Origin: an uncultured Monoglobus sp.
GTDB lineage: Bacteria > Bacillota > Clostridia > Monoglobales > Monoglobaceae
Direction of reading: 5' to 3'
Length of the DNA stretch: 64,000 nt
NCBI GenBank assembly: GCA_947630135.1
Contig: CANRGH010000007.1
Location: 1-64,000, forward strand
Under the pieces are notes generated by a model. That model searched no databases and was not told where the DNA came from. It saw nothing but the letters and a program-made list of their open reading frames with translations. This document shows positions 1 through 64,000 of this stretch, one piece after another; the first letter of the stretch is position 1, and each line of letters begins with the position of its first letter. The translations under genes and the position numbers were made by a program.

Positions 1-59
1 TGAGCGCTCGCTTTTTCTACCTCTTGCATTTCTTCCGATAATCTGCCTAATATACTCAT
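1..59 (-). CDS. Partial CDS, 5' end only, unidentified
   Basis: An ATG at 59-57 on the minus strand opens a frame that runs off the window edge after 19 codons (it starts MSILGRLSEEMQEVEKASA). It is preceded at good spacing by AAGGGTG at 72-66 and by a plausible promoter at 82-110. Too little is present to assign a family. The next gene is divergent from it. Confidence 0.5.
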   Translation of the reverse strand, partial: MSILGRLSEEMQEVEKASA

Positions 60-81
60 TTTTGTCACCCTTATTAAATAT

Positions 82-110
82 ATCATATTTTTGGATTGTT
101 TGGGTTACAA
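82..110 (-). promoter_or_regulatory. Sigma-A-like promoter for the minus-strand gene at the left edge
   Basis: On the minus strand a TTGTAA -35 box (110-105) and a TATGAT -10 box (87-82) are 17 bp apart. They lie just upstream of the SD and ATG of the partial gene. Confidence 0.45.
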
Positions 111-156
111 TTCTATTTCAAAATTAGATTGACGTGTAGCGGGCGGAGGCGCGGAT

Positions 157-185
157 TTGACAAATTTTAAAGTTTATGGTATAAT
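157..185 (+). promoter_or_regulatory. Sigma-A promoter of the SLH-MBL gene
   Basis: TTGACA at 157-162 and TATAAT at 180-185 are separated by 17 bp. Both boxes match consensus and lie about 50 bp before the ATG at 239. Confidence 0.75.
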
Positions 186-238
186 TACTATGATTATATG
201 AAATAAACTGAAAATTTGAAGTTAAAGGAGAAAACAGG

Positions 239-1696
239 ATGCGAAAAAGAAGAATTGCCGCGTTTGCCGCGGTTCTGGCTTTGCTCTGCTCCGGCTGCAT
301 TTCGGCGTTCGCGACAGCGTTTTACGATGTTCCCGACGATTTCTGGGCCGCGCCTTATATAACGAGTCTCGAGTCCCGCGGGATCGTCTCGGGCTACGGC
401 GACGGAACGTTTCTGCCAAACGCCAACGTTCAGCGGTGCGAGTACGCCAAGATGCTGGTCAACGCCTCGGGGCTTCCACTTTCAACGGCCCGGACCAGCC
501 CGTACGCGGATCTTAACGTCAACGAGTGGTACCTGCCGTATATCAACGCCGTAACGGCGCAAATGCCCGGCTATCAGAGCACCACGCCGGGAGATACGCG
601 GATATATTTTAAGCCCGAGGACCCGGCCACCCGCGAGGATGTGACCGTGGCGCTTATGAGGGTGCTTAATTATGATTTGTCGGAATACTACCCGATCAGC
701 GACGCTTTGCTGTCGGATGTGTTCTATGATTATGAGTCGATCCCGAAGCAGGACAGACCATACGTCGCCGAGGCGGTCAAGAGAGGTTACATAACCGGAA
801 CGCAGCAGGGGACCTTTGAAGGCTCGGACCCGATCACCCGCTGCGAGGTCTGCGCGGTGCTGTGCAGAGCGTTCCCCGAGAGCGGAACCGCCTATGTTGA
901 GCCACAAGATAATATGCCGGACGAAATCGCGTCCGGCCTTTCTGATTTAAGGGTGTATTTTATCAATGTCGGTCAGGGCGACTCGGAATTTATCATCCTG
1001 CCCGACGGAAAGACCATGCTGATCGACGCGGGAACGGCGGATCACGGCGATGAGGTCTGCGCTTTCATAAATGGGCTCGGATATTCGGGTATTGATTATG
1101 TTTTGGCGACGCATCCGCACGCCGATCATATCGGCGGCATGCGCGAAGTGCTTGACGGATTCGCGGTCGGAACATTTTATATGCCCGACGCGCTGAACAC
1201 CACCAAAACCTTTGAGAACATGCTCGCAAAGCTGCTTGAAAAGCAGATAAACACCGTGCGCACCGAGGCGGGAATGATTATCGCGCAGGGCGCGTATACA
1301 ATTGAGTTTTTGACGCCGCTTAACACCTATGACGATATTAACAACAGCTCGGTCGTGACGCGGATCGCGTACGGCAGCAATGTGTTCCTGTTTATGGGCG
1401 ACGCCGAGAAGGAAGTCGAAAACGATCTGCTCCGGGCCGTGGGCGGCGATAAGCTTAAGGCGGATGTGCTCAAGGTCGGACATCACGGCTCGTCATCGTC
1501 CTCGACGCCGCAGTTTTTGAGCGCTGTCCGTCCAGCTTACGCGGTTATATCGGTCGGAGCGGGCAACGAGTACGGGCATCCGACCGAAAAGACGCTAAAC
1601 AATCTGGCGAGCGCGGGCGCGGCTGTGCTCAGGACCGACACCGACGGAACCGTGGGCTTCGGCTCAAACGGAAACGGAATTTACAGATTGAATTAA
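239..1696 (+). CDS. Secreted SLH-domain metallo-beta-lactamase-fold hydrolase (ComEC/Rec2-type catalytic domain)
   Basis: The protein has 485 residues. A Sec signal peptide (about 1-28) is followed by three S-layer homology repeats (about 29-215), the first ending in a typical SGYGDGTFLPN motif. From about residue 236 comes a metallo-beta-lactamase fold like that of the ComEC C-terminus, with FINVGQGDSEFI, the metal motif THPHADHIGG near residue 291 and a later GHHGSS. The family includes nucleases and phosphodiesterases of the competence system, but here the domain is secreted and wall-anchored with no membrane channel part. It is followed 12 bp later by a DUF3006 gene, a frequent partner of such enzymes. 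The architecture is clear. The substrate (extracellular DNA or another phosphodiester) is inference. Confidence 0.85.
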   Translation: MRKRRIAAFAAVLALLCSGCISAFATAFYDVPDDFWAAPYITSLESRGIVSGYGDGTFLPNANVQRCEYAKMLVNASGLPLSTARTSPYADLNVNEWYLPYINAVTAQMPGYQSTTPGDTRIYFKPEDPATREDVTVALMRVLNYDLSEYYPISDALLSDVFYDYESIPKQDRPYVAEAVKRGYITGTQQGTFEGSDPITRCEVCAVLCRAFPESGTAYVEPQDNMPDEIASGLSDLRVYFINVGQGDSEFIILPDGKTMLIDAGTADHGDEVCAFINGLGYSGIDYVLATHPHADHIGGMREVLDGFAVGTFYMPDALNTTKTFENMLAKLLEKQINTVRTEAGMIIAQGAYTIEFLTPLNTYDDINNSSVVTRIAYGSNVFLFMGDAEKEVENDLLRAVGGDKLKADVLKVGHHGSSSSSTPQFLSAVRPAYAVISVGAGNEYGHPTEKTLNNLASAGAAVLRTDTDGTVGFGSNGNGIYRLN

Positions 1697-1708
1697 GGAG
1701 GGGAGATC

Positions 1709-1915
1709 ATGAAGGGCATAATCGACAGATTTGAGGGCGAATTCGCGGTCGTTGAGACCGATGGAGGATTTGTGAATGTTCCAAAGGCAAAGCTGCCCGC
1801 GGAAGCGAATGAGGGAGCGGTTATCGACCTTGACAATTTTTTGGTCGACAACGAAACCGAGACGGAGCGGACGGAAAAGATCCGCGGCATGATGGACGAA
1901 TTATTCGGAAACTGA
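1709..1915 (+). CDS. DUF3006 family small protein
   Basis: A 68-residue protein starting MKGIIDRFEGEFAVVETD, the usual opening of DUF3006. It is probably a small beta-rich domain. It has an SD (AGGAGGGGAG) directly upstream and lies 12 bp after the SLH-MBL hydrolase, so the two are most likely one transcript. DUF3006 proteins commonly sit beside ComEC-type MBL hydrolases, but their function is unknown. Confidence 0.8.
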   Translation: MKGIIDRFEGEFAVVETDGGFVNVPKAKLPAEANEGAVIDLDNFLVDNETETERTEKIRGMMDELFGN

Positions 1916-1941
1916 CGCCGTTTTTGTCAACGAATTTTAAC

Positions 1942-1970
1942 TTGCAATATTTGTCATATTGTGGTATTAT
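1942..1970 (+). promoter_or_regulatory. Promoter of the small hydrophobic peptide (toxin-like) mRNA
   Basis: TTGCAA at 1942-1947 and TATTAT at 1965-1970 are 17 bp apart, with a TGG just before the -10. Transcription would start near 1977. That gives the peptide mRNA a leader of about 160 nt, unusually long for a 30-codon gene and typical of type I toxins. Confidence 0.6.
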
Positions 1971-2088
1971 ATATTCGGTGATGAATATCACAAGTCCGAG
2001 CTTCATTGGGCGGAGAAACACTTCGGTGTAAGTAAAATATATTGAAGTAAAAGGCAGACATGAAAACGTAAGGACGGTTGGCCGTTTC

Positions 2089-2137
2089 ATTCCTTTCTAA
2101 ACACTTAACATTGTGTTTAAGACATAAAGAAAGGAGT
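2089..2137 (+). promoter_or_regulatory. Stem-loop that sequesters the ribosome binding site
   Basis: Bases 2089-2098 (ATTCCTTTCT) pair with 2128-2137 (AGAAAGGAGT, one G-U), burying the SD. An inner 6-bp stem pairs AAACAC (2099-2104) with GTGTTT (2113-2118) around an 8-nt loop. The SD of the peptide ORF lies wholly inside the distal arm and ends 2 nt before the ATG. Confidence 0.7.
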
Positions 2138-2138
2138 G

Positions 2139-2231
2139 ATGCGTATGATGAAAAAATTGTTTTTCAGAATAATCGCCGCATTGCTTGTAATAATCGTGTT
2201 ATTTGCGGTTTTTGCAATTGCCGTGCAATAA
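2139..2231 (+). CDS. 30-residue hydrophobic membrane peptide, candidate type I toxin
   Basis: The ATG at 2139 gives a 30-residue peptide with a basic start (MRMMKKLFFR) and one hydrophobic segment that fills the rest and ends in AIAVQ. The SD AAAGGAG at 2130-2136 is locked in a stem-loop. The mRNA leader is long, and a convergent antisense RNA covers the stop codon and 3' region. This matches the layout of Gram-positive type I toxins such as TxpA, BsrG and Fst, although I recognise no specific family from the residues. A small non-toxic membrane peptide is the alternative. The ORF and its surroundings are directly visible. Toxicity is inference. Confidence 0.65.
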   Translation: MRMMKKLFFRIIAALLVIIVLFAVFAIAVQ

Positions 2232-2276
2232 AAAGAGACAACCGCCTTTAAAGTTTAGCCCACTTTAGCGGTTGCC
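2230..2276 (-). terminator. Intrinsic terminator of the antisense RNA
   Basis: The arms CAACCGC (2239-2245) and GCGGTTG (2268-2274) are extended inward by a TAAAG/CTTTA pairing with a 3-nt bulge. On the minus strand the hairpin is followed by TCTCTTTTTATT, a good terminator tail. On the plus strand only a weak ATTTAT follows, so it ends the antisense RNA better than the mRNA. Confidence 0.75.
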
Positions 2277-2333
2277 ATTTATCAATCGTTGAAGCGGCCG
2301 AACCGTTTTTACGATCTGCCGTTTCTCTTTCTA
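2230..2333 (-). ncRNA. Antisense RNA, candidate type I antitoxin
   Basis: On the minus strand a consensus promoter (2368-2340) would start an RNA near 2333. It would end at a strong terminator whose T-tract lies at 2234-2230, giving about 104 nt. There is no ORF in it. It is complementary to the last codon, stop and 3' untranslated region of the peptide mRNA, so the two transcripts converge and overlap tail to tail, as in txpA/RatA and bsrG/SR4. Confidence 0.7.
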
Positions 2334-2339
2334 AAAATA

Positions 2340-2368
2340 ATTATATATGAATATTGTGTTTTTGTCAA
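2340..2368 (-). promoter_or_regulatory. Consensus promoter of the antisense RNA
   Basis: On the minus strand TTGACA (2368-2363) and TATAAT (2345-2340) are separated by exactly 17 bp. Both boxes are perfect consensus. No protein gene lies downstream before the terminator. Confidence 0.8.
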
Positions 2369-2437
2369 GGGTTTTATTGTGAATAATATTATTAAAATTA
2401 ATAAACGCTCTATGTTGACAAAATTCAATAAAATATA

Positions 2438-2467
2438 TTGACTTACTGTGCTGGTAAGTGGTATAAT
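2438..2467 (+). promoter_or_regulatory. Promoter of the his operon
   Basis: TTGACT at 2438-2443 and TATAAT at 2462-2467 are 18 bp apart, about 60 bp upstream of the hisZG start. Confidence 0.6.
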
Positions 2468-2509
2468 AATCCTTATGAATAAGCGTTTGCTTATTTCGTA
2501 AGGATTATT
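2465..2509 (+). repeat. Long imperfect palindrome over the his promoter start site (operator or leader hairpin)
   Basis: Bases 2465-2484 and 2489-2509 are inverted repeats with a GTTT centre and one bulged T. The core is AATAAGC-GTTT-GCTTATT and the outer arms are AATAATCC/GGATTATT. It begins inside the -10 box and covers the predicted start, which favours a protein operator. It could also form a hairpin in the leader. Confidence 0.65.
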
Positions 2510-2528
2510 TATTTTGGAGTGATATTTT

Positions 2529-4181
2529 TTGAACAACGGAAGGATTACCCACACTCCCACAGGATTGGCTGATGTGCTTTGCGACGAGTGTGAGCTGAAA
2601 CTTCGGATAGAGAACAAGGCGATGGAGGTGTTCGGCAGCTTCGGTTACAGACCGGTGCGGACGCCCACATTCGAGTATTTTGACGTGTATAACGTGACCA
2701 CGCCGACGCAGGCGGAGCATATGTTCAAATTCTTCGACACCAACGGCAGAATGCTGGCGCTTCGACCCGACATTACGACCTCGGTGGCGAGAATGGTCGC
2801 CACAAAGGCGGGCGCGGAGGATTTTCCGATCCGCGTTTCGTACCTTGGCAGCGCGTTCCGCAATGAGGAGAATTTCAGTCAGGCGCGCCAGAGGGAGTTT
2901 ACCCAGACGGGCGTTGAGCTTATCGGCGAGAGCGGTCCCGCGGCGGACGCGGAGATCATTGAGATCGCGATAAAAACCCTGCTTGAGGCGGGGATAAAGA
3001 GCTTCCAGATCGACCTGGGCCAGGTGGAGTTTTTTAAGGGGCTCGTTGAGCAGGCCGGACTTTCGGAGAACGAGAGCGATATGCTCAGACGTCACATAAA
3101 CGACAAGGATTTCATCGCGGTCGAGAACGCTCTTGAGGAGCTTGACGTGACCGGCGACATGCGGCAGAGATTTGTAAGCCTGTCAACCATGTTCGGCGGG
3201 ATCGAGATCGTGGATAACGCAATCGACGACCGAACGTTGAACCGCCGCTCGAAGGACGCGCTGATAAATTTAAAAGAGGTGTATTATATCCTGACCCAAA
3301 AAGGGCTTGACAAATATGTTTCGTTCGATTTGGGAATGGTACAGAATATCGACTACTACACGGGAATTATTATCCGCGGCTTTACATACGGCGTGGGCTT
3401 CCCGGTGTGCAGCGGCGGACGGTATGACAGTCTGCTTAAAAAGTTCGGCAGGGACGTTCCCGCCACCGGAATAGCCGTCGGCGTTGAGAGAGTACTGGCG
3501 ACGCTGTATGACGAGAGCTCGGCCGCCGAGAAAAAGAGCGGCAGCGATTACGTCACAGTCGCGCTTGCCAAGGGAAGACTGGCGGAGCTTTCGGTCGACA
3601 TCTTCGGAAAAATAGGCTTTGACGTGGATGAGATTAAGAAAAAGAGCCGCAAGCTTATATTCACCGATGAGAAACATAAAATCAAGTTTATACTGGTGAA
3701 GGCCTCGGACGTGCCGACATACGTTGAGTACGGCGCGGCCGACATGGGAATTGTCGGCAAGGACACGCTGCTTGAGAGCGGCAAAAACCTCTATGAGGTG
3801 CTTGACCTCGGGTTTGGAGCCTGCAAGATGGCCGTGGCGGGGCCCGCCGAAATGAAGGAAAATCTCGGCAACCGCAACATTACCCGCGTGGCCAGCAAAT
3901 ACCCCGAGATCGCCCGCGAGTTTTTCCAAAAAGTGAAGGGCAGAACGGTCGATATTATTAAGCTTAACGGCTCGGTTGAGCTCGGCCCGCTTGTGGGTTT
4001 GTCCGAAGTGATCGTTGATATTGTCGAAAGCGGCAAGACGCTTAAAGAAAACGGCCTTGAGGTGCTTGAGGACGTGTGCGAGCTTTCGGCGAGGCTCGTG
4101 GTCAACCGCGTCAGCATGAAGCTGAAGCGCGACAAGATCATGGACATAATCCTCCGCGTTAAGGAGGAGATCGAGAAATGA
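2529..4181 (+). CDS. hisZG: HisZ-HisG fusion: ATP phosphoribosyltransferase
   Basis: A 550-residue protein. Residues 1 to about 330 form a class II synthetase-like HisZ regulatory domain (early GLADVLCDE, then [12 protein letters not shown], later [10 protein letters not shown] and SGGRYDSLL). From about 338 it continues in frame into a short-form HisG catalytic domain ([39 protein letters not shown]). HisG catalyses the first step of histidine synthesis, joining ATP and PRPP, and its short form needs HisZ, normally a separate protein. The start is TTG at 2529 with GGAG upstream. It overlaps hisA by 4 nt (ATGA). The fusion is the odd point. Confidence 0.9.
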
Positions 4182-4891
4182 CGATATATCCCGCAATTGA
4201 CATAATCGGCGGCGAGTGCGTACGCCTGGTCAAGGGTGACTATTCGCAAAAGACCACATTCGGCAAAGACCCCGTTGCCGTTGCGAAGGAATGGGAAAGC
4301 TGCGGCGCGGAGTTCATTCATGTTGTTGATCTTGACGGCGCCCGGAGCGGAGACATGCCGAATTTTGAGCTCATCTCGGATATAGCCCGCTCGGTGTCAT
4401 GCAAAGTCGAAGTCGGCGGCGGCATACGCGGCATGGACTGCGCCGAAAAATACCTGAGCGCGGGCGTGTACAGAGTGATCATAGGGACCTCGGCGCTGCG
4501 CGACCCCGGGTTCGTCCGCGAGGCGGTTTTGAAATACGGCGAGAGGATCGCCGTTGGAATTGACGCAAAAGACGGCAAGGCCGCGGTCAGCGGCTGGGAG
4601 GACGTCAGCGACATAGGAGCGCTCGAGCTCGCGAAGCACATGGAAGAGATCGGGGTCGGGACGATAATCTACACCGATATTGCCACCGACGGAATGCTCG
4701 GCGGCCCAAACCTTGAGGCTATGAGAGAAATGGCCGCGTCGGTCAATATGGATGTTGTGGCCTCGGGCGGCGTAACGACGCTTCGGGATGTCGAGGCGCT
4801 AAAGACCGCGGGCGTTCAGGGCGCGATAATCGGCAAGGCGTTATACACCGGAAGCATCGATCTTCGAGAGGCGATCAAAACAGCGAAATAA
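4178..4891 (+). CDS. hisA: HisA, ProFAR isomerase
   Basis: This 237-residue TIM-barrel enzyme isomerises ProFAR to PRFAR in histidine synthesis. It starts [21 protein letters not shown], with the N-terminal catalytic Asp in PAIDI and the phosphate-binding repeats VEVGGGIRG and VVASGGVT. The length is usual. The start codon overlaps the hisZG stop (ATGA), so the two are translationally coupled. hisH and hisF are not in this window. Confidence 0.95.
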
Positions 4892-4914
4892 ATTCTGAAA
4901 GGAATGTGAACAAT

Positions 4915-5568
4915 ATGGAAATGATAAACGCGGAGTTCATTAAGGACTTAAAATTTGACGACAACGGATTGATCCCCGCGGTGGCGCAGGACAGCGTCAG
5001 CGGCGAGGTGCTTATGCTCGCCTATATGAATGAGGAAAGCATTAAGGAAACCTTAAAGACCGGCCACGCCACATATTTCAGCCGCAGCCGCAAGCAGCTT
5101 TGGGAAAAGGGCGCGACCAGCGGAAATTATCAGGACGTTGTTGAAATGTATGTTGACTGCGATCAGGACGCGGTCGTGCTCAAGGTAAAACAGACCGGCA
5201 ACGCCTGTCACACCAATAATCATTCCTGCTTCTACCGCAGAGTGAAGGAGGGCAAGCTTGAGGAGATCCCCACAGGAACCGCCGCCAAGCCCGGCATACT
5301 TTATGACGTTTACAACGTTATCGTGGACAGGGTGAAAAATCCCAAAAAGGGATCGTATACCAATTATCTGTTTGACAAGGGTATTGACAAAATGCTCAAA
5401 AAGGTGGGTGAGGAGGCATCCGAGGTCATTATCGCGTCCAAGAATTATGTAAAGTCCGAGGTGCAGTACGAGACGGCCGACCTTTTGTACCACCTGTCGG
5501 TGGTGCTGGTCGAGGAGGGCCTTACCTGGGACGATATATTTGTTGAGCTGCAAAAAAGATATAAATAA
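4915..5568 (+). CDS. hisIE: HisIE, bifunctional phosphoribosyl-AMP cyclohydrolase / phosphoribosyl-ATP pyrophosphatase
   Basis: About 217 residues. The N-terminal HisI domain shows GHATYFSRSRKQLWEKGATS, DCDQDAVVLKV and the zinc-binding CHTNNHSCFYR. The C-terminal HisE domain shows KVGEEASEVIIASKN and ETADLLYHLSV. Together they carry out steps 2 and 3 of histidine synthesis. The SD GAAAGGA at 4897-4903 best serves the ATG at 4915. A GTG at 4906 in the same frame would sit too close. It is the last his gene here, so the locus holds only hisZG, hisA and hisIE. Confidence 0.93.
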   Translation: MEMINAEFIKDLKFDDNGLIPAVAQDSVSGEVLMLAYMNEESIKETLKTGHATYFSRSRKQLWEKGATSGNYQDVVEMYVDCDQDAVVLKVKQTGNACHTNNHSCFYRRVKEGKLEEIPTGTAAKPGILYDVYNVIVDRVKNPKKGSYTNYLFDKGIDKMLKKVGEEASEVIIASKNYVKSEVQYETADLLYHLSVVLVEEGLTWDDIFVELQKRYK

Positions 5569-5608
5569 AAATAAAGAAAAAAGCAAAAAATTTTAGGAGG
5601 TAATGAAA

Positions 5609-5983
5609 ATGATTGGTATTGAGCATATTTGTATTTGCGCGCACGACACAGCGGCGCTTAAGGATTGGTACATGGACATGTTCGGTTGGAAGGTTGTGTA
5701 TGACAACGGCAAGGGAACATTCTTCCTTAAGGCAGACGACGGCGGAATGATCGAGTTCCAGCGTTCCGACATCAAGGGTTCAAAGCAGGATATGAAGGCG
5801 ACGGGCATCCGCCATATCGCGATCTCGGTCGACGATTTTGACGGCATGGTTGAGAAGCTCAAGGGCGCGGGAGTCAAGGTCCTGATAGACGCGGCGGTCA
5901 GCGCCAAGGGTATCGGCACAATGTACTTTGAGGATCCCGACGGCAATATTCTGCACATAATTCACAGAGTTACGCCTCTTTAA
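5609..5983 (+). CDS. VOC-family (glyoxalase I-like) protein
   Basis: A 124-residue vicinal-oxygen-chelate protein with two beta-alpha-beta-beta-beta modules: IGIEHICICAHDTAALKDWY at the start and IRHIAISVDDFDGMVEKL from about 70. It ends FEDPDGNILHIIHR, the usual final metal-ligand region. His and Glu positions (IEHI, IEFQ, RHIA) fit a metal site. The SD AGGAGG at 5595-5600 is better spaced for the ATG at 5609 than for the one at 5603. Members include lactoylglutathione lyases, epimerases and resistance proteins, and the substrate cannot be read here. It is probably read from the his operon or alone, and a hairpin terminator follows. Confidence 0.8.
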   Translation: MIGIEHICICAHDTAALKDWYMDMFGWKVVYDNGKGTFFLKADDGGMIEFQRSDIKGSKQDMKATGIRHIAISVDDFDGMVEKLKGAGVKVLIDAAVSAKGIGTMYFEDPDGNILHIIHRVTPL

Positions 5984-6003
5984 AGTAAGCGCTGAAGAAA
6001 AGA

Positions 6004-6036
6004 TCGGCAGGCGATAAACCGCCTGCCGAATTGTTA
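6004..6036 (+). terminator. Hairpin terminator after the VOC gene
   Basis: The inverted repeat CGGCAGGCG/CGCCTGCCG (arms 6005-6013 and 6020-6028) has a 6-nt loop. The following ATTGTTAATTG is only a weak T-tract. Confidence 0.55.
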
Positions 6037-6055
6037 ATTGATATGAGGCTGCATT

Positions 6056-7930
6056 ATGGAGATCAGAGAATATACCTCGGCGGAGCTCGGAAAGCTCAGC
6101 ATAGATGAGCTTAAGGAGCTTGCCGCCGACATAAGGCAATTTATACTGAAAGCAGTGTCCAAAAACGGAGGCCATCTTGCCTCGAATTTGGGCGTTGTTG
6201 AGTTGACTATTGCTCTGCATAGGGTTTTTGACATAAACGGCGGCGACAGCATAGTGTGGGATGTGGGCCACCAGAGCTATACCCACAAGATCCTGACCGG
6301 CAGAGGGGACAGGTTCGCCAAGCTCAGAAAGCTCGGCGGGCTCAGCGGATTTCCCAAATTTGAAGAGGACAAGCGCGACACGTTCAACACGGGCCACAGC
6401 TCGACCTCGATCTCGGCGGCGGCGGGAATTGCCAAAGCCAACTGCCTGCGCGGAATCAAGGCGAAAAGCATCGCGGTGATAGGCGACGGCGCCATGACCG
6501 GCGGAATGGCTTATGAGGCGCTTAATCACGCGGGGCATAACACCAAAAATTTAATAATAATCTATAATGATAATGACATGTCGATTTCAAAGAACGTGGG
6601 CGGCGTTTCGCGCGCGATGAAACGACTGCGCAACGCCAATAAGTATTTGAAATTTAAGGACGATTTCAAGACCGCTCTCGGCAATATTCCGGTTGTGGGC
6701 GAGCCTACCAAAAAAGGCTTGATCAGAGTCAAAACCGATATTAAAAATATGGTCGTGGACGGAAACGCGATGTTTGAGAGCATGGGCTTTTCGTATCTCG
6801 GCCCGGTGGACGGCCACGATTTCGAAAGGCTGATAGCCGTGCTTAAATACGCGAAAAATAAAACGAAGCCCGTGTTTATCCATGTCTGCACCAAAAAAGG
6901 CAAAGGCTATAAGCCCGCGGAGCAGGAGCCCGATCTGTACCACGGCGTGGGCAGCTTTGACATAAAGAGCGGCAAGTTGTTCAAGTCGTCAAAAAGGGAG
7001 AGCTGGTCCAAATGCTTCGGCCGAACTCTGTGCGGTCTGGCGGACGAAAACGAGAAGATCGCGACCGTTACAGCGGCCATGCCCGACGGAACGGGGCTTT
7101 CGCGGTTCGCGGAAAAATTCCCCGATCGCTTTTTCGACGTCGGGATTGCCGAGCAGCACGCGGTCACTTTTTCGGCAGGCCTGGCGCGGGCGGGAATAAT
7201 CCCGGTTTTCGCGGTCTATTCCACCTTTCTTCAAAGGGCATATGACCAGATCCTGCACGACGTGTGTCTGCAAAATCTTCACGTCGTTTTCGCGGTCGAC
7301 CGCTCGGGCCCGGTGGGAAGCGACGGAGAGACGCATCAGGGTGTTTATGACATATCGTATTTTTCGCATATGCCGAACATGAGAATATTATCCCCCGCGA
7401 TTTGTGAGGATATGGAGCCCATGCTGAAAAGTCTGATAGACGGCGGCGGGCCGTGCGCCATAAGGTACCCTCGCGGCGCCGCCTGCACGGCGGATGATTA
7501 TGACGCGGAGATCCCGCGGCTCACGCCCGACAAATGCGCGGAGCCGAGAGTGATTGTTTCCGCAGGCACGCCCGACGTGCTGATCGTTTCGACCGGCGTC
7601 ATGCTTAAAAACGCGCTGGGAGCGGCGAGGATTTTGGAGGGTAAGGGCTATTCCGCGGCGGTTGCCGACGCGGTCTGCTTAAAGCCCTTTGACCCGGCGC
7701 CCGTTAAAGATATGGCGGACAAGGCGAAAATCGTGGCCTCGGTTGAAAACAATGTTATAAACGGAGGCTTCGGGCGGCTTTTGGAGGACGCTCTTGACAA
7801 AAAGATATTGAAGCTGGCATATCCGGACGAGCCGGTTTGCCAGGGAAAGGTGGCCGAGTTAGAGGAGCGCTACGGCCTTTCGGCGGACAAGATTGCGGAG
7901 AGGATAGAGGAGCGGCTTAAACAGATATGA
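6056..7930 (+). CDS. dxs: Dxs, 1-deoxy-D-xylulose-5-phosphate synthase
   Basis: This 624-residue thiamine-diphosphate enzyme condenses pyruvate and glyceraldehyde 3-phosphate, the first step of the MEP isoprenoid pathway. It shows the N-terminal HLASNLGVVELTIALH, the cofactor motif GDGAMTGGMAYEALNHAGH near 143 and the transketolase-like region YSTFLQRAYDQILHDV. The loop GPVGSDGETHQG differs slightly from the common GLVGADGPTHQG form. The stop overlaps the tlyA start (ATGA). dxs-tlyA-nadK-recN is a common clostridial order. ispD and ispF lie about 40 kb away. Confidence 0.97.
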   Translation: MEIREYTSAELGKLSIDELKELAADIRQFILKAVSKNGGHLASNLGVVELTIALHRVFDINGGDSIVWDVGHQSYTHKILTGRGDRFAKLRKLGGLSGFPKFEEDKRDTFNTGHSSTSISAAAGIAKANCLRGIKAKSIAVIGDGAMTGGMAYEALNHAGHNTKNLIIIYNDNDMSISKNVGGVSRAMKRLRNANKYLKFKDDFKTALGNIPVVGEPTKKGLIRVKTDIKNMVVDGNAMFESMGFSYLGPVDGHDFERLIAVLKYAKNKTKPVFIHVCTKKGKGYKPAEQEPDLYHGVGSFDIKSGKLFKSSKRESWSKCFGRTLCGLADENEKIATVTAAMPDGTGLSRFAEKFPDRFFDVGIAEQHAVTFSAGLARAGIIPVFAVYSTFLQRAYDQILHDVCLQNLHVVFAVDRSGPVGSDGETHQGVYDISYFSHMPNMRILSPAICEDMEPMLKSLIDGGGPCAIRYPRGAACTADDYDAEIPRLTPDKCAEPRVIVSAGTPDVLIVSTGVMLKNALGAARILEGKGYSAAVADAVCLKPFDPAPVKDMADKAKIVASVENNVINGGFGRLLEDALDKKILKLAYPDEPVCQGKVAELEERYGLSADKIAERIEERLKQI

Positions 7931-8718
7931 GCGAGAGACTTGACAATTATTTGGTGAAAAACGGATTAATTGAAACGCGGAGCAAAGCGCAGTCCGTGAT
8001 CATGGCGGGCTGCGTGTATGTTGATGGCCAAAAGGCTCTGAAGGCCGGTCAGGCCGTGAAGGGCAATGAAAAAATCGAGGTGCGCGACAACTCGCTGCGC
8101 TATGTGAGCCGCGGCGGGCTCAAGCTTGAAAAGGCGATGAGCGCGTTCCCGATAAATCTTGAGGGAAGGGTGTGCATGGACATAGGCGCGTCCACCGGCG
8201 GCTTCACCGACTGTATGCTGCAAAACGGCGCGGCGAGGGTTTACTCGATCGACGTGGGCTACGGACAGCTCGCGTGGAAGCTCCGCTGCGACGAGCGGGT
8301 CGTGAATTTAGAGCGCACCAACTTTCGGTATGTGACAAAAGCCGAGGTGCCTGAGGAGATAGATTTCTTTTCGGTCGACGTGTCTTTTATTTCGCTCGGG
8401 CTTATTCTGCCGCCCGCCTACGAGCTTTTAAAGGAAGGCGGCTCGGCTGTCTGCCTTATCAAGCCCCAGTTTGAGGCGGGGCGCGAAAAGGTCGGCAAAA
8501 AGGGCGTCGTGCGCGATAAGAGCGTTCACCGCGAGGTAATCGAAAAGGTGTTTGAAATAGCGAAGGACACGGGGTTCAGGGTGCTCGGACTTGACTTCTC
8601 GCCCATAAAGGGGCCCGAGGGCAATATAGAGTATCTGATGTATATTGAAAAAAACTCCGGCGAGAGCCGTGATTTGAATATAACCGAGGTTGTGGAAAAT
8701 TCGCACGAATTGGATTGA
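7927..8718 (+). CDS. tlyA: TlyA-family rRNA (cytidine-2'-O)-methyltransferase
   Basis: A 263-residue protein with an N-terminal S4 RNA-binding domain (MSERLDNYLVKNGLIETRSK) and an FtsJ-like Rossmann methyltransferase domain (CMDIGASTGGFTDCMLQNGA, SVDVSFISLGLILP, CLIKPQFEAGREKVG). TlyA proteins methylate ribose in 16S and 23S rRNA; a hemolysin role reported for some is secondary. It overlaps dxs by 4 nt and is followed after 6 nt by nadK. Confidence 0.92.
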   Translation: MSERLDNYLVKNGLIETRSKAQSVIMAGCVYVDGQKALKAGQAVKGNEKIEVRDNSLRYVSRGGLKLEKAMSAFPINLEGRVCMDIGASTGGFTDCMLQNGAARVYSIDVGYGQLAWKLRCDERVVNLERTNFRYVTKAEVPEEIDFFSVDVSFISLGLILPPAYELLKEGGSAVCLIKPQFEAGREKVGKKGVVRDKSVHREVIEKVFEIAKDTGFRVLGLDFSPIKGPEGNIEYLMYIEKNSGESRDLNITEVVENSHELD

Positions 8719-8724
8719 TTTTTT

Positions 8725-9597
8725 ATGAAGAAGATCGCTTTGATACCTAATATATTTAAGGATAAGGATTGCAAAGAGACGATAAACCTTATTAAATACT
8801 TAAAAAAATTCGACTGCGCGCTGCTTATCGAGCGCGAGTTTGAGTCTTACCTCAAGGCCGTATGCGGGGCCGAGGGAGTGAAAGCGGAGTTTGATGAGCG
8901 CGAAAGGGTGTTCTCGGACGCGGAGCTGCTCATCGCGTTGGGCGGCGACGGAACGATAATCGAGGCCGCGGTGGACGCGGCGAAATACGCCGTGCCGATA
9001 GTCGGCGTGAACATGGGGCACCTTGGCTTCCTTGCCAGAATTGAAAAGGGCTGCTACGGGCCGCTTGAGCCGATCATCAACGGCAGCTTCGGCGTGAACC
9101 GCTGCATGATGCTCGACATTGAGATCGTCGGCGGCGACGGAAGCGTGATCGAGAGGCACACGGCGCTTAACGACCTTATTGTCAGCGGCGAGGATTATAA
9201 AATGGTAACTGTCGGCGTCAGCGTTAACGGGAACGCTATGAGCGAGTATTCGGCCGACGGAATAATCGCGGCGACCGCGGTGGGGTCTACGGCCTACTCG
9301 CTGTCGGCGGGCGGTGCCGTTATGCACCCCGAGGTTGACGCAATGATAATAACCCCTATCTGCCCGCACACGCTCAAGGCGCGCTCGGCGGTCATCCCGG
9401 CGGACAGGGTCATTGAGATATCGTGCCTTGAGCCGTATCGCTGCGGCGCAGTGGTCAGAGCGGATGGAAAGATGATATACAAGATAAAGAAGGATCATGA
9501 GAGGGTCAGGATCAAAAAGTCGGAATACAGCACATTGCTTGTCAAGCTTGACGACCCCACATTCTTTGACGTGTTGAGAAATAAATTGTCGGATTGA
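8725..9597 (+). CDS. nadK: NAD kinase
   Basis: This 290-residue enzyme phosphorylates NAD to NADP. The signature LGGDGTIIEAA is at 72-82, followed by NMGHLGFLARIEKG and TAVGSTAYSLSAGG. It sits between tlyA and recN. In many Clostridia an argR gene lies between nadK and recN, but here they are 19 bp apart. Confidence 0.95.
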   Translation: MKKIALIPNIFKDKDCKETINLIKYLKKFDCALLIEREFESYLKAVCGAEGVKAEFDERERVFSDAELLIALGGDGTIIEAAVDAAKYAVPIVGVNMGHLGFLARIEKGCYGPLEPIINGSFGVNRCMMLDIEIVGGDGSVIERHTALNDLIVSGEDYKMVTVGVSVNGNAMSEYSADGIIAATAVGSTAYSLSAGGAVMHPEVDAMIITPICPHTLKARSAVIPADRVIEISCLEPYRCGAVVRADGKMIYKIKKDHERVRIKKSEYSTLLVKLDDPTFFDVLRNKLSD

Positions 9598-9616
9598 GAT
9601 GGTTTGAGGTGAGAAT

Positions 9617-11302
9617 ATGTTAACCGAGCTTGAGATAAAAAACGTGGCGATCATCGAGCATGTGAATATTGAATTCGGCGGCGGCTTCAACGTGATGACC
9701 GGCGAGACCGGAGCGGGAAAGTCCATTCTGATCGACTCGCTGAACATGGCTCTGGGCGGCAGAACGCCGCGTGATCTGATACGCAGCGGCGCAGAGTACG
9801 CGTTCGCGCAGGCGGTGTTTGAGGTCGGCGGAGCGGCGGCCGAAAAGCTCGGTGAGCTTGAGGTCGAGCCGGAGGACGGAATGGTTATTCTGTCAAGGCG
9901 GCTGTCGGTCTCCGGAAAGAGCGTGTGCCGCGTGAACGGCAGGATAATCCCGCTCTCGGTGGCGCGCGAGATCGGCGAGCTGCTGCTCACCATTCACGGC
10001 CAGCTTGACAATCAGGCGCTGCTTGTGCCGTCAAAGCACAGGGGATTTGTGGACGAGTTTGCGGGGAATGCGGCCGAGCGCGAGGCTTACGCCAAGGCGT
10101 TCTGTGAGTATTCCGATTTGGTTGACAAATATGAGGAGCTGTCCCGCGCCGAGACCGACAAAGAGCGGCGGGCGGAGCTGCTTAAATTCCACATTGACGA
10201 GATCGGGGCCGCGGCGCTTAAGCTTGGCGAGGAAGAGGAGCTGAACCTGAGATTTGAGTTCCTTGAAAATTCAGAAAAGATAATGAGCGGAGTCTATGAG
10301 GCTTACAGCGAGCTGTACGGTGACGAGTCGATGAGCTCGGCCTACGATATGCTCGGCGGAGCCGCGAGGTCCCTTGAGGACGCCGCGGACTATGATCCGA
10401 AGCTCAAGGGCTATTACGAGACGATAAGCTCCGCGCTCGCGGATATTGACGACGTGACGCGCGAGCTTAAGTCGTATATCGACCATGCGGAGTTTGAGCC
10501 CGGCGAGATCGACGCGGTTCAGGAGCGGTTGGCGCTCATATCGGATATGAAGCGAAAGTTCGGCTGCGCCGACGTTAAGGAAATTATCGCTTACGGCGAA
10601 CGCTGCGTCGGGGAGCTTGAAAAGATAGAAAATCTTGACGAGGAATTGTCGGCGCTAAAGCGTGAGATCGAGGCGGCGCGGCAGCGCACCGAGGAGGCGG
10701 CCGAAAGACTGACCGAGACGCGCCGCGCGGCGGGAGTCGAGCTGTCGAAGCGAATTATGGGCGAGCTTTCGGAACTTGACATGAGCAAGGTCGTGTTCGC
10801 GGCGGAGATAAGACCCTCGGACTTTACGATAAACGGCGGAGACGATATTGAATTCCTCATTTCCACCAATCCGGGCGAAAGATTAAAGCCGCTCAGCAAG
10901 ATCGCCTCGGGTGGCGAGATGTCGCGCATAATGCTGGCGATCAAGTCGGTGCTGTCGAAGGGCGACATAGTTGACACGCTGATATTTGACGAGATCGACA
11001 CCGGAGTGAGCGGCAGAGCCGCGCAGCGCATATCCGAGAAGATATGCAAAATTTCCCGCGAAAAGCAGGTTCTGTGCATAACTCATCTGGCGCAGATCGC
11101 CTCAATGGGAGACAGGCATTATCTTATCGAAAAAAGCAGCAACGACAGCGAGACAACCGCGAGAGTAAGATTGCTTTCGGAGTCGGAGCGGCGCGACGAG
11201 CTGTCGCGCATAATCGGGGGTGTATCCGTGACCGACACCACCCGCAGAGCGGCGGCCGAAATGCTGGCTCAGGCCGAGAGCTTAAAGCGTAGCGGGAATT
11301 AA
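9617..11302 (+). CDS. recN: RecN, DNA repair ATPase
   Basis: A 561-residue SMC-like protein of double-strand break repair. It has a Walker A GETGAGKS at 29-36, the Q-loop region TIHGQLDNQALL, a central coiled coil (about 150-360), the ABC signature ASGGEMSRIMLAIK and a Walker B LIFDEIDTGVSG. Length and domain order are those of RecN. The SD is GAGGTGAGAAT. Its last codons begin a direct repeat (GCGGGAATTAAT at 11292-11303 and 11316-11327). Confidence 0.95.
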   Translation: MLTELEIKNVAIIEHVNIEFGGGFNVMTGETGAGKSILIDSLNMALGGRTPRDLIRSGAEYAFAQAVFEVGGAAAEKLGELEVEPEDGMVILSRRLSVSGKSVCRVNGRIIPLSVAREIGELLLTIHGQLDNQALLVPSKHRGFVDEFAGNAAEREAYAKAFCEYSDLVDKYEELSRAETDKERRAELLKFHIDEIGAAALKLGEEEELNLRFEFLENSEKIMSGVYEAYSELYGDESMSSAYDMLGGAARSLEDAADYDPKLKGYYETISSALADIDDVTRELKSYIDHAEFEPGEIDAVQERLALISDMKRKFGCADVKEIIAYGERCVGELEKIENLDEELSALKREIEAARQRTEEAAERLTETRRAAGVELSKRIMGELSELDMSKVVFAAEIRPSDFTINGGDDIEFLISTNPGERLKPLSKIASGGEMSRIMLAIKSVLSKGDIVDTLIFDEIDTGVSGRAAQRISEKICKISREKQVLCITHLAQIASMGDRHYLIEKSSNDSETTARVRLLSESERRDELSRIIGGVSVTDTTRRAAAEMLAQAESLKRSGN

Positions 11303-11335
11303 TTGCCTGTTGCGTGCGGGAATTAATGGCCGCTA

Positions 11336-11364
11336 TTGACACGGAACGAAAAATATATTATAAT
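11336..11364 (+). promoter_or_regulatory. Promoter of the RseC-like / Vor gene cluster
   Basis: TTGACA (11336-11341) and TATAAT (11359-11364) have a 17-bp spacer. Genes from 11408 to 17060 follow with small gaps or overlaps, so this promoter may drive all of them. Confidence 0.8.
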
Positions 11365-11407
11365 ACCGAGTTGTGAGTAATTTCGGTTTTGCGAGGTGAA
11401 CTGACAC

Positions 11408-11824
11408 ATGGAACAGACGGGATATGTTGTTTCCGCCTCGGGCGGAGCGGCCAAGGTCCGTGTTGACAGAGAGTCGGCCTGCGGCGGCAACTGCGTGAGC
11501 TGCAAGGGCTGTCCGTCAAGCGCGGTCATCGTGGATGTTGACGATAATCTCGGCCTTAAAAAGGGCGATGTCGTGACTCTCTATGAGGACACAAAAAAGG
11601 TGCTGCGCTACGCCGCGATAGGCTACGGACTGATGGCGGTGTTGCTTGTCGTCGGAGCCGTGCTCGGTTTCATGCTGACGCACAGAGACATAATGGCGCT
11701 GGTCGGCGCCGCGGCGGCGCTGCTTATCGGCTTTGTCGTCGTCAAGCTGTTTTTCAGAAACGCCGACACAAGCTTTAAGGTGACGGAGATCAAGAGCAGA
11801 GCCGAGACGGAGGACGCGAGCTGA
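11408..11824 (+). CDS. RseC/MucC-type redox membrane protein
   Basis: A 138-residue protein with four clustered cysteines at 25, 29, 32 and 35 and two transmembrane segments (about 63-85 and 92-115). This is the layout of the SoxR-reducing / RseC family. Such proteins occur with electron-transfer complexes and may hold a redox centre at the membrane. Gram-positive members are of unknown role. The stop overlaps the context of the next gene's ATG at 11826. Association with the Vor oxidoreductase is by neighbourhood only. Confidence 0.75.
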   Translation: MEQTGYVVSASGGAAKVRVDRESACGGNCVSCKGCPSSAVIVDVDDNLGLKKGDVVTLYEDTKKVLRYAAIGYGLMAVLLVVGAVLGFMLTHRDIMALVGAAAALLIGFVVVKLFFRNADTSFKVTEIKSRAETEDAS

Positions 11825-11825
11825 C

Positions 11826-12524
11826 ATGAATATTTTTGACGATCCGAAGAGAATAACCGTGGTCACGGGCCACTTTGGCAGCGGTAAGACTGAGTTCGCC
11901 TTAAACTACGCGCTGTTTCTGGCGGAGTCGGGCAAGGAGGTAATGATGATCGATTTTGATATCGTGAACCCCTATTACCGCACCAAGGACGCGGAAAAAT
12001 ATTTAAACAGCCACGGCATTGAGGTGATCGCGCCCGAGTTTGCCAACTCGAACATAGAGACGCCGACGCTTCCGCCCGAAATTTTAAAGGCGTTTGCCGA
12101 CAAGTCAAAGTATATCGTCTTTGACGTGGGCGGCGACGAGGACGGCGCGACGCCGCTGGGCGTTTATTATGAGTATTTTAAGCGCGAGGACTATAATATG
12201 TTTTTCGTGCTGAACGAGCGTAGAATGCTGACACGCGACGCCGAAGGAGCGTATGAGATATACTCCGAGATACTGCGCGTTTCAAGGCTTAAATTCACGG
12301 GGATAGTGAACAACACCCACCTTATGGGATTTACCGACCGCGATGTTGTCGCGGCGGGAGAGCGGCTGGCGGAGGAATTTTCGGAAAAGGTCGGTCTGCC
12401 CGTTGTCTGCTCCTGCGTGAGCAGGGCGGCGCTCGAAAAAATCGGCGGAATTGATAATTCAAAGAGTAAAATATTCCCTATCAGCCTCTTTGTGGGCCCG
12501 GGATTTGAAAATAAAGCAAACTAA
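11826..12524 (+). CDS. P-loop ATPase of the MinD/ParA-like superfamily
   Basis: A 232-residue cytosolic protein with a P-loop GHFGSGKT at 15-22 and a second conserved aspartate in VMMIDFDIVNPYYR. A later FDVGGDEDGATPLG resembles Walker B. It looks like a nucleotide-binding protein of the CobQ/CobB/MinD/ParA class. The gene lies directly before a 2-oxoacid:ferredoxin oxidoreductase cluster, and its role there (cofactor delivery or assembly) is not known. It should not be called a chromosome-partition protein, since no parB or parS site is near. Confidence 0.7.
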   Translation: MNIFDDPKRITVVTGHFGSGKTEFALNYALFLAESGKEVMMIDFDIVNPYYRTKDAEKYLNSHGIEVIAPEFANSNIETPTLPPEILKAFADKSKYIVFDVGGDEDGATPLGVYYEYFKREDYNMFFVLNERRMLTRDAEGAYEIYSEILRVSRLKFTGIVNNTHLMGFTDRDVVAAGERLAEEFSEKVGLPVVCSCVSRAALEKIGGIDNSKSKIFPISLFVGPGFENKAN

Positions 12525-12543
12525 ACGGAAAGAAGGAGAATAA

Positions 12544-12750
12544 ATGGCAAAAGTTATTATAAACCAGGAGCGGTGCAAGGGCTGCGGCCTGTGCACGTCC
12601 GTCTGTCCGAAAAAAATTATCGTGACGGATATGGATGTTCTGAATGACAAGGGCTACCGCCCGGCCAAGGTCACCGAGCCGGAAAAGTGCATCGGCTGCG
12701 CATTCTGCGCCACCATGTGCCCCGACTGCGTGATAACGATATTGAAGTAA
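12544..12750 (+). CDS. vorD: Ferredoxin subunit (delta) of 2-oxoacid:ferredoxin oxidoreductase
   Basis: A 68-residue 2[4Fe-4S] ferredoxin. Its two cluster motifs are CKGCGLCTSVCP (Cys 11, 14, 17, 21) and CIGCAFCATMCP (Cys 49, 52, 55, 59). It is the electron-accepting subunit of the following three genes and begins 19 bp after the P-loop gene with SD GAAGGAG. Confidence 0.88.
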   Translation: MAKVIINQERCKGCGLCTSVCPKKIIVTDMDVLNDKGYRPAKVTEPEKCIGCAFCATMCPDCVITILK

Positions 12751-12767
12751 AGGAGTAATTTTAAAAA

Positions 12768-13829
12768 ATGGCAAAAGTTTTAATGAAAGGCAATGAGGCG
12801 CTGGCCGAGGCCGCCATGCGCTGCGGATGCAGATTTTTCTTCGGCTATCCTATAACGCCTCAGACCGAGCTTGCCGCTTACATGGCAAAAATGATGCAGA
12901 AAAACGGCGGAACCTTCCTCCAGGCGGAGAGCGAGGTCGCCGCGATCAATATGGTATACGGCGCCGCCGGCGCGGGAGCGAGGGTCATGACCTCGTCGTC
13001 GAGCCCCGGCATCAGCCTCAAGCAGGAGGGAATTTCGTACATAGCGGGCGCAGATCTGCCCTGTCTTATCGTGAACATAGTCCGCGGCGGCCCCGGCCTC
13101 GGCGGAATTCAGCCCGCCCAGTCCGACTATTTCCAGGCCACTAAGGGCGGCGGCCACGGCGATTATCATCTGCTTGTATTCGCGCCGTCTTCGGTGCAGG
13201 AGCTGGCAGACATGACCTCGCGCGCGTTTGACAAGGCCGACGAGTACAGGATGCCGGCAATGATCATGGGCGACGGCATGCTTGGCCAGATGATGGAGCC
13301 GGTGGAGTTCAAGGACTTTGTCGATCCCGCCTCTCTGCCCGAGAAGCCCTGGGCCACCACGGGCACCGGAATGAAGCGCAAAAAGAACATAATAAACTCG
13401 CTCTATCTCACGCCCGAGGAGCTTGAATATCTCTGCGTGGAGCGCGAGAAGCGCTATGACAAGATAAGGGCGACCGAGGCTCTGTGCGAGGAGATCGACA
13501 CAGAGGACGCCGATATAATCATCGCGGCCTACGGCACGATCGCCAGAGTCGCAATGTCGGCGGTTCAGGAGGCGAGAGCCAAGGGCATCAAGGCGGGCCT
13601 CATCAGGCCGATAACGCTGTGGCCGTTCCCGACCGAAGCGTTTGCCAAGCGCGCCGAGACCGCCAAGTGCTTCCTCAGTGTTGAGATGAGCATGGGCCAG
13701 ATGGTCGAAGATGTGCGCCTCTCGGTAAACGGCAAAAAGCCGGTTTACTTCTACGGCAGAACGGGCGGCATGGTGCCCGAGCAGGACGCCATTGTGGCCG
13801 AAATCGAAAAATGTCTTAAAAACTCGTAG
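12768..13829 (+). CDS. vorB: 2-oxoacid:ferredoxin oxidoreductase alpha subunit (VorB/KorA-like)
   Basis: A 353-residue alpha subunit. It opens LMKGNEALAEAAMRCGCRFF and carries FGYPITPQTELAAYMA and TSSSSPGISLKQEGISY, typical of the pyrimidine-binding domain, with a C-terminal domain II (IIIAAYGTIARVAMSAV). With VorA and VorC it oxidatively decarboxylates branched-chain 2-oxoacids or 2-oxoglutarate to acyl-CoA and reduces ferredoxin. The exact substrate (Vor or Kor) cannot be fixed by eye. Confidence 0.88.
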   Translation: MAKVLMKGNEALAEAAMRCGCRFFFGYPITPQTELAAYMAKMMQKNGGTFLQAESEVAAINMVYGAAGAGARVMTSSSSPGISLKQEGISYIAGADLPCLIVNIVRGGPGLGGIQPAQSDYFQATKGGGHGDYHLLVFAPSSVQELADMTSRAFDKADEYRMPAMIMGDGMLGQMMEPVEFKDFVDPASLPEKPWATTGTGMKRKKNIINSLYLTPEELEYLCVEREKRYDKIRATEALCEEIDTEDADIIIAAYGTIARVAMSAVQEARAKGIKAGLIRPITLWPFPTEAFAKRAETAKCFLSVEMSMGQMVEDVRLSVNGKKPVYFYGRTGGMVPEQDAIVAEIEKCLKNS

Positions 13830-13846
13830 TCAGGAGATGAAAATAT

Positions 13847-14602
13847 ATGGAAAAAATATTTGACAGACCCCATTCGCTCAGCGATTTTGTGCTTTCCTAC
13901 TGCCCCGGCTGCACACACGGAATTATTAACCGTTTGGTCGCCGAGGTCGTTGACGAGATGGGTCTTGAGGGAAAGACCGTAGGCGTTTGTCCCGTTGGAT
14001 GCAGCGTTACGGCGTATAACTTTTTTGAATTTGATATGCAGGAGGCCGCCCACGGCAGAGCTCCGGCGGTCGCGACGGGAATTAAGCGCGTTCACCCCGA
14101 TCACCTTGTGTTCACCTATCAGGGCGACGGCGATCTCGCGGCGATCGGAACCGCGGAGACCATTCATTCCGCGGCCAGAGCCGAGAATATCAGCATAATT
14201 TTCGTTAACAACACTATCTACGGCATGACGGGCGGACAGATGGCGCCCACCTCGCTTGTGGGTCAGGTCACGCAGACCACGCCCTTCGGCAGAAAGGTTG
14301 AAAATCAGGGCTACCCCATTCATGTGTCCGAGATGGTTTCCACTTTAAAGGGCGCGTGTTATGTTGAGCGCGTGTCGGTTGACAGCGTTCCGAACATAAA
14401 AAAGACGAAGGCCGCTATCCACAAAGCCTTTGAGTGCCAAATGGCGGGCAAGGGCTTCTCGCTTGTCGAGGTGCTTTCGACCTGCCCCACCAACTGGGGA
14501 ATGTCGCCGATCGAGGCGCTTGAGAGGATACGCACCGAAATGATGCCCGAGTTCCCCTTGGGCGTTTATAAAGACTGTACCGAAAGCGGAGGTGTCAGAT
14601 AA
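13847..14602 (+). CDS. vorA: 2-oxoacid:ferredoxin oxidoreductase beta subunit (thiamine diphosphate-binding)
   Basis: A 251-residue TPP-binding subunit with YCPGCTHGIINRLVAEV near the start. Its cofactor motif GDGDLAAIGTAETIH is followed by FVNNTIYGMTGGQMAPTS. It shares its last base with the start of the gamma subunit gene, indicating tight coupling. Confidence 0.9.
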   Translation: MEKIFDRPHSLSDFVLSYCPGCTHGIINRLVAEVVDEMGLEGKTVGVCPVGCSVTAYNFFEFDMQEAAHGRAPAVATGIKRVHPDHLVFTYQGDGDLAAIGTAETIHSAARAENISIIFVNNTIYGMTGGQMAPTSLVGQVTQTTPFGRKVENQGYPIHVSEMVSTLKGACYVERVSVDSVPNIKKTKAAIHKAFECQMAGKGFSLVEVLSTCPTNWGMSPIEALERIRTEMMPEFPLGVYKDCTESGGVR

Positions 14603-15144
14603 TGTATGAACAGATCGTAATAGCGGGCTTTGGCGGCCAGGGAGTGCTGTTCGCCGGAAAAATATTGGCTTATATGGGAATGGACACGGGCAAGGAGCTT
14701 TCGTGGCTCCCGTCATACGGCCCCGAGATGCGCGGCGGAACCTGCAACTGCAGCGTTATCATCGCCGACAGCCAGATAGGCTCTCCCATAATCCAGCGTC
14801 CCGACGCACTGATCGTTATGAACAAGCCGTCGCTTGAAAAATTTGTTGACACGGTAAAGCCCGGCGGCGTTATCGTGCTTGACAGCTCACTTATCGACAC
14901 CAAGGTGGAGCGCGGCGATGTAACGGTCGTGTATATCCCGGCGATGAAGATAGCCGAGAGCGCAGGCGCGGGAACATTGGGCAACATGGTAATGGCGGGC
15001 GCGTATATGAAGGCGAGGGAGGACATGTTTGATGTCGACGACCTTTATAAGAGCGTTAAGGAGCATACTCCCGCCAAAAGAGCCAATCTTGCCGAAAAAA
15101 ATATCGAGCTTATAAAGGCGGGTTACGAGTTTAAGCAATGCTGA
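14602..15144 (+). CDS. vorC: 2-oxoacid:ferredoxin oxidoreductase gamma subunit
   Basis: A 180-residue gamma subunit with the family's N-terminal IVIAGFGGQGVLFAGKILA and SYGPEMRGGTCNCSVI. It completes the D-B-A-C set that makes a full four-subunit enzyme. Its 3' end overlaps the ABC-F gene by 7 nt. Confidence 0.9.
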   Translation: MYEQIVIAGFGGQGVLFAGKILAYMGMDTGKELSWLPSYGPEMRGGTCNCSVIIADSQIGSPIIQRPDALIVMNKPSLEKFVDTVKPGGVIVLDSSLIDTKVERGDVTVVYIPAMKIAESAGAGTLGNMVMAGAYMKAREDMFDVDDLYKSVKEHTPAKRANLAEKNIELIKAGYEFKQC

Positions 15145-17060
15145 TTTCAATTTCGGACTTAAACAAAAGCTTTGGCGAAAATGAAATATTAAAAAACATC
15201 AATTTGACCATAGAGGACGGAGGCCGCTATGGTCTTATTGGCGTTAACGGGGCGGGAAAGTCGACCCTGCTCAACATAATCATGGGCGAGCTTGACTATG
15301 ATTCGGGAGATCTTTACCGCGCGCCCGGCCTCACGATAGGCTACCTTAAGCAGAACAGCGGCCTTGACCGCGGCTCGACCATAATCCGCGAGATGCGGAA
15401 CGTGTTTTCGGAGCTGCTGAAGGCCGAGGACGATCTGCGCCGCCTTGAGGAGCGGATGCGGAGCGTCGGCGGACACAACTCGAGCGATTACAAAAGCCTT
15501 ATGGCCGAGTATGCCAAAAAACAGGCGTGGTTCGAGAGCCGCGACGGATATAATATCGACGTCCGAATAAAGACGGTTTTAAACGGCATGGGCTTTTCGG
15601 ACAAGGACCTCGACACCGAGATCTCCACACTGTCGGGCGGCGAAAAGACGAGGCTGGCCATAGCCTCGCTGCTGCTTGAGGAGCCGCGCCTGCTCATTCT
15701 TGACGAGCCCACCAACCACCTTGACTTCAAGACGCTTGAATGGCTTGAGAATTATTTGGTGAACGACTACAAGGGCGCGCTGCTCATTGTCAGTCACGAC
15801 AGATATTTTCTGGATGTGACGGTCGAAAACATGCTCGAGCTTGAGCGGCGGAAGCTTTACAGCTACAAGGGCAACTATTCAAAATACACCGTGCTCCGCG
15901 CCGAGCGCATAGCTCTTTGGCAGAAGGAGTATGAGGCCCAGCAGCTTGAGATCGAAAAAATGCGCACCTATGTTGAAAAAAACATTACCCGCGCCTCGAC
16001 CTCGGCGAGCGCAAAGTCAAGGGTGAAGGCGCTTGAGAACATGGAAATAATCGAAAAGCCCGACGCCGAGATAAAGCCGATCAAGCTCAAATTCGAGATA
16101 ACAAAGGAGCCGTACAAGGACGTGCTGACCGCGAGCGGCATTGATATTTCCGTGGGCGAGCCGCCGGAGACTCTGCGAGAAAATATAAGCTTCAGCCTGA
16201 AGCGAGGAGAGAAGGTCGCGCTGATAGGCGACAACGGGATAGGAAAGTCGTCGTTTTTAAAAACTCTGCTCGGTATCAATCCGCACAAGGAAGGCGAGAT
16301 CGTGTGGGGAAGAAACACCACGGTCAGCTATTACGAGCAGGAAAATCTGAACCTTGACCCCGACAAGCTCGCGATCGACGAGCTGTGGGACCGTTTCCCG
16401 CGGCTTCCCGAGGCGAGGATACGCGGCGTTTTGGGCAGCGTGAGGCTGAGCAAGGACGACGTTTACAAGCCGGTTAAGGTGATAAGCGGCGGGGAGAGGG
16501 CAAAGCTGGCGTTTTGCATCATCATGCTTGAAAAATCAAACGTGATTTTGTTTGACGAGCCCACAAACCACCTTGACTTACCGTCAAAGGAAGTGCTCGA
16601 GCAGGCTATGAGCGAATATCCGGGCACGCTGCTTTTCGTGTCCCACGACAGATATTTGCTGAATAAAGTCCCCACAAAAATCGTGGAGATGACGGCGGAC
16701 GGAATGACGGTATACGACGGAAATTTTGATTATTACAAGAAGCGCCGCGAGTGGCTAAAGCAGCGCGAGGCGGAGAATAAGCCCAAAACGCCCGAAAAGC
16801 CCGCGCCCAAACAGGCGGGCAGCGGCGGACACCGCTCAAAGGAGCAGCGCAGGGCCGAGGCGCAAAGAAAGCAGAGAATTTCCGATCTTGAGCGGCTTAT
16901 AGCCGAGACAGAGGAGCGCCTGAGCGAGATTGAAATTGAAATGACAAAGGAAGAGATTTTCTCGGACTACGAGGCAATGAACGGTCTTACGGCCGAAATG
17001 CAGGATAAAAACGAATGTCTTGAGCAATATTACGCCGAGTGGGAAGAACTGCAGGAATAA
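15138..17060 (+). CDS. ABC-F family ATPase
   Basis: A 640-residue soluble protein with two ABC domains and no membrane segments. Walker A motifs are GVNGAGKST near 35 and GDNGIGKSS near 360. The signatures are LSGGEKTRLA and ISGGERAKLA, each followed by LDEPTNHLD or FDEPTNHLD. Between the two domains is a charged linker, and the C-terminus (about 545-640) is a KR/E-rich coiled coil, as in YdiF/Uup-type proteins. ABC-F proteins act on the ribosome to relieve stalling or protect from antibiotics. It overlaps vorC by 7 nt, although the functions are unrelated. Confidence 0.9.
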   Translation: MLISISDLNKSFGENEILKNINLTIEDGGRYGLIGVNGAGKSTLLNIIMGELDYDSGDLYRAPGLTIGYLKQNSGLDRGSTIIREMRNVFSELLKAEDDLRRLEERMRSVGGHNSSDYKSLMAEYAKKQAWFESRDGYNIDVRIKTVLNGMGFSDKDLDTEISTLSGGEKTRLAIASLLLEEPRLLILDEPTNHLDFKTLEWLENYLVNDYKGALLIVSHDRYFLDVTVENMLELERRKLYSYKGNYSKYTVLRAERIALWQKEYEAQQLEIEKMRTYVEKNITRASTSASAKSRVKALENMEIIEKPDAEIKPIKLKFEITKEPYKDVLTASGIDISVGEPPETLRENISFSLKRGEKVALIGDNGIGKSSFLKTLLGINPHKEGEIVWGRNTTVSYYEQENLNLDPDKLAIDELWDRFPRLPEARIRGVLGSVRLSKDDVYKPVKVISGGERAKLAFCIIMLEKSNVILFDEPTNHLDLPSKEVLEQAMSEYPGTLLFVSHDRYLLNKVPTKIVEMTADGMTVYDGNFDYYKKRREWLKQREAENKPKTPEKPAPKQAGSGGHRSKEQRRAEAQRKQRISDLERLIAETEERLSEIEIEMTKEEIFSDYEAMNGLTAEMQDKNECLEQYYAEWEELQE

Positions 17061-17095
17061 ACAGCCGAAGGCAACGCGCCCTCGGCTGTTTTCAT
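17061..17095. terminator. Bidirectional terminator between the ABC-F and xylulokinase genes
   Basis: ACAGCCGA (17061-17068) and TCGGCTGT (17082-17089) form the stem, followed by TTTTC on the plus strand and by a TTTATT on the minus strand. It lies between two converging genes. Confidence 0.7.
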
Positions 17096-17104
17096 GTTCA
17101 TTTT

Positions 17105-18634
17105 TTATTTGAGTATTTCCGCAACCTTGGCGAACTGTGGCTTTAAGGCTTGGTAGATGCCGCGGTATACGGGAAAGTATTTTTTGTAGGTCTCAACGTT
17201 TTCGGGGATCGGCTTTATCGTGTCCTTAACGCTGATCACGGCCTCGCAGGCCTCGGGAACGCTTTTGTATATTCCCGCGCCGACCGCCGCGAGCAGCGCG
17301 ACGCCGAGCGCCGGGCCCTCAGAAACGTTTATCGTGTTGATGTCGCAGTCAAACATGTCGGCCTGCATCTGGCGCCACAGCTTGCTCTTGCCGCCACCGC
17401 CCGACGCGCGCACCTCGGAGGTGTCAACACCCATGCCGCGGATTATGTCAAGGCAGTCGTTCAGACTGTAGGCGACGCCCTCCATGACGGCGCGCAGCAT
17501 GTCGTATTTGTTGTGCCGCGCCGACAAGCCGAAGAACACGCCCTTTGCTGCCGGGTCGTTTATCGGGCTCCTTTCGCCCATCATGTAGGGCAGATAGATC
17601 AGGCCCTCGCATCCGGGAGCCACCCTGGCGGCCTGCTGATCCATTATGTAATATGGGTCGGCGCCCATGCCCTCGGCGGCGTCCATTTCGGCGTGACAGA
17701 AATTGTCGCGGTACCATTTGAGCGACAGGCCCGCGCCCTGGGTGCAGCCCATAACGTGCCACTTTCCGGGAACCGCGTGGCAGAGGATATGCATTCTGCC
17801 GCCCTTGTCGATCTCAAGATTGTCCATGTGGGCGAACACAACGCCCGAGGTTCCGATCGTGGATGAGATAATTCCGGGCTTTACTATTCCGTTGCCCACG
17901 GCGCCCGCGGCCTGGTCGCCCGCGCCGCCAACAACGATCGTGCCTTCCTTGAGGCCGCTCAGTTCCGCCGCTTCAGCGCGGACCGTGCCGGTGACTTCGC
18001 ATGACTCGTACATTTTGCCGAGCAGGCTCTTGTCAATGTTCAGCTTTTTGAGTATCTCGTCTGACCAGCAGCGGTTTTTAATGTCCATGAGCTGCATTCC
18101 GCTGGCGTCCGACACCTCGGTGGCGAATTCGCCGGTCAGCTTGTATCTTATGTAATCCTTGGGAAGCAGTATCTTCGCGGTTTTGGCATAAAGCTCGGGC
18201 TCGTTTTTCTGGACCCACAGGATCTTTGCCGCCGTGAAGCCCGTTATCGCGGAGCTGCCGGTTATCTCGATCAGCTTGTCTCTGCCGATTTTTTCGGTCA
18301 GCTCGTCGGCCTCGGCGGTGGTTCTCTGATCGCACCAGATGATAGACTTGCGCAGCACGTTTCCGTCCTTGTCAAGCATAACAAGGCCGTGCATTTGGCC
18401 CGAAAGGCCCACGCCCTTGATGTCGGCCGGGTCAACGCCCGACATCTCAATAACAGCCTTGACGCTCGAATATGTGGCGTGCCACCAATCCTCGGGATCC
18501 TGCTCCGCCCAGCCTATCTTCGGCTGATAGAGCGGGTATTCCACAAGATAGCTCGCCATTACCGTGCCTTTTTCGTCGAACAGAACCGTCTTGGTGCCGC
18601 TGGTTCCGATATCGACGCCTACAACATATCTCAT
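17105..18634 (-). CDS. xylB: Xylulokinase (FGGY family)
   Basis: A 509-residue FGGY carbohydrate kinase. It opens MRYVVGVDIGTSGTKTVLFD and has GVGLSGQMHGLVMLDKDGNV, IIWCDQRTTAEADEL and the C-terminal ASGGGGKSKLWRQMQADMF, all characteristic of xylulokinase. It converts D-xylulose to D-xylulose 5-phosphate, feeding the pentose phosphate pathway. The ATG at 18634 has AAAGGAG upstream. The open frame continues further upstream but without a better start. It has its own promoter, and xylose isomerase is not nearby. Confidence 0.93.
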   Translation of the reverse strand: MRYVVGVDIGTSGTKTVLFDEKGTVMASYLVEYPLYQPKIGWAEQDPEDWWHATYSSVKAVIEMSGVDPADIKGVGLSGQMHGLVMLDKDGNVLRKSIIWCDQRTTAEADELTEKIGRDKLIEITGSSAITGFTAAKILWVQKNEPELYAKTAKILLPKDYIRYKLTGEFATEVSDASGMQLMDIKNRCWSDEILKKLNIDKSLLGKMYESCEVTGTVRAEAAELSGLKEGTIVVGGAGDQAAGAVGNGIVKPGIISSTIGTSGVVFAHMDNLEIDKGGRMHILCHAVPGKWHVMGCTQGAGLSLKWYRDNFCHAEMDAAEGMGADPYYIMDQQAARVAPGCEGLIYLPYMMGERSPINDPAAKGVFFGLSARHNKYDMLRAVMEGVAYSLNDCLDIIRGMGVDTSEVRASGGGGKSKLWRQMQADMFDCDINTINVSEGPALGVALLAAVGAGIYKSVPEACEAVISVKDTIKPIPENVETYKKYFPVYRGIYQALKPQFAKVAEILK

Positions 18635-18676
18635 TTCAAACACTCCTTTATAGTTTAAACTTTGTTTTCCGATATA

Positions 18677-18705
18677 AATATAACACATCGGTTCACGTTT
18701 TGCAA
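18677..18705 (-). promoter_or_regulatory. Promoter of the xylulokinase gene
   Basis: On the minus strand TTGCAA (18705-18700) and TATATT (18682-18677) are spaced by 17 bp, about 45 bp upstream of the ATG. The -35 overlaps the 3' edge of the neighbouring DUF4160 gene. Confidence 0.6.
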
Positions 18706-18710
18706 TAATT

Positions 18711-18989
18711 TTAGCAATAAAAATTGATTTTATCGGTAACAAAAAACTTCTTCCATTCAATGCATATCAAATAGAACTGGGCCGATATAAATTCAAGCAG
18801 CTCATTTAATTCTTTCTGTGGAATATTGCTTCCGTTGCTTGCGAGAACGCAGCCGCCGGTGCTTGTAAGCCATACTTTTGTGCTGTTTGGCCCGGGTTTG
18901 CCTTTTGCGATATGCACATGAATTGGCTCGCCGAATTCGTTAGACCAAAAAAATATTTTGTAACCGCTTACTGTAAACAGATTAGGCAA
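18711..18989 (-). CDS. DUF4160 domain protein
   Basis: A 92-residue protein from a TTG start (18989) with GGAGG correctly spaced upstream. It begins MPNLFTVSGYKIFFWSNEFG and has EPIHVHIAKG, the recognisable DUF4160 core. DUF4160 genes often sit in two-gene units and are suspected toxin-antitoxin-like partners. Function is unproven. It overlaps the preceding gene by 8 nt, so the two are coupled. Confidence 0.75.
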   Translation of the reverse strand: MPNLFTVSGYKIFFWSNEFGEPIHVHIAKGKPGPNSTKVWLTSTGGCVLASNGSNIPQKELNELLEFISAQFYLICIEWKKFFVTDKINFYC

Positions 18990-19251
18990 TGTTAATACCT
19001 CCGCTCGCTGCGTATTTATATAACAGATGCGCGTTGCTGTGAAGTAAATTTTCAAACATTTCTATTTCGCTGTCCGAATATCCGTTTTTGTATATCCAAT
19101 TGTAATCGGGAAGCTCGCATCTGGCAGAGTCAAATCCGTTATCCGTAGGCCGCTCGAAATGCACAAGCACCTTTTTCTTTCCGCCATCGTCAATGATCTG
19201 TGAGTGGACGATTTCAGTTTCGTCAGAGAGAGTCATGTAAGGATACATCAT
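18982..19251 (-). CDS. Small conserved protein paired with DUF4160, unidentified
   Basis: An 89-residue soluble protein starting MMYPYMTLSDETEIVHSQII, with GGAGG 9 nt upstream of the ATG at 19251. It is acidic and has no membrane segment or motif I can name. In similar pairs the DUF4160 partner is often a DUF2442 protein, but this one is not clearly DUF2442. It ends inside the start of the DUF4160 gene. Confidence 0.7.
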   Translation of the reverse strand: MMYPYMTLSDETEIVHSQIIDDGGKKKVLVHFERPTDNGFDSARCELPDYNWIYKNGYSDSEIEMFENLLHSNAHLLYKYAASGGINIA

Positions 19252-19367
19252 ATATATCAACCTCCGTTATGCTTGTATTATATCATATTTTTTTCATCAA
19301 ATCAATATCCGAATTAAATTAAATGGGAAGGCATATGTTTTATTATATCGTGCTTGGAGGTGGTTTT

Positions 19368-20483
19368 ATGAAATGGCTCAGGGGCGCGGTTATGGTCGGG
19401 CTCTGCTATCTTATCCTATGCCTCGGCATGAGCCCCGAAAGGTGCATGTCCGCGGCAGCCGAGGCGCTGAGCCTGTGCGTGACCTCGGTAATCCCCGCGC
19501 TGTTCCCGTTTTTTGTGTGCAGCTCGCTTCTGGTGGCTCTCGGCGGGGCCGAGATCTGCGGCAGGGCGCTCAGCGGAATTATGCGCCCTGTATTCAAAGT
19601 CGGCGGCTCGGGAGCCTTGGCCTTGGTTCTGGGGATCGTCAGCGGCTATCCGGTCGGCGCGGGCTGCGCGGCGGAGCTCTATAACTCCGGCAGGATATCC
19701 AAATCGGAGGCGGAGCGGCTCCTGGGCTTTTGCAACAACTCGGGGCCGCTGTTTATAATCGGCACGGTCGGCTTCGCGTTAAGCGGAAGCGCGCGTCTCG
19801 GCGGAGTTTTGTATCTGATCCACATCGCCTCGGCTCTCGCGGCGGGTGTTATCCTGGCGCGGTTCGTTCGGGATGAGTCCCCGGTGATAACTCCCGTGAT
19901 CAGCGAGGGAAAAAAGCCGCCTGCGGTGCGGTTGGCCTCGGCCTTCGGGAACGCCGTGTCAAAGGCCGTTGTCACCGTTTTGAACGTGTGCGGATTTGTG
20001 GTGTTTTTCAAGGTGCTGGAGCGCGCAATTCCGGATTTCGGCGGACGTGTGTTCCTTGACTCGCTGCTTGAGATAACCGGAGGTACGGCAGAGCTGTCAA
20101 AAACCGCGCTCGCGCCGACGCTTAAGCTTTCGCTTATCTCGATGTTTTTGGCGTTTTCCGGGCTCTCGGTGTTTTTTCAGACCGCGTCGATCCTTGAGGG
20201 AAGCGGACTCTCGATGAAGTATTATGTCGTGGGCAAGCTCATCCACGGCGCTCTGGCGTTTTTGATCTCAATGGCCGCTTTGCCGCTTTTGAGTGTCGGC
20301 GCAGGCTGGGCGGGCGCTTTTGTCCCGGGCCCGAGTATGTCAGAATACTCGATGTATCTGTATGCAATGCCCGATCTTGACCTTAAGCGGTACCTGATTT
20401 TGGTTGCGGGCGAGGTGGTCTGGTGCGGGCTTATCGTGGGCGGACTGTGGCTCGCCGCGAAGCTTATTCCCGAAAGCGATTGA
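19368..20483 (+). CDS. ylbJ: YlbJ-like sporulation membrane protein (nucleoside-recognition fold)
   Basis: About 371 residues with eight or so hydrophobic segments and the Gly-rich motifs IVSGYPVGAGCAAELYNSG and LLGFCNNSGPLFIIGTVG found in YlbJ. YlbJ homologues are integral membrane proteins needed for normal spore cortex formation in Bacillus. The start at 19368 has GGAGG seven bases upstream; the in-frame ATG at 19323 lacks one. It is a single gene, divergent from the DUF4160 pair. Confidence 0.85.
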   Translation: MKWLRGAVMVGLCYLILCLGMSPERCMSAAAEALSLCVTSVIPALFPFFVCSSLLVALGGAEICGRALSGIMRPVFKVGGSGALALVLGIVSGYPVGAGCAAELYNSGRISKSEAERLLGFCNNSGPLFIIGTVGFALSGSARLGGVLYLIHIASALAAGVILARFVRDESPVITPVISEGKKPPAVRLASAFGNAVSKAVVTVLNVCGFVVFFKVLERAIPDFGGRVFLDSLLEITGGTAELSKTALAPTLKLSLISMFLAFSGLSVFFQTASILEGSGLSMKYYVVGKLIHGALAFLISMAALPLLSVGAGWAGAFVPGPSMSEYSMYLYAMPDLDLKRYLILVAGEVVWCGLIVGGLWLAAKLIPESD

Positions 20484-20508
20484 CATAGCGGCTCTCGTGT
20501 GATAAAAT
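20480..20508 (+). promoter_or_regulatory. Promoter of the small DUF6472-type gene
   Basis: TTGACA (20480-20485) overlaps the ylbJ stop codon and is followed by TAAAAT (20503-20508) after 17 bp, so the small gene can be read independently of ylbJ. Confidence 0.65.
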
Positions 20509-20547
20509 CGAGATCATAAAGCAGAAACATTGGAAGGAGCGGGGCCT

Positions 20548-20724
20548 ATGAGCAGCAAGTGCGAGGAATGTGCGTATTACGATTATGATGAGGATTACGA
20601 GGAGTATGTCTGCGCGGCGGATATGGACGAGGACGATATGGCGAAAATAATGTCGGGACGGTACAGGGAATGTCCCTTTTACCGTCCCGGTGATGATTAT
20701 CTTATTGTCAGGAAACAGAACTGA
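20548..20724 (+). CDS. Small acidic Cys-containing protein (DUF6472-like)
   Basis: A 58-residue protein starting MSSKCEECAYYDYDEDYEEY, with cysteines at 5, 8, 18 and 35, a run of acidic and tyrosine residues, and an ending of RECPFYRPGDDYLIVRKQN. It resembles small clostridial proteins called DUF6472, which may bind a metal by their cysteines. A well-placed AGGAG precedes the ATG. Its coding sequence contains a strong inverted repeat (20655-20688). It ends one base before the stop of the opposing PAS gene. Confidence 0.75.
   Translation: MSSKCEECAYYDYDEDYEEYVCAADMDEDDMAKIMSGRYRECPFYRPGDDYLIVRKQN
20655..20688. repeat. Perfect inverted repeat within the small DUF6472-like gene
   Basis: GGGACGGTA (20655-20663) pairs with TACCGTCCC (20680-20688), and inside that AGGGA (20665-20669) pairs with TCCCT (20673-20677). 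It encodes SGRYRECPFYRPG on the plus strand. No T-tract flanks it, so it is not an ordinary terminator, although it lies where one would be expected between the two converging genes. Confidence 0.7.
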
Positions 20725-20725
20725 G

Positions 20726-21100
20726 TCAGCCCAGATCATACATTTTCATGGTTTCCTTGTCTCGGTACTCGTGCTTTTCATAGTAGCCGATCAGATTTTT
20801 GTTTTCGTCTCTTAAGGCTACCATGTACACGTCCTTGTTTTCCTTGACGTTGTGGAAGGTATAAACAATGTCTTTGTTGCTGTCCGATTTAAAGCGGTCG
20901 ACCACTTTTTTGATCGCCTCGCGTGATTTGGGGCTGTGGCAGTCGAGCACGCTTTTGCCGACCAGAGCTGATCCGCCGTGCTTTGAGTAACGCTCCGCGG
21001 CGGCGGGGTTCATGTAGATTATCGTGTGCTGCGTGTCGCAGACAACGACCGCGCATCTGTCTTGGTCGATTATGCTTTTGAAATATGGTAAGAGGTCCAT
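20726..21100 (-). CDS. Single PAS-domain protein
   Basis: A 124-residue protein that is essentially one PAS domain, starting MDLLPYFKSIIDQDRCAVVV. It has the PAS core IIYMNPAAAERYSKHGG, LVGKSVLDCHSP and a final beta strand region VALRDENKNLIGYYEKHEY. There is no output domain, so it would sense a ligand or redox state and act through a partner. The SD is AAAGGAG. It stands alone on the minus strand. Confidence 0.8.
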   Translation of the reverse strand: MDLLPYFKSIIDQDRCAVVVCDTQHTIIYMNPAAAERYSKHGGSALVGKSVLDCHSPKSREAIKKVVDRFKSDSNKDIVYTFHNVKENKDVYMVALRDENKNLIGYYEKHEYRDKETMKMYDLG

Positions 21101-21165
21101 GTTGTCTCCTTTCCGGTTGATTTTTTATTTAAAATATTTCTTCGTCTCCGTCCGCGGAGGCGGTT

Positions 21166-22878
21166 TTATTCTATGGTCACGGTTCTTGTCTCACCGTCCC
21201 ATGAGACGGCGCGGGCCAAGGCCTCGCTCACCGCGCGGAGCGGCACCATTGTGAAGCCGTCGTCAAGCTCCGCGGGAGCGTCAAGAGTGATTTCTTCATC
21301 GTTTTTCAGCATTGTGTCGTCATTTATTTTGAGAATTATCGTGTCATCGCCGTTTGAGGCGGTGACAGTTTTTTCGTTTCCGTCCCATTCAACTTCGCAG
21401 CCGAGCGCCTCGAACACGGCGCGCATCGGAACCAGCACGCGGTCGTTCACTATCACGGGTGGTTTTTCAAACTCGGGCTCCTCGCCGTCGATAAAGACGT
21501 GCACGGCGGTTTTGAAGCCGATTTCATAGTCAACGCTGTCAAGCTCCGCGCCGCCCGAAAGCTTTTTTACCGTAAGGGTGTGCCGCCCGGGAGTCAGATT
21601 TTCGCCGCTTAGCGTGAAGGAGTAGGGCGGATAGCTGCTTTCAAAAACCTCCTCGCCGTCGATCAGATATTTCACTGTGAGGTACAGCGCCTTCGGCTCA
21701 TAGGCGTAGGCGGAAAGGTTGAGCGGAGTTTCGAGCTCCGTATCATCCATCTCGACAAACTCGATCGGCGAGCTGCCGGGATATTCGAGAATGAAGGGCG
21801 GCTTGTTCACCGCCTGCTTCACCGCGGCCGAGAGCACCGGCACATTCGCAAGACGGTACTGATAATAGTCGCTGTCAACATTGCGGTTAAAGCAGATGTA
21901 TATTTTGATCTCGGGACAGACGCGCGGCAGCTCGTAATAATAGCGCCTGAGCTGCTGCTCGGCCCAGTTTACAAACTCCATGCCGTCCTTGTATTCGGGC
22001 CTGCCGGGCGTCTCGCCGAAACCGACGCTGCCCTCGGTAATGACATACGGCTTTGTTATGCCGCGCTTGTCCATATAATCAATAAGCGCTTTCGCGCCGA
22101 TGACTGCGTTGCTGTAATCTCCGGCCACGAACGATATGCTGTTAGAATAGCCCGTCTGTTTCGGGTCGCCCTGAAAATACGGCATTACATAAAGGCTCAT
22201 GCCTATCCAGTCAACATACTCGTCGCCCGGGTAGTAGTCGATCAGCCGCAGGTTTACCGAGCCGACGTTGTTGGGCGGCCACACCACCGCGATATTGTCC
22301 TTGGTGTGGGCGTAGTCCGCGACATAGCGGAACAGCTCGACGAAGTTGTCCGGGTCGGTGAAATTATCGTTGATGTTAAACTCTTTCGCGAACACCAGCA
22401 GCACGTCGTCGCCGCCCGCGGACATGTTGTCTATGGTGTTTTTTATGTAATTCGAGTAGTCTTCGGGATCAACGTGCTTGGATTTGAAGGCGCAGTTCCA
22501 GTTATACAGGTGCAGTCTGCCGGTGCGCTCGGGATACGGCGCGATGTCCGCCCGTTCATAGCCGCTCTCGTCGGTGAGGCTTTGGTCGAACCAAAGATAC
22601 TCGGTCTCAAGCGCGTTCGCGATATCGGGATAGGGCGCGTCAAACGGTGTTCCGTGGTACGCGCCGCTTTGGGGCTCAAACATTCCGCCGCGGTAATATC
22701 TGCCCTCGGCGGGAGCCTCGTAATAGACTTTGAGATCCGGCGTGTTGCAGATTTTGCTCATTCTCGCCACATTCTCGCTCATCGCGTCCGCGTAGACAGA
22801 AGCCGGGCACAGCGCGGCCGCCGCGAGAAGCGCGGCGGCGACGAGTTTTGCGGTTTTTTTCAAAAATTTTGTTTTCAT
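21166..22878 (-). CDS. Secreted GH26-like glycoside hydrolase with a C-terminal stalk domain
   Basis: A 570-residue protein. A signal peptide (about 1-31) is followed by a (beta/alpha)8-type domain (about 35-360) with LHLYNWNC, VLLVFAKEFNINDNF, WIGMSLYVMPYFQGD and PYVITEGSVGFGE. The Glu in AKEFN and the Glu in ITEGS would be the acid/base and nucleophile of clan GH-A, closest to GH26 mannanases. A short Ig-like part follows (about 370-460). The C-terminus is a copper-amine-oxidase-N-like stalk domain (VNDRVLVPMRAVFEALGCEV and a second MVPLRAVSEALA). It probably acts on wall or plant polysaccharide. The exact family is uncertain. Confidence 0.65.
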   Translation of the reverse strand: MKTKFLKKTAKLVAAALLAAAALCPASVYADAMSENVARMSKICNTPDLKVYYEAPAEGRYYRGGMFEPQSGAYHGTPFDAPYPDIANALETEYLWFDQSLTDESGYERADIAPYPERTGRLHLYNWNCAFKSKHVDPEDYSNYIKNTIDNMSAGGDDVLLVFAKEFNINDNFTDPDNFVELFRYVADYAHTKDNIAVVWPPNNVGSVNLRLIDYYPGDEYVDWIGMSLYVMPYFQGDPKQTGYSNSISFVAGDYSNAVIGAKALIDYMDKRGITKPYVITEGSVGFGETPGRPEYKDGMEFVNWAEQQLRRYYYELPRVCPEIKIYICFNRNVDSDYYQYRLANVPVLSAAVKQAVNKPPFILEYPGSSPIEFVEMDDTELETPLNLSAYAYEPKALYLTVKYLIDGEEVFESSYPPYSFTLSGENLTPGRHTLTVKKLSGGAELDSVDYEIGFKTAVHVFIDGEEPEFEKPPVIVNDRVLVPMRAVFEALGCEVEWDGNEKTVTASNGDDTIILKINDDTMLKNDEEITLDAPAELDDGFTMVPLRAVSEALARAVSWDGETRTVTIE

Positions 22879-22904
22879 AATAATCCGTACCTCATATATA
22901 AATA

Positions 22905-23651
22905 TTAAACGATTGGTGTCTCAAAATTCTGCGCGGCGTTCATGCGGTTGTCTCTTATGCCGCGGAGATATTCATAGAAGTTCGTCGTGGCCGTGTTCAT
23001 GTATGGCGACAGGAAGATAAATCCTATTCCGAAGGTAACGCAGGATAAAATTATCCAGCCGATAAAGCTAAGATGAAGCTTGAACAGCTCCCACTTGTGC
23101 CCGATCATCATTTCCTTGCTCTGCCTCAGCGCGTCCATCGCGCTTATGTCGTCATTGTCCGCCATGATATAAAACGCCATGGAATATCTGTATGCGGCGA
23201 TTATTCCGGGAATAATAAAGAGCAGCGACCACAGGAACGTGAAAATATTTTTAAGGAGCAGCAACAGGATCGAGCGGCCGAAGGTTCCGCCGCCGCGGGT
23301 GATGCCGCTGAACGTGTCATTGAGAGCGGGCGAACCGCCGCGCACGAACGATAGCAGATAGCGGCATATTCCGTATGTCACGGCGGCGGTCAAAATAAAG
23401 GCCGCGATCTCGCCCACGGACGCCAGAATTGAGAACAGAGTCCTGAACATGATGTACATTGTTGGAACGCGGTTGCTGCCTGTGACAAGACTGCGGGTCG
23501 ACTCGATCGTTGTGCAGATCTGAAGCGGGGTGGTTGTCAGCATGGACACCGCCGCAACCGCCAACGCGGGGATAAGCAGTGCGAGTATCACGGTTCCCCA
23601 TTTGCCGCGAAGCTGGTTTAAGGATAAGTTTTTAAAATCTTTGCTTTTCAT
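22905..23651 (-). CDS. DUF975 family membrane protein
   Basis: A 248-residue protein starting MKSKDFKNLSLNQLRGKWGT, with five or six hydrophobic segments and the family motif FSGITRGGGTFGRSILLLLL. DUF975 proteins are integral membrane proteins of unknown function, common in Firmicutes. The SD AAAGGAG is present. It lies between the GH26-like gene and the divergent spoIIP. Confidence 0.8.
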   Translation of the reverse strand: MKSKDFKNLSLNQLRGKWGTVILALLIPALAVAAVSMLTTTPLQICTTIESTRSLVTGSNRVPTMYIMFRTLFSILASVGEIAAFILTAAVTYGICRYLLSFVRGGSPALNDTFSGITRGGGTFGRSILLLLLKNIFTFLWSLLFIIPGIIAAYRYSMAFYIMADNDDISAMDALRQSKEMMIGHKWELFKLHLSFIGWIILSCVTFGIGFIFLSPYMNTATTNFYEYLRGIRDNRMNAAQNFETPIV

Positions 23652-23806
23652 TAGATAAAACTCCTTTCGGTCATATAATCCAAATCATAACAATAATAAC
23701 ACAGTTTTTTTCTTTTGTCAATTAAGAGGGACCGCGCGTTTTTGTCATAATTCAGTGAGACGGCTAATATATTTAAAAAACATGAGACAAGCGCGGAGGA
23801 AAAAAT

Positions 23807-25042
23807 ATGATCGAAAGAAAATACAGACGGAAAAGAAGACGGCGTTACCGCGCCGTGGTCATTGACGGAAAGAAAATATTCAGAACAACGTTGTTCCTCG
23901 CCGCGACGGGGATAATGATCGGAGTGATCGTCTCCGCTTTCGGCGGCGGAATAAAGACGAGTCCCGAACCGGCGCCTCCGCCCGAAACGGACGCGGCCGA
24001 AATCGCCGCCGAAGCGGACAATGCCGAAACGGAAAGCGCGGGCGTGGAGGATGCGGAAAGCACGGCAGACAGGCTTAAAAGGCTGGCGGCGCTGGCTCTG
24101 GGCTTTGACCCGTTTGTTCCGTCCGGAGCGGTGGCAGCCGAGGTGCGCGGAGCCGAGATAGTGAACAGCTACGGAATAATAGCGGACAAGGACGCGCCCG
24201 CCGCGACTCCCGAACCCACGGCGGAGCCGACGCCCGAGCCGGAGACCGGGGAGAGCGCGGACAGACCCGACATTAAGCCTATTAACGCGGCGCAGAACGC
24301 GAGATATGACGATTACCGGATACGGATCGGGAACGAGACCTCGTACGGGATCGACATAAACGAGATGCTTGCGGCGCCCCTGACATTTGACATGAGCGGC
24401 GAGGGCCCCAAAGTCCTTATAGTCCACACCCACGCCACCGAGGCCTACGCGCCCGAGGGAGCGCAGCAGTACAGCCGCGGCGAGAGCGACCGCAGCATGG
24501 AAACAAGCGAGAATGTGGTAGCGGTCGGAGACGAGGCGGCGCGTATCTTAAACGAGCGCGGGATCGAGACTCTGCACGACACAGCCCTGCACGATTATCC
24601 GTCGTTTAACGGCTCGTACGCCGACGCGCTTGAGAGCACCGAGCAGTACCTGAGTGACTATCCGAGTATTCGGATGGTGCTTGACATCCACCGCGATTCG
24701 GTCGTTTATGACGACGGAACAATGGCCAAGGTCGTGACCGAGATAAACGGAAAAAAGGCGGCGCAGCTCATGTTTGTCGTGGGAACAGACGAGAACGGGC
24801 TGTATAATCCAGACTGGCGCGAAAATATGAAGCTTGCCCTGAAGCTTCAGGAAAAGATCGACGAGCGGTACCCCGATCTGATGCGATATGTGAACCTGCG
24901 CAAGAACCGCTTCAACGGCCACACGACCCGCGGCAGCCTGATAATCGAGGTCGGAACAAGCGGCAACAGCCTCGGCGAGGCGAAATACGGCATTGAGCTT
25001 GCGGTCGAATGTATAGCGGATTTTTTGAACGGACTCAGGTAA
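23807..25042 (+). CDS. spoIIP: SpoIIP, stage II sporulation protein P
   Basis: A 411-residue protein with a basic cytosolic start (residues 1-24), one membrane anchor (about 26-45) and a low-complexity Glu/Ala/Pro linker. The SpoIIP amidase/endopeptidase domain follows (about 185-411): KVLIVHTHATEAYAPEG, MVLDIHRDSVVYDDG and a later TRGSLIIEVGTSGNSLGEA. SpoIIP works with SpoIID and SpoIIM to dissolve septal peptidoglycan at engulfment. The SD GGAGG precedes the ATG. Its presence is the best sign that the host forms spores. Confidence 0.93.
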   Translation: MIERKYRRKRRRRYRAVVIDGKKIFRTTLFLAATGIMIGVIVSAFGGGIKTSPEPAPPPETDAAEIAAEADNAETESAGVEDAESTADRLKRLAALALGFDPFVPSGAVAAEVRGAEIVNSYGIIADKDAPAATPEPTAEPTPEPETGESADRPDIKPINAAQNARYDDYRIRIGNETSYGIDINEMLAAPLTFDMSGEGPKVLIVHTHATEAYAPEGAQQYSRGESDRSMETSENVVAVGDEAARILNERGIETLHDTALHDYPSFNGSYADALESTEQYLSDYPSIRMVLDIHRDSVVYDDGTMAKVVTEINGKKAAQLMFVVGTDENGLYNPDWRENMKLALKLQEKIDERYPDLMRYVNLRKNRFNGHTTRGSLIIEVGTSGNSLGEAKYGIELAVECIADFLNGLR

Positions 25043-25099
25043 TTTGACGTTTTTTACAAATTTGCGCGGCTAAACCCGCATATTTTGTGGATAATATAC

Positions 25100-25128
25100 T
25101 TGAAAAGAATTGGCGTTTCGGCTATAAT
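25100..25128 (+). promoter_or_regulatory. Promoter of murT-gatD
   Basis: TTGAAA (25100-25105) and TATAAT (25123-25128) are 17 bp apart, about 60 bp upstream of the likely murT start. Confidence 0.65.
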
Positions 25129-25185
25129 GTAACATAATCGGAATATTATGTATTTGTGAAAGCAATGCCGAAAGGATTGAATAAA

Positions 25186-26577
25186 TTGAGCGCGATAAGA
25201 AAACTGATCGCCGTGTGGGCGGCAAAAGCAGCGTCGGTGGCCGGTAGGATCGTCGGCAAAAAGTCGTCATCCTCGCCGGGTGTGCTGGCGCTTAAGATAT
25301 GCCCCGACCTCATAAGTCTGCTGGCAAAGAACGTCACCAAGGGCGTTATTGTCACCTGCGGGACGAACGGCAAGACCACAACCAACAATCTGCTGAACAG
25401 CTCGCTTAAAAAATACGGCTTCACCACGGTTTGCAATACTCTGGGCGCCAACATGGTCGGCGGAATAGCCACCGCGTTCGCGCAGGCGTGTAATATTTTC
25501 GGCACGTTCAAGGCGGATTACGCGGTGCTTGAGGTTGATGAGGCTTCGGCGAGGCGCGTGTTTAAGCACATCAAGCCGAATTATATGCTGATCACAAATC
25601 TGTTCCGCGACCAGCTTGACAGATACGGCGAGATCGACATAACCGTTGACCTGCTCAACGAGGCCATTGACATGGCGGACGGCGTTAAGCTGATCTTAAA
25701 CGGAGATGACCCGCTGACGGCCCGCTTCGGCGAGGGCAGAGACGCGGTTTATTTCGGAATATCCGAGCAGGTCCTGCCTCCGAGCGATGAGACGAAGGAG
25801 GGGCGCTTCTGCTTGAAATGCGGCGAGGAACAGGAGTATAATTACTTCCATTACAGTCAGCTTGGCGATTATTACTGTCCGCACTGCGGCAACAAAAGGC
25901 CGGAGATCGACTTTGCCGCGACCGACGTTGATTTGTCGGAGTCGATGAAGTTCACCGTCCGCGGAAAGCGGATCGACGTGAGTTATCGCGGATTTTACAA
26001 TATCTATAATATTCTGGCGGTTTACGCCGCTCTTAACACGATAGGTGTAAAGACCGACAATTTTAACGAGATATTGTCGGACTACAAGCCGCAGATCGGC
26101 AGAATGGAGCTCATTCCCATGGGCGGCAAGCCGTTTATATTAAACCTTGCCAAGAACCCGGCGGGCTTTAACCAGGCGATACAGACTGTGCTGCTGGACA
26201 AGCGTCCGAAGGACGTTATCGTGGCGATAAACGACCTCGCCAACGACGGCAGGGATGTGTCATGGCTGTGGGATGTGGATTTTGACAAGCTCGCGGAGGC
26301 CAACATGAAGCAGCTTATAACCACGGGCATACGAATGTATGACATATCTCTCAGGTTCAAGTACGCCGACGTCAAGTTCGATCTGATAACCGAGGACATG
26401 AAGTTCGCACTGTCAAGGTGCTTTAACAACAAAGACGCCGAGGTTTGCTATGTTCTGGTGAACTACACGGCGCTGTACCCGACCCAGACCGCGATGCTTG
26501 AATATCAGAAGGAAGTCGGGGCGGCTCTTCCGCCATCCGAAAGCGACGGAAACGGAGGTGCGCTCAGTGCGGGATAA
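25186..26577 (+). CDS. murT: MurT, lipid II isoglutaminyl synthase, Mur-ligase subunit
   Basis: About 463 residues of a Mur-ligase-like protein with the P-loop CGTNGKTTTNNLL. A zinc-ribbon insertion (CLKCG near 210, YYCPHCG near 232) is the mark of MurT, and a DUF1727 C-terminal domain follows. With GatD it amidates D-glutamate of lipid II to D-isoglutamine. AAAGG at 25171-25175 best serves the TTG at 25186, while an in-frame GTG at 25156 is another option. The 3' end overlaps gatD by 11 nt. Confidence 0.92.
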   Translation: MSAIRKLIAVWAAKAASVAGRIVGKKSSSSPGVLALKICPDLISLLAKNVTKGVIVTCGTNGKTTTNNLLNSSLKKYGFTTVCNTLGANMVGGIATAFAQACNIFGTFKADYAVLEVDEASARRVFKHIKPNYMLITNLFRDQLDRYGEIDITVDLLNEAIDMADGVKLILNGDDPLTARFGEGRDAVYFGISEQVLPPSDETKEGRFCLKCGEEQEYNYFHYSQLGDYYCPHCGNKRPEIDFAATDVDLSESMKFTVRGKRIDVSYRGFYNIYNILAVYAALNTIGVKTDNFNEILSDYKPQIGRMELIPMGGKPFILNLAKNPAGFNQAIQTVLLDKRPKDVIVAINDLANDGRDVSWLWDVDFDKLAEANMKQLITTGIRMYDISLRFKYADVKFDLITEDMKFALSRCFNNKDAEVCYVLVNYTALYPTQTAMLEYQKEVGAALPPSESDGNGGALSAG

Positions 26578-27316
26578 CGGCAAATTCGAGATAAACATAA
26601 TTCATCTATATCCCGACCTGCTCAACCTTTACGGCGACAGGGGAAATATCGCCTGCATGGAAAAGCGTCTTGAGTGGCGCGGGATAAAGGCGAACGTGCG
26701 TCAGTGCACCAACAAGGACAGCGATATTGACCTGACCGGAGCCGACATAATCTTCGTCGGCGGCGGCTCGGACAGAGAGCAGGAGATAGTGTGCAGCCGT
26801 CTGCTTAAAAAGAAGGACGAGCTCAAGACCTACGTTAATTCGGGCGGAGTGCTTGTGGCTGTGTGCGGTGGCTATCAGCTGCTCGGCAAGTACTACAAGA
26901 CGGCGTCGACAAAAATCGAGGGTCTTGATATACTTGACATATACACCGACTCGGGCGACACGCGGCTTATCAGCAACGTGGTACTTGAGTGCGACAAGTT
27001 CGACATGCCGATCGTGGGGTTTGAGAACCATGCGGGCAGGACTTATCTGGGCGAGGGCGTCACTCCGCTTGGCAAGGTTCTGTTCGGAAACGGAAACACG
27101 GGCGACAGCGGCTATGAGGGCGTGATATACAAAAATGTCATCGCGACGTATCTGCACGGCCCGCTGCTGCCGAAGAACCCGCAGCTTTGCGACTATATTC
27201 TCGGGCGGGCGCTTGAAAGGAAGTATCCGGACTTTGAGGGGCTTGAGCCTCTCGACGACGGGCTTGAGGAGCTCGCGAATAAATATATAGTCGAAAAGTA
27301 TGTCGGAAAAGCGTGA
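26567..27316 (+). CDS. gatD: GatD, lipid II isoglutaminyl synthase, glutaminase subunit
   Basis: A 249-residue class I glutamine amidotransferase of the cobyric-acid-synthase type. It has EINIIHLYPDLLNLYGDRGN, the nucleophile Cys in VLVAVCGGYQLLGKYY and a histidine in ATYLHGPLLPKNP. It supplies ammonia to MurT. The GTG at 26567 (MRDNGKFEINII) follows GGAGG at proper spacing inside the murT 3' end. Confidence 0.93.
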   Translation: MRDNGKFEINIIHLYPDLLNLYGDRGNIACMEKRLEWRGIKANVRQCTNKDSDIDLTGADIIFVGGGSDREQEIVCSRLLKKKDELKTYVNSGGVLVAVCGGYQLLGKYYKTASTKIEGLDILDIYTDSGDTRLISNVVLECDKFDMPIVGFENHAGRTYLGEGVTPLGKVLFGNGNTGDSGYEGVIYKNVIATYLHGPLLPKNPQLCDYILGRALERKYPDFEGLEPLDDGLEELANKYIVEKYVGKA

Positions 27317-27475
27317 TACGTGCGGTGTAATAGAATATTAATAAAGCTTTAACATTTATGTGATATTTTTCCGCCAAAATATGTTACAATAGTATATGTA
27401 TGGTTTTATGAAAATGAAAGTAAATTTGAACTTAAGTCAGAGCGCAATCGTTTATCGCATACAGGAGGACAACGG

Positions 27476-29896
27476 ATGAGCTTTTTTGGAAAATTGTTTT
27501 CCGGCAAGGGCAAGGAAAACAATGAGTCGGATTATCTCGACCGGGCATATGAAAGCCTGGGAGACGACGCGGATCTTAATCCCGATAATATATTTGACAG
27601 AAACGCCGCGTCGGACATATCCGAGGAACAATACGGTGAAATTTACACCGCGGAGGAGTCCGGCGGTGATTTTGGCGTTGAGTTATCCGCTGAGGCCGAT
27701 GATTATTACGATGCGGATGAAGAGCCCGCGGCGGCGGAAGCTGCTGCGGATGACGGGGAGTTTGCCGATATAACGCTTGATTATGAGGCGGATGATGAGA
27801 TAATTGCCCCGGACGAGGCGGAGCAAAGATCCGAAATCGAGCAAGAGGCGGAGGAGCCCGTCATAGACGTGAACGAAGAATACGTGGCCGCAGCGGCCGA
27901 AGAGGTCGATGATGAGCTTGTCGCCGATGCCGCCAGTGCTTTTGACGCTCTTAAGGGCGACACCGACGAGATGGATGTTGACGAGATATTCCGCGCCATG
28001 AACGAGGCCGGAGAGTACGCCGAGCAAATAAAGGCGGGCCAAGAGCCGCAGGCGGCTCCCGAGCCCGAATATGAGAATGAGGACGAGGGTGTTGAGCTTT
28101 ACGGCACCGAATACGAGGCGCCCGATAACGCGGAGTCCGCAGAACATTCGTCCGCAGAACTGTCGTCCGTGGCGGCTTCGGATAACGAATATGACGGCAG
28201 CTTCGGAAGCCTCGACAATGTCGGTTCGGACAGCGCGTGGGAGGACGCTTACAGTCACGACTCGTTCTCGCTGCGAGGCGCGCAGAACCTTATTTCCCAG
28301 GACGATCTGGCGGCCTCGTCGCTGCTTAACAATGATATTGACAAGGAAACGCTGTATTCGGCCTACGCTCCGAAGAGCATGCGCCCGAAGATAACCGAAA
28401 CGTCGTATTACGACCTTGACGAGCCGGTTGATAATGATGAGAACGAGCCGGGCGCGGTTAAAAAGTTCCTGACCAAAAAGAAAAAGTGGATCATCGGAAT
28501 TGCGGCCGCCGCGGCGGTTATCGCCGTGACTGTGGGCGCGCTGATGTTCGCGCAGTATAAGCTTGACCCGCTTAAGGGCTACAGCGAGACCTATATCACC
28601 AAGGGCAATATAATCAAGACTATGGAGGCGGGCGGCAGCGTTGAGCCGAACGCCAGATACAACATAATCCCCATGGTCGGCGGCACAATAACCGAGTCGC
28701 CCTTGAGCGCGGGAGACACCGTCCGCGCGGGGGAACTGGTCTATAAGATCGACGACACCAATGCGCAGATCGCTGTCCAGCAGGCGCAGAACGCGGTCAG
28801 CAGGGCGCAGAGCGCCGACACAAGCTCGTCGGCGACCGAGCAGGTGAAGGTATACGCGAACGCCACGGGCGTTATCAGTAATTTGAATATATCCGCGGGG
28901 ACCCGCGTGACGGGCGGCCAGATCGCCACGATCACGCAGGCGAACGGCACCGAGATCGGTCTTATTCCGTCGGTCAGCGGAACTGTCGAGAGCGTGAATG
29001 TGCGCAACGGCTCGAACGTTACCTCGGGTCAGGTAGTGGCGACGCTGAACAGCGACAGGGCCGCGTCGGGAATTTCGGCCGAGGATAAGCAGAACAACAT
29101 CACAGCCGCGAATTTGGCTTTGGAGCAGGCGAAAAAGGATCTTGAGAACTACAAGATCGCCTCGCCGGTGGACGGCACGATCCTTGTGAAAAACGCCAAG
29201 GTGGGCGACAGCGTCATTGCGGGACAGAACGATCAGCCCTTAATGGTTATCGGCGACATGAGCAAGATGAAGTTCACCATCGAGGTCGACGAGCTTGACA
29301 TATGGAACATTGAGCAGGGCCAGACCGTCGTTATAACGGCTAACGCGCTGCCCGGCGAGACCTTCAGCGGCGAGATAACCAACATTGCCGGCGAGGGCGA
29401 TAAGAAGGGCGAGGGAGTTACGTCATACAAGGTTGAGATCACGGTTTCGGAGCCCGGAAAGCTCAAGTCCGGCATGAACGTTGACGCGAAGATCATCATA
29501 AACTCCGCGATAAACGTGCTGTCGCTTCCGGAGGCCGCGCTTTATCAGTCTGACGGCGAGAACGCGCTTGTTATCACCGACAGCGACTCCGGGGACGAGG
29601 TTGATCCGTCCGAATATCCGGAGATCACGCTTCCCAAGGGATATAGGCTGGTTAAAGTGAAATATGGCGTAAGCGACGGCACCGATGTTGAGATCGTGTC
29701 GGGCCTCAGCGTGGGCGACGCGGTGCTCTACAAGCCCGCGGGGGACGGCGAGCCGTCCGATGAGCAGTCTTCGGCGACAGCTCAGCCGAGACCGACGGCC
29801 GACGCGCAGTCCGGGACCGACAACGCCGCGGACGACGGTGAGAATGTTAAATCGACAGGAAAATCGGCAACCGATGAGGGCTTGACGGATGTATAA
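27476..29896 (+). CDS. HlyD/MacA-like adaptor with a very acidic cytosolic N-terminal region
   Basis: An 806-residue protein. Residues 1 to about 325 are low-complexity and highly acidic (Asp/Glu/Ala-rich, few Lys or Arg), with no domain I can name. A basic patch (KKFLTKKKKW) precedes one membrane segment at about 338-360. The rest is outside the membrane and is an HlyD/RND-type adaptor with three lipoyl-like hairpins (near 390, 470 and 560; for example ASPVDGTILVKNAKVGDS), a short coiled coil and a beta-barrel domain, then a Ser/Ala/Asp tail. Such adaptors bridge a transporter and an outer layer. It is followed 31 bp later by a MacB-like permease. The acidic extension is much longer than usual for the family. 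Confidence 0.8.
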   Translation: MSFFGKLFSGKGKENNESDYLDRAYESLGDDADLNPDNIFDRNAASDISEEQYGEIYTAEESGGDFGVELSAEADDYYDADEEPAAAEAAADDGEFADITLDYEADDEIIAPDEAEQRSEIEQEAEEPVIDVNEEYVAAAAEEVDDELVADAASAFDALKGDTDEMDVDEIFRAMNEAGEYAEQIKAGQEPQAAPEPEYENEDEGVELYGTEYEAPDNAESAEHSSAELSSVAASDNEYDGSFGSLDNVGSDSAWEDAYSHDSFSLRGAQNLISQDDLAASSLLNNDIDKETLYSAYAPKSMRPKITETSYYDLDEPVDNDENEPGAVKKFLTKKKKWIIGIAAAAAVIAVTVGALMFAQYKLDPLKGYSETYITKGNIIKTMEAGGSVEPNARYNIIPMVGGTITESPLSAGDTVRAGELVYKIDDTNAQIAVQQAQNAVSRAQSADTSSSATEQVKVYANATGVISNLNISAGTRVTGGQIATITQANGTEIGLIPSVSGTVESVNVRNGSNVTSGQVVATLNSDRAASGISAEDKQNNITAANLALEQAKKDLENYKIASPVDGTILVKNAKVGDSVIAGQNDQPLMVIGDMSKMKFTIEVDELDIWNIEQGQTVVITANALPGETFSGEITNIAGEGDKKGEGVTSYKVEITVSEPGKLKSGMNVDAKIIINSAINVLSLPEAALYQSDGENALVITDSDSGDEVDPSEYPEITLPKGYRLVKVKYGVSDGTDVEIVSGLSVGDAVLYKPAGDGEPSDEQSSATAQPRPTADAQSGTDNAADDGENVKSTGKSATDEGLTDV

Positions 29897-29927
29897 AATT
29901 TAAGCGGAATACGGGTTTTGAGGATGT

Positions 29928-31103
29928 ATGAGGATGTTTAAAAAGCGCGGCGCGGAGCGGAACGAAAAAAACGCTCGTTTTGAGCGCGCGGCTAAAGCGG
30001 CGGGCAAAGGCGCCAAAGGCGGTCTTTCCCGGATTAAACTGAATAAAACACAGGCGAGCTTTGTGCTAATCGCTTTCGCGGCCGCGGTCTGCGCCGCGGC
30101 GGCGGTAGGGCTCGCCTTAAATTCGTTCGCGCAGATTTCGGGCTTTGGGTTCAGCCCGTTCGGCGGGAACGCGGTAATACTTGAGGATTTTGGCGGCGCG
30201 GGTATAACCCTGTCCGCCGCCGAGGAGTTCGCGCAGAAAAACGAGGCCGATTTTGAGGCCGTTGTGCCGCTTAAAACGGCGGACGGCTTTGAGCTGCGCG
30301 GAGGTGCGGGCTCCCACAAAAACGGCCGCGTGACGGTCTCAAGCGACGGTCTGTTTGAGTTTGGCGCCGTGACGGTCGAGGAGGGCGCGCCCCTTAGTAA
30401 GGCTGATTATGAGCGCAGCGCGGCGCTTGTCTCGGCTGATGTCGCGGCGGAGCTTTTCGGAGAGGCCGACCCCGTGGGCGGAAGCGTTAAGATAAACAAC
30501 CGCCCCTATACGGTTGTAGGCATATTCAGCAGTGATTACGACGCGGAAAATCTCGGCGACGTTATCCTGCCCGGCGGCGCGTCAAGAATGATATTCGGCA
30601 CCGCCGAGGTCGGAAGATATGCTTTTATCGTCTCGGGCGGCGTGTCCGAGGTCGAAAGCAAGGTAAAGCGGTTTGCCGAGTCGGGCTCGGGCAGGCTCAA
30701 AAGCGGTGACTTCGCGGTCACGGCCGGCCCCGGAGACGACAGTGAAGGAACGGGCGCGAAGGCGGTCGTCTATATCGTTATGCTGATAATATGCGGAATT
30801 GTTCTTCTGATGTTCCTTCTGTTTCCATCAAGGCGCGAGTCGGCGCCGCGGGGCTTAAAGAGTGAAATTGTTTACAGGGCGTCGCGCAATCTTTGTGCCG
30901 CGCTCATACCCGCGTCTGTCGGAATAATCGTCGGCGCGGCTCTGGGAGTTTGCGCGGCGTTCGCTTACACCCGCGTTTGCGGCGTTCCGCTGTTTGTCTC
31001 GGCCGCGGAAATACTCATGCCCGCGGGCGCGGCTTTGGTCTTGGCTTTGATTTTGGCCGCAGTGTCGGCTTTTTTGAGATTGGGCGGTGATAAGAATGCC
31101 TAA
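29928..31103 (+). CDS. MacB-like permease subunit (periplasmic core plus FtsX) without ATPase domain
   Basis: About 391 residues. A strongly basic N-terminus (about 1-38: KKRGAERNEKNARFERAAK and more) is followed by TM1 (about 41-64), a large extracytoplasmic domain (about 70-280) of MacB periplasmic-core type (NNRPYTVVGIFSSDY, EDFGGAGITLS), then three TM segments to the C-terminus. MacB proteins normally carry an ABC domain or have an ABC gene beside them. None is found here. The start is ATG 29928 or 29934. Its 3' end overlaps the GGDEF gene. Function as a transporter is uncertain. Confidence 0.7.
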   Translation: MRMFKKRGAERNEKNARFERAAKAAGKGAKGGLSRIKLNKTQASFVLIAFAAAVCAAAAVGLALNSFAQISGFGFSPFGGNAVILEDFGGAGITLSAAEEFAQKNEADFEAVVPLKTADGFELRGGAGSHKNGRVTVSSDGLFEFGAVTVEEGAPLSKADYERSAALVSADVAAELFGEADPVGGSVKINNRPYTVVGIFSSDYDAENLGDVILPGGASRMIFGTAEVGRYAFIVSGGVSEVESKVKRFAESGSGRLKSGDFAVTAGPGDDSEGTGAKAVVYIVMLIICGIVLLMFLLFPSRRESAPRGLKSEIVYRASRNLCAALIPASVGIIVGAALGVCAAFAYTRVCGVPLFVSAAEILMPAGAALVLALILAAVSAFLRLGGDKNA

Positions 31104-32652
31104 GCTTGGTTCCGCGATAAAAAGCTATGTTGACGGCCGCAGCGACGAAGACGGCAAGGATACGAAGTTTTTTGAGATAATAAGTCCCAAAACGTTGATA
31201 ATACGAACCGTTTGGTGCGGAATTATTGCCGCGGCGGTTTTTGTGCTCTCAAAATGGATCTACGATACCCTGTCACGCCGTTCGGACGTGTCGGCAATCG
31301 CCGCCGCTCTCACGGCTTTTCTTGTGGTCGTGGTTTACGCCGTAATTCTGATCAAAGAAGTTATGGACCGCTTCAAGTTTATAATAAAAGAAGATAGGGA
31401 AATAATTCGGAATATCGTCGGCGGCACGATGATCACCTGCGACGACGACTTTTTTACCATAAAAAAATGCACGCCTATGTTTTATGATATGCTCGGCTAT
31501 AAGCGCGGTGAGATACTGGAGCGTTACCGCCGCGAGTTTGACAAAATGCTGGTGGGCGACGAGTCGAGGCTTGAGTTCGCGAAGCTCAAACACAAGCTGC
31601 ATGAGAGCGGTCACGCGCAGGCGCGCTACAAGCTGCTGAAAGGCGACGGCTCGGAGCTCTGGGTCGCTGTCCGCAGCTTTCTTGTGAAGGGCATAGGGCG
31701 CGATCCGTCGGTTTACACTGTTCTTTTGGATATTTCGCGGGAAATGAATTTGCAGCAGCGCTATATGCTCGCGGAGGCCAGAAACAAAATTGTGCTTGAG
31801 AACATAAACAGCGGCATATTTGAGTGGGACCTGATGCGGAACACTCTCGAGATCTCCGATCAGATGGAACGCAGGTTCTTCGGCAAGGAAGCGGACGGCG
31901 TACTTCCCGCGACGATAGTAAAGGATTATATTGATGCCGAGGATTTCAGGCTGCTCAGCGAGAAGCTTGAGTCGATGAGAAACAACGGTACCGATAAGAT
32001 CGAGATGACGTTAAAGCTCAAGAACGCTGACGGCACATACACTCATTCGGACGTGAGCCTTATAGCGGTGCGCGACAACAATAATGTTGCGGTCCGCGCG
32101 GTGGGAATTCTGTTAGATGTCGAGGAGCGCCACCAGAGAGAGGAAAAGCTGCGCGGCGAGGCGAGCCGCGATTCGCTTACCGGAATTTATAACAAGGGCG
32201 CGACCCAGAAGCTCATCGAGAGCGCGATAGAGCTGAGACCCGAGCAGGAGCACGCTTTGATCCTGTTCGATGTGGATAATTTTAAATCGGTCAACGACAC
32301 ATTCGGCCACGGCGTGGGCGACGAGACGATCAAAAAGGTCGCGGACCTGCTGGGTGGCACGTTTTGCCGAAGCAGCATAGCGGGCAGAATAGGCGGCGAC
32401 GAGTTCATGGTGTTCTGCCGCGGCATAGGCGGCGATTACGGGCGCCTCAGAATGCTGCTTGACAGGATAAAAGAAAAAAGGCCCGTGATAGGGGAAGGCG
32501 AAAAACGCCGCGAGATCACGTTAAGCGCCGGAGTCGCCCTGTATCGGAAGGACGGCGCGACCTATGATGAGCTATATAAAAACGCCGACGTCGCCCTGTA
32601 TAAGGCGAAAAACTCCGGCAAAAACCGTTACGAGTTCTACGGCGAGCTTTAA
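31096..32652 (+). CDS. Membrane PAS-GGDEF diguanylate cyclase
   Basis: About 518 residues. Two TM segments (about 38-60 and 72-92) are followed by two PAS-like sensory regions (about 110-220 and 235-345) and a GGDEF domain near 350-518, with the active motif GRIGGDEFMVF at about 431 and the usual LTGIYNKGATQKLIE. It should make cyclic di-GMP. The residues five positions before GGDEF do not read RxxD, so the product-inhibition I-site looks absent. The ATG at 31096 is inside the 3' end of the permease gene (8-nt overlap), placing this enzyme in the same transcript as the adaptor and permease. Confidence 0.9.
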   Translation: MPKLGSAIKSYVDGRSDEDGKDTKFFEIISPKTLIIRTVWCGIIAAAVFVLSKWIYDTLSRRSDVSAIAAALTAFLVVVVYAVILIKEVMDRFKFIIKEDREIIRNIVGGTMITCDDDFFTIKKCTPMFYDMLGYKRGEILERYRREFDKMLVGDESRLEFAKLKHKLHESGHAQARYKLLKGDGSELWVAVRSFLVKGIGRDPSVYTVLLDISREMNLQQRYMLAEARNKIVLENINSGIFEWDLMRNTLEISDQMERRFFGKEADGVLPATIVKDYIDAEDFRLLSEKLESMRNNGTDKIEMTLKLKNADGTYTHSDVSLIAVRDNNNVAVRAVGILLDVEERHQREEKLRGEASRDSLTGIYNKGATQKLIESAIELRPEQEHALILFDVDNFKSVNDTFGHGVGDETIKKVADLLGGTFCRSSIAGRIGGDEFMVFCRGIGGDYGRLRMLLDRIKEKRPVIGEGEKRREITLSAGVALYRKDGATYDELYKNADVALYKAKNSGKNRYEFYGEL

Positions 32653-32680
32653 AAGACGCGCGGCGTGCGCGTCTTTTTTG
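32651..32680 (+). terminator. Terminator after the GGDEF gene
   Basis: AAAAGACGCGC and GCGCGTCTTTTTT form a GC-rich stem directly after the stop codon, followed by a six-T run. Confidence 0.85.
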
Positions 32681-32749
32681 TGTGAATGCCTGCGGAGCGG
32701 CTTTTGACGGAGCTTGATAAAAAAACTGTAAAAAATATTCAAAATATGC

Positions 32750-32778
32750 TTGCTTATTGGAAAAACTTGAGTTATAAT
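32750..32778 (+). promoter_or_regulatory. Promoter of the KDPG aldolase / KDG kinase operon
   Basis: TTGCTT (32750-32755) and TATAAT (32773-32778) have a 17-bp spacer. The leader also carries a small hairpin, AGATTTC-GGG-GAAATCT. Confidence 0.6.
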
Positions 32779-32852
32779 ATACATGAAATAAAAGATTTCG
32801 GGGAAATCTGAAGCTTATTAAAAATTTTTAATATTTATTAGGAGGAGTAAAA

Positions 32853-33500
32853 ATGGATAAACAACAGGTTTTAACAAAAATGACAGACGCGGGTCTGGTT
32901 GCGGTCGTTCGCGCGAGCAGCGCTGAGGACGCTATCAGAATTTCGGACGCATGCCTGGAGGGCGGCTGCCCCTCGATCGAGCTGACATTCACGGTTCCCG
33001 GCGCGCACAAGGTTATTGAGGCTCTGGCCGCGAAATATCCCAACGGCGAGATGTTGCTGGGCGCGGGCACGGTTCTTGACTCCGAGACGGCGAGACAGGC
33101 TATCCTCTCGGGCGCGAACTTCATCGTAAGCCCCGGATTTAACGCCGAGGCCGCTAAACTCTGCAACCGTTACGCTGTTCCCTACATGCCCGGTACAATG
33201 ACATTTACAGAGATCCTCACCGCTATGGAAGCGGGCGTTGATATCTGCAAGGTATTCCCCGGCGACATCGTAGGCCCCAACTTCATCAAGGACGTAAGAG
33301 GTCCTCTGCCCCAGGCCAAGCTGATGCCTACAGGCGGCGTTGACGTGAACAACGTTGACCAGTGGATCAAGGCGGGCGCCGTTGCCGTAGGAGCAGGCTC
33401 GGCGCTCACAAAGGGCGCTAAGACGGGCGACTATGCCGACATCACAAAGACCGCAAAAGAGTTCATCAAGAACATCAAGGCTGCGCGCGCGGCTCTGTAA
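32853..33500 (+). CDS. eda: 2-keto-3-deoxy-6-phosphogluconate aldolase
   Basis: A 215-residue class I aldolase of the KDPG/KHG family that splits KDPG to pyruvate and glyceraldehyde 3-phosphate. It has GLVAVVRASSAEDAIRI, CPSIELTFTVPGA with the catalytic Glu, and the Schiff-base Lys in DICKVFPGD. Length is normal. It is followed by KDG kinase, so the pair handles 2-keto-3-deoxygluconate from uronic acids such as pectin. Strong RBS (TTAGGAGGAG) and restricted codon choice suggest high expression. Confidence 0.94.
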   Translation: MDKQQVLTKMTDAGLVAVVRASSAEDAIRISDACLEGGCPSIELTFTVPGAHKVIEALAAKYPNGEMLLGAGTVLDSETARQAILSGANFIVSPGFNAEAAKLCNRYAVPYMPGTMTFTEILTAMEAGVDICKVFPGDIVGPNFIKDVRGPLPQAKLMPTGGVDVNNVDQWIKAGAVAVGAGSALTKGAKTGDYADITKTAKEFIKNIKAARAAL

Positions 33501-33554
33501 GCTTTAAGTTTGTAAAAGAATTACTTAATTTTATTTTAAAGGAGAATATTTACA

Positions 33555-34586
33555 ATGGCAAAAGTTGTTACAATGGGCGAAATTATGCTCAGATTATCCA
33601 CACCCAATAACGAGAAGTTTATTCAGGCCGACGAGTTTGACGTAAACTATGGCGGCGGCGAGGCTAACGTTGCGGTATCTCTGGCCAACTACGGCCATGA
33701 CGCCGAGTTCGTTACGGCTGTTCCCGACAATCCGATCGGCGAGTGCGCCGTTGCGGCTCTGCGCAAGATGAACGTTAAGACCGACAACATCGCGAGATGC
33801 GGCGAGAGACTGGGCATCTACTACCTCGAGACAGGCGCTTCGATGAGAGCCTCGAACGTTGTTTATGACAGAGCTCATTCTTCGATCTCAACAGCCACCG
33901 AGGCCGATTTTGATTTTGACAAGATCTTTGACGGCGCGGACTGGTTCCACTTTACGGGCATTACTCCCGCTGTTTCGGACGCCGCGGCCGAGCTGACAGA
34001 GGCCGCTCTTAAGGCCGCCAAGGCTAAGGGCGTTAAAGTTTCGGTTGACCTCAACTTCCGCAAGAAGCTTTGGTCGAGCGAGAAGGCTCAGAAGATCATG
34101 ACAAACCTGATGCAGTATGTTGACGTTTGCATAGGCAACGAGGAAGACGCCGAGAAGGTTCTCGGCTTCAAGCCCGGCAACACAGACGTTACAAGCGGCG
34201 ACCTTGAGCTCGCGGGCTATGAGGATATCTTCAAGCAGATGGTTGAGAAGTTCAACTTCGAGTATGTTATAAGCTCGCTGCGCGTAAGCCACTCGGCTTC
34301 CGACAACGGCTGGTCGGCATGCATCTACTCAAGAGATACCAAGGAGTTCTATCACTCCAGAGAGTACAGAATTTCTCCGATCGTTGACCGCGTAGGCGGC
34401 GGCGACTCGTTCGCGGGCGGCACGATCTGCGGCTTCGTTGACGGCAAGAACTTTAAGGACGCTCTCGAGTTCGGCGTTGCGGCTTCGGCTCTCAAGCACA
34501 CTATCCCCGGCGACTTCAATCTGGTTACCCGCGCGGATGTTGAGAACCTGGCAGGCGGCGACGGCAGCGGCCGTGTTCAGAGATAA
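33555..34586 (+). CDS. kdgK: 2-keto-3-deoxygluconate kinase (PfkB family)
   Basis: A 343-residue ribokinase-type sugar kinase that starts MAKVVTMGEIMLRLSTPNNE and has NYGGGEANVAVSLANYG. Its C-terminal catalytic motif is VDRVGGGDSFAGG, with Asp as base. It would phosphorylate 2-keto-3-deoxygluconate to KDPG, the substrate of the aldolase encoded just upstream. Gene pairing supports the substrate call. It has SD AAAGGAG and a clear terminator after it. Confidence 0.9.
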   Translation: MAKVVTMGEIMLRLSTPNNEKFIQADEFDVNYGGGEANVAVSLANYGHDAEFVTAVPDNPIGECAVAALRKMNVKTDNIARCGERLGIYYLETGASMRASNVVYDRAHSSISTATEADFDFDKIFDGADWFHFTGITPAVSDAAAELTEAALKAAKAKGVKVSVDLNFRKKLWSSEKAQKIMTNLMQYVDVCIGNEEDAEKVLGFKPGNTDVTSGDLELAGYEDIFKQMVEKFNFEYVISSLRVSHSASDNGWSACIYSRDTKEFYHSREYRISPIVDRVGGGDSFAGGTICGFVDGKNFKDALEFGVAASALKHTIPGDFNLVTRADVENLAGGDGSGRVQR

Positions 34587-34600
34587 TTTGAACATTTCAC

Positions 34601-34628
34601 AGGCTCCCGATTTTCGGGGGCCTTTTTC
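34601..34628 (+). terminator. Terminator of the eda-kdgK operon
   Basis: AGGCTCCCGA pairs with TCGGGGGCCT around a short T-rich loop, followed by TTTTT. Confidence 0.9.
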
Positions 34629-34630
34629 TA

Positions 34631-34659
34631 TTGATTTTATTTCGGGAATATGATAAAAT
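34631..34659 (+). promoter_or_regulatory. Promoter of the HD-hydrolase gene
   Basis: TTGATT (34631-34636) and TAAAAT (34654-34659) are 17 bp apart, just after the kdgK terminator. Confidence 0.5.
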
Positions 34660-34700
34660 AATTATGATAATATTAAAAATTTTTTCGGGGAATGATATTT

Positions 34701-35249
34701 ATGAGCGACTATATTCTTACATACGGCGGAAAAAAAGTCACGCCTCTTGACCCGCGCGAGGAGCAGATTGACATATCGGACATCGCGCACGCGCTGTCCA
34801 TGATCCCGCGCGCCAACGGCCACCTTAAATATTTCTACACCGTGGCCCAGCACAGCCTCAACTGCGCGGCCGAGGCGGAAGCGCGGGGCTTTTCGGCGAA
34901 GGTACGCCTCGCCTGCCTGCTGCACGATGCGAGCGAGGCCTATCTTTCGGACGTTGTCCGCCCGATAAAAAACGCGATGACCGACTATTTGAGGATCGAA
35001 AAGGGCCTGCAGGAGTGCATATACAAAAAATACGCCGGCAGCCTCACTGACGGGGAGCGCGTGAAAATAGCCGAGGTTGACGACGCGGTGCTTTATCACG
35101 AGTTTTTAAACATTAACGGCGTCGCTCTCGAGGACGGCGCGGCCGAGATATTCGGCGCTCTTGATTTTGAGCTCCGCCCCCGCGAGTTTATCGAAAAAAG
35201 CTTCAGAGAAAAGTTCAGTGAGCTTCACAAAGCCGCTGAAAGCGAATAA
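34701..35249 (+). CDS. HD-domain phosphohydrolase (YfbR-like 5'-nucleotidase type)
   Basis: A 182-residue protein from ATG 34701 (MSDYILTYGGKKVTPLDPRE), with GGGGA upstream. An HD-domain metal site is seen in VAQHSLNCAAEAE, LACLLHDASEAYLSD and a later VDDAVLYHEFL. This resembles YfbR-like deoxynucleotidases and other small HD hydrolases. The substrate is not readable. It is likely single-gene. Confidence 0.8.
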   Translation: MSDYILTYGGKKVTPLDPREEQIDISDIAHALSMIPRANGHLKYFYTVAQHSLNCAAEAEARGFSAKVRLACLLHDASEAYLSDVVRPIKNAMTDYLRIEKGLQECIYKKYAGSLTDGERVKIAEVDDAVLYHEFLNINGVALEDGAAEIFGALDFELRPREFIEKSFREKFSELHKAAESE

Positions 35250-35294
35250 TTGAAATAATTTTGTGACAAATTTATTAAAATTTTACAATAATTG

Positions 35295-35323
35295 TTGATT
35301 TTTTATTTTGTTTAAGATATAAT
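35295..35323 (+). promoter_or_regulatory. Promoter of the CdaR/PucR-type regulator
   Basis: TTGATT (35295-35300) and TATAAT (35318-35323) with a 17-bp spacer lie about 55 bp before the GTG start. Confidence 0.6.
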
Positions 35324-35377
35324 AACCATAGGCAATTGGCAGAAAATATATTTTTCAAATTTCAGGGGGTGTTATTT

Positions 35378-36463
35378 GTGCAAGGCAGAGTATTCCAGAA
35401 CACGCTTGTGCAGCTTAAACGAGAGGTTCAGAGAACCTTGGGAGTTATTGACGACAGCGACACTATCATCGCGTGCAGCGATGAGGATAAAATAGGCAAC
35501 ACGGTTGACAATATTTTCACCGTTTTTTCGGCTACGGGCGAGGTCAAGACCGTGGCGGGCGCCTGCTATAAAAAGATCGAGACCTTCAGCAAATGCGAGT
35601 ATATCGTGTTCTGCGAGGGTGATGACGATGTGGCCAGAAACGCCTGCTCGTTCCTCGCGGTGAACTTCCTCACGATCAAGCAGTATTATGACGAGAAGTA
35701 CGATAAGTCGAGCTTTATCAAGAACATAATCGTTGACAACGTTCTGCCCGGCGATATTTTGTATCGCACGAAGGATCTTCATATCAGCGTTGACGGCAGC
35801 AGAGTCGTTTATCTGATCAGAGTTTCGGAGGAGAACGATCAGGGCTATCTCGATATTCTGAACAACATGTTCCCGGACAAGGCCAACGACTATGTTATAA
35901 GGATCGACGAGAAAGACGCGGTTGTTGTCAAGGAGTTCCGCGCCGAGCCCTCTAAGGAGGAGATAATCAGCATCGCGCAGAATATTTTTGACACGCTCGG
36001 AGCCGAGGCGATGATAACTCCGCTGGTCGGTATCTCAACCGTGACCGAGAAAATCCAGGATCTGTCACAGGCTTACAGAGAGTCGAGAATAGCTCTTGAG
36101 GTCGGCAAAGTTTTCGACACCGAGAAAGACATTATCTGCTATGACAATCTGGGCATAGGCCGTCTTATTTATCAGCTCCCGACCACGCTTTGCGAGCTTT
36201 TCCTCAACGAGGTGTTCAAAAAGGAGTCGATCAATGTGCTTGACAGCGAGACGATATACACCATTCAGAAGTTCTTTGAAAACAATCTGAACGTGTCCGA
36301 GACGTCGAGAAAGCTGTTTGTTCACAGAAACACGCTGGTTTACAGGCTTGACAAGATCAAGAAGCTGACGGGCCTTGACCTGAGAGAGTTTGACGACGCG
36401 ATCATATTCAAGGTTGCGATGATGGTCAACAAGTACCTTTCGTCTCAGCCGACAAGATTGTAG
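35378..36463 (+). CDS. CdaR/PucR-family transcriptional regulator
   Basis: About 361 residues. The C-terminal helix-turn-helix of the PucR type is clear (FFENNLNVSETSRKLFVHRN, followed by YRLDKIKKLTGLDLREFDD). A central GGDEF-like domain (about 150-275) includes ISTVTEKIQDLSQAYRESRI. The N-terminus may be a sensing domain. Family members respond to sugar diacids or purine catabolites. The GTG at 35378 has AGGGGG eight bases upstream. No target operon is obvious, although the uronate genes eda-kdgK lie 0.8 kb upstream. Confidence 0.85.
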   Translation: MQGRVFQNTLVQLKREVQRTLGVIDDSDTIIACSDEDKIGNTVDNIFTVFSATGEVKTVAGACYKKIETFSKCEYIVFCEGDDDVARNACSFLAVNFLTIKQYYDEKYDKSSFIKNIIVDNVLPGDILYRTKDLHISVDGSRVVYLIRVSEENDQGYLDILNNMFPDKANDYVIRIDEKDAVVVKEFRAEPSKEEIISIAQNIFDTLGAEAMITPLVGISTVTEKIQDLSQAYRESRIALEVGKVFDTEKDIICYDNLGIGRLIYQLPTTLCELFLNEVFKKESINVLDSETIYTIQKFFENNLNVSETSRKLFVHRNTLVYRLDKIKKLTGLDLREFDDAIIFKVAMMVNKYLSSQPTRL

Positions 36464-36566
36464 GAATATTTTAAATAATTAATAAATATGATAATTCGGG
36501 GCGGCGCGGCGGCTTAAGGTTCGCCTGCCCGCCCTTATGATTTTGCGGAAAAACGGAGGAGCTGTT

Positions 36567-36662
36567 ATGAACAAAAAGGCGGTTAAAATAACCGCGATCG
36601 TTATCGCGGCGGTGTTCTTCCTCGGCATATGCTCGGGGCTTGCGGCGCTGTTCTTTATATAA
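36567..36662 (+). CDS. 31-residue single-TM microprotein
   Basis: An ATG at 36567 with ACGGAGGAG at good spacing opens a 31-residue frame. It starts MNKKAVKITAIVIAAVFFLG and ends in a hydrophobic stretch with one Cys and the C-terminus ALFFI. It is one membrane helix with a basic cytosolic end. It sits between the regulator and the S41 protease, 50 bp before the latter. Strong SD and codon use like its neighbours argue it is translated. No function can be assigned. Confidence 0.6.
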   Translation: MNKKAVKITAIVIAAVFFLGICSGLAALFFI

Positions 36663-36712
36663 TTCGGGGATATGTCGGAGTTATGCGATCATAAATTATT
36701 AAGGAGCATAAT

Positions 36713-37885
36713 ATGTATTTAAAAAAGAAAACGATTGTTTTATGGGCGGTGCTTTTGATCATCGCCACGGCCGTTATGACAATAGGACTGGTGAATCCGT
36801 TCGGCTTCACCCATTTTTTGGATTTTTTCAAATTTAACATGATCACCGGCATGATCAAAAATATGTACTACGCCGACGTTTCCGCCGCCGATTTCGCGAA
36901 CGGCGCCATTGAGGGCTTTGCCCGGGGCACCGGCGATCCGTACACCGACTATCTTTACGGCGAGGAAGCCGAGGCCTATATGGAGGACGTCAGCGGAAGC
37001 TTTGACGGCATAGGGGTGTATATTGAAAATAATGTCGAGGACAACACGATAACCGTAGTCTCGGCTATTTCGGGCACGCCCGCCGAGGAGGCGGGGCTGG
37101 TCAGCGGCGACAAAATTCTGGCCGTTGCCGGCGTGAATTACACGGGCGAGCAGATGAACGAGGCGGTCAGCAATATGCGCGGCCAGTCGGGAACCACGGT
37201 CGATGTGACGGTCCTCAAGGTCGACAGCGGCGAGACGGTGACTCTCAACATTGAGCGGCGGCATATTGACGTCACCACGGTCGAGTCAAAGATTATCGAC
37301 GGCACAAGGATAGGATATATCTCGATCTCGCAGTTTACCGGAAGCACGGGATATGAGTTTGACGAGCAGCTTAAGTCTGTTCTCGACGGCGGGGCGAGGT
37401 CGCTTGTCATAGACCTTCGCAACAATCCCGGCGGATATGTTGACGCGGCGGTTGATGTCGCTTCGAACTTTGTGAAATCGGGCGATGAGATCGTCTACAC
37501 CCTCAGCAAGGACGGAGACAAGGAAAGCTATACCTCGGAGGGCAGCCAGTATAAGATGCCGATCGTGCTGCTTATCAATCAGGGCTCGGCCTCGGCTAGC
37601 GAGATACTCACCGGAGCGCTTAAGGATTACGGTCTCGCGCATGTCATCGGCGAGACGTCATACGGCAAGGGCGTGGTGCAGAATGTCACCGAGCTGCCTT
37701 CGGGCGAAGTGATCTCGGTAACGATCGCCAGATACTACACGCCCTCGGGAACATGCATCCATGAAGTGGGAATTGAGCCCGATGAGGTTATACCCATGGA
37801 GCTTAGCAAATACGCCCGTCTCGACGCGCTGACGCTTGAGGAGGATGAGCAGCTCAGCGCGGCGGTGGATTATCTGACGAAATAG
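36713..37885 (+). CDS. S41 family C-terminal processing protease (CtpA-like)
   Basis: A 390-residue membrane-anchored protease. There is one TM segment (about 10-30), a PDZ domain (about 95-175, with the ligand loop FDGIGVYIE) and an S41 catalytic domain. The nucleophile Ser is in NQGSASASEILTGALKDYG near 286 and the Lys general base in ETSYGKGVVQ about 25 residues later. Clostridial members process cell-envelope and sporulation proteins. The SD AAGGAG precedes the ATG. Confidence 0.93.
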   Translation: MYLKKKTIVLWAVLLIIATAVMTIGLVNPFGFTHFLDFFKFNMITGMIKNMYYADVSAADFANGAIEGFARGTGDPYTDYLYGEEAEAYMEDVSGSFDGIGVYIENNVEDNTITVVSAISGTPAEEAGLVSGDKILAVAGVNYTGEQMNEAVSNMRGQSGTTVDVTVLKVDSGETVTLNIERRHIDVTTVESKIIDGTRIGYISISQFTGSTGYEFDEQLKSVLDGGARSLVIDLRNNPGGYVDAAVDVASNFVKSGDEIVYTLSKDGDKESYTSEGSQYKMPIVLLINQGSASASEILTGALKDYGLAHVIGETSYGKGVVQNVTELPSGEVISVTIARYYTPSGTCIHEVGIEPDEVIPMELSKYARLDALTLEEDEQLSAAVDYLTK

Positions 37886-37896
37886 GAGATGTTATT

Positions 37897-38366
37897 ATGG
37901 TTTTTCAGCATTTCTGCAAAAGATAAAACGCGCGTTTAAAAGGCGCGAAAAGCCGCAGGCAGAGCCCGCGCTCTCGCGGCGCGAGGAGCCGGGCGTTAAA
38001 CCGATCGACGCGGAAACCTTTCCGGGCGCGGCGGAGTTCGCGCTGAAGGCTGCGGGATTGGACCCGGGTAATATCGGAATTGGGATATTTTTGCCTGAGG
38101 ACGCGGAAAAATTTATGCCCGCCGTTGACTACGCCTGCGAAAGGTTCAGATATGCGGCGCTCTATTCCGACGACGGAGAGGCGGTTGAGGGAGCTGCGGA
38201 GCGGATATACGCCGCTCTCGGCCTTCCGCTCATGACCTACGGCGCGGAAGACTTTTCAAAATGCCGCTATCCGCTGCTTATGGATTTCGCGCGGGGCAGG
38301 CTGAGGCTGGGCCGTGATCTGTGCATAATCGGCACCGACGAAAACGGAGGCTTCGCGCGCGGCTGA
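37897..38366 (+). pseudogene. Small gene interrupted by a one-base frameshift (unknown function)
   Basis: An AGGAG with ATG at 37897 opens a frame that reads only ATG GTT TTT CAG CAT TTC TGC AAA AGA and stops. The -1 frame from the T5 run at 37901-37905 stays open without stops to 38366. One extra T in that run would give about 157 residues beginning MVFSAFLQKIKRAFKRRE. The downstream part (from about 38058) encodes a folded-looking domain (GNIGIGIFLPEDAEKFMPAV, LLMDFARGRLRLGRDLCIIG). Sequencing error, true inactivation or -1 slippage on T5 are all possible. No homologue is recognised. Confidence 0.55.
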
Positions 38367-38375
38367 ATATTGATG

Positions 38376-38404
38376 TTGACAAATATTGAAACTTAGGGTA
38401 TAAT
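38376..38404 (+). promoter_or_regulatory. Promoter of greA-lysS
   Basis: TTGACA (38376-38381) and TATAAT (38399-38404) are perfect boxes with a 17-bp spacer, about 60 bp before greA. Confidence 0.85.
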
Positions 38405-38463
38405 TTATTAATTATCATAAACTTTAAGCTTGAACACTATTATAATATCGGAGGTAACGAAAG

Positions 38464-38937
38464 ATGGAAAACAAACAGGTAAAATTGACTGAAGGCGGTT
38501 TAAAACAACTGGAGGAAGAGCTTGAATATTTAAAAACCAAAAAGCGCAAAGAGGTTTCAGAAAAGATTAAGGTTGCTCTCGGCTTTGGCGACCTTTCGGA
38601 GAACTCGGAGTATGACGAGGCGAAAAACGAGCAGGCCCAGGTTGAGGCGCGCATCGTTTCGCTTGAGAACAAGCTCAAGAACGCGGTTGTCATAAACGAC
38701 AGCGACCGCGACACCTCGAAGGTTGATATCGGCGCCACCGTCAAGCTTCTGGATGTTGAGTTTGACGAGGAGGTCGAGTATAAAATCGTCGGCTCGACCG
38801 AGGCCGATCCCGACACGGGCAAGCTTTCAGACGAGTCGCCGCTCGGTCTCGCCATCCTTGGCAGAAGCGCGGGCGAGACGGTTGACGTTGACGCGCCGGC
38901 CGGAATAATTCAGTATAAGATTTTGCAGATTTCCTAA
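38464..38937 (+). CDS. greA: Transcription elongation factor GreA
   Basis: A 157-residue factor with the N-terminal coiled coil ([40 protein letters not shown], with the conserved acidic tip DLSENSEY) and the C-terminal FKBP-like domain ([20 protein letters not shown]). It stimulates RNA cleavage by stalled RNA polymerase. The order greA-lysS is common in Firmicutes. Confidence 0.97.
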
Positions 38938-38961
38938 ATTTACGGATATACGGAGGAAAAA

Positions 38962-40482
38962 ATGAGCGAGAATAACAGGCAGACAGAAAAGGAACTTAAC
39001 GAGGTTTTAAGAATACGGCGCGAAAAGCTCGGCGCCCTTGCGGATATGGGCAGGAACCCCTTTGAGGTCACGTCATTTGACCGCAAGGACATGGCGGGAG
39101 ACATAAAGGCCGACTATGAAAGCTATGAGGGAAAAATGGTGACGATCGCCGGACGCCTTATGGCGAAGCGCGTAATGGGCAAGATGTCGTTCGCCGATCT
39201 CTCGGACCGCAGCGGCAGAATTCAACTCTGCGTAAAGAGGGACGAGCTTGGCGACGAGGAGTATAAGATTTACAAAAAGTATGACATCGGCGATATTGTC
39301 GGCGTCACGGGCGAGGTTTTCAAGACCAAAATGGGTGAGATAACCGTCCGCGCCGAGAGCGTCAAGCTGCTCTCGAAGTCGCTGCGTCCCCTGCCCGAAA
39401 AATATCACGGCATGACCAATACCGACTTGAGGTACCGTCAGCGCTATGTGGACTTGATCATGAACGACGACGTGCGCAGAACGTTTGAGGTCCGCTCGGC
39501 AATAATCCGCGCGATAAGGAGCTTTCTTGACGAGCGCGGATTTATGGAGGTTGAGACGCCTATCCTCAACACCATTCCGGGCGGCGCGGCGGCGCGGCCG
39601 TTCATCACGCACCACAACACGCTTGACATTGATATGTACATGAGGATCGCGCCCGAGCTTTACTTAAAGCGCCTGATCGTGGGCGGCTTTGAAAAGGTTT
39701 ACGAAATGGGCCGACTGTTCCGCAACGAGGGAATGGACGTTAAGCACAACCCCGAGTTTACCTCTGTCGAGGTGTACGAGGCGTACGCCGACTATGAGGA
39801 CATGATGGACCTCACCGAGGAGCTGTTTAAGTATGTCGCCGAAAAGGCTCTCGGCACCACCAAAGTGACATATCAGGGCGAGGAGATCGACCTCGGCGGA
39901 AAGTGGGAACGCCTGACCATGCTTGATGCGATCAAAAAATACTCGGGCATTGACATGAGCGAGGCGAAAACAGCCAAGGAGGCCGAGGAAATGGCTAAAA
40001 GCGTCGGAGTCGAGTTTGACGAGGACGCGCCCAAGCTCTCAAGAGGCGAGATAATCAGCCTTGTTTTCGAGGAAAAGGTTGAGGAGCAGCTTGTTCAGCC
40101 CACTTTCATATATGAGTATCCGGTCGAGATCTCCCCGCTGGCCAAGCGCTACGCAGACAATCCCGACTTTACCGAGCGTTTTGAGGTGTTCATTACCCGC
40201 CGCGAATTCGGAAACGCGTTCTCGGAGCTTAACGACCCGATAGACCAGAAGGAGCGGTTCTTGAAGCAGGTCGAAAAGCGCGAGGCGGGCGACGACGAGG
40301 CCAACATGATGGACGAGGACTATGTGAACGCTCTCGAATACGGGCTTCCGCCCACAGGCGGTCTGGGAATAGGGGTTGACCGATTGGTTATGCTGCTGAC
40401 CGACAGCAGCTCAATTCGCGATGTTTTGCTCTTCCCCACTATGAAACCGCTTACAGACGTAAAGGATGATAAGGAAAAATAG
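38962..40482 (+). CDS. lysS: Lysyl-tRNA synthetase, class II
   Basis: A 506-residue class II synthetase. It has an OB-fold anticodon-binding domain (about 55-150), motif 1 around [15 protein letters not shown], motif 2 in [20 protein letters not shown] and motif 3 in [20 protein letters not shown]. It charges tRNA-Lys. There is a 24-bp gap after greA and no T-box leader in front. Confidence 0.97.
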
Positions 40483-40497
40483 AAAAGAGTTGATTTT

Positions 40498-41136
40498 ATG
40501 GATAATCAAGCCAGAGAGGCCAAAGAAATGACCAAGCAGCTCCCGTTCAAGAAGAGGCTTATCAATTTTTGGTTTTACAGAAAATGGGTCGTGATCGCGA
40601 TAATTTTTGTCATTCTGACAATTGCGCTGACGATTTATGAGATCACAAACGTTCCCGCGTATGACGCGCTTGTGGCGGTCTATACCGGAGACGCCATGCC
40701 GGAGGAGACCGCGGCCAAGCTCCGGGCGGAGCTTCAGGAGTTCAGCAACGACATCAATGAGGACGGTCAGATCAGCGTTTCGGTGACTCCAATGTCCGGC
40801 AGTCGCGACGACGGAAGCGAGGAGGCGGTGGCCGTTGAGACCCGCCTTATGAGCGAGCTCAACTCGGGTAGCAACGACCTGTATATTGTTGACAGGGAAT
40901 ACTATGATTTTTTGATGGATAACGATTACGGCGAGTGCTTTTCGCATGTGTATCCGCTGAACGAGAACGGCCCGCTTATGGAGCGGCTGGGCCTTTCCGG
41001 CGAGTATTATCTGCTCGTTCGCGATTTGTACCCCGCGCACGAGGGCAAGGCGGACAAGCGTGCGGCTCACAACAACGCGGTGGCGATATATGAGAACATC
41101 GCGGGCATAGCCCAGCCTCCGGGCGATGAGGACTGA
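40498..41136 (+). CDS. Membrane-anchored protein of unknown function
   Basis: A 212-residue protein with a basic N-terminus, one TM segment (about 30-52) and an extracytoplasmic domain. The domain has YDALVAVYTGDAMPEETAAK, NDLYIVDREYYDFLMDNDYG and YYLLVRDLYPA. It looks like a clostridial family without an assigned function and starts 15 bp after lysS, so it may be in the same transcript. Confidence 0.75.
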   Translation: MDNQAREAKEMTKQLPFKKRLINFWFYRKWVVIAIIFVILTIALTIYEITNVPAYDALVAVYTGDAMPEETAAKLRAELQEFSNDINEDGQISVSVTPMSGSRDDGSEEAVAVETRLMSELNSGSNDLYIVDREYYDFLMDNDYGECFSHVYPLNENGPLMERLGLSGEYYLLVRDLYPAHEGKADKRAAHNNAVAIYENIAGIAQPPGDED

Positions 41137-41159
41137 TTAAAGGTTTAAGGTGATTTTTG

Positions 41160-41489
41160 ATGGATAGCAAAGATACAATTCGGAAATGCGACGTTCTTGA
41201 CCCGAACATCATCGAAAAGGTGGCGTCGTTTTTCAAGGTTTTGGGGGACGAGACGCGGGTCAAAATTCTGTACGCGCTGTACGGCAGCGAGATGTGCGTT
41301 TCGGATATATCCGATATGCTTGATATTTCACAGTCGGCGGTGTCACACCAGCTCAAACAGCTTAAGCTCGAGGGCCACGTCAAGTCGCGGCGGAACGGAA
41401 AAAATATTTTCTATTCGCTGGACGACGAGCATGTGGTCGACATTATTCACCAAGCCATCACGCACGTGACCCACAAGATAAACGAATAA
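41160..41489 (+). CDS. ArsR/SmtB-family transcriptional regulator
   Basis: A 109-residue winged-helix repressor: FKVLGDETRVKILYALYG, CVSDISDMLDISQSAVSHQL with the recognition helix, the wing VKSRRNGKNIFYSLDD, and DEHVVDIIHQAITHVTH, which has the C-terminal histidines of metal-sensing (alpha5-type) members. A Zn or Cd sensor is most likely, but no metal transporter gene is next to it. The ATG at 41160 has AAGGTG upstream; a TTG one codon earlier is also possible. It is followed by a strong terminator. Confidence 0.88.
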   Translation: MDSKDTIRKCDVLDPNIIEKVASFFKVLGDETRVKILYALYGSEMCVSDISDMLDISQSAVSHQLKQLKLEGHVKSRRNGKNIFYSLDDEHVVDIIHQAITHVTHKINE

Positions 41490-41490
41490 T

Positions 41491-41520
41491 TAAAAGGGAC
41501 GGAAAACCGTCCCTTTTGTT
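41491..41520 (+). terminator. Terminator after the ArsR gene
   Basis: AAAAGGGACGG and CCGTCCCTTTT form an 11-bp stem with an AAAA loop and a TTTTGTTG tail. It also ends near the stop of the converging SLH gene. Confidence 0.9.
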
Positions 41521-41524
41521 GTGT

Positions 41525-44347
41525 TCAGTTTATATCACCCGCGCTGCCGGATGATGACCAACTCTGCTCAAGCTTTACCCAGTCGGGATTATCGCCGACC
41601 TCGGTCCATGTCTCGTATTCGGAGTTCCTGTCGCGGCGGTAGTTGTGCGTGTTGGTCGCCTCCTGCACCGCGGCGTAGTACCACTCACTCGTGTCCCTGT
41701 TGTCCGACCATGAGGTCATGCCCGGGAGCAGTCCGCTCGCGTGGACCTTTCTGCCGAGAACATTGTTGACGATCGTCATGGCCTCGGCGCGTGTGATGTT
41801 TTGGTCGGGCTTAAAGGTGCCGTCCTCATAGCCTTGTATCCAGCCTTCCTCGGCGGCTATCTCAACGTATTCCTCCGACCAGTGTCCGTTAACGTCTCTG
41901 AATTTGCCGCTGCCGCTTGAAACCGCGTCGCTGAACCGCGCGGCTATCGTGGCGAACTCTGCTCTCGTGATATAATCCTCGGGCCTGAAATAGGCCGTGC
42001 CGTCGCCGCCCAAAATTCCCGCGTTGGTCAGTGTGGATATCGCGTTGTTTGACCACAGGTCTTGAGGCACGTCGATATAATGGTTGACCTGCGACCAGTA
42101 TATGTCGCGCGTGTCGTCTGTCAGCAGACGGAAGAATATTGTCGCGACCTCGTCTCTTGTGATGTTGTTTTCGGGTCTGATACGGCCGTCGGGATAGCCC
42201 ACAATGTATGCGAAGTGGTCGTATGTATTGAGCGACGGCTTGGTTGACGGCCGCGGCGTCTCGTTTCCGGTCGAAAATCCGGAGTTGTGGAAGGTGCCGC
42301 CGGGCAAATAGGTTTTCGGGAATGTGTAGGTTATTGTGATCGTTTTGCCGTTATCGCCGAGAGTGGTCACAGCCGCGGTTTTTCCGTTAATAAGCGCCTC
42401 TGCGGGATTTTCCTCCGTATGGGCGAAGGTGAAGCCGTCCTTCGCGGTCAGCGTGACGGTCACGGTGTAATTTGTGCCGTAGTTGTAATTGCTGCCAGGA
42501 TAGATCGTCGGCGTCCAAACCGCCTCGCCCGCGGTGTAATACGCGTCCTCGGGCACTGTGACAGCGGAGCTCGCGACCGTGTCAACGTCGGGCTCGGTCA
42601 CTTCCGCCGAAAGTGAGTTCATAACAAAATCCAGCAGCAGCGACGCGGCTCTGTTTTTGTAAATAACCGTGATCTTTCGGCCCGTGTCATAGGGAGTGAG
42701 CTGCGGGAGATCGGTGTCAAGCGACGGAACGAACGTGAATTCCGAGGCGCTGTTTTCGTCGTATGTCACGTTTGTCGTCTCGCCGTCCTCGGCGGCGGGC
42801 TTTACGCCAATTACAAGCCCGGTCGGATCGAATTTCTCGCCCGCGGCGTATGTCGTTTTTTCGGGCGGATCAATTATGGATATGCTGTCAACATTGCTTT
42901 TGTCGGTTACGGCGACTTTCGCGCTCGCGTCCGCGCCGTGTATCGTTATTGTCAGATTGCTGTTTTTAAGGTCGATTTCTTTGCCTTCGGCAGTTGTGGC
43001 GCTTATCTCATAAAGTCCGTCGTGAGCGCTGCCCTTGAACGCGCCGTCAGCCTCGTCGCGCATCAGTTCGATTGTGATTTCCGAGTCAGCCGCGCTTATC
43101 AGCGTTACCGCAGTCACTTCCTCGGGCGCGCTTATTGTCACCGTATGTTGAGGCGCGGATGTGGCTGCTGCCTCGGGCGAGGCTGACGGGGAAGGCTCGG
43201 CGGACGGTTCCGCGCTTATTTCGGGAGCAGCTGTAGGCTCGAACGAAGGTTCGGCGCTCGCGCTCGGCTCCGCGGTGGTTCCGGGAGTTGTTTCGGGTGT
43301 GGGCTCAACAGTCGGCTCCGTCGTGGGTTCGTTTGTGGGTTCTGTCGTGGGTTCATCCGAGGGAGCGGCTTCCGGCTCGGTGCCGGAGCCGCCTTCGGGT
43401 GTAACAGCGGGCGCCTCGCTTGCCGACGCAGAGGGGGAGGGAGCTTCCGCTGACGCGGAAGGCTCGGGTACGGTTTCAAAAGTAACGGTCGGCATGTTGT
43501 CAGGAGGATTTAAAACGCCTCTGCTGTTTACTATGTATTGATGGGGCTCGTTTCCCGTCGCGGCTGTTTTGGCCGCACCGCAGATCAGGTTTGTTATCTT
43601 AAGGGTGTAGCCCGTGAATATCTCGTGCTTGTCGGTGCCGTTGTCGTTTAGAGTCACAAATCCCACATCGGCGGTTTTTATATTGTTTTTCAAATCGAAC
43701 ACGGCCGCGACCTTTTCATATCTCATGTTGCCAAGGAGCACCGGAGACGCGCAGGCGCCGAAGCTGTTGCCCGAAATTGCAATGCTGGCGTTGTCTTCGG
43801 CGGCGAAAATACTCACCGCGCTGCCTGTGATGTTCCCGAATTTGTTGTTTGAGATCTCGCTGCCGTTTTTCAGTCGATACTGTCCGCCGTATCCGCTCTC
43901 GACGCAGTTGTAATACGCGCCGTCCGCGGCTTTGGTGAAGTCGTTTCCGGTGACGGTCAGCTTTCCGCTGACAGCAAGCGAGGCGGGGATAGCCGCGCCC
44001 GTCGCGGTGAACGGCTTTTGCGCCGCGAAAACGCAGTCCTTCAGGCAAAAGTCATGATTTCCGGTAATCTTGAGATAGCCGCCGTCGCCGAACGTGAAGC
44101 CCTTGACGGTCACGCTTGCGGGAAGCGCCGTGTCAACGCCGCTTGTCAGTACCACATCCGCGCCCGCCGGCTCGATAACGTCGCCGTCTTTTGCGTTCTC
44201 GATCGCCGCTTTAAGCGTCTGGTATTGCGCATCGCCTATTTTCGCCGCGTTTTCGGGCTGCTCCGCGAAAATCGGGGCGGCGCAGAACGTTCCGATAATA
44301 ATTGTAAATACAAGTGTCAGTGATAATCGTCTTAAGATTTTTGTCAT
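41525..44347 (-). CDS. SLH-anchored surface protein with a beta-helix-like N-terminal region
   Basis: A 940-residue protein from ATG 44347 (SD AAAGAGGTG). A signal peptide (about 1-29) is followed by a repetitive parallel-beta-helix-like region (about 30-275). Next comes a Pro/Ser/Thr/Glu/Ala low-complexity linker with TEPT-type repeats (about 280-390), then an Ig-like or YDG-like part (about 395-660). Three SLH domains close the C-terminus (about 700-900; for example HFAYIVGYPDGRIRPENN, ISTLTNAGILGGDGTAYFRP and GWIQGYEDGTFKPDQN). It is a wall-bound surface protein. Enzyme activity is not evident. The leader has an internal terminator. Confidence 0.8.
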   Translation of the reverse strand: MTKILRRLSLTLVFTIIIGTFCAAPIFAEQPENAAKIGDAQYQTLKAAIENAKDGDVIEPAGADVVLTSGVDTALPASVTVKGFTFGDGGYLKITGNHDFCLKDCVFAAQKPFTATGAAIPASLAVSGKLTVTGNDFTKAADGAYYNCVESGYGGQYRLKNGSEISNNKFGNITGSAVSIFAAEDNASIAISGNSFGACASPVLLGNMRYEKVAAVFDLKNNIKTADVGFVTLNDNGTDKHEIFTGYTLKITNLICGAAKTAATGNEPHQYIVNSRGVLNPPDNMPTVTFETVPEPSASAEAPSPSASASEAPAVTPEGGSGTEPEAAPSDEPTTEPTNEPTTEPTVEPTPETTPGTTAEPSASAEPSFEPTAAPEISAEPSAEPSPSASPEAAATSAPQHTVTISAPEEVTAVTLISAADSEITIELMRDEADGAFKGSAHDGLYEISATTAEGKEIDLKNSNLTITIHGADASAKVAVTDKSNVDSISIIDPPEKTTYAAGEKFDPTGLVIGVKPAAEDGETTNVTYDENSASEFTFVPSLDTDLPQLTPYDTGRKITVIYKNRAASLLLDFVMNSLSAEVTEPDVDTVASSAVTVPEDAYYTAGEAVWTPTIYPGSNYNYGTNYTVTVTLTAKDGFTFAHTEENPAEALINGKTAAVTTLGDNGKTITITYTFPKTYLPGGTFHNSGFSTGNETPRPSTKPSLNTYDHFAYIVGYPDGRIRPENNITRDEVATIFFRLLTDDTRDIYWSQVNHYIDVPQDLWSNNAISTLTNAGILGGDGTAYFRPEDYITRAEFATIAARFSDAVSSGSGKFRDVNGHWSEEYVEIAAEEGWIQGYEDGTFKPDQNITRAEAMTIVNNVLGRKVHASGLLPGMTSWSDNRDTSEWYYAAVQEATNTHNYRRDRNSEYETWTEVGDNPDWVKLEQSWSSSGSAGDIN
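43190..43450 (-). repeat. Low-complexity TEPT/SAEPS-type repeats in the SLH protein gene
   Basis: The coding strand repeats short Glu-Pro-Thr and Ser-Ala-Glu-Pro codon blocks (for example TTEPTNEPTTEPTVEPTPE). It is a spacer in the wall-anchored protein. Repeat number may vary between strains. Confidence 0.65.
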
Positions 44348-44386
44348 TTTTAAAACACCTCTTTCAAAATAATTAATTTGCAAAAC

Positions 44387-44410
44387 AAAAAACGACCCCG
44401 AACGGCCGTT
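44387..44410 (-). terminator. Terminator-like hairpin inside the leader of the SLH gene (possible attenuator)
   Basis: On the minus strand AACGGCC (44410-44404) pairs with GGTCGTT (44397-44391, one G-U), followed by a run of six T and G. It sits 40-45 nt upstream of the SLH gene's ATG at 44347, and no other minus-strand gene lies upstream. It must therefore act on the SLH transcript itself, as an attenuator or riboswitch-type terminator, unless a promoter lies downstream of it. Confidence 0.55.
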
Positions 44411-44436
44411 AATGAAACTATTAAAAATATTCTTTT

Positions 44437-44489
44437 GCCCGGGCGGCTCCGCGGAGCTTTATTGCCCCGCGTAACCCGCCCAAAGCTTT
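44437..44489 (-). promoter_or_regulatory. GC-rich structured leader element upstream of the SLH gene
   Basis: On the minus strand GGGCGG (44481-44476) pairs with CCGCCC (44446-44441), enclosing a palindrome GCTCCGCGGAGC (44457-44446) and the segment GTTACGCGGGGCAATAAA. It is a strongly GC-rich island in an AT-rich region and lies upstream of the terminator-like hairpin at 44387-44410. I could not match it to a known riboswitch. Confidence 0.5.
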
Positions 44490-44755
44490 CCATATAACAA
44501 CCATTCACTATATATGACGACAAATTGTTCGAAAAAGTTCCCGAATTTTGAAAATTTTTTCAGAAAAAATTTGTATGATATTTTTTGAACATTATGTTAT
44601 TTTTTTCACAAAAACTGTCGATCGAGGTATGCAAATTATCAAAATAAGATATAAAAGTTCATAGTTTTTTGAACGAATTTGTAGAAAACGTTTTTAACAA
44701 AATTTTAATCCGCCGAAATGCTTGACTATATAAGTCAAATGTGCTAAAATCATAA
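44490..44755. other. AT-rich intergenic stretch between divergent surface genes
   Basis: Between the SLH leader and the sugar-transferase promoter is AT-rich DNA without any credible ORF. The only features I see are the promoter and operator-like palindrome at 44722-44750. Confidence 0.6.
44722..44750 (+). promoter_or_regulatory. Promoter with operator-like palindrome for the sugar transferase
   Basis: TTGACT (44722-44727) and TAAAAT (44745-44750) are spaced by 17 bp. The -35 is one arm of TTGACT-ATATA-AGTCAA (44722-44738), so a repressor could bind across the -35 box. The predicted start is near 44757. Confidence 0.6.
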
Positions 44756-44846
44756 ACTGTCAGGGTTGCGTGTATGTAAATTCGGCACGCTGGGCAAAAA
44801 AATGCAATGTGTCGCGTAATATTTTACATACAAAACAAACGACAGT
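44756..44846 (+). ncRNA. Structured leader RNA of the sugar-transferase transcript
   Basis: Three nested pairings are visible: ACTGTC (44756-44761) with GACAGT (44841-44846); a perfect 10-bp TGTATGTAAA (44771-44780) with TTTACATACA (44823-44832); and CGGCAC (44783-44788) with GTGTCG (44809-44814, one G-U). The outer stem starts at the predicted transcription start. It is not a known riboswitch that I recognise. The SD follows at about 44872. Confidence 0.55.
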
Positions 44847-44887
44847 AATCGAGCTATAAATTATTCGCTTAGGAGAGGGGTATTACT

Positions 44888-45580
44888 TTGGTGGCTGATA
44901 AGAATGCGTTGGATTACAGAGGAATGAGTGTAGGCTATGAGGAAGTATTTCCGGAGACGGCAAATGTTGACGAGAAATTAGCCTATAACATTGTTAAGAG
45001 AATGTTTGATGTTGTATGCTCGCTGCTTGCGATCATCGTGCTTTCACCGCTTATGCTTGTGGTTGGGATAGCGATAAAGATCGAGGACGGCGACCCGGTT
45101 ATTTTTACTCAGACGAGAATAGGCAAAGACGGCCAACCGTTTAAAATGTATAAATTCCGCTCAATGTGGAAGAATGCCGAGAAATATCTGTCAAAGCTTG
45201 AGGACCAAAACGAGGCCGACGGTCCGGTTTTCAAGATTGAGGATGACCCGAGAATAACACGAGTCGGAAAATTTATCAGAAGATACAGCATTGATGAACT
45301 GCCCCAGTTGTTTAATATACTGAAAGGTGACATGAGCATAGTTGGTCCGAGACCGGCTCTTGGGAACGAGGTCGAATGTTATACGCCTTATCAGAGTCAG
45401 AGGCTTAGCGTTAAACCCGGCCTCACCTGCTACTGGCAGTGCTCCGGCAGAAGCAATATCGGCTTTGACGAGTGGATGGATCTTGACATCAAATACATAA
45501 ACGAGCGCAGCGCTTTGACGGATTTAAAACTTATATTTAAGACAATACCCGCGGTGCTCAAGCATGACGGTGCTTGCTGA
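44888..45580 (+). CDS. Bacterial sugar transferase (exopolysaccharide priming glycosyltransferase)
   Basis: A 230-residue polyisoprenyl-phosphate sugar-1-phosphate transferase of the WbaP/CpsE-like family. It has one hydrophobic segment (about 38-62), the basic motif KIEDGDPVIFTQTRIGKDGQ and KMYKFRSMW. Next is the conserved FIRRYSIDELPQLFNILKGD with the catalytic Asp/Glu, then MSIVGPRPAL and a C-terminal WMDLDIKYINER. It transfers a sugar phosphate to undecaprenyl phosphate, the first step of exopolysaccharide or capsule assembly. The start is TTG 44888 or GTG 44891 after AGGAGAGGGG. No other glycosyltransferases follow. Confidence 0.92.
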   Translation: MVADKNALDYRGMSVGYEEVFPETANVDEKLAYNIVKRMFDVVCSLLAIIVLSPLMLVVGIAIKIEDGDPVIFTQTRIGKDGQPFKMYKFRSMWKNAEKYLSKLEDQNEADGPVFKIEDDPRITRVGKFIRRYSIDELPQLFNILKGDMSIVGPRPALGNEVECYTPYQSQRLSVKPGLTCYWQCSGRSNIGFDEWMDLDIKYINERSALTDLKLIFKTIPAVLKHDGAC

Positions 45581-45592
45581 TTACAGAGAACC

Positions 45593-45627
45593 AAAAACCG
45601 GTCCGAAATTTTCGGATCGGTTTTTTG
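45593..45627. terminator. Bidirectional terminator between the sugar-transferase and ispF genes
   Basis: AAAAACCGGTCCGAAA and TTCGGATCGGTTTTTT pair with an ATT centre, with T-runs on both strands. Confidence 0.9.
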
Positions 45628-45628
45628 C

Positions 45629-46105
45629 TTATTTTTTTATCATGCACACGGCTTGGGCGGAGATGCCTTCTTTTCGGCCCTCGAAGCCGAGGCGCTCGGT
45701 GGTGGTGGCTTTGACGCTCACGCGATCCGTATCCGCGCCGAGGGCGTCGGCGATGTTCCGCCTCATTTTTTCGATATGCGGCGCGAGCTTCGGCGCTTGG
45801 GCCGTGACTATCGAGTCGATATTAACGACCTCGTATCCGCGCTCTTTAAGCAACCTGCCCACATGCCGCAAAAGCTCAATGCTGTCCGCGCCAGAATATT
45901 TCGGATCGGTGTCCGGGAAATGCTTCCCTATGTCGCCGAGGGCCGCCGCTCCGAGCAGCGCGTCCATAACCGCGTGAACCAGCACGTCCGCGTCGCTGTG
46001 CCCCAGAAGTCCCTTCTCGTGCTCGATTTGGACGCCGCCGAGTATTAGCTTTCTGCCTTCCTCAAGTCTGTGTACGTCATATCCTATGCCAACTCGTGTT
46101 TCCAT
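45629..46105 (-). CDS. ispF: IspF, 2-C-methyl-D-erythritol 2,4-cyclodiphosphate synthase
   Basis: A 158-residue enzyme of the MEP pathway: [20 protein letters not shown] and [20 protein letters not shown] carry the zinc-binding Asp and His residues, and [17 protein letters not shown] follows. It cyclises the diphosphocytidyl intermediate. It overlaps ispD by 1 nt, and ispD is just upstream in the same transcript. Confidence 0.97.
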
Positions 46106-46821
46106 TAATTTATACCTCCGGACCGCTCGTTTTCAAGAATTATTTCGGCCAGCGCCAAGTCCTCGGGTGTGGTGATCTTGATGTTGCGGTAGTCGCCCTT
46201 GATTATCATGACACGTTCCGTGGTGAACGATTCGGCCACCGCGCAGTCGTCGGTGAAGTCGGCGCCCTTGTTTTTGGCCCTCGTGTGGGCCTTCATGATA
46301 AGCTCATATCTGAAGCCCTGCGGCGTCTGTACCGAGATCAGGCTGTCGCGGTCGGGCGTGGAGCTGATAAAGCCGTGGTCGTCGATCTGCTTTATGGTGT
46401 CCTTGACCGGAACGCCGATCGCCGCCGCCTCGCAGTTTTCGCTCTCGATCTGCGAAATAAGCTCGCGCACGAATTCGGCGCGGATAAACGGCCGCGCCCC
46501 GTCGTGAATGAGGACAATGTCGTCATCCTCGCCGCTGAGACGCTCGAGACCGTTCATTACCGACTTCTGGCGCGTGTCGCCGCCCTCGATAACGTCAAAA
46601 ACCTTTTTTATGCCGTGACATTGAATGACGCGCCGCATTTCCTCAATATCCTCGGCGCGTGTCACGACCAAAATTTTTTCGACTTCGGGCATGTTTTCAA
46701 AGACCCGCAGCGTCCTCGCTATCACGGGAACGCCGCGGATGCTTATAAACTGCTTGTTTTTGCCCGCGCCCATACGCGTGCCGCTGCCGGCGGCAACGAT
46801 TATTGCCGACACTGAACTCAT
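46105..46821 (-). CDS. ispD: IspD, 2-C-methyl-D-erythritol 4-phosphate cytidylyltransferase
   Basis: A 238-residue nucleotidyltransferase with the N-terminal [38 protein letters not shown], and [19 protein letters not shown]. It forms the cytidine diphosphate ester in the MEP pathway. It lies in the order carD-ispD-ispF; that carD and ispD are next to each other is a common clostridial pattern. Confidence 0.96.
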
Positions 46822-46841
46822 ATTAAGACCCTTTCGATTAA

Positions 46842-47318
46842 TTAAGAAATTTTGCTCATAAGCAGCCTTTCAATATCCGGATATGTGGAGTTTTTGGACA
46901 TAACCAGCTCCGAGATCAGGATATTTTTGGCGTTGCTGAGCATTTTGCGCTCAAAGTTCGACAGGCTCTTTCTTCTGTCGCGAAGAATGAGCGCCTTGGT
47001 TATTTTGGCGACGTCGAATATGTCGCCCTTTTTAAGCTTGTCTAAGTTGTCCCTGTAACGTTTGTTCCAATTGCCCGCCTCGTCGCACTCGAATGTGCCG
47101 AAGCTGTCTATTACCTCGTCGGCCTCGTTTTCCGACACTATATACCGCAGGCCGATGCTCTCGATCTTCGCGACCGGAATTTTGATCTCCAGCTCACCCA
47201 CGCACGGCTCCAGAATGAAGTACTGGGTTTCCTCGCCAAGAATTTTTTCCTGCTCGATACACTTGATCACTCCCGCTCCGTGCATGGGATAAGCAACCTT
47301 ATCGCCAATCTGAAACAT
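46842..47318 (-). CDS. CarD-family transcriptional regulator
   Basis: A 158-residue protein starting MFQIGDKVAYPMHGAGVIKC, with a Tudor-like RNA-polymerase-interacting domain (first 60 or so residues) and a helical C-terminal DNA-binding domain. CarD/CdnL proteins bind the beta subunit and stabilise the open promoter complex. It is upstream of ispD on the same strand. Confidence 0.92.
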   Translation of the reverse strand: MFQIGDKVAYPMHGAGVIKCIEQEKILGEETQYFILEPCVGELEIKIPVAKIESIGLRYIVSENEADEVIDSFGTFECDEAGNWNKRYRDNLDKLKKGDIFDVAKITKALILRDRRKSLSNFERKMLSNAKNILISELVMSKNSTYPDIERLLMSKIS

Positions 47319-47425
47319 AAAAACACTTTCCTTTCCGACTGATGCCGCTTTTGCGGCGATGCGCTGCTAAAGCGCGGTTTACTCCGATAAGAGCCATACA
47401 CGAAACACATTGAAATGTATAAAAA

Positions 47426-48814
47426 CTAAAAGACGCTTTTTAAAATTTGCAGTATGTTTGAGTATTGACAGACTTTGATGTTATTATACCTTTTTGCCGC
47501 GCTCGCGTCTATCCGCGGCACAATTATTGTCTTAAAACCAAGCTTTTCGGCCTCGCTTATGCGGCTTTCGATAAAGCTGCACGATCGGATCTCTCCGGTC
47601 AGGCCCACCTCGCCGACAGCGGCCAGGTCGTCGGGCAGCGGCCGGTTCTTAAACACCGACGCTAACGCGAGGACTATCGCCAGATCGGCGGCCGGCTCGG
47701 TCATTTTGAGGCCGCCCACGACGTTTATGTAGGTGTCGTATGACGAGATGTGCAGCCCCGCGCGCTTTTCAAGCACGGCCAGAAGCATCATGGCGCGGTT
47801 GAAGTCAACACCCGTCGTCATCCGCCTCGGATTGCCGAACGCGGTGGGCGCCGCGAGCGCCTGTATCTCGGCCAATATCGGGCGGGTGCCTTCCATTGTG
47901 CAGACTATGCAGCTCCCTGGGACGCCTTCGGGCCTGCCCGCAAGCATAGCGGAGGAAGGGTTGCTGACCTCGGATAAGCCGCGCTCGCTCATCTCAAAAA
48001 CTCCGATCTCGTTGGTTGAGCCGAACCTGTTCTTTATCGCGCGGATGATCCTGTAGGCGCGGTTCTGGTCGCCCTCGAAGTACAGCACGCAGTCAACTAT
48101 GTGCTCAAGTATCTTCGGACCCGCGATCGAGCCCTCCTTGGTGACATGCCCCACCAAAAACGTGGCGATATTGTGAGTTTTCGCCACCCGCATCAGCATC
48201 GCCGCGACGTCTCTGATTTGAGAAACGCTGCCCGGCGCGGGGGTCAGGTTCGGGTTAAACATGGTCTGGACCGAGTCGACCACAAGCATCTCGGGCTTCT
48301 CTCTTGAAATATGCTCAAGAATATTCTCGGTGTTGGTCTCACAGTATATTTTTATATTGCCGCTGTCCACTCCGAGGCGGTCGGCTCTGAGCTTGATCTG
48401 CCTCGGTGACTCCTCACCCGAGACGTAGAGAATTTTTTTGTCCCTGCCGATGTGGCTGCAAACTTGAAGCAGTATCGTGGATTTTCCGATGCCCGGGTCT
48501 CCGCCCAACAGCACCAGCGAGCCCGGCACAAGGCCTCCGCCCAGCACGCGGTCAAACTCCTTAAGGCCGGTCTGGCAGCGTGGCTCTTCCTCGGTGGATA
48601 TGTCGCTAAGGCTTTTCGGTGCGGCGTCGTCGCCCATGCCGCGGAGCCCCGCTATGGCGGATGATCTCGCGCCGCTTTTCGCGCTGTCCGTCTTGCCGGT
48701 TATCACGGTTTCCTCAACAAGGGTGTTCCACGAACCGCAGGCGGTGCATTTTCCCATCCATTTGGGGAACTCGTTGCCGCACTCCGAGCATACAAACACT
48801 GTTTTAGACTTCAT
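47426..48814 (-). CDS. radA: RadA, DNA recombination/repair ATPase
   Basis: About 462 residues: an N-terminal zinc finger (CSECGNEFPKWMGKCTACGS), a RecA-like ATPase with Walker A LGGDPGIGKSTIL, the RadA-specific KNRFGSTNEIGVFEM and a C-terminal Lon-like domain (AVGEVGLTGEIR). RadA helps branch migration in recombination. The ATG at 48814 has GGAGGG; an earlier in-frame ATG (48838) lacks a good SD. Confidence 0.95.
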   Translation of the reverse strand: MKSKTVFVCSECGNEFPKWMGKCTACGSWNTLVEETVITGKTDSAKSGARSSAIAGLRGMGDDAAPKSLSDISTEEEPRCQTGLKEFDRVLGGGLVPGSLVLLGGDPGIGKSTILLQVCSHIGRDKKILYVSGEESPRQIKLRADRLGVDSGNIKIYCETNTENILEHISREKPEMLVVDSVQTMFNPNLTPAPGSVSQIRDVAAMLMRVAKTHNIATFLVGHVTKEGSIAGPKILEHIVDCVLYFEGDQNRAYRIIRAIKNRFGSTNEIGVFEMSERGLSEVSNPSSAMLAGRPEGVPGSCIVCTMEGTRPILAEIQALAAPTAFGNPRRMTTGVDFNRAMMLLAVLEKRAGLHISSYDTYINVVGGLKMTEPAADLAIVLALASVFKNRPLPDDLAAVGEVGLTGEIRSCSFIESRISEAEKLGFKTIIVPRIDASAAKRYNNIKVCQYSNILQILKSVF

Positions 48815-48881
48815 ATCGCCCTCCGAAAATTGGTTCAAAATATCGGTCGGTCCTAAAAAAGGCCAAACTCTCGGTAAGTTT

Positions 48882-48911
48882 ATTATACCATAAAAACCCT
48901 GTTTTGTCCAA
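48882..48911 (-). promoter_or_regulatory. Promoter of radA
   Basis: On the minus strand TTGGAC (48911-48906) and TATAAT (48887-48882) are 18 bp apart, about 70 bp before the ATG. Confidence 0.6.
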
Positions 48912-49033
48912 CAAATTTTGAAAATATTTAAAATTTTTTAAAACTGATGTAATATTTTCATGCTATTATCGAAAAATAAAAAATTGTATATAAATAAAAA
49001 CGCAATTGTAATAAAAATGTGATATATTTACCC

Positions 49034-49062
49034 TTGAATTTGCGCGGGGGTTAGTATATAAT
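49034..49062 (+). promoter_or_regulatory. Promoter of the GT2-glmS transcript
   Basis: TTGAAT (49034-49039) and TATAAT (49057-49062), 17 bp apart, lie just upstream of the GT2 RBS. Confidence 0.6.
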
Positions 49063-49092
49063 TCTAAGGTATATATTTAAGAGGTGAAGCTT

Positions 49093-50298
49093 GTGCATAT
49101 GTTTGTTTGTGAAATCATAGCGGATTTCATTGAGCTTGCACTCTTTTTAATTGGATTATACTACGCGGCGGTGGGCGTGTTCTCGCTGTTTCCGCGGCGG
49201 GATCTCACCGCGCCGGACAGAGAGCCGCTGAGCTTCGCGGTGCTGATCCCGGCCCACAATGAGGAGCGGGTCATCGCGCAGGCGGTTAAAAGCGTTTTTG
49301 CGGCCGATTACCCGGGCGAAAAGCTCGGCGTTTATGTGATCGCTGACGACTGCTCCGACAGAACGGCGTACATCGCGGAAAAACTCGGCGCGCGCGTTAT
49401 CAAAAAAAGCGACGGCTCGGGCAAGTTCGCGGCGCTGAAGTTCGCCTCGGAGCGGATATTTTCGGAAAACGAGCGTCCCGATATGGTGACTGTGATCGAC
49501 GCGGACAATGTTGTGTCGCCCGCGTATTTCGCCGAGATGAACAAGGCGGCGCGTGAGCGGTACGGCGCTGTCCAGGGAAAAGTCGAGACCAAGAACCCGG
49601 AGCGCAACTGGCTGACGGCCGCGTATTCGCTCTGGAGCGCGCTTGAGACGCGCCTCGGCAGAATGGCGCCGGGAAGCATAGGGCTTAACGTGAAGCTTTC
49701 GGGCACCGGATATTGCGTCCGCGCGGAGGTCTTTGAGGAGCTTATGGGCCTTGAGGGCTGTCTTGCGGAGGATATGGAGTTCACGGCGCATTTGGCGCTT
49801 ATCGGCGTTAAGACCGCGTTTTGCGGCGGCGCAGTTGTGTATGACGAGAAGCCCGCGAGCCTCGGCTGCTCGCTGAGGCAGCGGATACGCTGGGCGCGCG
49901 GGATAGTCAGCGTTCAGGGCAGATACGGCCGGAAGCTTTTAAGACGCGGGAAAATAACCGATTTCCTCAGTCTGTACGGCGATTTTCTGGGCCTGTTTAC
50001 CTATGCGCTGTTCGGGGTTTTATCGTTCTTTGCCGGATACGCGATGCTGAACGGTCTGCACTATCCGCTGATAGAGCTGTGGACAAAGCCGATCTCATAC
50101 GCGGCGCTTTGCGTCTATTTGGGGATCGGGCTTATGACCGCCCTTGCGGGGCTGGTTCTTGAAAGGAAATTCAATAAAGCGGCCGTGGTCAATCTGCCCG
50201 GACTGCTGATATATACCGTGACGTGGGTGCCCGCGGCTGTGGCCGGACTTCTGAGCCACCACAGAAAGGAATGGTACCACACGGAGCATGATTGTTAA
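49093..50298 (+). CDS. Membrane glycosyltransferase, family 2 (processive type)
   Basis: About 401 residues: an N-terminal TM segment, a GT-A catalytic domain (FAVLIPAHNEERVIAQAVKS, the Asp motifs DDCSDRTAY and VIDADNVV, AEDMEFTAHLAL and RQRIRWARGIVSVQGR, a QxxRW-like form) and three TM segments at the C-terminus. This is typical of enzymes that polymerise and export a polysaccharide. The sugar and product are unknown. The GTG at 49093 is best spaced from GAGG at 49081-49084. It is 28 bp from glmS, which makes GlcN-6-P, a precursor of amino-sugar polymers. Confidence 0.88.
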   Translation: MHMFVCEIIADFIELALFLIGLYYAAVGVFSLFPRRDLTAPDREPLSFAVLIPAHNEERVIAQAVKSVFAADYPGEKLGVYVIADDCSDRTAYIAEKLGARVIKKSDGSGKFAALKFASERIFSENERPDMVTVIDADNVVSPAYFAEMNKAARERYGAVQGKVETKNPERNWLTAAYSLWSALETRLGRMAPGSIGLNVKLSGTGYCVRAEVFEELMGLEGCLAEDMEFTAHLALIGVKTAFCGGAVVYDEKPASLGCSLRQRIRWARGIVSVQGRYGRKLLRRGKITDFLSLYGDFLGLFTYALFGVLSFFAGYAMLNGLHYPLIELWTKPISYAALCVYLGIGLMTALAGLVLERKFNKAAVVNLPGLLIYTVTWVPAAVAGLLSHHRKEWYHTEHDC

Positions 50299-50326
50299 CG
50301 ATTAAAAATCAACAGGAGGTAATCTT

Positions 50327-52153
50327 ATGTGCGGAATTGTCGGATATGTAGGAAACAAGCAAGCGGCGCCCTTCCTTTTGGAGGGCCTCTCAAAGCTTGA
50401 ATACAGAGGTTATGACTCCGCCGGCGTGGCGGTCATGACCGACGAGGGAATAGTCGTAAAGAAAAAGAAGGGCCGTCTGGCGGGCCTCAGTGAGATGATC
50501 GACGGAGGAAACGCTATACGCGGAACAATGGGAATAGGCCACACACGCTGGGCGACGCACGGTGAGCCCTCGGACACCAATTCTCATCCGCATCTCAGCA
50601 ACTCGGGCCGCTTCGCGGTAGTCCACAACGGAATTATCGAGAACTATCTGCGTCTTAGGGACTATCTCACCAAAAAGGGCTTTGAGTTTATTTCCGAGAC
50701 CGATACCGAGGTCATAGCCCACCTTTTTGAGTATTATTACAAGGGCGACATTATTGACGCCATGATCAAGGTCATAAACAAGGTCGAGGGCTCATACGCG
50801 CTGGGTGTGCTCTGCGCAGACGATCCCGACTCGTTTATCGCGGTCCGCAAGGAAAGCCCGCTGATCGTGGGCCTCGGTGAGGGCGAGAATTTTATCGCCT
50901 CTGACATACCCGCGATCCTGTCACACACCAAAAACGTTTATTTCCTTGAAAATAATGAGATAGTAATTCTCAAAAAGGGTGAGGTCAAGGTAATCAACAC
51001 CGACCGCGAGGAGATAAACAAAGAGGTTTATGTGGTTGATTGGGATGTTTCGGCCGCCGAGAAGGGCGGATATGAGCATTTTATGTTCAAGGAGATAATG
51101 GAGCAGCCCAGAGCAATCGCCGACACAGTCAGCCCCAGAATTAAGGACGGCAGGATCGTGCTTGACGATATAATGCTCACGGCTGACTATATACGCAATA
51201 TAAACAAGGTTTATATAGTCGCCTGCGGCAGCGCCTATCATGTCGGAGTTGTCGGCAAATATGTTATCGAGCAGATGAACCGTATTCCCGTTGAGGTCAT
51301 GGTCGCGTCCGAGTTCAGATATTGTTCGCCGATCATTGACGAGCACACTCTTGTGGTGCTAATTTCGCAGTCGGGCGAAACAGCCGACACGATCGAGGCC
51401 ATGCGCGAGGCCAAGCGCCTCGGCTCAAGGACATTTGCCATTGTCAACGCTGTCGGAAGCACGATCGCCCGCGAGGCCGATGACGTGCTCTACACCTGGG
51501 CGGGCCCCGAGATCGCCGTGGCCACCACCAAGGCTTACAGCACCCAGCTGACCGCGATATACATGCTTTCGCTGTATTTCGCGCAGGAGCTTGAGACGAT
51601 AACTCCCGAGCTGCTCAGAAAATACATCAACGCCCTTAACGCCCTGCCCGACAAGATCGCCGGAATAGTTGAGAACAAGGCGGATATACAGTACATCGCG
51701 TCGCAGTATTACAGCGCCAAGAGCGTGTTCTTTATCGGCAGGACATTTGACTACGCGGTGGCTCTCGAAGGCTCACTCAAGCTTAAGGAGATCTCATATA
51801 TCCATTCCGAGGCATACGCCGCAGGAGAACTCAAGCACGGTACGATCGCGCTTATGGAGGAGGGCACCGTTGTTGTGGCGCTTTGCACGGTCAAAAAGCT
51901 GTTTGATAAAATGCTCAGCAACATAAAAGAGGTCAAAGCCCGCGGCGCCGTTGTTATCGCCATTGCCGAGGAGGGCCATACTGAGATCGAAAAAGAGGCC
52001 GATCACGTTATTTACGTGCCCAAATGTGATGATCTCACTATGCCCAGCGAGGTTGTTGTGCCGCTGCAGCTTTTCTCATACTATGTAGCGTCGCTTAAGG
52101 GCCTTGACATCGACAAGCCCAGAAATCTCGCGAAGTCCGTTACGGTTGAGTAA
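50327..52153 (+). CDS. glmS: GlmS, glutamine-fructose-6-phosphate aminotransferase
   Basis: A 608-residue enzyme making glucosamine 6-phosphate for peptidoglycan. The N-terminal glutaminase has Cys2 (MCGIVGYVGNKQAAP) and GIGHTRWATHGEPSDTNSHP. Two SIS domains follow (ACGSAYHVGVVGK and FFIGRTFDYAVALEGSLKLK). The SD is AGGAGGT. Only 28 bp lie upstream, so the glmS ribozyme known from other Firmicutes is not in front of it. Confidence 0.97.
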   Translation: MCGIVGYVGNKQAAPFLLEGLSKLEYRGYDSAGVAVMTDEGIVVKKKKGRLAGLSEMIDGGNAIRGTMGIGHTRWATHGEPSDTNSHPHLSNSGRFAVVHNGIIENYLRLRDYLTKKGFEFISETDTEVIAHLFEYYYKGDIIDAMIKVINKVEGSYALGVLCADDPDSFIAVRKESPLIVGLGEGENFIASDIPAILSHTKNVYFLENNEIVILKKGEVKVINTDREEINKEVYVVDWDVSAAEKGGYEHFMFKEIMEQPRAIADTVSPRIKDGRIVLDDIMLTADYIRNINKVYIVACGSAYHVGVVGKYVIEQMNRIPVEVMVASEFRYCSPIIDEHTLVVLISQSGETADTIEAMREAKRLGSRTFAIVNAVGSTIAREADDVLYTWAGPEIAVATTKAYSTQLTAIYMLSLYFAQELETITPELLRKYINALNALPDKIAGIVENKADIQYIASQYYSAKSVFFIGRTFDYAVALEGSLKLKEISYIHSEAYAAGELKHGTIALMEEGTVVVALCTVKKLFDKMLSNIKEVKARGAVVIAIAEEGHTEIEKEADHVIYVPKCDDLTMPSEVVVPLQLFSYYVASLKGLDIDKPRNLAKSVTVE

Positions 52154-52268
52154 TAACTTTATAAATTTAATGTTAATTTAAAATAAAAACTATGGCTTTT
52201 TTGGCGGAAATGTGTTATACTGCCAAGAGAGCCATTTTTTGCGGAATGGCCGCCTGAGAGGTGATATT

Positions 52269-53666
52269 ATGACAAAAACATTTATTTTTCGCGCGGTCTG
52301 CGCCGTGACGGCATTCGCGCTGACGCTGGCGCTTATGTGCGTTGAGGTGCGCCCCGCCGCTGCGGAAACGGAAATTCAGCGCATACTGAAGGTAGGGCTG
52401 TGTTACGGCTCGTCGGCCAAGACTGCCGCCACAGTCACTTCGGAGCGCGGATTTTATGTCGGAACATTTAACGACCGCGAGTTTTTCGAGGAACAGATAA
52501 TTGAGAACACGACCGTGATGGTGCGCCGCGGCGACGCTGGAATTGTTATTCAGGACACCGACGGAAATACATTATACGCCGAGCATGACGGAGCGGGAGT
52601 GGGCTTGAGCCCGATCTACACCGATTTCTGGGAGGAGCGCTTAACCTTTGAGGGAAGCTGGTACCGCGGCAGTTTGAATTTCATCTGCGACGGAGACGGA
52701 TTTGCCGCGATCAACGTCATTGACATAGACCAGTATCTCTACGGTGTCGTTTCGCGCGAGATGAGCGACACATGGCCGATAGAGGCGCTCAAGGCGCAGG
52801 CGGTCTGCTCAAGAAACTACGCCGCGCAAAATATCGGAAAGCATGAGAGCTACGGCTTTGACATCTGCGCCAACACCCATTGCCAGATGTACACCGGAAT
52901 GTCGCGCGAGGCCGAGTCGATATACGAGGCTGTTGACGCGACCCGCGGCATGGTGCTGACCTACGGAGGCGAACTTTGCGAGTGCTATTACTCGTCATCA
53001 ATGGGCTCGTCCACCGAGGACGTTAAATATGTCTGGGGAAACGAGGTCCCGTATCTCGTAAGCGTTGACAACGGCTTTGAGGATACCGAAAACATACCAA
53101 ACGGCGTGTGGTCGGGAGTGCTGACGGCGGACGAGGCTTCAACCATTATGCGCAACCGCGGCTATGAGGTCGGAGACGTGCAGAAGATAGAGGCGCTTGA
53201 GTATTCACCCGAGGGCAGAGTCACAAAGCTCAGAGTGACCGGAAACACGGCGATCAAGACTGTTGAGCGCGAGGAGTGCAGAACGCTTTTCGGCTCGGTC
53301 ACAAAGAGCCAGATGTTCACCGTCACCGGAAACGGCGAGGCCGAAAACCAGGCGATGATCGCGGTCAGCGACGGCGAGACGCTGATGCGCCGCAGACCGA
53401 AGCAGATTGAGATTTTAAGCGATATGGGCAGACATAACGTGTCAGCCGAAACGCTGTATACCACAAACGGCGTATATCAAAAGACCTACGCGGACGCCGA
53501 GGGCGAAACATCGCCGAATACAAGCTTTACTTTCAAAGGCACGGGCTGGGGCCACGGCGTGGGCATGAGCCAGTACGGGGCCAAGGGCATGGCGGAAAAC
53601 GGATATGATTTCGGCGAGATACTGACCCACTACTTCACCGGAACCGGGATAACCAACGCTTACTAA
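52269..53666 (+). CDS. spoIID: SpoIID/LytB-domain protein
   Basis: A 465-residue secreted protein with a signal peptide (about 1-33), an N-terminal part resembling a SPOR/SH3-like region, and the SpoIID catalytic core. The core has VISREMSDTWPIEALKAQAV, CSRNYAA and a GMSREAESIYEAVDATRG region, and it ends GWGHGVGMSQYGAKGMAENG. SpoIID is a lytic transglycosylase of engulfment; homologues also act as amidase enhancers in vegetative cells. ATG 52269 follows GAGGTG. Together with SpoIIP it supports sporulation. Confidence 0.85.
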   Translation: MTKTFIFRAVCAVTAFALTLALMCVEVRPAAAETEIQRILKVGLCYGSSAKTAATVTSERGFYVGTFNDREFFEEQIIENTTVMVRRGDAGIVIQDTDGNTLYAEHDGAGVGLSPIYTDFWEERLTFEGSWYRGSLNFICDGDGFAAINVIDIDQYLYGVVSREMSDTWPIEALKAQAVCSRNYAAQNIGKHESYGFDICANTHCQMYTGMSREAESIYEAVDATRGMVLTYGGELCECYYSSSMGSSTEDVKYVWGNEVPYLVSVDNGFEDTENIPNGVWSGVLTADEASTIMRNRGYEVGDVQKIEALEYSPEGRVTKLRVTGNTAIKTVEREECRTLFGSVTKSQMFTVTGNGEAENQAMIAVSDGETLMRRRPKQIEILSDMGRHNVSAETLYTTNGVYQKTYADAEGETSPNTSFTFKGTGWGHGVGMSQYGAKGMAENGYDFGEILTHYFTGTGITNAY

Positions 53667-53693
53667 GGATCAATATTTAAAAAGGATTTTTGT

Positions 53694-55876
<2,183 letters not shown>

Positions 55877-56773
55877 CTAATTCAGAATTTCCGCCGCCGA
55901 GCGCTTGTTGTCGCGCAGGGCGCGGCAAAGGCAGCGCAGGCAGTCCGGGTTGCCGGGGCTTATATAATTTTCTTTGTCAAAGCACGAAAGAGTGGCTTTA
56001 AAACCCATGCCGCTGAGGATATCCTCGGCGGCTTTTGATATTTCGCCGTAGGGATAGGTATAGACCTCCGGGGTGATGCCGCAGTGATCGCCGAGCATAT
56101 TCTGCGTGAGCTCGGCGTCGGTTGTGAGCTTTTCGCGGTACGCGTCGTCGCTCTCGCCGCTTAATTTGGCCGCGCCTTTTCTGCCCGTGTCGTTGCCCTT
56201 CATGCCGGGCAGCATGTGCATGTTATAGCTGTGGTTGGCGAACTCAAACCGGCCGCTGTCCTTCATTTTATTTATCATGTCATAATTCAGGTAGGCGTAT
56301 TCCGGGTTCTCATCCGAGATTTGCGAATAGCTTTCGGTGTAGGTTCCCACTATCGAGACTAGGCCGCGCATGTCGTATTTCTCAAAAAGCGGCAGGCCGT
56401 ATTCGCAGTTGTTTTCAAAGCCGTCGTCAAATGTGATGACAACGGGCTTTTCGGGGAGCTCGCCGCTGTTTTCGACAAAATTTATAACGTCGCGCATGAA
56501 AACGGCGGTGTAGCCGTTGTCGCGGAGGTATTTCAGGTCGCTTTCAAAATCGTTTACCGAGATGACATAGGCGTTGACCTTGTCGGGATTTTTGGTCAGG
56601 CCGTGATACATGAGAATGGGAAGCCTGACCGCGCCCGTCTCGTTTTCGGCTGCCGCTGCCGCGGGTTCGGCGTTCCGCGCGCCGATAAAGCGGAAGCCGA
56701 CCGCCCCCAAAACGATTGAGATAATAAGCACGGCAACGTAGAATATAATTGTTTTAAGCTTTATTACATACAT
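55877..56773 (-). CDS. Membrane-anchored polysaccharide deacetylase
   Basis: A 298-residue protein with a short cytosolic start, one TM anchor (about 8-28) and a NodB-homology domain: LPILMYHGLTKNPDKVNAYV, VVITFDDGFENNCEYGLPLF with the metal Asp pair, and the metal-binding FANHSYNMHMLPGM. A later TYPYGEISK follows. It probably removes acetyl groups from peptidoglycan or another surface sugar. The SD AGGGG lies in a hairpin (56784-56803), so translation may be controlled. Confidence 0.88.
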   Translation of the reverse strand: MYVIKLKTIIFYVAVLIISIVLGAVGFRFIGARNAEPAAAAAENETGAVRLPILMYHGLTKNPDKVNAYVISVNDFESDLKYLRDNGYTAVFMRDVINFVENSGELPEKPVVITFDDGFENNCEYGLPLFEKYDMRGLVSIVGTYTESYSQISDENPEYAYLNYDMINKMKDSGRFEFANHSYNMHMLPGMKGNDTGRKGAAKLSGESDDAYREKLTTDAELTQNMLGDHCGITPEVYTYPYGEISKAAEDILSGMGFKATLSCFDKENYISPGNPDCLRCLCRALRDNKRSAAEILN

Positions 56774-56783
56774 AAAAAATCAC

Positions 56784-56803
56784 CCCTAATATTATTATTA
56801 GGG
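56784..56803 (-). promoter_or_regulatory. Hairpin covering the deacetylase ribosome binding site
   Basis: CCCTAATA (56784-56791) and TATTAGGG (56796-56803) form an 8-bp stem with a 4-nt loop. On the minus strand the second arm contains the SD (AGGGG) nine bases before the ATG. Confidence 0.5.
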
Positions 56804-56876
56804 ATGACCGTGATTTATTCATTGACGCGAACGAGCGCGTTCGTAGTCCGCAGCGTCGTTTTTTTGGAAGTGAAAT

Positions 56877-58319
56877 TTATTCCGCGGTTCGGGCCGCGGC
56901 AAGCGGCGTTAAATTATCTGTCCAGTAGAAAATTTTCAGTTCCGCGGCGCCGCTCGGAACCTTGATACCTCTTGAAAAGGCTTTGCCGTCCGATCCATTA
57001 AGGCTGACGTTTTCGATCACCTCGGTCGCGGTCAGCGTCATATCGTCTCTGTACGCGCATATGTACACGTCGCCCGAGACAGCGTTTGCGCTGTCGTTCG
57101 TCACAGTGAACGACAAATCAATATGATCCGCTGATTTATATATGCTGATATTTTCTATTGCCGCCGGGAACCCGGGCTCGGGAGCGGCTGTCGGCTCATT
57201 GGTGGGAGAGGGAGCCGGAGTTTCGGTCGACTCAGGTTCGGGCGTGTATGCCGGCGGTATGCCCGCCGCCTCGTAATATTCAACAATGTTTTGAAAGTCG
57301 ACCATGCCATAGCCGTACTCGTCGTTCCGCTCGCCCTGCGCCGCGCCGCCCAGCGGCTCGCATGTTCTCGCGAGGAGCTGCATAAACCCGGCGCTGTCGA
57401 TTTCGGGCTCGAAATATTTAGCCACCGCCGCGGCCGCCGAAACGTACGGAGCGGCGTAAGAAGTGCCGCGTCCTGTGCCGTAACCTCCGGTGATCACTGT
57501 GCTATAAACGTCAACTCCCGGCGCGCAGGCGTCAACCGACGAGTTATAATGGCTGAACGAGCCGCGGCCCTTGTTTTTGTCGATCGCCCCGACTCCGATG
57601 ACCCCGTCATACGCGGCGGGATAGAGAAGCTCGGTTCCTTTGTTGGCTCCGGATTTGTTGCCGCTGGCGGCGACGACTATCGCGCCGCTGTCCAGCGCAT
57701 GGTTGATCGCTTTGCGCAAATCACTGAAATCCGAGGGAGTCGTAAGGCTCAGGTTTATAACGTCGCAGTCGTATGTGTCAACCGCCGCTGTTATCGCGTT
57801 CGCGATGTCGGATATGTAGCCCGTGCGCCCCTCGAGGCCGCGCAGGGAGTATATCGACACGCTCGGCAGCACGCCCGCTATTCCTACTCCGTTATTTGTG
57901 TCAGCGCCTATAATTCCCGAGATAAACGTGCAGTGGCCGTAGCTGTCATACAGTCCGACCTTGTTTCTCGTGAAATCTGCCTCCGCGACTATGTTGCCGC
58001 CGATGTCGGGGTGCTTGGACGGGCTGCCGCTGTCAACCACGGCGATTTTCACGCTTTTTCCGTAAAGGCGTTTTGAGTAAATCTTTTCGGGCCGCACCAT
58101 AAGAGTGTTCCACTGCTTTGAATAATCGGGGTCGTTCGGGAATATCCCGTCCTCGGCGGCCTGAATGGGTGTCGGCAGATCGGGATACTCCGAAAAAACC
58201 AGTTCCTCATCGGGAATGGTCACGATCCCGTCGCCATCCAGCGGCTCAGCGAATGACGGCGCGGCGAGCGCCAAAATCAGAGCCGCCAAAAGCGGACACG
58301 CAATTTTTTGGAATTTCAT
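56877..58319 (-). CDS. Secreted subtilisin-like serine protease (S8)
   Basis: A 480-residue secreted protease with a signal peptide (about 1-24) and a short propeptide-like part. The S8 catalytic triad is Asp96 in KIAVVDSGSPSKHPDIGG, His129 in SYGHCTFISG (GHC rather than the usual HGT motif) and Ser287 in GRGTSYAAPYVSAAAAV; Asn221 gives the oxyanion hole. A Pro/Thr/Glu linker (about 355-385) and a beta-sandwich end follow. It lies between a phosphodiester glycosidase and a deacetylase gene on the same strand. The target is unknown. Confidence 0.88.
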   Translation of the reverse strand: MKFQKIACPLLAALILALAAPSFAEPLDGDGIVTIPDEELVFSEYPDLPTPIQAAEDGIFPNDPDYSKQWNTLMVRPEKIYSKRLYGKSVKIAVVDSGSPSKHPDIGGNIVAEADFTRNKVGLYDSYGHCTFISGIIGADTNNGVGIAGVLPSVSIYSLRGLEGRTGYISDIANAITAAVDTYDCDVINLSLTTPSDFSDLRKAINHALDSGAIVVAASGNKSGANKGTELLYPAAYDGVIGVGAIDKNKGRGSFSHYNSSVDACAPGVDVYSTVITGGYGTGRGTSYAAPYVSAAAAVAKYFEPEIDSAGFMQLLARTCEPLGGAAQGERNDEYGYGMVDFQNIVEYYEAAGIPPAYTPEPESTETPAPSPTNEPTAAPEPGFPAAIENISIYKSADHIDLSFTVTNDSANAVSGDVYICAYRDDMTLTATEVIENVSLNGSDGKAFSRGIKVPSGAAELKIFYWTDNLTPLAAARTAE

Positions 58320-58339
58320 AAAATCACTCCGTAATAATT

Positions 58340-60919
58340 TTATCCTATGTTATAGAGAATTTTGATCGCCTCGGCCCGGGTCACGTTGTTGCCGGGCTTA
58401 AGCGTTCCGTCGGTGTAGCCGTTCATTATGCCGAGCGTCAGCAGCAGCGCGGTCTCGTCCCTTGCCCAGTCGGGCACGTCTGCCGCGTCGGCGGCGTTTA
58501 TTGCGCCGTGCCAGAGTCCCGCGGGCAGGAGCCTCGCGGCGGCAGCGGAGAATTCGCTGCGCTTTATGCTGCCCGAGGGCGAAAACTCGATCTTATCGCC
58601 GTTTTGCTGACCCTTCATAATTCCGAGCGAATACAGGGCCTGAACCTGCATGATCGCCCAGTCGGGAATGCTTGAAATATCGCTGTACGGCAGCTCAACG
58701 CCGCGGTAGTTGTAGGGGTTAATGTTAAGATAACCCGAGATCATGCAGGCGAATTCGGCGCGCGTCATGCTGTTGTCGGGTCTGAACAGAGTTTTTCCGT
58801 CCTCCTTGTAACCCGAAACCGCGCCTCTTGAGGTCATGTATGAAATATAATCTCTCGCCCAGTGCGAGCCTGTGTCGGCGTAAATGTTTTCGGCAGTGGA
58901 AAGCTCCGCGCCGACCTCTGCCGTCTTATACGCGGCAAAGCCCGCGTCGTCGGTCACGGAAACCGAGATAATATGCGGCGCGTCGTTATAACTCTCCGGC
59001 AGCGTGTATTCTATTGAGGAGCCCACCGCGTCAAAATCAAAGTCCGCGGCTTTTCCGTCATATTTTAAAGTGATGTTGCCCGCTTTGAGCGCGCCGTGGC
59101 AATTGCTGAACGAGGCGGTAAACACTCCGCCAGAGACCGATGTGTTAATTTTCGGATAGTCGCCCTCCTGTGACGGAGGCGCGTTGTCATATGAAACATT
59201 GATATTCACCGAGGCCGAGCTGCCGCCCGCGGAGACCGTGATCGATCCGCTCGCGGGAACGTCCGAGGCAGTAAAGGTGCCGTCGGCTGAGACGCTTCCC
59301 AAAGCCGCGTTGCTGAGCGCCCATGTGTAAAGCTCATCCGAGTCAGTGAGGGCGGCGCCTTGGAACTCGCTGTCCGCCGTAAGGCTTATTTTCTCGCCGG
59401 GCATCAGATCAAGGCTTGCCGCGGCCTCGCCCGTGGCCTCGTTTTTAATGGTTATGCTGTCGGGCGTTTCAATCGAGTGCAGCATGGTCGAGCCGCGCGC
59501 TTCGCCCGAGGCGGCGCTGATATACACGTCTCCGCTGCCGCGGACTGTGGCGCGGCCGTCGGAGCCGATCTCGCCGTCGCCGCTCTCGACCGCGTATGTC
59601 AGCGGCTCGGTTATAGCCGCCTTTCCGTAAGAGCTGTCGATCGCCGACGCCCAAACCGAGGTCGAGCCGCCCGAGAGGATGTATTCGCCGTAGGGATATA
59701 CCAGCAGCTTATAAGGAACGCCGGTGGGGGCGTTTGTCTTTTTCAGAAATATAAAATTCGCGCAGCGGCGCAGGGATTCCGAAGGACTGTTAAGCACGGT
59801 GAAATCCGTGGTCTCGGGCAGTGTTCCCGCGAGCTGCGTGCTGCCGCCGCCGTCAAGGTTCACCGCGTCAACGCAGCCGAGCTCAAGCAGGCGGTTCGCC
59901 AGCGTTTCCTTGCGCACGCCGTAGCTGTAGCCCTGCTGTCTGCCGTCGATCGTGTAGAATATTATCGAGCCGTCGGCCCGTATTCCGACCGCGCTTCGGG
60001 GCGCCGCTATGTCGTCCTCAAAGTCGAGCTGCCCGTTTCTGATGAGCGAACCGCCGAGGCAGCCCGTGCCGTAAGCCGCGTTCAGCCAACGCTCGTCGCC
60101 CGTGGTTTCGACCGCGGTTATCGTCAGCTTCTCGCCGGGGGCAATTCCGCTTATGCGCGCTTTGACCTCGTCGGCCACGGCGTTGTCAACGCTGAGCAGC
60201 AGCTTGCCGTCGGGAATTTCAACCGAGCCGTCGGCCTCAAAGACCGACTCGACCGTGGCGGTCACGGGAGAGTTAAACTTAAAGCCGCCCGAAACATTGC
60301 CCAGCACAATGTTTGTGCCGGTTCCGGTACATTCGGTATTATCGCCGAAATCGTCGGTGTAGAGATACATGATATACGGCTGGCGGAACTTGTTTAGCGC
60401 CTCGATCCCGAAGCTTTCGCCGTTTTCGCGGCTGACCCTGATCTCGATCTGCATCGGGCTCACAAAGGCCGTGCCGTCGGGGTTAAAGCCGAGGGCGATA
60501 AGCTTGTCGGCGTCGCAGGTCAGAACCTTTCCGTCGATTATCGTGTTGCTCATCGGAACACCCGTCGTGAATGAGAAAAAGTCCGCGTTCATGCCCATGG
60601 CGGCAAAAATTCCCTGATTGTTTAAGTATTGGTTCGTTTCAAGAACTGTCCGCTTGCCGAAAACCGAGCTTCCGTTTGAGATTATGGGAAGCACGTCGGG
60701 ATTTGGAAGATACGAGAAAAAGTTCTCGGTCTGCTGTCCCACGCTGTCGCTTAAAAATGTATTTTTGTTATACACCGTTCCCTGCGCGTACTCAATCTCG
60801 GAATGTGAGGTCTGCTCGCCTAAGATAGAGGCCGCCGATACCGGAACGCACAGCATTGACGCCGCCAGTGCCGCGGCCGTTATTTTTTTCAATAAAGCAA
60901 TTTTAAAAAGATTTTTCAT
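58340..60919 (-). CDS. SLH-anchored phosphodiester glycosidase
   Basis: An 859-residue protein. A signal peptide (about 1-32) is followed by a NAGPA-type phosphodiester glycosidase domain (about 60-385), with GIFAAMGMNADFFSFTTGVP, SAVGIRADGSIIFYTIDGRQ and VDAVNLDGGGSTQLAG. Ig-like beta domains follow (about 390-660). Three SLH domains close it (about 670-859; for example YISYMTSRGAVSGYKEDGKT and LLLTLGIMNGYTDGTLKPGN). The family removes sugars from phosphodiesters such as modified glycans; the bacterial substrate is unknown. The S8 protease gene starts 21 bp after it, so they are probably cotranscribed. Confidence 0.85.
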   Translation of the reverse strand: MKNLFKIALLKKITAAALAASMLCVPVSAASILGEQTSHSEIEYAQGTVYNKNTFLSDSVGQQTENFFSYLPNPDVLPIISNGSSVFGKRTVLETNQYLNNQGIFAAMGMNADFFSFTTGVPMSNTIIDGKVLTCDADKLIALGFNPDGTAFVSPMQIEIRVSRENGESFGIEALNKFRQPYIMYLYTDDFGDNTECTGTGTNIVLGNVSGGFKFNSPVTATVESVFEADGSVEIPDGKLLLSVDNAVADEVKARISGIAPGEKLTITAVETTGDERWLNAAYGTGCLGGSLIRNGQLDFEDDIAAPRSAVGIRADGSIIFYTIDGRQQGYSYGVRKETLANRLLELGCVDAVNLDGGGSTQLAGTLPETTDFTVLNSPSESLRRCANFIFLKKTNAPTGVPYKLLVYPYGEYILSGGSTSVWASAIDSSYGKAAITEPLTYAVESGDGEIGSDGRATVRGSGDVYISAASGEARGSTMLHSIETPDSITIKNEATGEAAASLDLMPGEKISLTADSEFQGAALTDSDELYTWALSNAALGSVSADGTFTASDVPASGSITVSAGGSSASVNINVSYDNAPPSQEGDYPKINTSVSGGVFTASFSNCHGALKAGNITLKYDGKAADFDFDAVGSSIEYTLPESYNDAPHIISVSVTDDAGFAAYKTAEVGAELSTAENIYADTGSHWARDYISYMTSRGAVSGYKEDGKTLFRPDNSMTRAEFACMISGYLNINPYNYRGVELPYSDISSIPDWAIMQVQALYSLGIMKGQQNGDKIEFSPSGSIKRSEFSAAAARLLPAGLWHGAINAADAADVPDWARDETALLLTLGIMNGYTDGTLKPGNNVTRAEAIKILYNIG

Positions 60920-60952
60920 ATTCACCTGTCCTTAAAAATTTCATACCGACTA

Positions 60953-60981
60953 ATTATAACACAAACGCCGCGCGCTTTCAA
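60953..60981 (-). promoter_or_regulatory. Promoter of the phosphodiester glycosidase operon
   Basis: On the minus strand TTGAAA (60981-60976) and TATAAT (60958-60953) are 17 bp apart. The next bases upstream hold a perfect palindrome TTGTTAACAA (60990-60999) that could be an operator. Confidence 0.65.
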
Positions 60982-61060
60982 GTGCGGAATTGTTAACAAA
61001 TTCGGATAGAAAACGCGCGGTCTGCCAATAATAAGCATAATTATGAAAGGATTTGATATT

Positions 61061-62260
61061 ATGGAAACGCACAACACTGAAAAAACAGCGCCGGTGTTCT
61101 GGCTCAAGCTCGGTTACGCGATGGGCGTGTCGGATAAAAGAATAGGCATCTGCCGCGACAGCGAGGAAATGTCGCGGATCGCCGCGGACGCGATCAAGGC
61201 GGGAGCGGAATGCGCGGGCTGCGAGATATACGATCTGGGAATTCAAAACCTGCCGATAACCCGCAGCGCGGCCAGGTTTTACAAGGCGGGGGCCACTGCA
61301 TACGCCGCGATGCCCGACGGCCCGGGGAGCCTCAAAATAACCCTGCTTGACGGCAGGGGCATTCAGGCGGCGCCGGAAAAACTTTTAAGCCGCGCGGCGG
61401 AGGTCATGAGTCGCGATTTCGCGGGATTTAAGCTGAAGCCCGGGCCTGAAATAAAGGACTGCACCTCGTTTAAAGAGCATTATCTGAGGGAGCTTTCGGG
61501 CAGGGTAAAAAGCGAGAGCTTTAACATCAACATGTGTCTTTCGACCAAATCAAAAACCGTTTCGGAAATAATCGGAACCGCTCTCAAAGAGCTTTATCCG
61601 CGCCTTAAGCCCGAGGCGCGGGACAACTACGCTTTCCGCGGCTTTATCGGAGCCGACGGCGAGAGACTGAGCCTCGAGCGCGCCGACGGACGGCGGCTCA
61701 CGCGGGAGCAGGCGTTTTCGGTCATGGTGTATGTGCTGCTCAGAGACAGCGAGGTCAGGACATTTGTGCTGCCCGACTACGTTTCAAAAGACACCGAGGC
61801 GGCGATCCTGCGTCTGGGAGGCAGCGTCGTCAGAGTGGGCGATGACGAGAGCGAGATGATGGGAAAGATGCTCGAGTTCGGCGGCGGCGAGCAGATGATG
61901 ATGCAGTATGACGGCGTGTACTGCGCGGTGAAAATTCTTGATTTTCTGAACCGTTTCGGCATTTCGTTTGACAGCCTGTGCGATCATCTGCCGCGGATAT
62001 TCAAATCCGAGGCAAAGGTCGAGTGCGGCGCGGGCAGAGAGAGGTCGGTATTAGACTCATTGAGAGAGCAGTACAACGCGGCGGGCGATCCGGTAAACGG
62101 AGTGAGAGTCAAAAGCGGAGGAGGAGCGGTGCTGATCATCCCGCTCAAAGACGGCACGATCAGAATAATTTCCGAGTCAACCTCGATCGAGGCGGCGGAG
62201 GAGATCTCAACTTTATTTAAAAATAAAATAAAAACTCTTGCAAAAGGCGAACCGTTATGA
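61061..62260 (+). CDS. Degenerate alpha-D-phosphohexomutase-like protein
   Basis: About 399 residues resembling phosphomannomutase/phosphoglucomutase proteins in order (FWLKLGYAMGVSDKRIGICR, ARFYKAGATAYAAMPDGPGS, GFIGADGERLSLERADGRRL, a C-terminal phosphate-binding-like part VLIIPLKDGTIRIISESTSI). The catalytic serine loop (normally TASHNP or similar) reads MPDGPGS, and the metal loop (normally DGDxDR) reads GADGERL. It is therefore likely not a working mutase. Such degenerate domains are known at the C-terminus of some clostridial sugar nucleotidyltransferases. Here it stands alone. The ATG at 61061 has AAAGG upstream. Confidence 0.6.
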   Translation: METHNTEKTAPVFWLKLGYAMGVSDKRIGICRDSEEMSRIAADAIKAGAECAGCEIYDLGIQNLPITRSAARFYKAGATAYAAMPDGPGSLKITLLDGRGIQAAPEKLLSRAAEVMSRDFAGFKLKPGPEIKDCTSFKEHYLRELSGRVKSESFNINMCLSTKSKTVSEIIGTALKELYPRLKPEARDNYAFRGFIGADGERLSLERADGRRLTREQAFSVMVYVLLRDSEVRTFVLPDYVSKDTEAAILRLGGSVVRVGDDESEMMGKMLEFGGGEQMMMQYDGVYCAVKILDFLNRFGISFDSLCDHLPRIFKSEAKVECGAGRERSVLDSLREQYNAAGDPVNGVRVKSGGGAVLIIPLKDGTIRIISESTSIEAAEEISTLFKNKIKTLAKGEPL

Positions 62261-62266
62261 TATAAT
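62238..62266 (+). promoter_or_regulatory. Promoter of the RNase J transcript
   Basis: TTGCAA (62238-62243) and TATAAT (62261-62266) with a 17-bp spacer. The -35 lies inside the end of the preceding gene and the predicted start is near 62273. Confidence 0.7.
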
Positions 62267-62272
62267 ATATAG

Positions 62273-62547
62273 GATTTTGAGGAGCGGCATGCTCCGATGT
62301 GCGGATTTTGGGCGTTTGCGCCCGCTAATTTAATATATGACAGAACAGGCACGGGCGGCGCATGGGTCGATGTTGATGCGCGTCCGGGGCTGCCGGTTTT
62401 GTTTTGCGCTTGCCGCTTTCGTGTAGCCGAACGCGGGCGGGGCCGTTAATACGCGCCGCGGACGGAAGAAAGCAAAATTGCGCAATGGCTGTGTTATTTT
62501 GAGGTTAATCCGCGCCGAAATCCAATAAATTTATCAGGAGGATCAAT
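62273..62547 (+). other. Long GC-rich leader (about 275 nt) of the RNase J mRNA
   Basis: No credible ORF is found. A hairpin GCGCAT...ATGCGC (near 62358-62383, extended by GGGC/GTCC) is followed by GGTTTTGTTTTG, and further GC-rich segments follow up to 62480. It is longer than needed for a simple RBS and could be an autoregulatory leader or an unrecognised RNA gene. Confidence 0.5.
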
Positions 62548-64000
62548 TTGAAGAATAACAACAACACACGGCAGAGCGGCGAAAAGCAGCCGCAGAAAAC
62601 AGCCAATAAAATGGCTCACAAGGTCGTGGGAAAGATTGCCAAACTGGGCGCCGGCGGAACAAAATCCGGCGGAAAAACGAGCGGAAACCAAAAGGCCCGG
62701 GACAAGAAAGCGAGCGAGGCGAAAAAGCCGAGCGCGGCTAAAAAGCTTGACAAGACAAAGAGCGAAAAGACAAAGCTTGACAAGACAAAAAATGAAAAGA
62801 CTAAGGCGGAAAAGGCGAAGACGAAGGTTAAGGCTAATGTCTTAAAGCCGATACGCATAGTGCCTCTCGGCGGCCTTAACGAAATAGGAAAAAACCTTAC
62901 CGTGTTTGAATACGGCGAGGACGCGCTTATCCTTGACTGCGGAATGGCGTTCCCGGACGAGGATATGCCCGGTGTTGACATAGTTATACCGGATATAACT
63001 TATCTGCACAAGATCGCGGAAAAGCTCAGGGGAATTGTGCTGACCCACGGTCATGAGGACCACATCGGCGCGATACCCTATGTGATCAGGGAGTTCCCTC
63101 TTCCGGTCTATGGAACGCGCCTCACGCTGGGAATACTCAAGAATAAGCTGAGAGAGCACGGACTTATTGATGAGGCGAAGCTGCATACGGTCAACGCGGG
63201 CGATAAAGTGAAGCTCGGCATCTTCACCGCCGAGTTCATCCACACCAACCACTCGATCGCTGACGCAGTCGCGATCGCTCTGCACACGCCATCGGGCGTG
63301 ATCCTGCACACCGGCGATTTTAAGATAGACTCAACGCCGATAGACAGCGACATGATCGATCTGGCGAGGATAGGCCAGTTGGGCCGCGAGGGCGTTCTTG
63401 CGCTCATGTCCGACAGCACCAACGCCGACAGGCCCGGCATCGCGTACAGCGAAAAGACGATCGGAAGAACGTTTGACAGCCTCTTTGAAAAGGCCGACTC
63501 GAACAAGCAGCGCATAATTGTTGCGACATTCGCGTCAAATGTTCACAGGGTCCAGCAGATAATCGACGCGGCCGTGAAATACGGACGCAAGGTGGCGGTC
63601 TCCGGCAGAAGCATGGAGAACGTTATCGAGGCCGCGATCGAGCTTAAATACATGCATGTTCCGGACAAGACGCTGATTGCGCTTGAGGAGATCGACAGAT
63701 ACCCCAAGGAGCAGCTTGTGGTCATAACCACGGGCAGTCAGGGCGAGTCAATGGCCGCGCTGACAAGAATGGCCTTCACGAGCCATAAGATGATCAACGT
63801 CGAGCCCGATGATCTGGTCATCATCTCGGCGAGCCCGATACCCGGAAACGAGAAATCGGTGGCGAACGTGGTCAACGAGCTTTTAAAGCACGGCGCGGAG
63901 GTCGTTTACGAAAAGCAGGCCGACGTCCACGTTTCGGGCCATGCCTGTCAGGAAGAGCTCAAGATGATATTGTCAATGGTGAAGCCGAAGTTTTTCATAC
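62548..64000 (+). CDS. rnj: Ribonuclease J, partial (3' end beyond window)
   Basis: The frame from TTG at 62548 (AGGAGGAT upstream) stays open to the window end, about 484 residues. Residues 1 to about 104 are a Lys-rich low-complexity extension with KLDKTK/SEKTK-type repeats. From about 105 comes the RNase J core: RIVPLGGLNEIGKNLTVFEY, the metal site VLTHGHEDHIGAIP (HxHxDH form), TPSGVILHTGDFKID, LALMSDSTNADRPG, and IVATFASNVHRVQQIIDAA of the beta-CASP domain. RNase J has 5'-exo and endonuclease activity on RNA. The basic extension is unusual in length and may bind RNA or ribosomes. Confidence 0.93.
   Translation, partial: MKNNNNTRQSGEKQPQKTANKMAHKVVGKIAKLGAGGTKSGGKTSGNQKARDKKASEAKKPSAAKKLDKTKSEKTKLDKTKNEKTKAEKAKTKVKANVLKPIRIVPLGGLNEIGKNLTVFEYGEDALILDCGMAFPDEDMPGVDIVIPDITYLHKIAEKLRGIVLTHGHEDHIGAIPYVIREFPLPVYGTRLTLGILKNKLREHGLIDEAKLHTVNAGDKVKLGIFTAEFIHTNHSIADAVAIALHTPSGVILHTGDFKIDSTPIDSDMIDLARIGQLGREGVLALMSDSTNADRPGIAYSEKTIGRTFDSLFEKADSNKQRIIVATFASNVHRVQQIIDAAVKYGRKVAVSGRSMENVIEAAIELKYMHVPDKTLIALEEIDRYPKEQLVVITTGSQGESMAALTRMAFTSHKMINVEPDDLVIISASPIPGNEKSVANVVNELLKHGAEVVYEKQADVHVSGHACQEELKMILSMVKPKFFI

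Follow-up and report, generated by a model that had tools for sequence, protein, structure and literature searches.

A MacA-type adaptor and a MacB-fold permease without an ATPase in Monoglobus: a possible pump derivative reused without its motor

Background

The described systems closest to the gene pair considered here are the Gram-positive MacA-MacB systems of type VII, such as SpMacAB (Spr0693-0695) and Bacillus YknWXYZ, with which the pair shares the adaptor family and the four-TM MacB_PCD fold. FtsEX and LolCDE have the type VII permease fold as well; each has a dedicated ATPase, and neither is known to have an HlyD-type adaptor. A permease without an adjacent ATPase is known from ADOP, where it is called an "orphan". 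In MacAB systems two elements have been assigned the coupling of permease to ATPase: a major coupling helix, which lies between TM2 and TM3, and a minor, C-terminal one (PMC5985334). FtsEX, according to a published abstract, serves in signal transmission and not in transport.

The pair lies in a stretch of 64,000 nucleotides, here called the window, from an uncultured Monoglobus sp. (GenBank assembly GCA_947630135.1, contig CANRGH010000007.1, positions 1 to 64,000). The host is a gut bacterium, and the two genes appear to derive from a three-part, ATP-driven efflux pump. Among the open-licence papers listed in literature searches, none describes an ATPase-less MacAB pair or an adaptor tail of the kind found here.

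Results

The adaptor-permease pair

Three genes of the window concern us:

27476 to 29896, + strand: MacA/HlyD-type adaptor gene, 806 aa (open reading frame and domain matches)
29928 to 31103, + strand: ATPase-less permease of MacB fold, 391 aa, 4 TM (open reading frame, domain and structure matches)
31087 to 32652, + strand: membrane PAS-GGDEF protein (diguanylate cyclase), its start overlapping the permease stop

The adaptor gene, with AGGAGG upstream of its start (27463-27468), encodes a member of the HlyD/RND_mfp family by domain profile (PF16576, 74.6 bits; TIGR01730, the RND_mfp adaptor subfamily, 138.3 bits, above the cut-off of 94.9), and it has the N-terminal membrane helix by which HlyD/MacA-type adaptors of MacAB systems are recognized. 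The permease likewise conforms to its counterpart in those systems, having four TMs and a MacB_PCD ectodomain (PF12704, 54.7 bits, cut-off 27) between TM1 and TM2. Its predicted fold remains like those of MacB, LolE, and YknZ, as judged by comparison with LolE (9xro_E: Z 22.2, rmsd 6.0, 338 residues aligned), SpMacB (5xu1_M: Z 22.0, rmsd 10.1, 351 aligned), and the YknZ domain (5f9q: Z 16.5, rmsd 2.8, 172 aligned), with FtsX matches at about Z 13. The permease also resembles ADOP (TIGR03434) in being MacB-like without an adjoining ATPase, but the ADOP model, with 803 positions, describes a duplicated permease, while that of the window is single, and its score of 22.8 bits, far below the cut-off of 622.3, rules out membership.

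The missing motor

What sets the pair apart from SpMacAB and YknWXYZ is the lack of an ABC gene and of both coupling motifs, along with an acidic adaptor tail of 335 residues where theirs are short. The dedicated ABC ATPase expected of a MacAB system, fused or adjacent, was not found beside the pair in the window, where the nearest ABC match, at 15.2-16.6 kb, is to an ABC protein with two domains encoded some 11 kb upstream of the pair, nor was an ABC gene found at the locus in any of 11 relatives within the genus (open reading frames of at least 120 aa over 14-15 kb, tested by motif and BLAST). The earlier note, made from the DNA sequence alone, was thus right that the permease is not fused to an ATPase and, as regards ABC genes of MacB type, that none lies near it. 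Since the ATPase is a separate gene rather than a fused domain in all 22 related operons examined, only the absence of the gene is unusual here.

The permease itself has changed at the places where an ATPase would be held:

30822 to 30887, + strand: cytosolic TM2-TM3 loop, the expected site of the major coupling helix, shortened and with its consensus lost

The major coupling motif was found in 22/22 classical permeases but in none of 13 considered here (12 from the genus and one from Candidatus Roslinia, described below), and the minor motif in 21/22 but again in 0/13. The model at the expected coupling-helix sites is coil, at low confidence. The FtsX domain (PF02687) scores 80 bits in the classical MacB of the same genome and 27.7 bits in the Roslinia permease; in the six genus permeases scanned it is either below the cut-off of 25.5 or unreported.

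The genome has 33 matches to PF00005, among them an intact classical MacA-ABC-MacB operon at C16. That operon belongs to the same three-gene family as the pair, the permeases being 16% identical by alignment, but its ABC protein carries Walker A and signature motifs and its permease keeps the coupling motifs. The other stand-alone ATPases that were sampled resemble those of importer, ECF, or ABC-2 systems, except for a system at C19, as judged by their size, their membrane helices, and lipoproteins encoded close to them within the sampled stretches (the survey left out C39, C6, and long multi-domain ABC proteins, and C14 was not resolved by the ORF script). The C19 ABC system adjoins a two-component pair.

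Roslinia and other relatives

Candidatus Roslinia (G017/L126), the nearest relative outside the genus, has the gene order adaptor, ABC protein of 241 aa, permease, and its adaptor is 48% identical to that of the window over residues 1-785. The ABC protein, known in degenerate form from this one genome only, still matches PF00005 (38.8 bits), but at the Walker A site it reads VKTSKEKRA, against GxSGSGKST in 22/22 relatives; at the signature site, LDFIA where LSGGQ is expected; and at the H-loop, ITSD, where the His is retained in 22/22 relatives. The Roslinia genome also holds a classical operon.

A tree of adaptors places 21 orthologues in one clade (support 100/100), which groups (98/90) with six adaptors of intact ABC and MacB operons from three other genera; the tree is midpoint-rooted, and the sister relation holds unless the root falls within these 27 rows. 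In the permease tree, one branch (100/98) splits 22 classical from 13 diverged permeases, with long branches and unreliable rooting, and the Roslinia permease is linked to those of the genus mainly by its orthologous adaptor and by gene order. The earlier note's doubt whether the two proteins form a classical pump is strengthened both by the loss of coupling motifs throughout the 13 permeases and by the degenerate ABC protein in this relative.

No second MacB-type permease was found in nine adaptor-bearing genomes of two other genera. These genomes are 72-99% complete (99% for G018, 98% for G016), so that an absence from any one of them counts for little. One of the nine, G029, does not enter the counts of tails, motifs, and tree rows because its adaptor ORF runs into an upstream frame at a contig end, hence 8/9 are counted below. 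The contig of G030 stops about 260 bases past the adaptor, leaving the downstream side unseen.

Within the genus, the permease is open over 386-406 aa and adjoins the adaptor in 12/12 genomes. It is only 24-44% identical to that of the window outside the latter's three-species branch, as against 67-74% for the adaptor core, and the classical permease at C16 evolves more slowly. The dN/dS of the permease is 0.14-0.24 over 10 pairs (10 pairs were used also for the adaptor and MurT, seven for GGDEF, and four for classical MacB). Judged from these substitutions the permease is under purifying selection, though its fast evolution could also mean slow decay.

The two charged tails

The charged tails and the remaining parts of the adaptor are located as follows:

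27476 to 28480, + strand: acidic cytosolic N-tail, adaptor residues 1-335, net -79, disorder predicted for most
27476 to 27610, + strand: tail motif 1, residues 1-45 (FFxK ... [DE][FY][LVI]...AYxSLGD)
27956 to 28033, + strand: tail motif 2 (GDTxEMD...), residues 161-186, with a helix predicted for 168-186
28343 to 28429, + strand: tail motif 3, residues 290-318 (YSAYAPKSMRPxxTETSYYDLD)
28481 to 28564, + strand: adaptor membrane helix, residues 336-363, with a Lys-rich stretch just before it
28565 to 29740, + strand: extracytoplasmic adaptor core, with barrel and lipoyl-like parts and a short interrupted hairpin
29840 to 29872, + strand: extracytoplasmic C-terminal adaptor motif ENVKSTGKSAT
29928 to 30047, + strand: basic cytosolic N-tail, permease residues 1-40, with a net charge of +11 and a helix predicted for 2-38

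Both tails are much as first noted, when they were put at about 325 and 38 residues: the adaptor has 97 D+E and 18 K+R in the 335 residues before its first membrane helix (at about residue 336), and the permease 14 K+R and 3 D+E in the 40 residues ahead of TM1. For comparison, a simple longest-ORF script was run on 485 kb of this genome, including the window and amounting to about 21% of the whole, and called 383 genes. Twenty-nine of the N-tails have at least 60 residues before a membrane helix, and among these that of the adaptor is the most acidic (the next is at -12); it also contains the most acidic 300-residue stretch (-83, the next being -59) among 199 proteins of at least 300 aa. Where the first membrane helix begins at residue 26-62, the permease tail ranks second of 30 tails in basic charge, and first of the 17 from multi-pass proteins (background medians +3.5 and +4).

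The acidic tail is kept in 12/12 genomes of the genus. The permease tail, in contrast, has charges of +2 to +11, scattered about the background of +4: the window and its two nearest relatives have +11, G008 has +8, and the remaining eight genomes have values between +2 and +7. Strong basicity of the tail is thus not general for the permease family.

The extracytoplasmic core is the best-conserved region of the adaptor. In the acidic tail, conservation is concentrated in the three motif blocks (0.69, 0.44, and 0.71, the last taken over residues 286-320), compared with 0.23 and 0.14 in the spacers (seven lineages). The predicted structure of the tail has pLDDT mostly below 50, with short helices where motifs are conserved; those of motif 1 (17-29 and 36-45) are of low confidence. 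The [DE][FY][LVI] of motif 1, a pattern picked after alignment, occurs in 20/21 orthologues and 0/22 classical adaptors, and a similar pattern is retained in the eight orthologues without a permease, from the two other genera. These eight have shorter and milder acidic tails, -5 to -33 (two only -5 and -7); tails that are both long and strongly acidic, at -40 to -107, were found only where the permease is present. Motif 2 occurs in 13/13 permease-bearing lineages and in none of the eight adaptors without one, and motif 3 (YxAYAP[KR]) in 13/13 and one of eight, that of Ructibacterium. The C-terminal form EN..STG is present in 12/12 adaptors of the genus, partial in Roslinia, and absent from all eight without a permease.

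The neighboring GGDEF gene and operon signals

The translated PAS-GGDEF gene has its GGDEF letters intact. An orthologue (E <= 1e-50) was found in 10/38 genomes of the family, all of the window's genus, and in each the best match lies directly 3' of the permease. No orthologue was found in 2/12 genus genomes that keep the adaptor-permease pair, so the enzyme is not obligatory to the pair. A promoter consensus scan gave no excess (5 against 3.6 in shuffled sequences). Terminator-like sites, which are consensus matches only, numbered 17 against 7.1 in shuffles, with six on the coding strand: none lies between adaptor and permease, one, at 31055-31070, falls within the permease gene, and two that overlap each other lie just past the GGDEF stop (32657-32672).

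Discussion

Sister adaptors encoded in intact pump operons, a degenerate ABC protein in Roslinia, and no ABC gene at the locus in the genus suggest a series in which the motor was lost. The ATPase is gone, the parts that would grip it are eroded, and yet the long acidic tail is kept; the pair has therefore probably been reused beyond pumping. Our main reading, to which we give a probability of about 0.55, is that the pair is a motorless derivative of MacAB serving as a passive scaffold or relay in the envelope, its acidic tail a disordered tether with docking motifs. The ancestor would have been a three-gene MacA-ABC-MacB pump, which then lost its ATPase. The permease may now be a passive membrane base under the adaptor ring, the complex of the two acting as scaffold or relay in place of a pump, while the conserved short motifs of the tether may dock cytosolic partners. 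A candidate partner is the diguanylate cyclase, whose gene follows in the putative operon.

The earlier note had proposed electrostatic binding, in the cytosol, between the acidic tail of the adaptor and the basic tail of the permease, which would hold the complex together. The charges are indeed opposite in all 13 pairs, and they covary in the direction predicted, but weakly: the Spearman coefficient is -0.50 for the 13 pairs (p 0.08) and, depending on which representatives are chosen, -0.65 to -0.75 for seven lineages (p 0.05-0.11). Three species (G001, G006, and G009) have permease tails of just +2 or +3, which is multi-pass background, though their adaptor tails are still at -40 or below. 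Loss of one tail with retention of the other was seen in part, the eight orthologues without a second MacB-type permease keeping a milder acidic tail and the motif-1-like pattern, and an ABC subunit does adjoin such a pair elsewhere, degenerate in Roslinia and intact in the sister clade. Moreover, it is the short motifs that are conserved, the charged spacers being free to vary. The bulk charge would act more as a spacer than as a specific clamp for the permease tail. Binding of the tails is accordingly unlikely as the main function, but it gains a little in probability from motifs 2 and 3, which are found almost only in lineages that have the permease. The strongly acidic tails, too, occur only there, and the tail may yet have its role with the permease. 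Least probable of all is that the pair goes on pumping at the expense of ATP by means of an ATPase borrowed in trans, for example from the classical MacB operon at C16. Such an operon is at hand, and some ABC importers share ATPases, but both coupling motifs are lost from all 13 permeases, and Roslinia, despite its own classical operon, has a dedicated ABC protein that has degenerated.

Perhaps instead the permease is a decaying remnant and the adaptor alone matters, as in the genera that have only the adaptor. Its rapid evolution and the nine genomes that appear to do without it would fit, but a reading frame open and adjoining the adaptor throughout the genus, the low dN/dS, and a C-terminal adaptor motif found only where the permease is kept make this doubtful. 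Somewhat less doubtful, though still improbable, is that the adaptor-permease complex gates the neighboring PAS-GGDEF enzyme, relaying signals from the envelope to c-di-GMP. The position of the enzyme directly after the permease, its overlapping start in the window, and its intact GGDEF letters favor this; the link, however, consists of gene order only, and the enzyme was not found in two genomes with the pair. A wider version, tentative to the same degree, has the dismantled pump acting as an ATP-independent trans-envelope relay, in which the adaptor ring and the MacB-fold permease, free of coupling, would sense the cell wall or an extracellular ligand and pass the signal to the cytosol through the docking motifs of the tail and the co-encoded diguanylate cyclase.

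The reading of the pair as a motorless derivative bears on annotation. Family models alone would label both genes as efflux components, but with the ATPase and the coupling motifs missing this label is unlikely to be right for either. Beyond this, one family shows what appears to be a series of motor loss: intact operon, degenerate ATPase, adaptor with uncoupled permease, and adaptor alone. The series poses the question of what role a MacA-type adaptor may have without a pump motor, and also why MacA-type adaptors occur in bacteria without an outer membrane.

Probable loss of the motor

All six genes in the order SpoIIP, MurT, GatD, adaptor, permease and PAS/GGDEF lie on the + strand of the window, whose source genome is 2.35 Mb. 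The adaptor gene ends 31 bases before the permease gene, whose stop is in turn overlapped by the start of the GGDEF gene; this spacing makes cotranscription likely. The adaptor-permease pair is present in all 12 genomes of the genus (in every count, G000, the window's own, to G011), and no ABC gene was found in the loci of the 11 relatives (14-15 kb each). These 12 genomes and Candidatus Roslinia caecavium also encode a second, classical MacB scoring 133-148 bits to MacB_PCD; their diverged permeases score 54-89 bits. In Roslinia, a degenerate ABC protein lies between the adaptor and permease genes:

L054:5677-6402, + strand, degenerate ABC protein
L126:12595-13320, + strand, degenerate ABC protein

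Its Walker A, Q-loop, signature, D-loop and H-loop are altered, and most ATP-binding motifs are lost; in a test for Walker A and signature, all 22 related ABC proteins score positive. That the pair is a motorless MacAB derivative is well supported by sequence.

The predicted permease structure (mean pLDDT 79.7) matches MacB, LolE, SpMacB and YknZ by structure comparison. According to PMC5985334, MacB carries its major coupling helix in the TM2-TM3 segment and a minor coupling helix C-terminally. The genus permeases have lost the classical coupling consensus, TERTREIGIRK(S/A)(L/I)GA, and the Roslinia permease has it in degenerate form; the C-terminal NPIDAL is lost in 13/13 (the 12 genus permeases and Roslinia), and residues 299-312 are modeled as coil at low confidence. 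Permease dN/dS, at 0.14-0.24, exceeds that of classical MacB (0.04-0.12) and the adaptor core (0.05-0.16), so the permease is constrained, though less strongly.

Several family genomes encode a further protein, about 770 residues long, directly behind their classical MacA-ABC-MacB operon:

L055:3233-5542, - strand
L113:6905-9214, + strand
L114:7767-10091, + strand

Across all of G000, PF02687 (FtsX domain) matches only the classical operon (C16) and an ABC system beside a two-component pair (C19). No FtsX was found there by PF02687, whereas 13 of 14 control genomes match; a divergent FtsX may lie beyond its detection.

Charged tails and conserved motifs

An earlier note took the acidic adaptor tail and basic permease tail for electrostatic partners. 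The opposite charges are real: in the window, net -79 over 335 residues and +11 over 40, the former extreme and the latter unusual when compared with 383 genes called by script in this genome. They range from -40 to -107 and from +2 to +11 in the genus, and are -65 and +6 in Roslinia. The tails of eight permease-less adaptors carry -5 to -33, with two at -5 and -7, and classical permease tails are short (16-18 residues, +1 to +3, n=8). Covariation of the two charges is negative but weak (Spearman -0.50, p 0.08, 13 pairs; -0.65 to -0.75, p 0.05-0.11, 7 lineages, varying by representative). Electrostatic pairing as the main function is not supported, though the tails may bind each other.

The adaptor tail, a possible tether, is predicted to be disordered except for short helices, and its conservation is concentrated in three blocks of the alignment, from which the motif patterns were picked post hoc. 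Motif 1, [DE][FY][LVI], is shared by all but one of the 21 orthologues and by none of 22 classical adaptors; since all eight permease-less adaptors keep it, it is independent of the permease. Motif 2 (13/13 permease-bearing lineages, 0/8 without) and motif 3, YxAYAP[KR] (13/13 and 1/8, the one being Ructibacterium), mostly accompany the permease and so partly favor the proposed link between the tails. Another conserved motif lies outside the membrane, behind a variable linker:

window 29840-29872, C-terminal adaptor motif ENVKSTGKSAT

Its EN..STG form is found in 12/12 genus adaptors, partially in Roslinia and in 0/8 permease-less adaptors. Being confined to permease-bearing lineages, it is, on sequence grounds, as good a candidate as the tail motifs for permease contact, here on the extracellular side.

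Order of loss and possible role

In a midpoint-rooted tree, all 21 adaptor orthologues form a single clade, which groups with six intact-operon adaptors from three other genera. Within it, eight permease-less rows from two genera stand apart from a branch of Roslinia and the 12 genus rows. The permease-less orthologues come from Ructibacterium gallinarum and MAGs of two genera. Loci where no ABC or permease neighbor was found are:

L104 and L106-L112, adaptor orthologues
L105, adaptor orthologue, downstream unseen

The simplest order would begin with an intact pump; the acidic tail would then have been acquired and the ATPase disabled or lost, and finally the permease would have been lost in one branch and retained in the other.

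Directly after the permease in 10 of 12 genus genomes is a further gene, whose product is a candidate partner of the pair:

window 31087-32652, + strand, PAS-GGDEF gene

Of 38 family genomes, 10 carry an orthologue (E <= 1e-50), all of them within the genus, and each genome's best match is directly 3' of the permease; G009 has an additional, weaker match elsewhere. None was found at this threshold in G008 or G011. PMC5985334 reports that full-length SpMacA stimulates the SpMacB ATPase and that SpMacA lacking the cytoplasmic region and membrane helix does not. The membrane-embedded and cytosolic end of an adaptor can thus contribute to signaling toward its partner. The motorless pair would serve as a passive envelope scaffold or relay.
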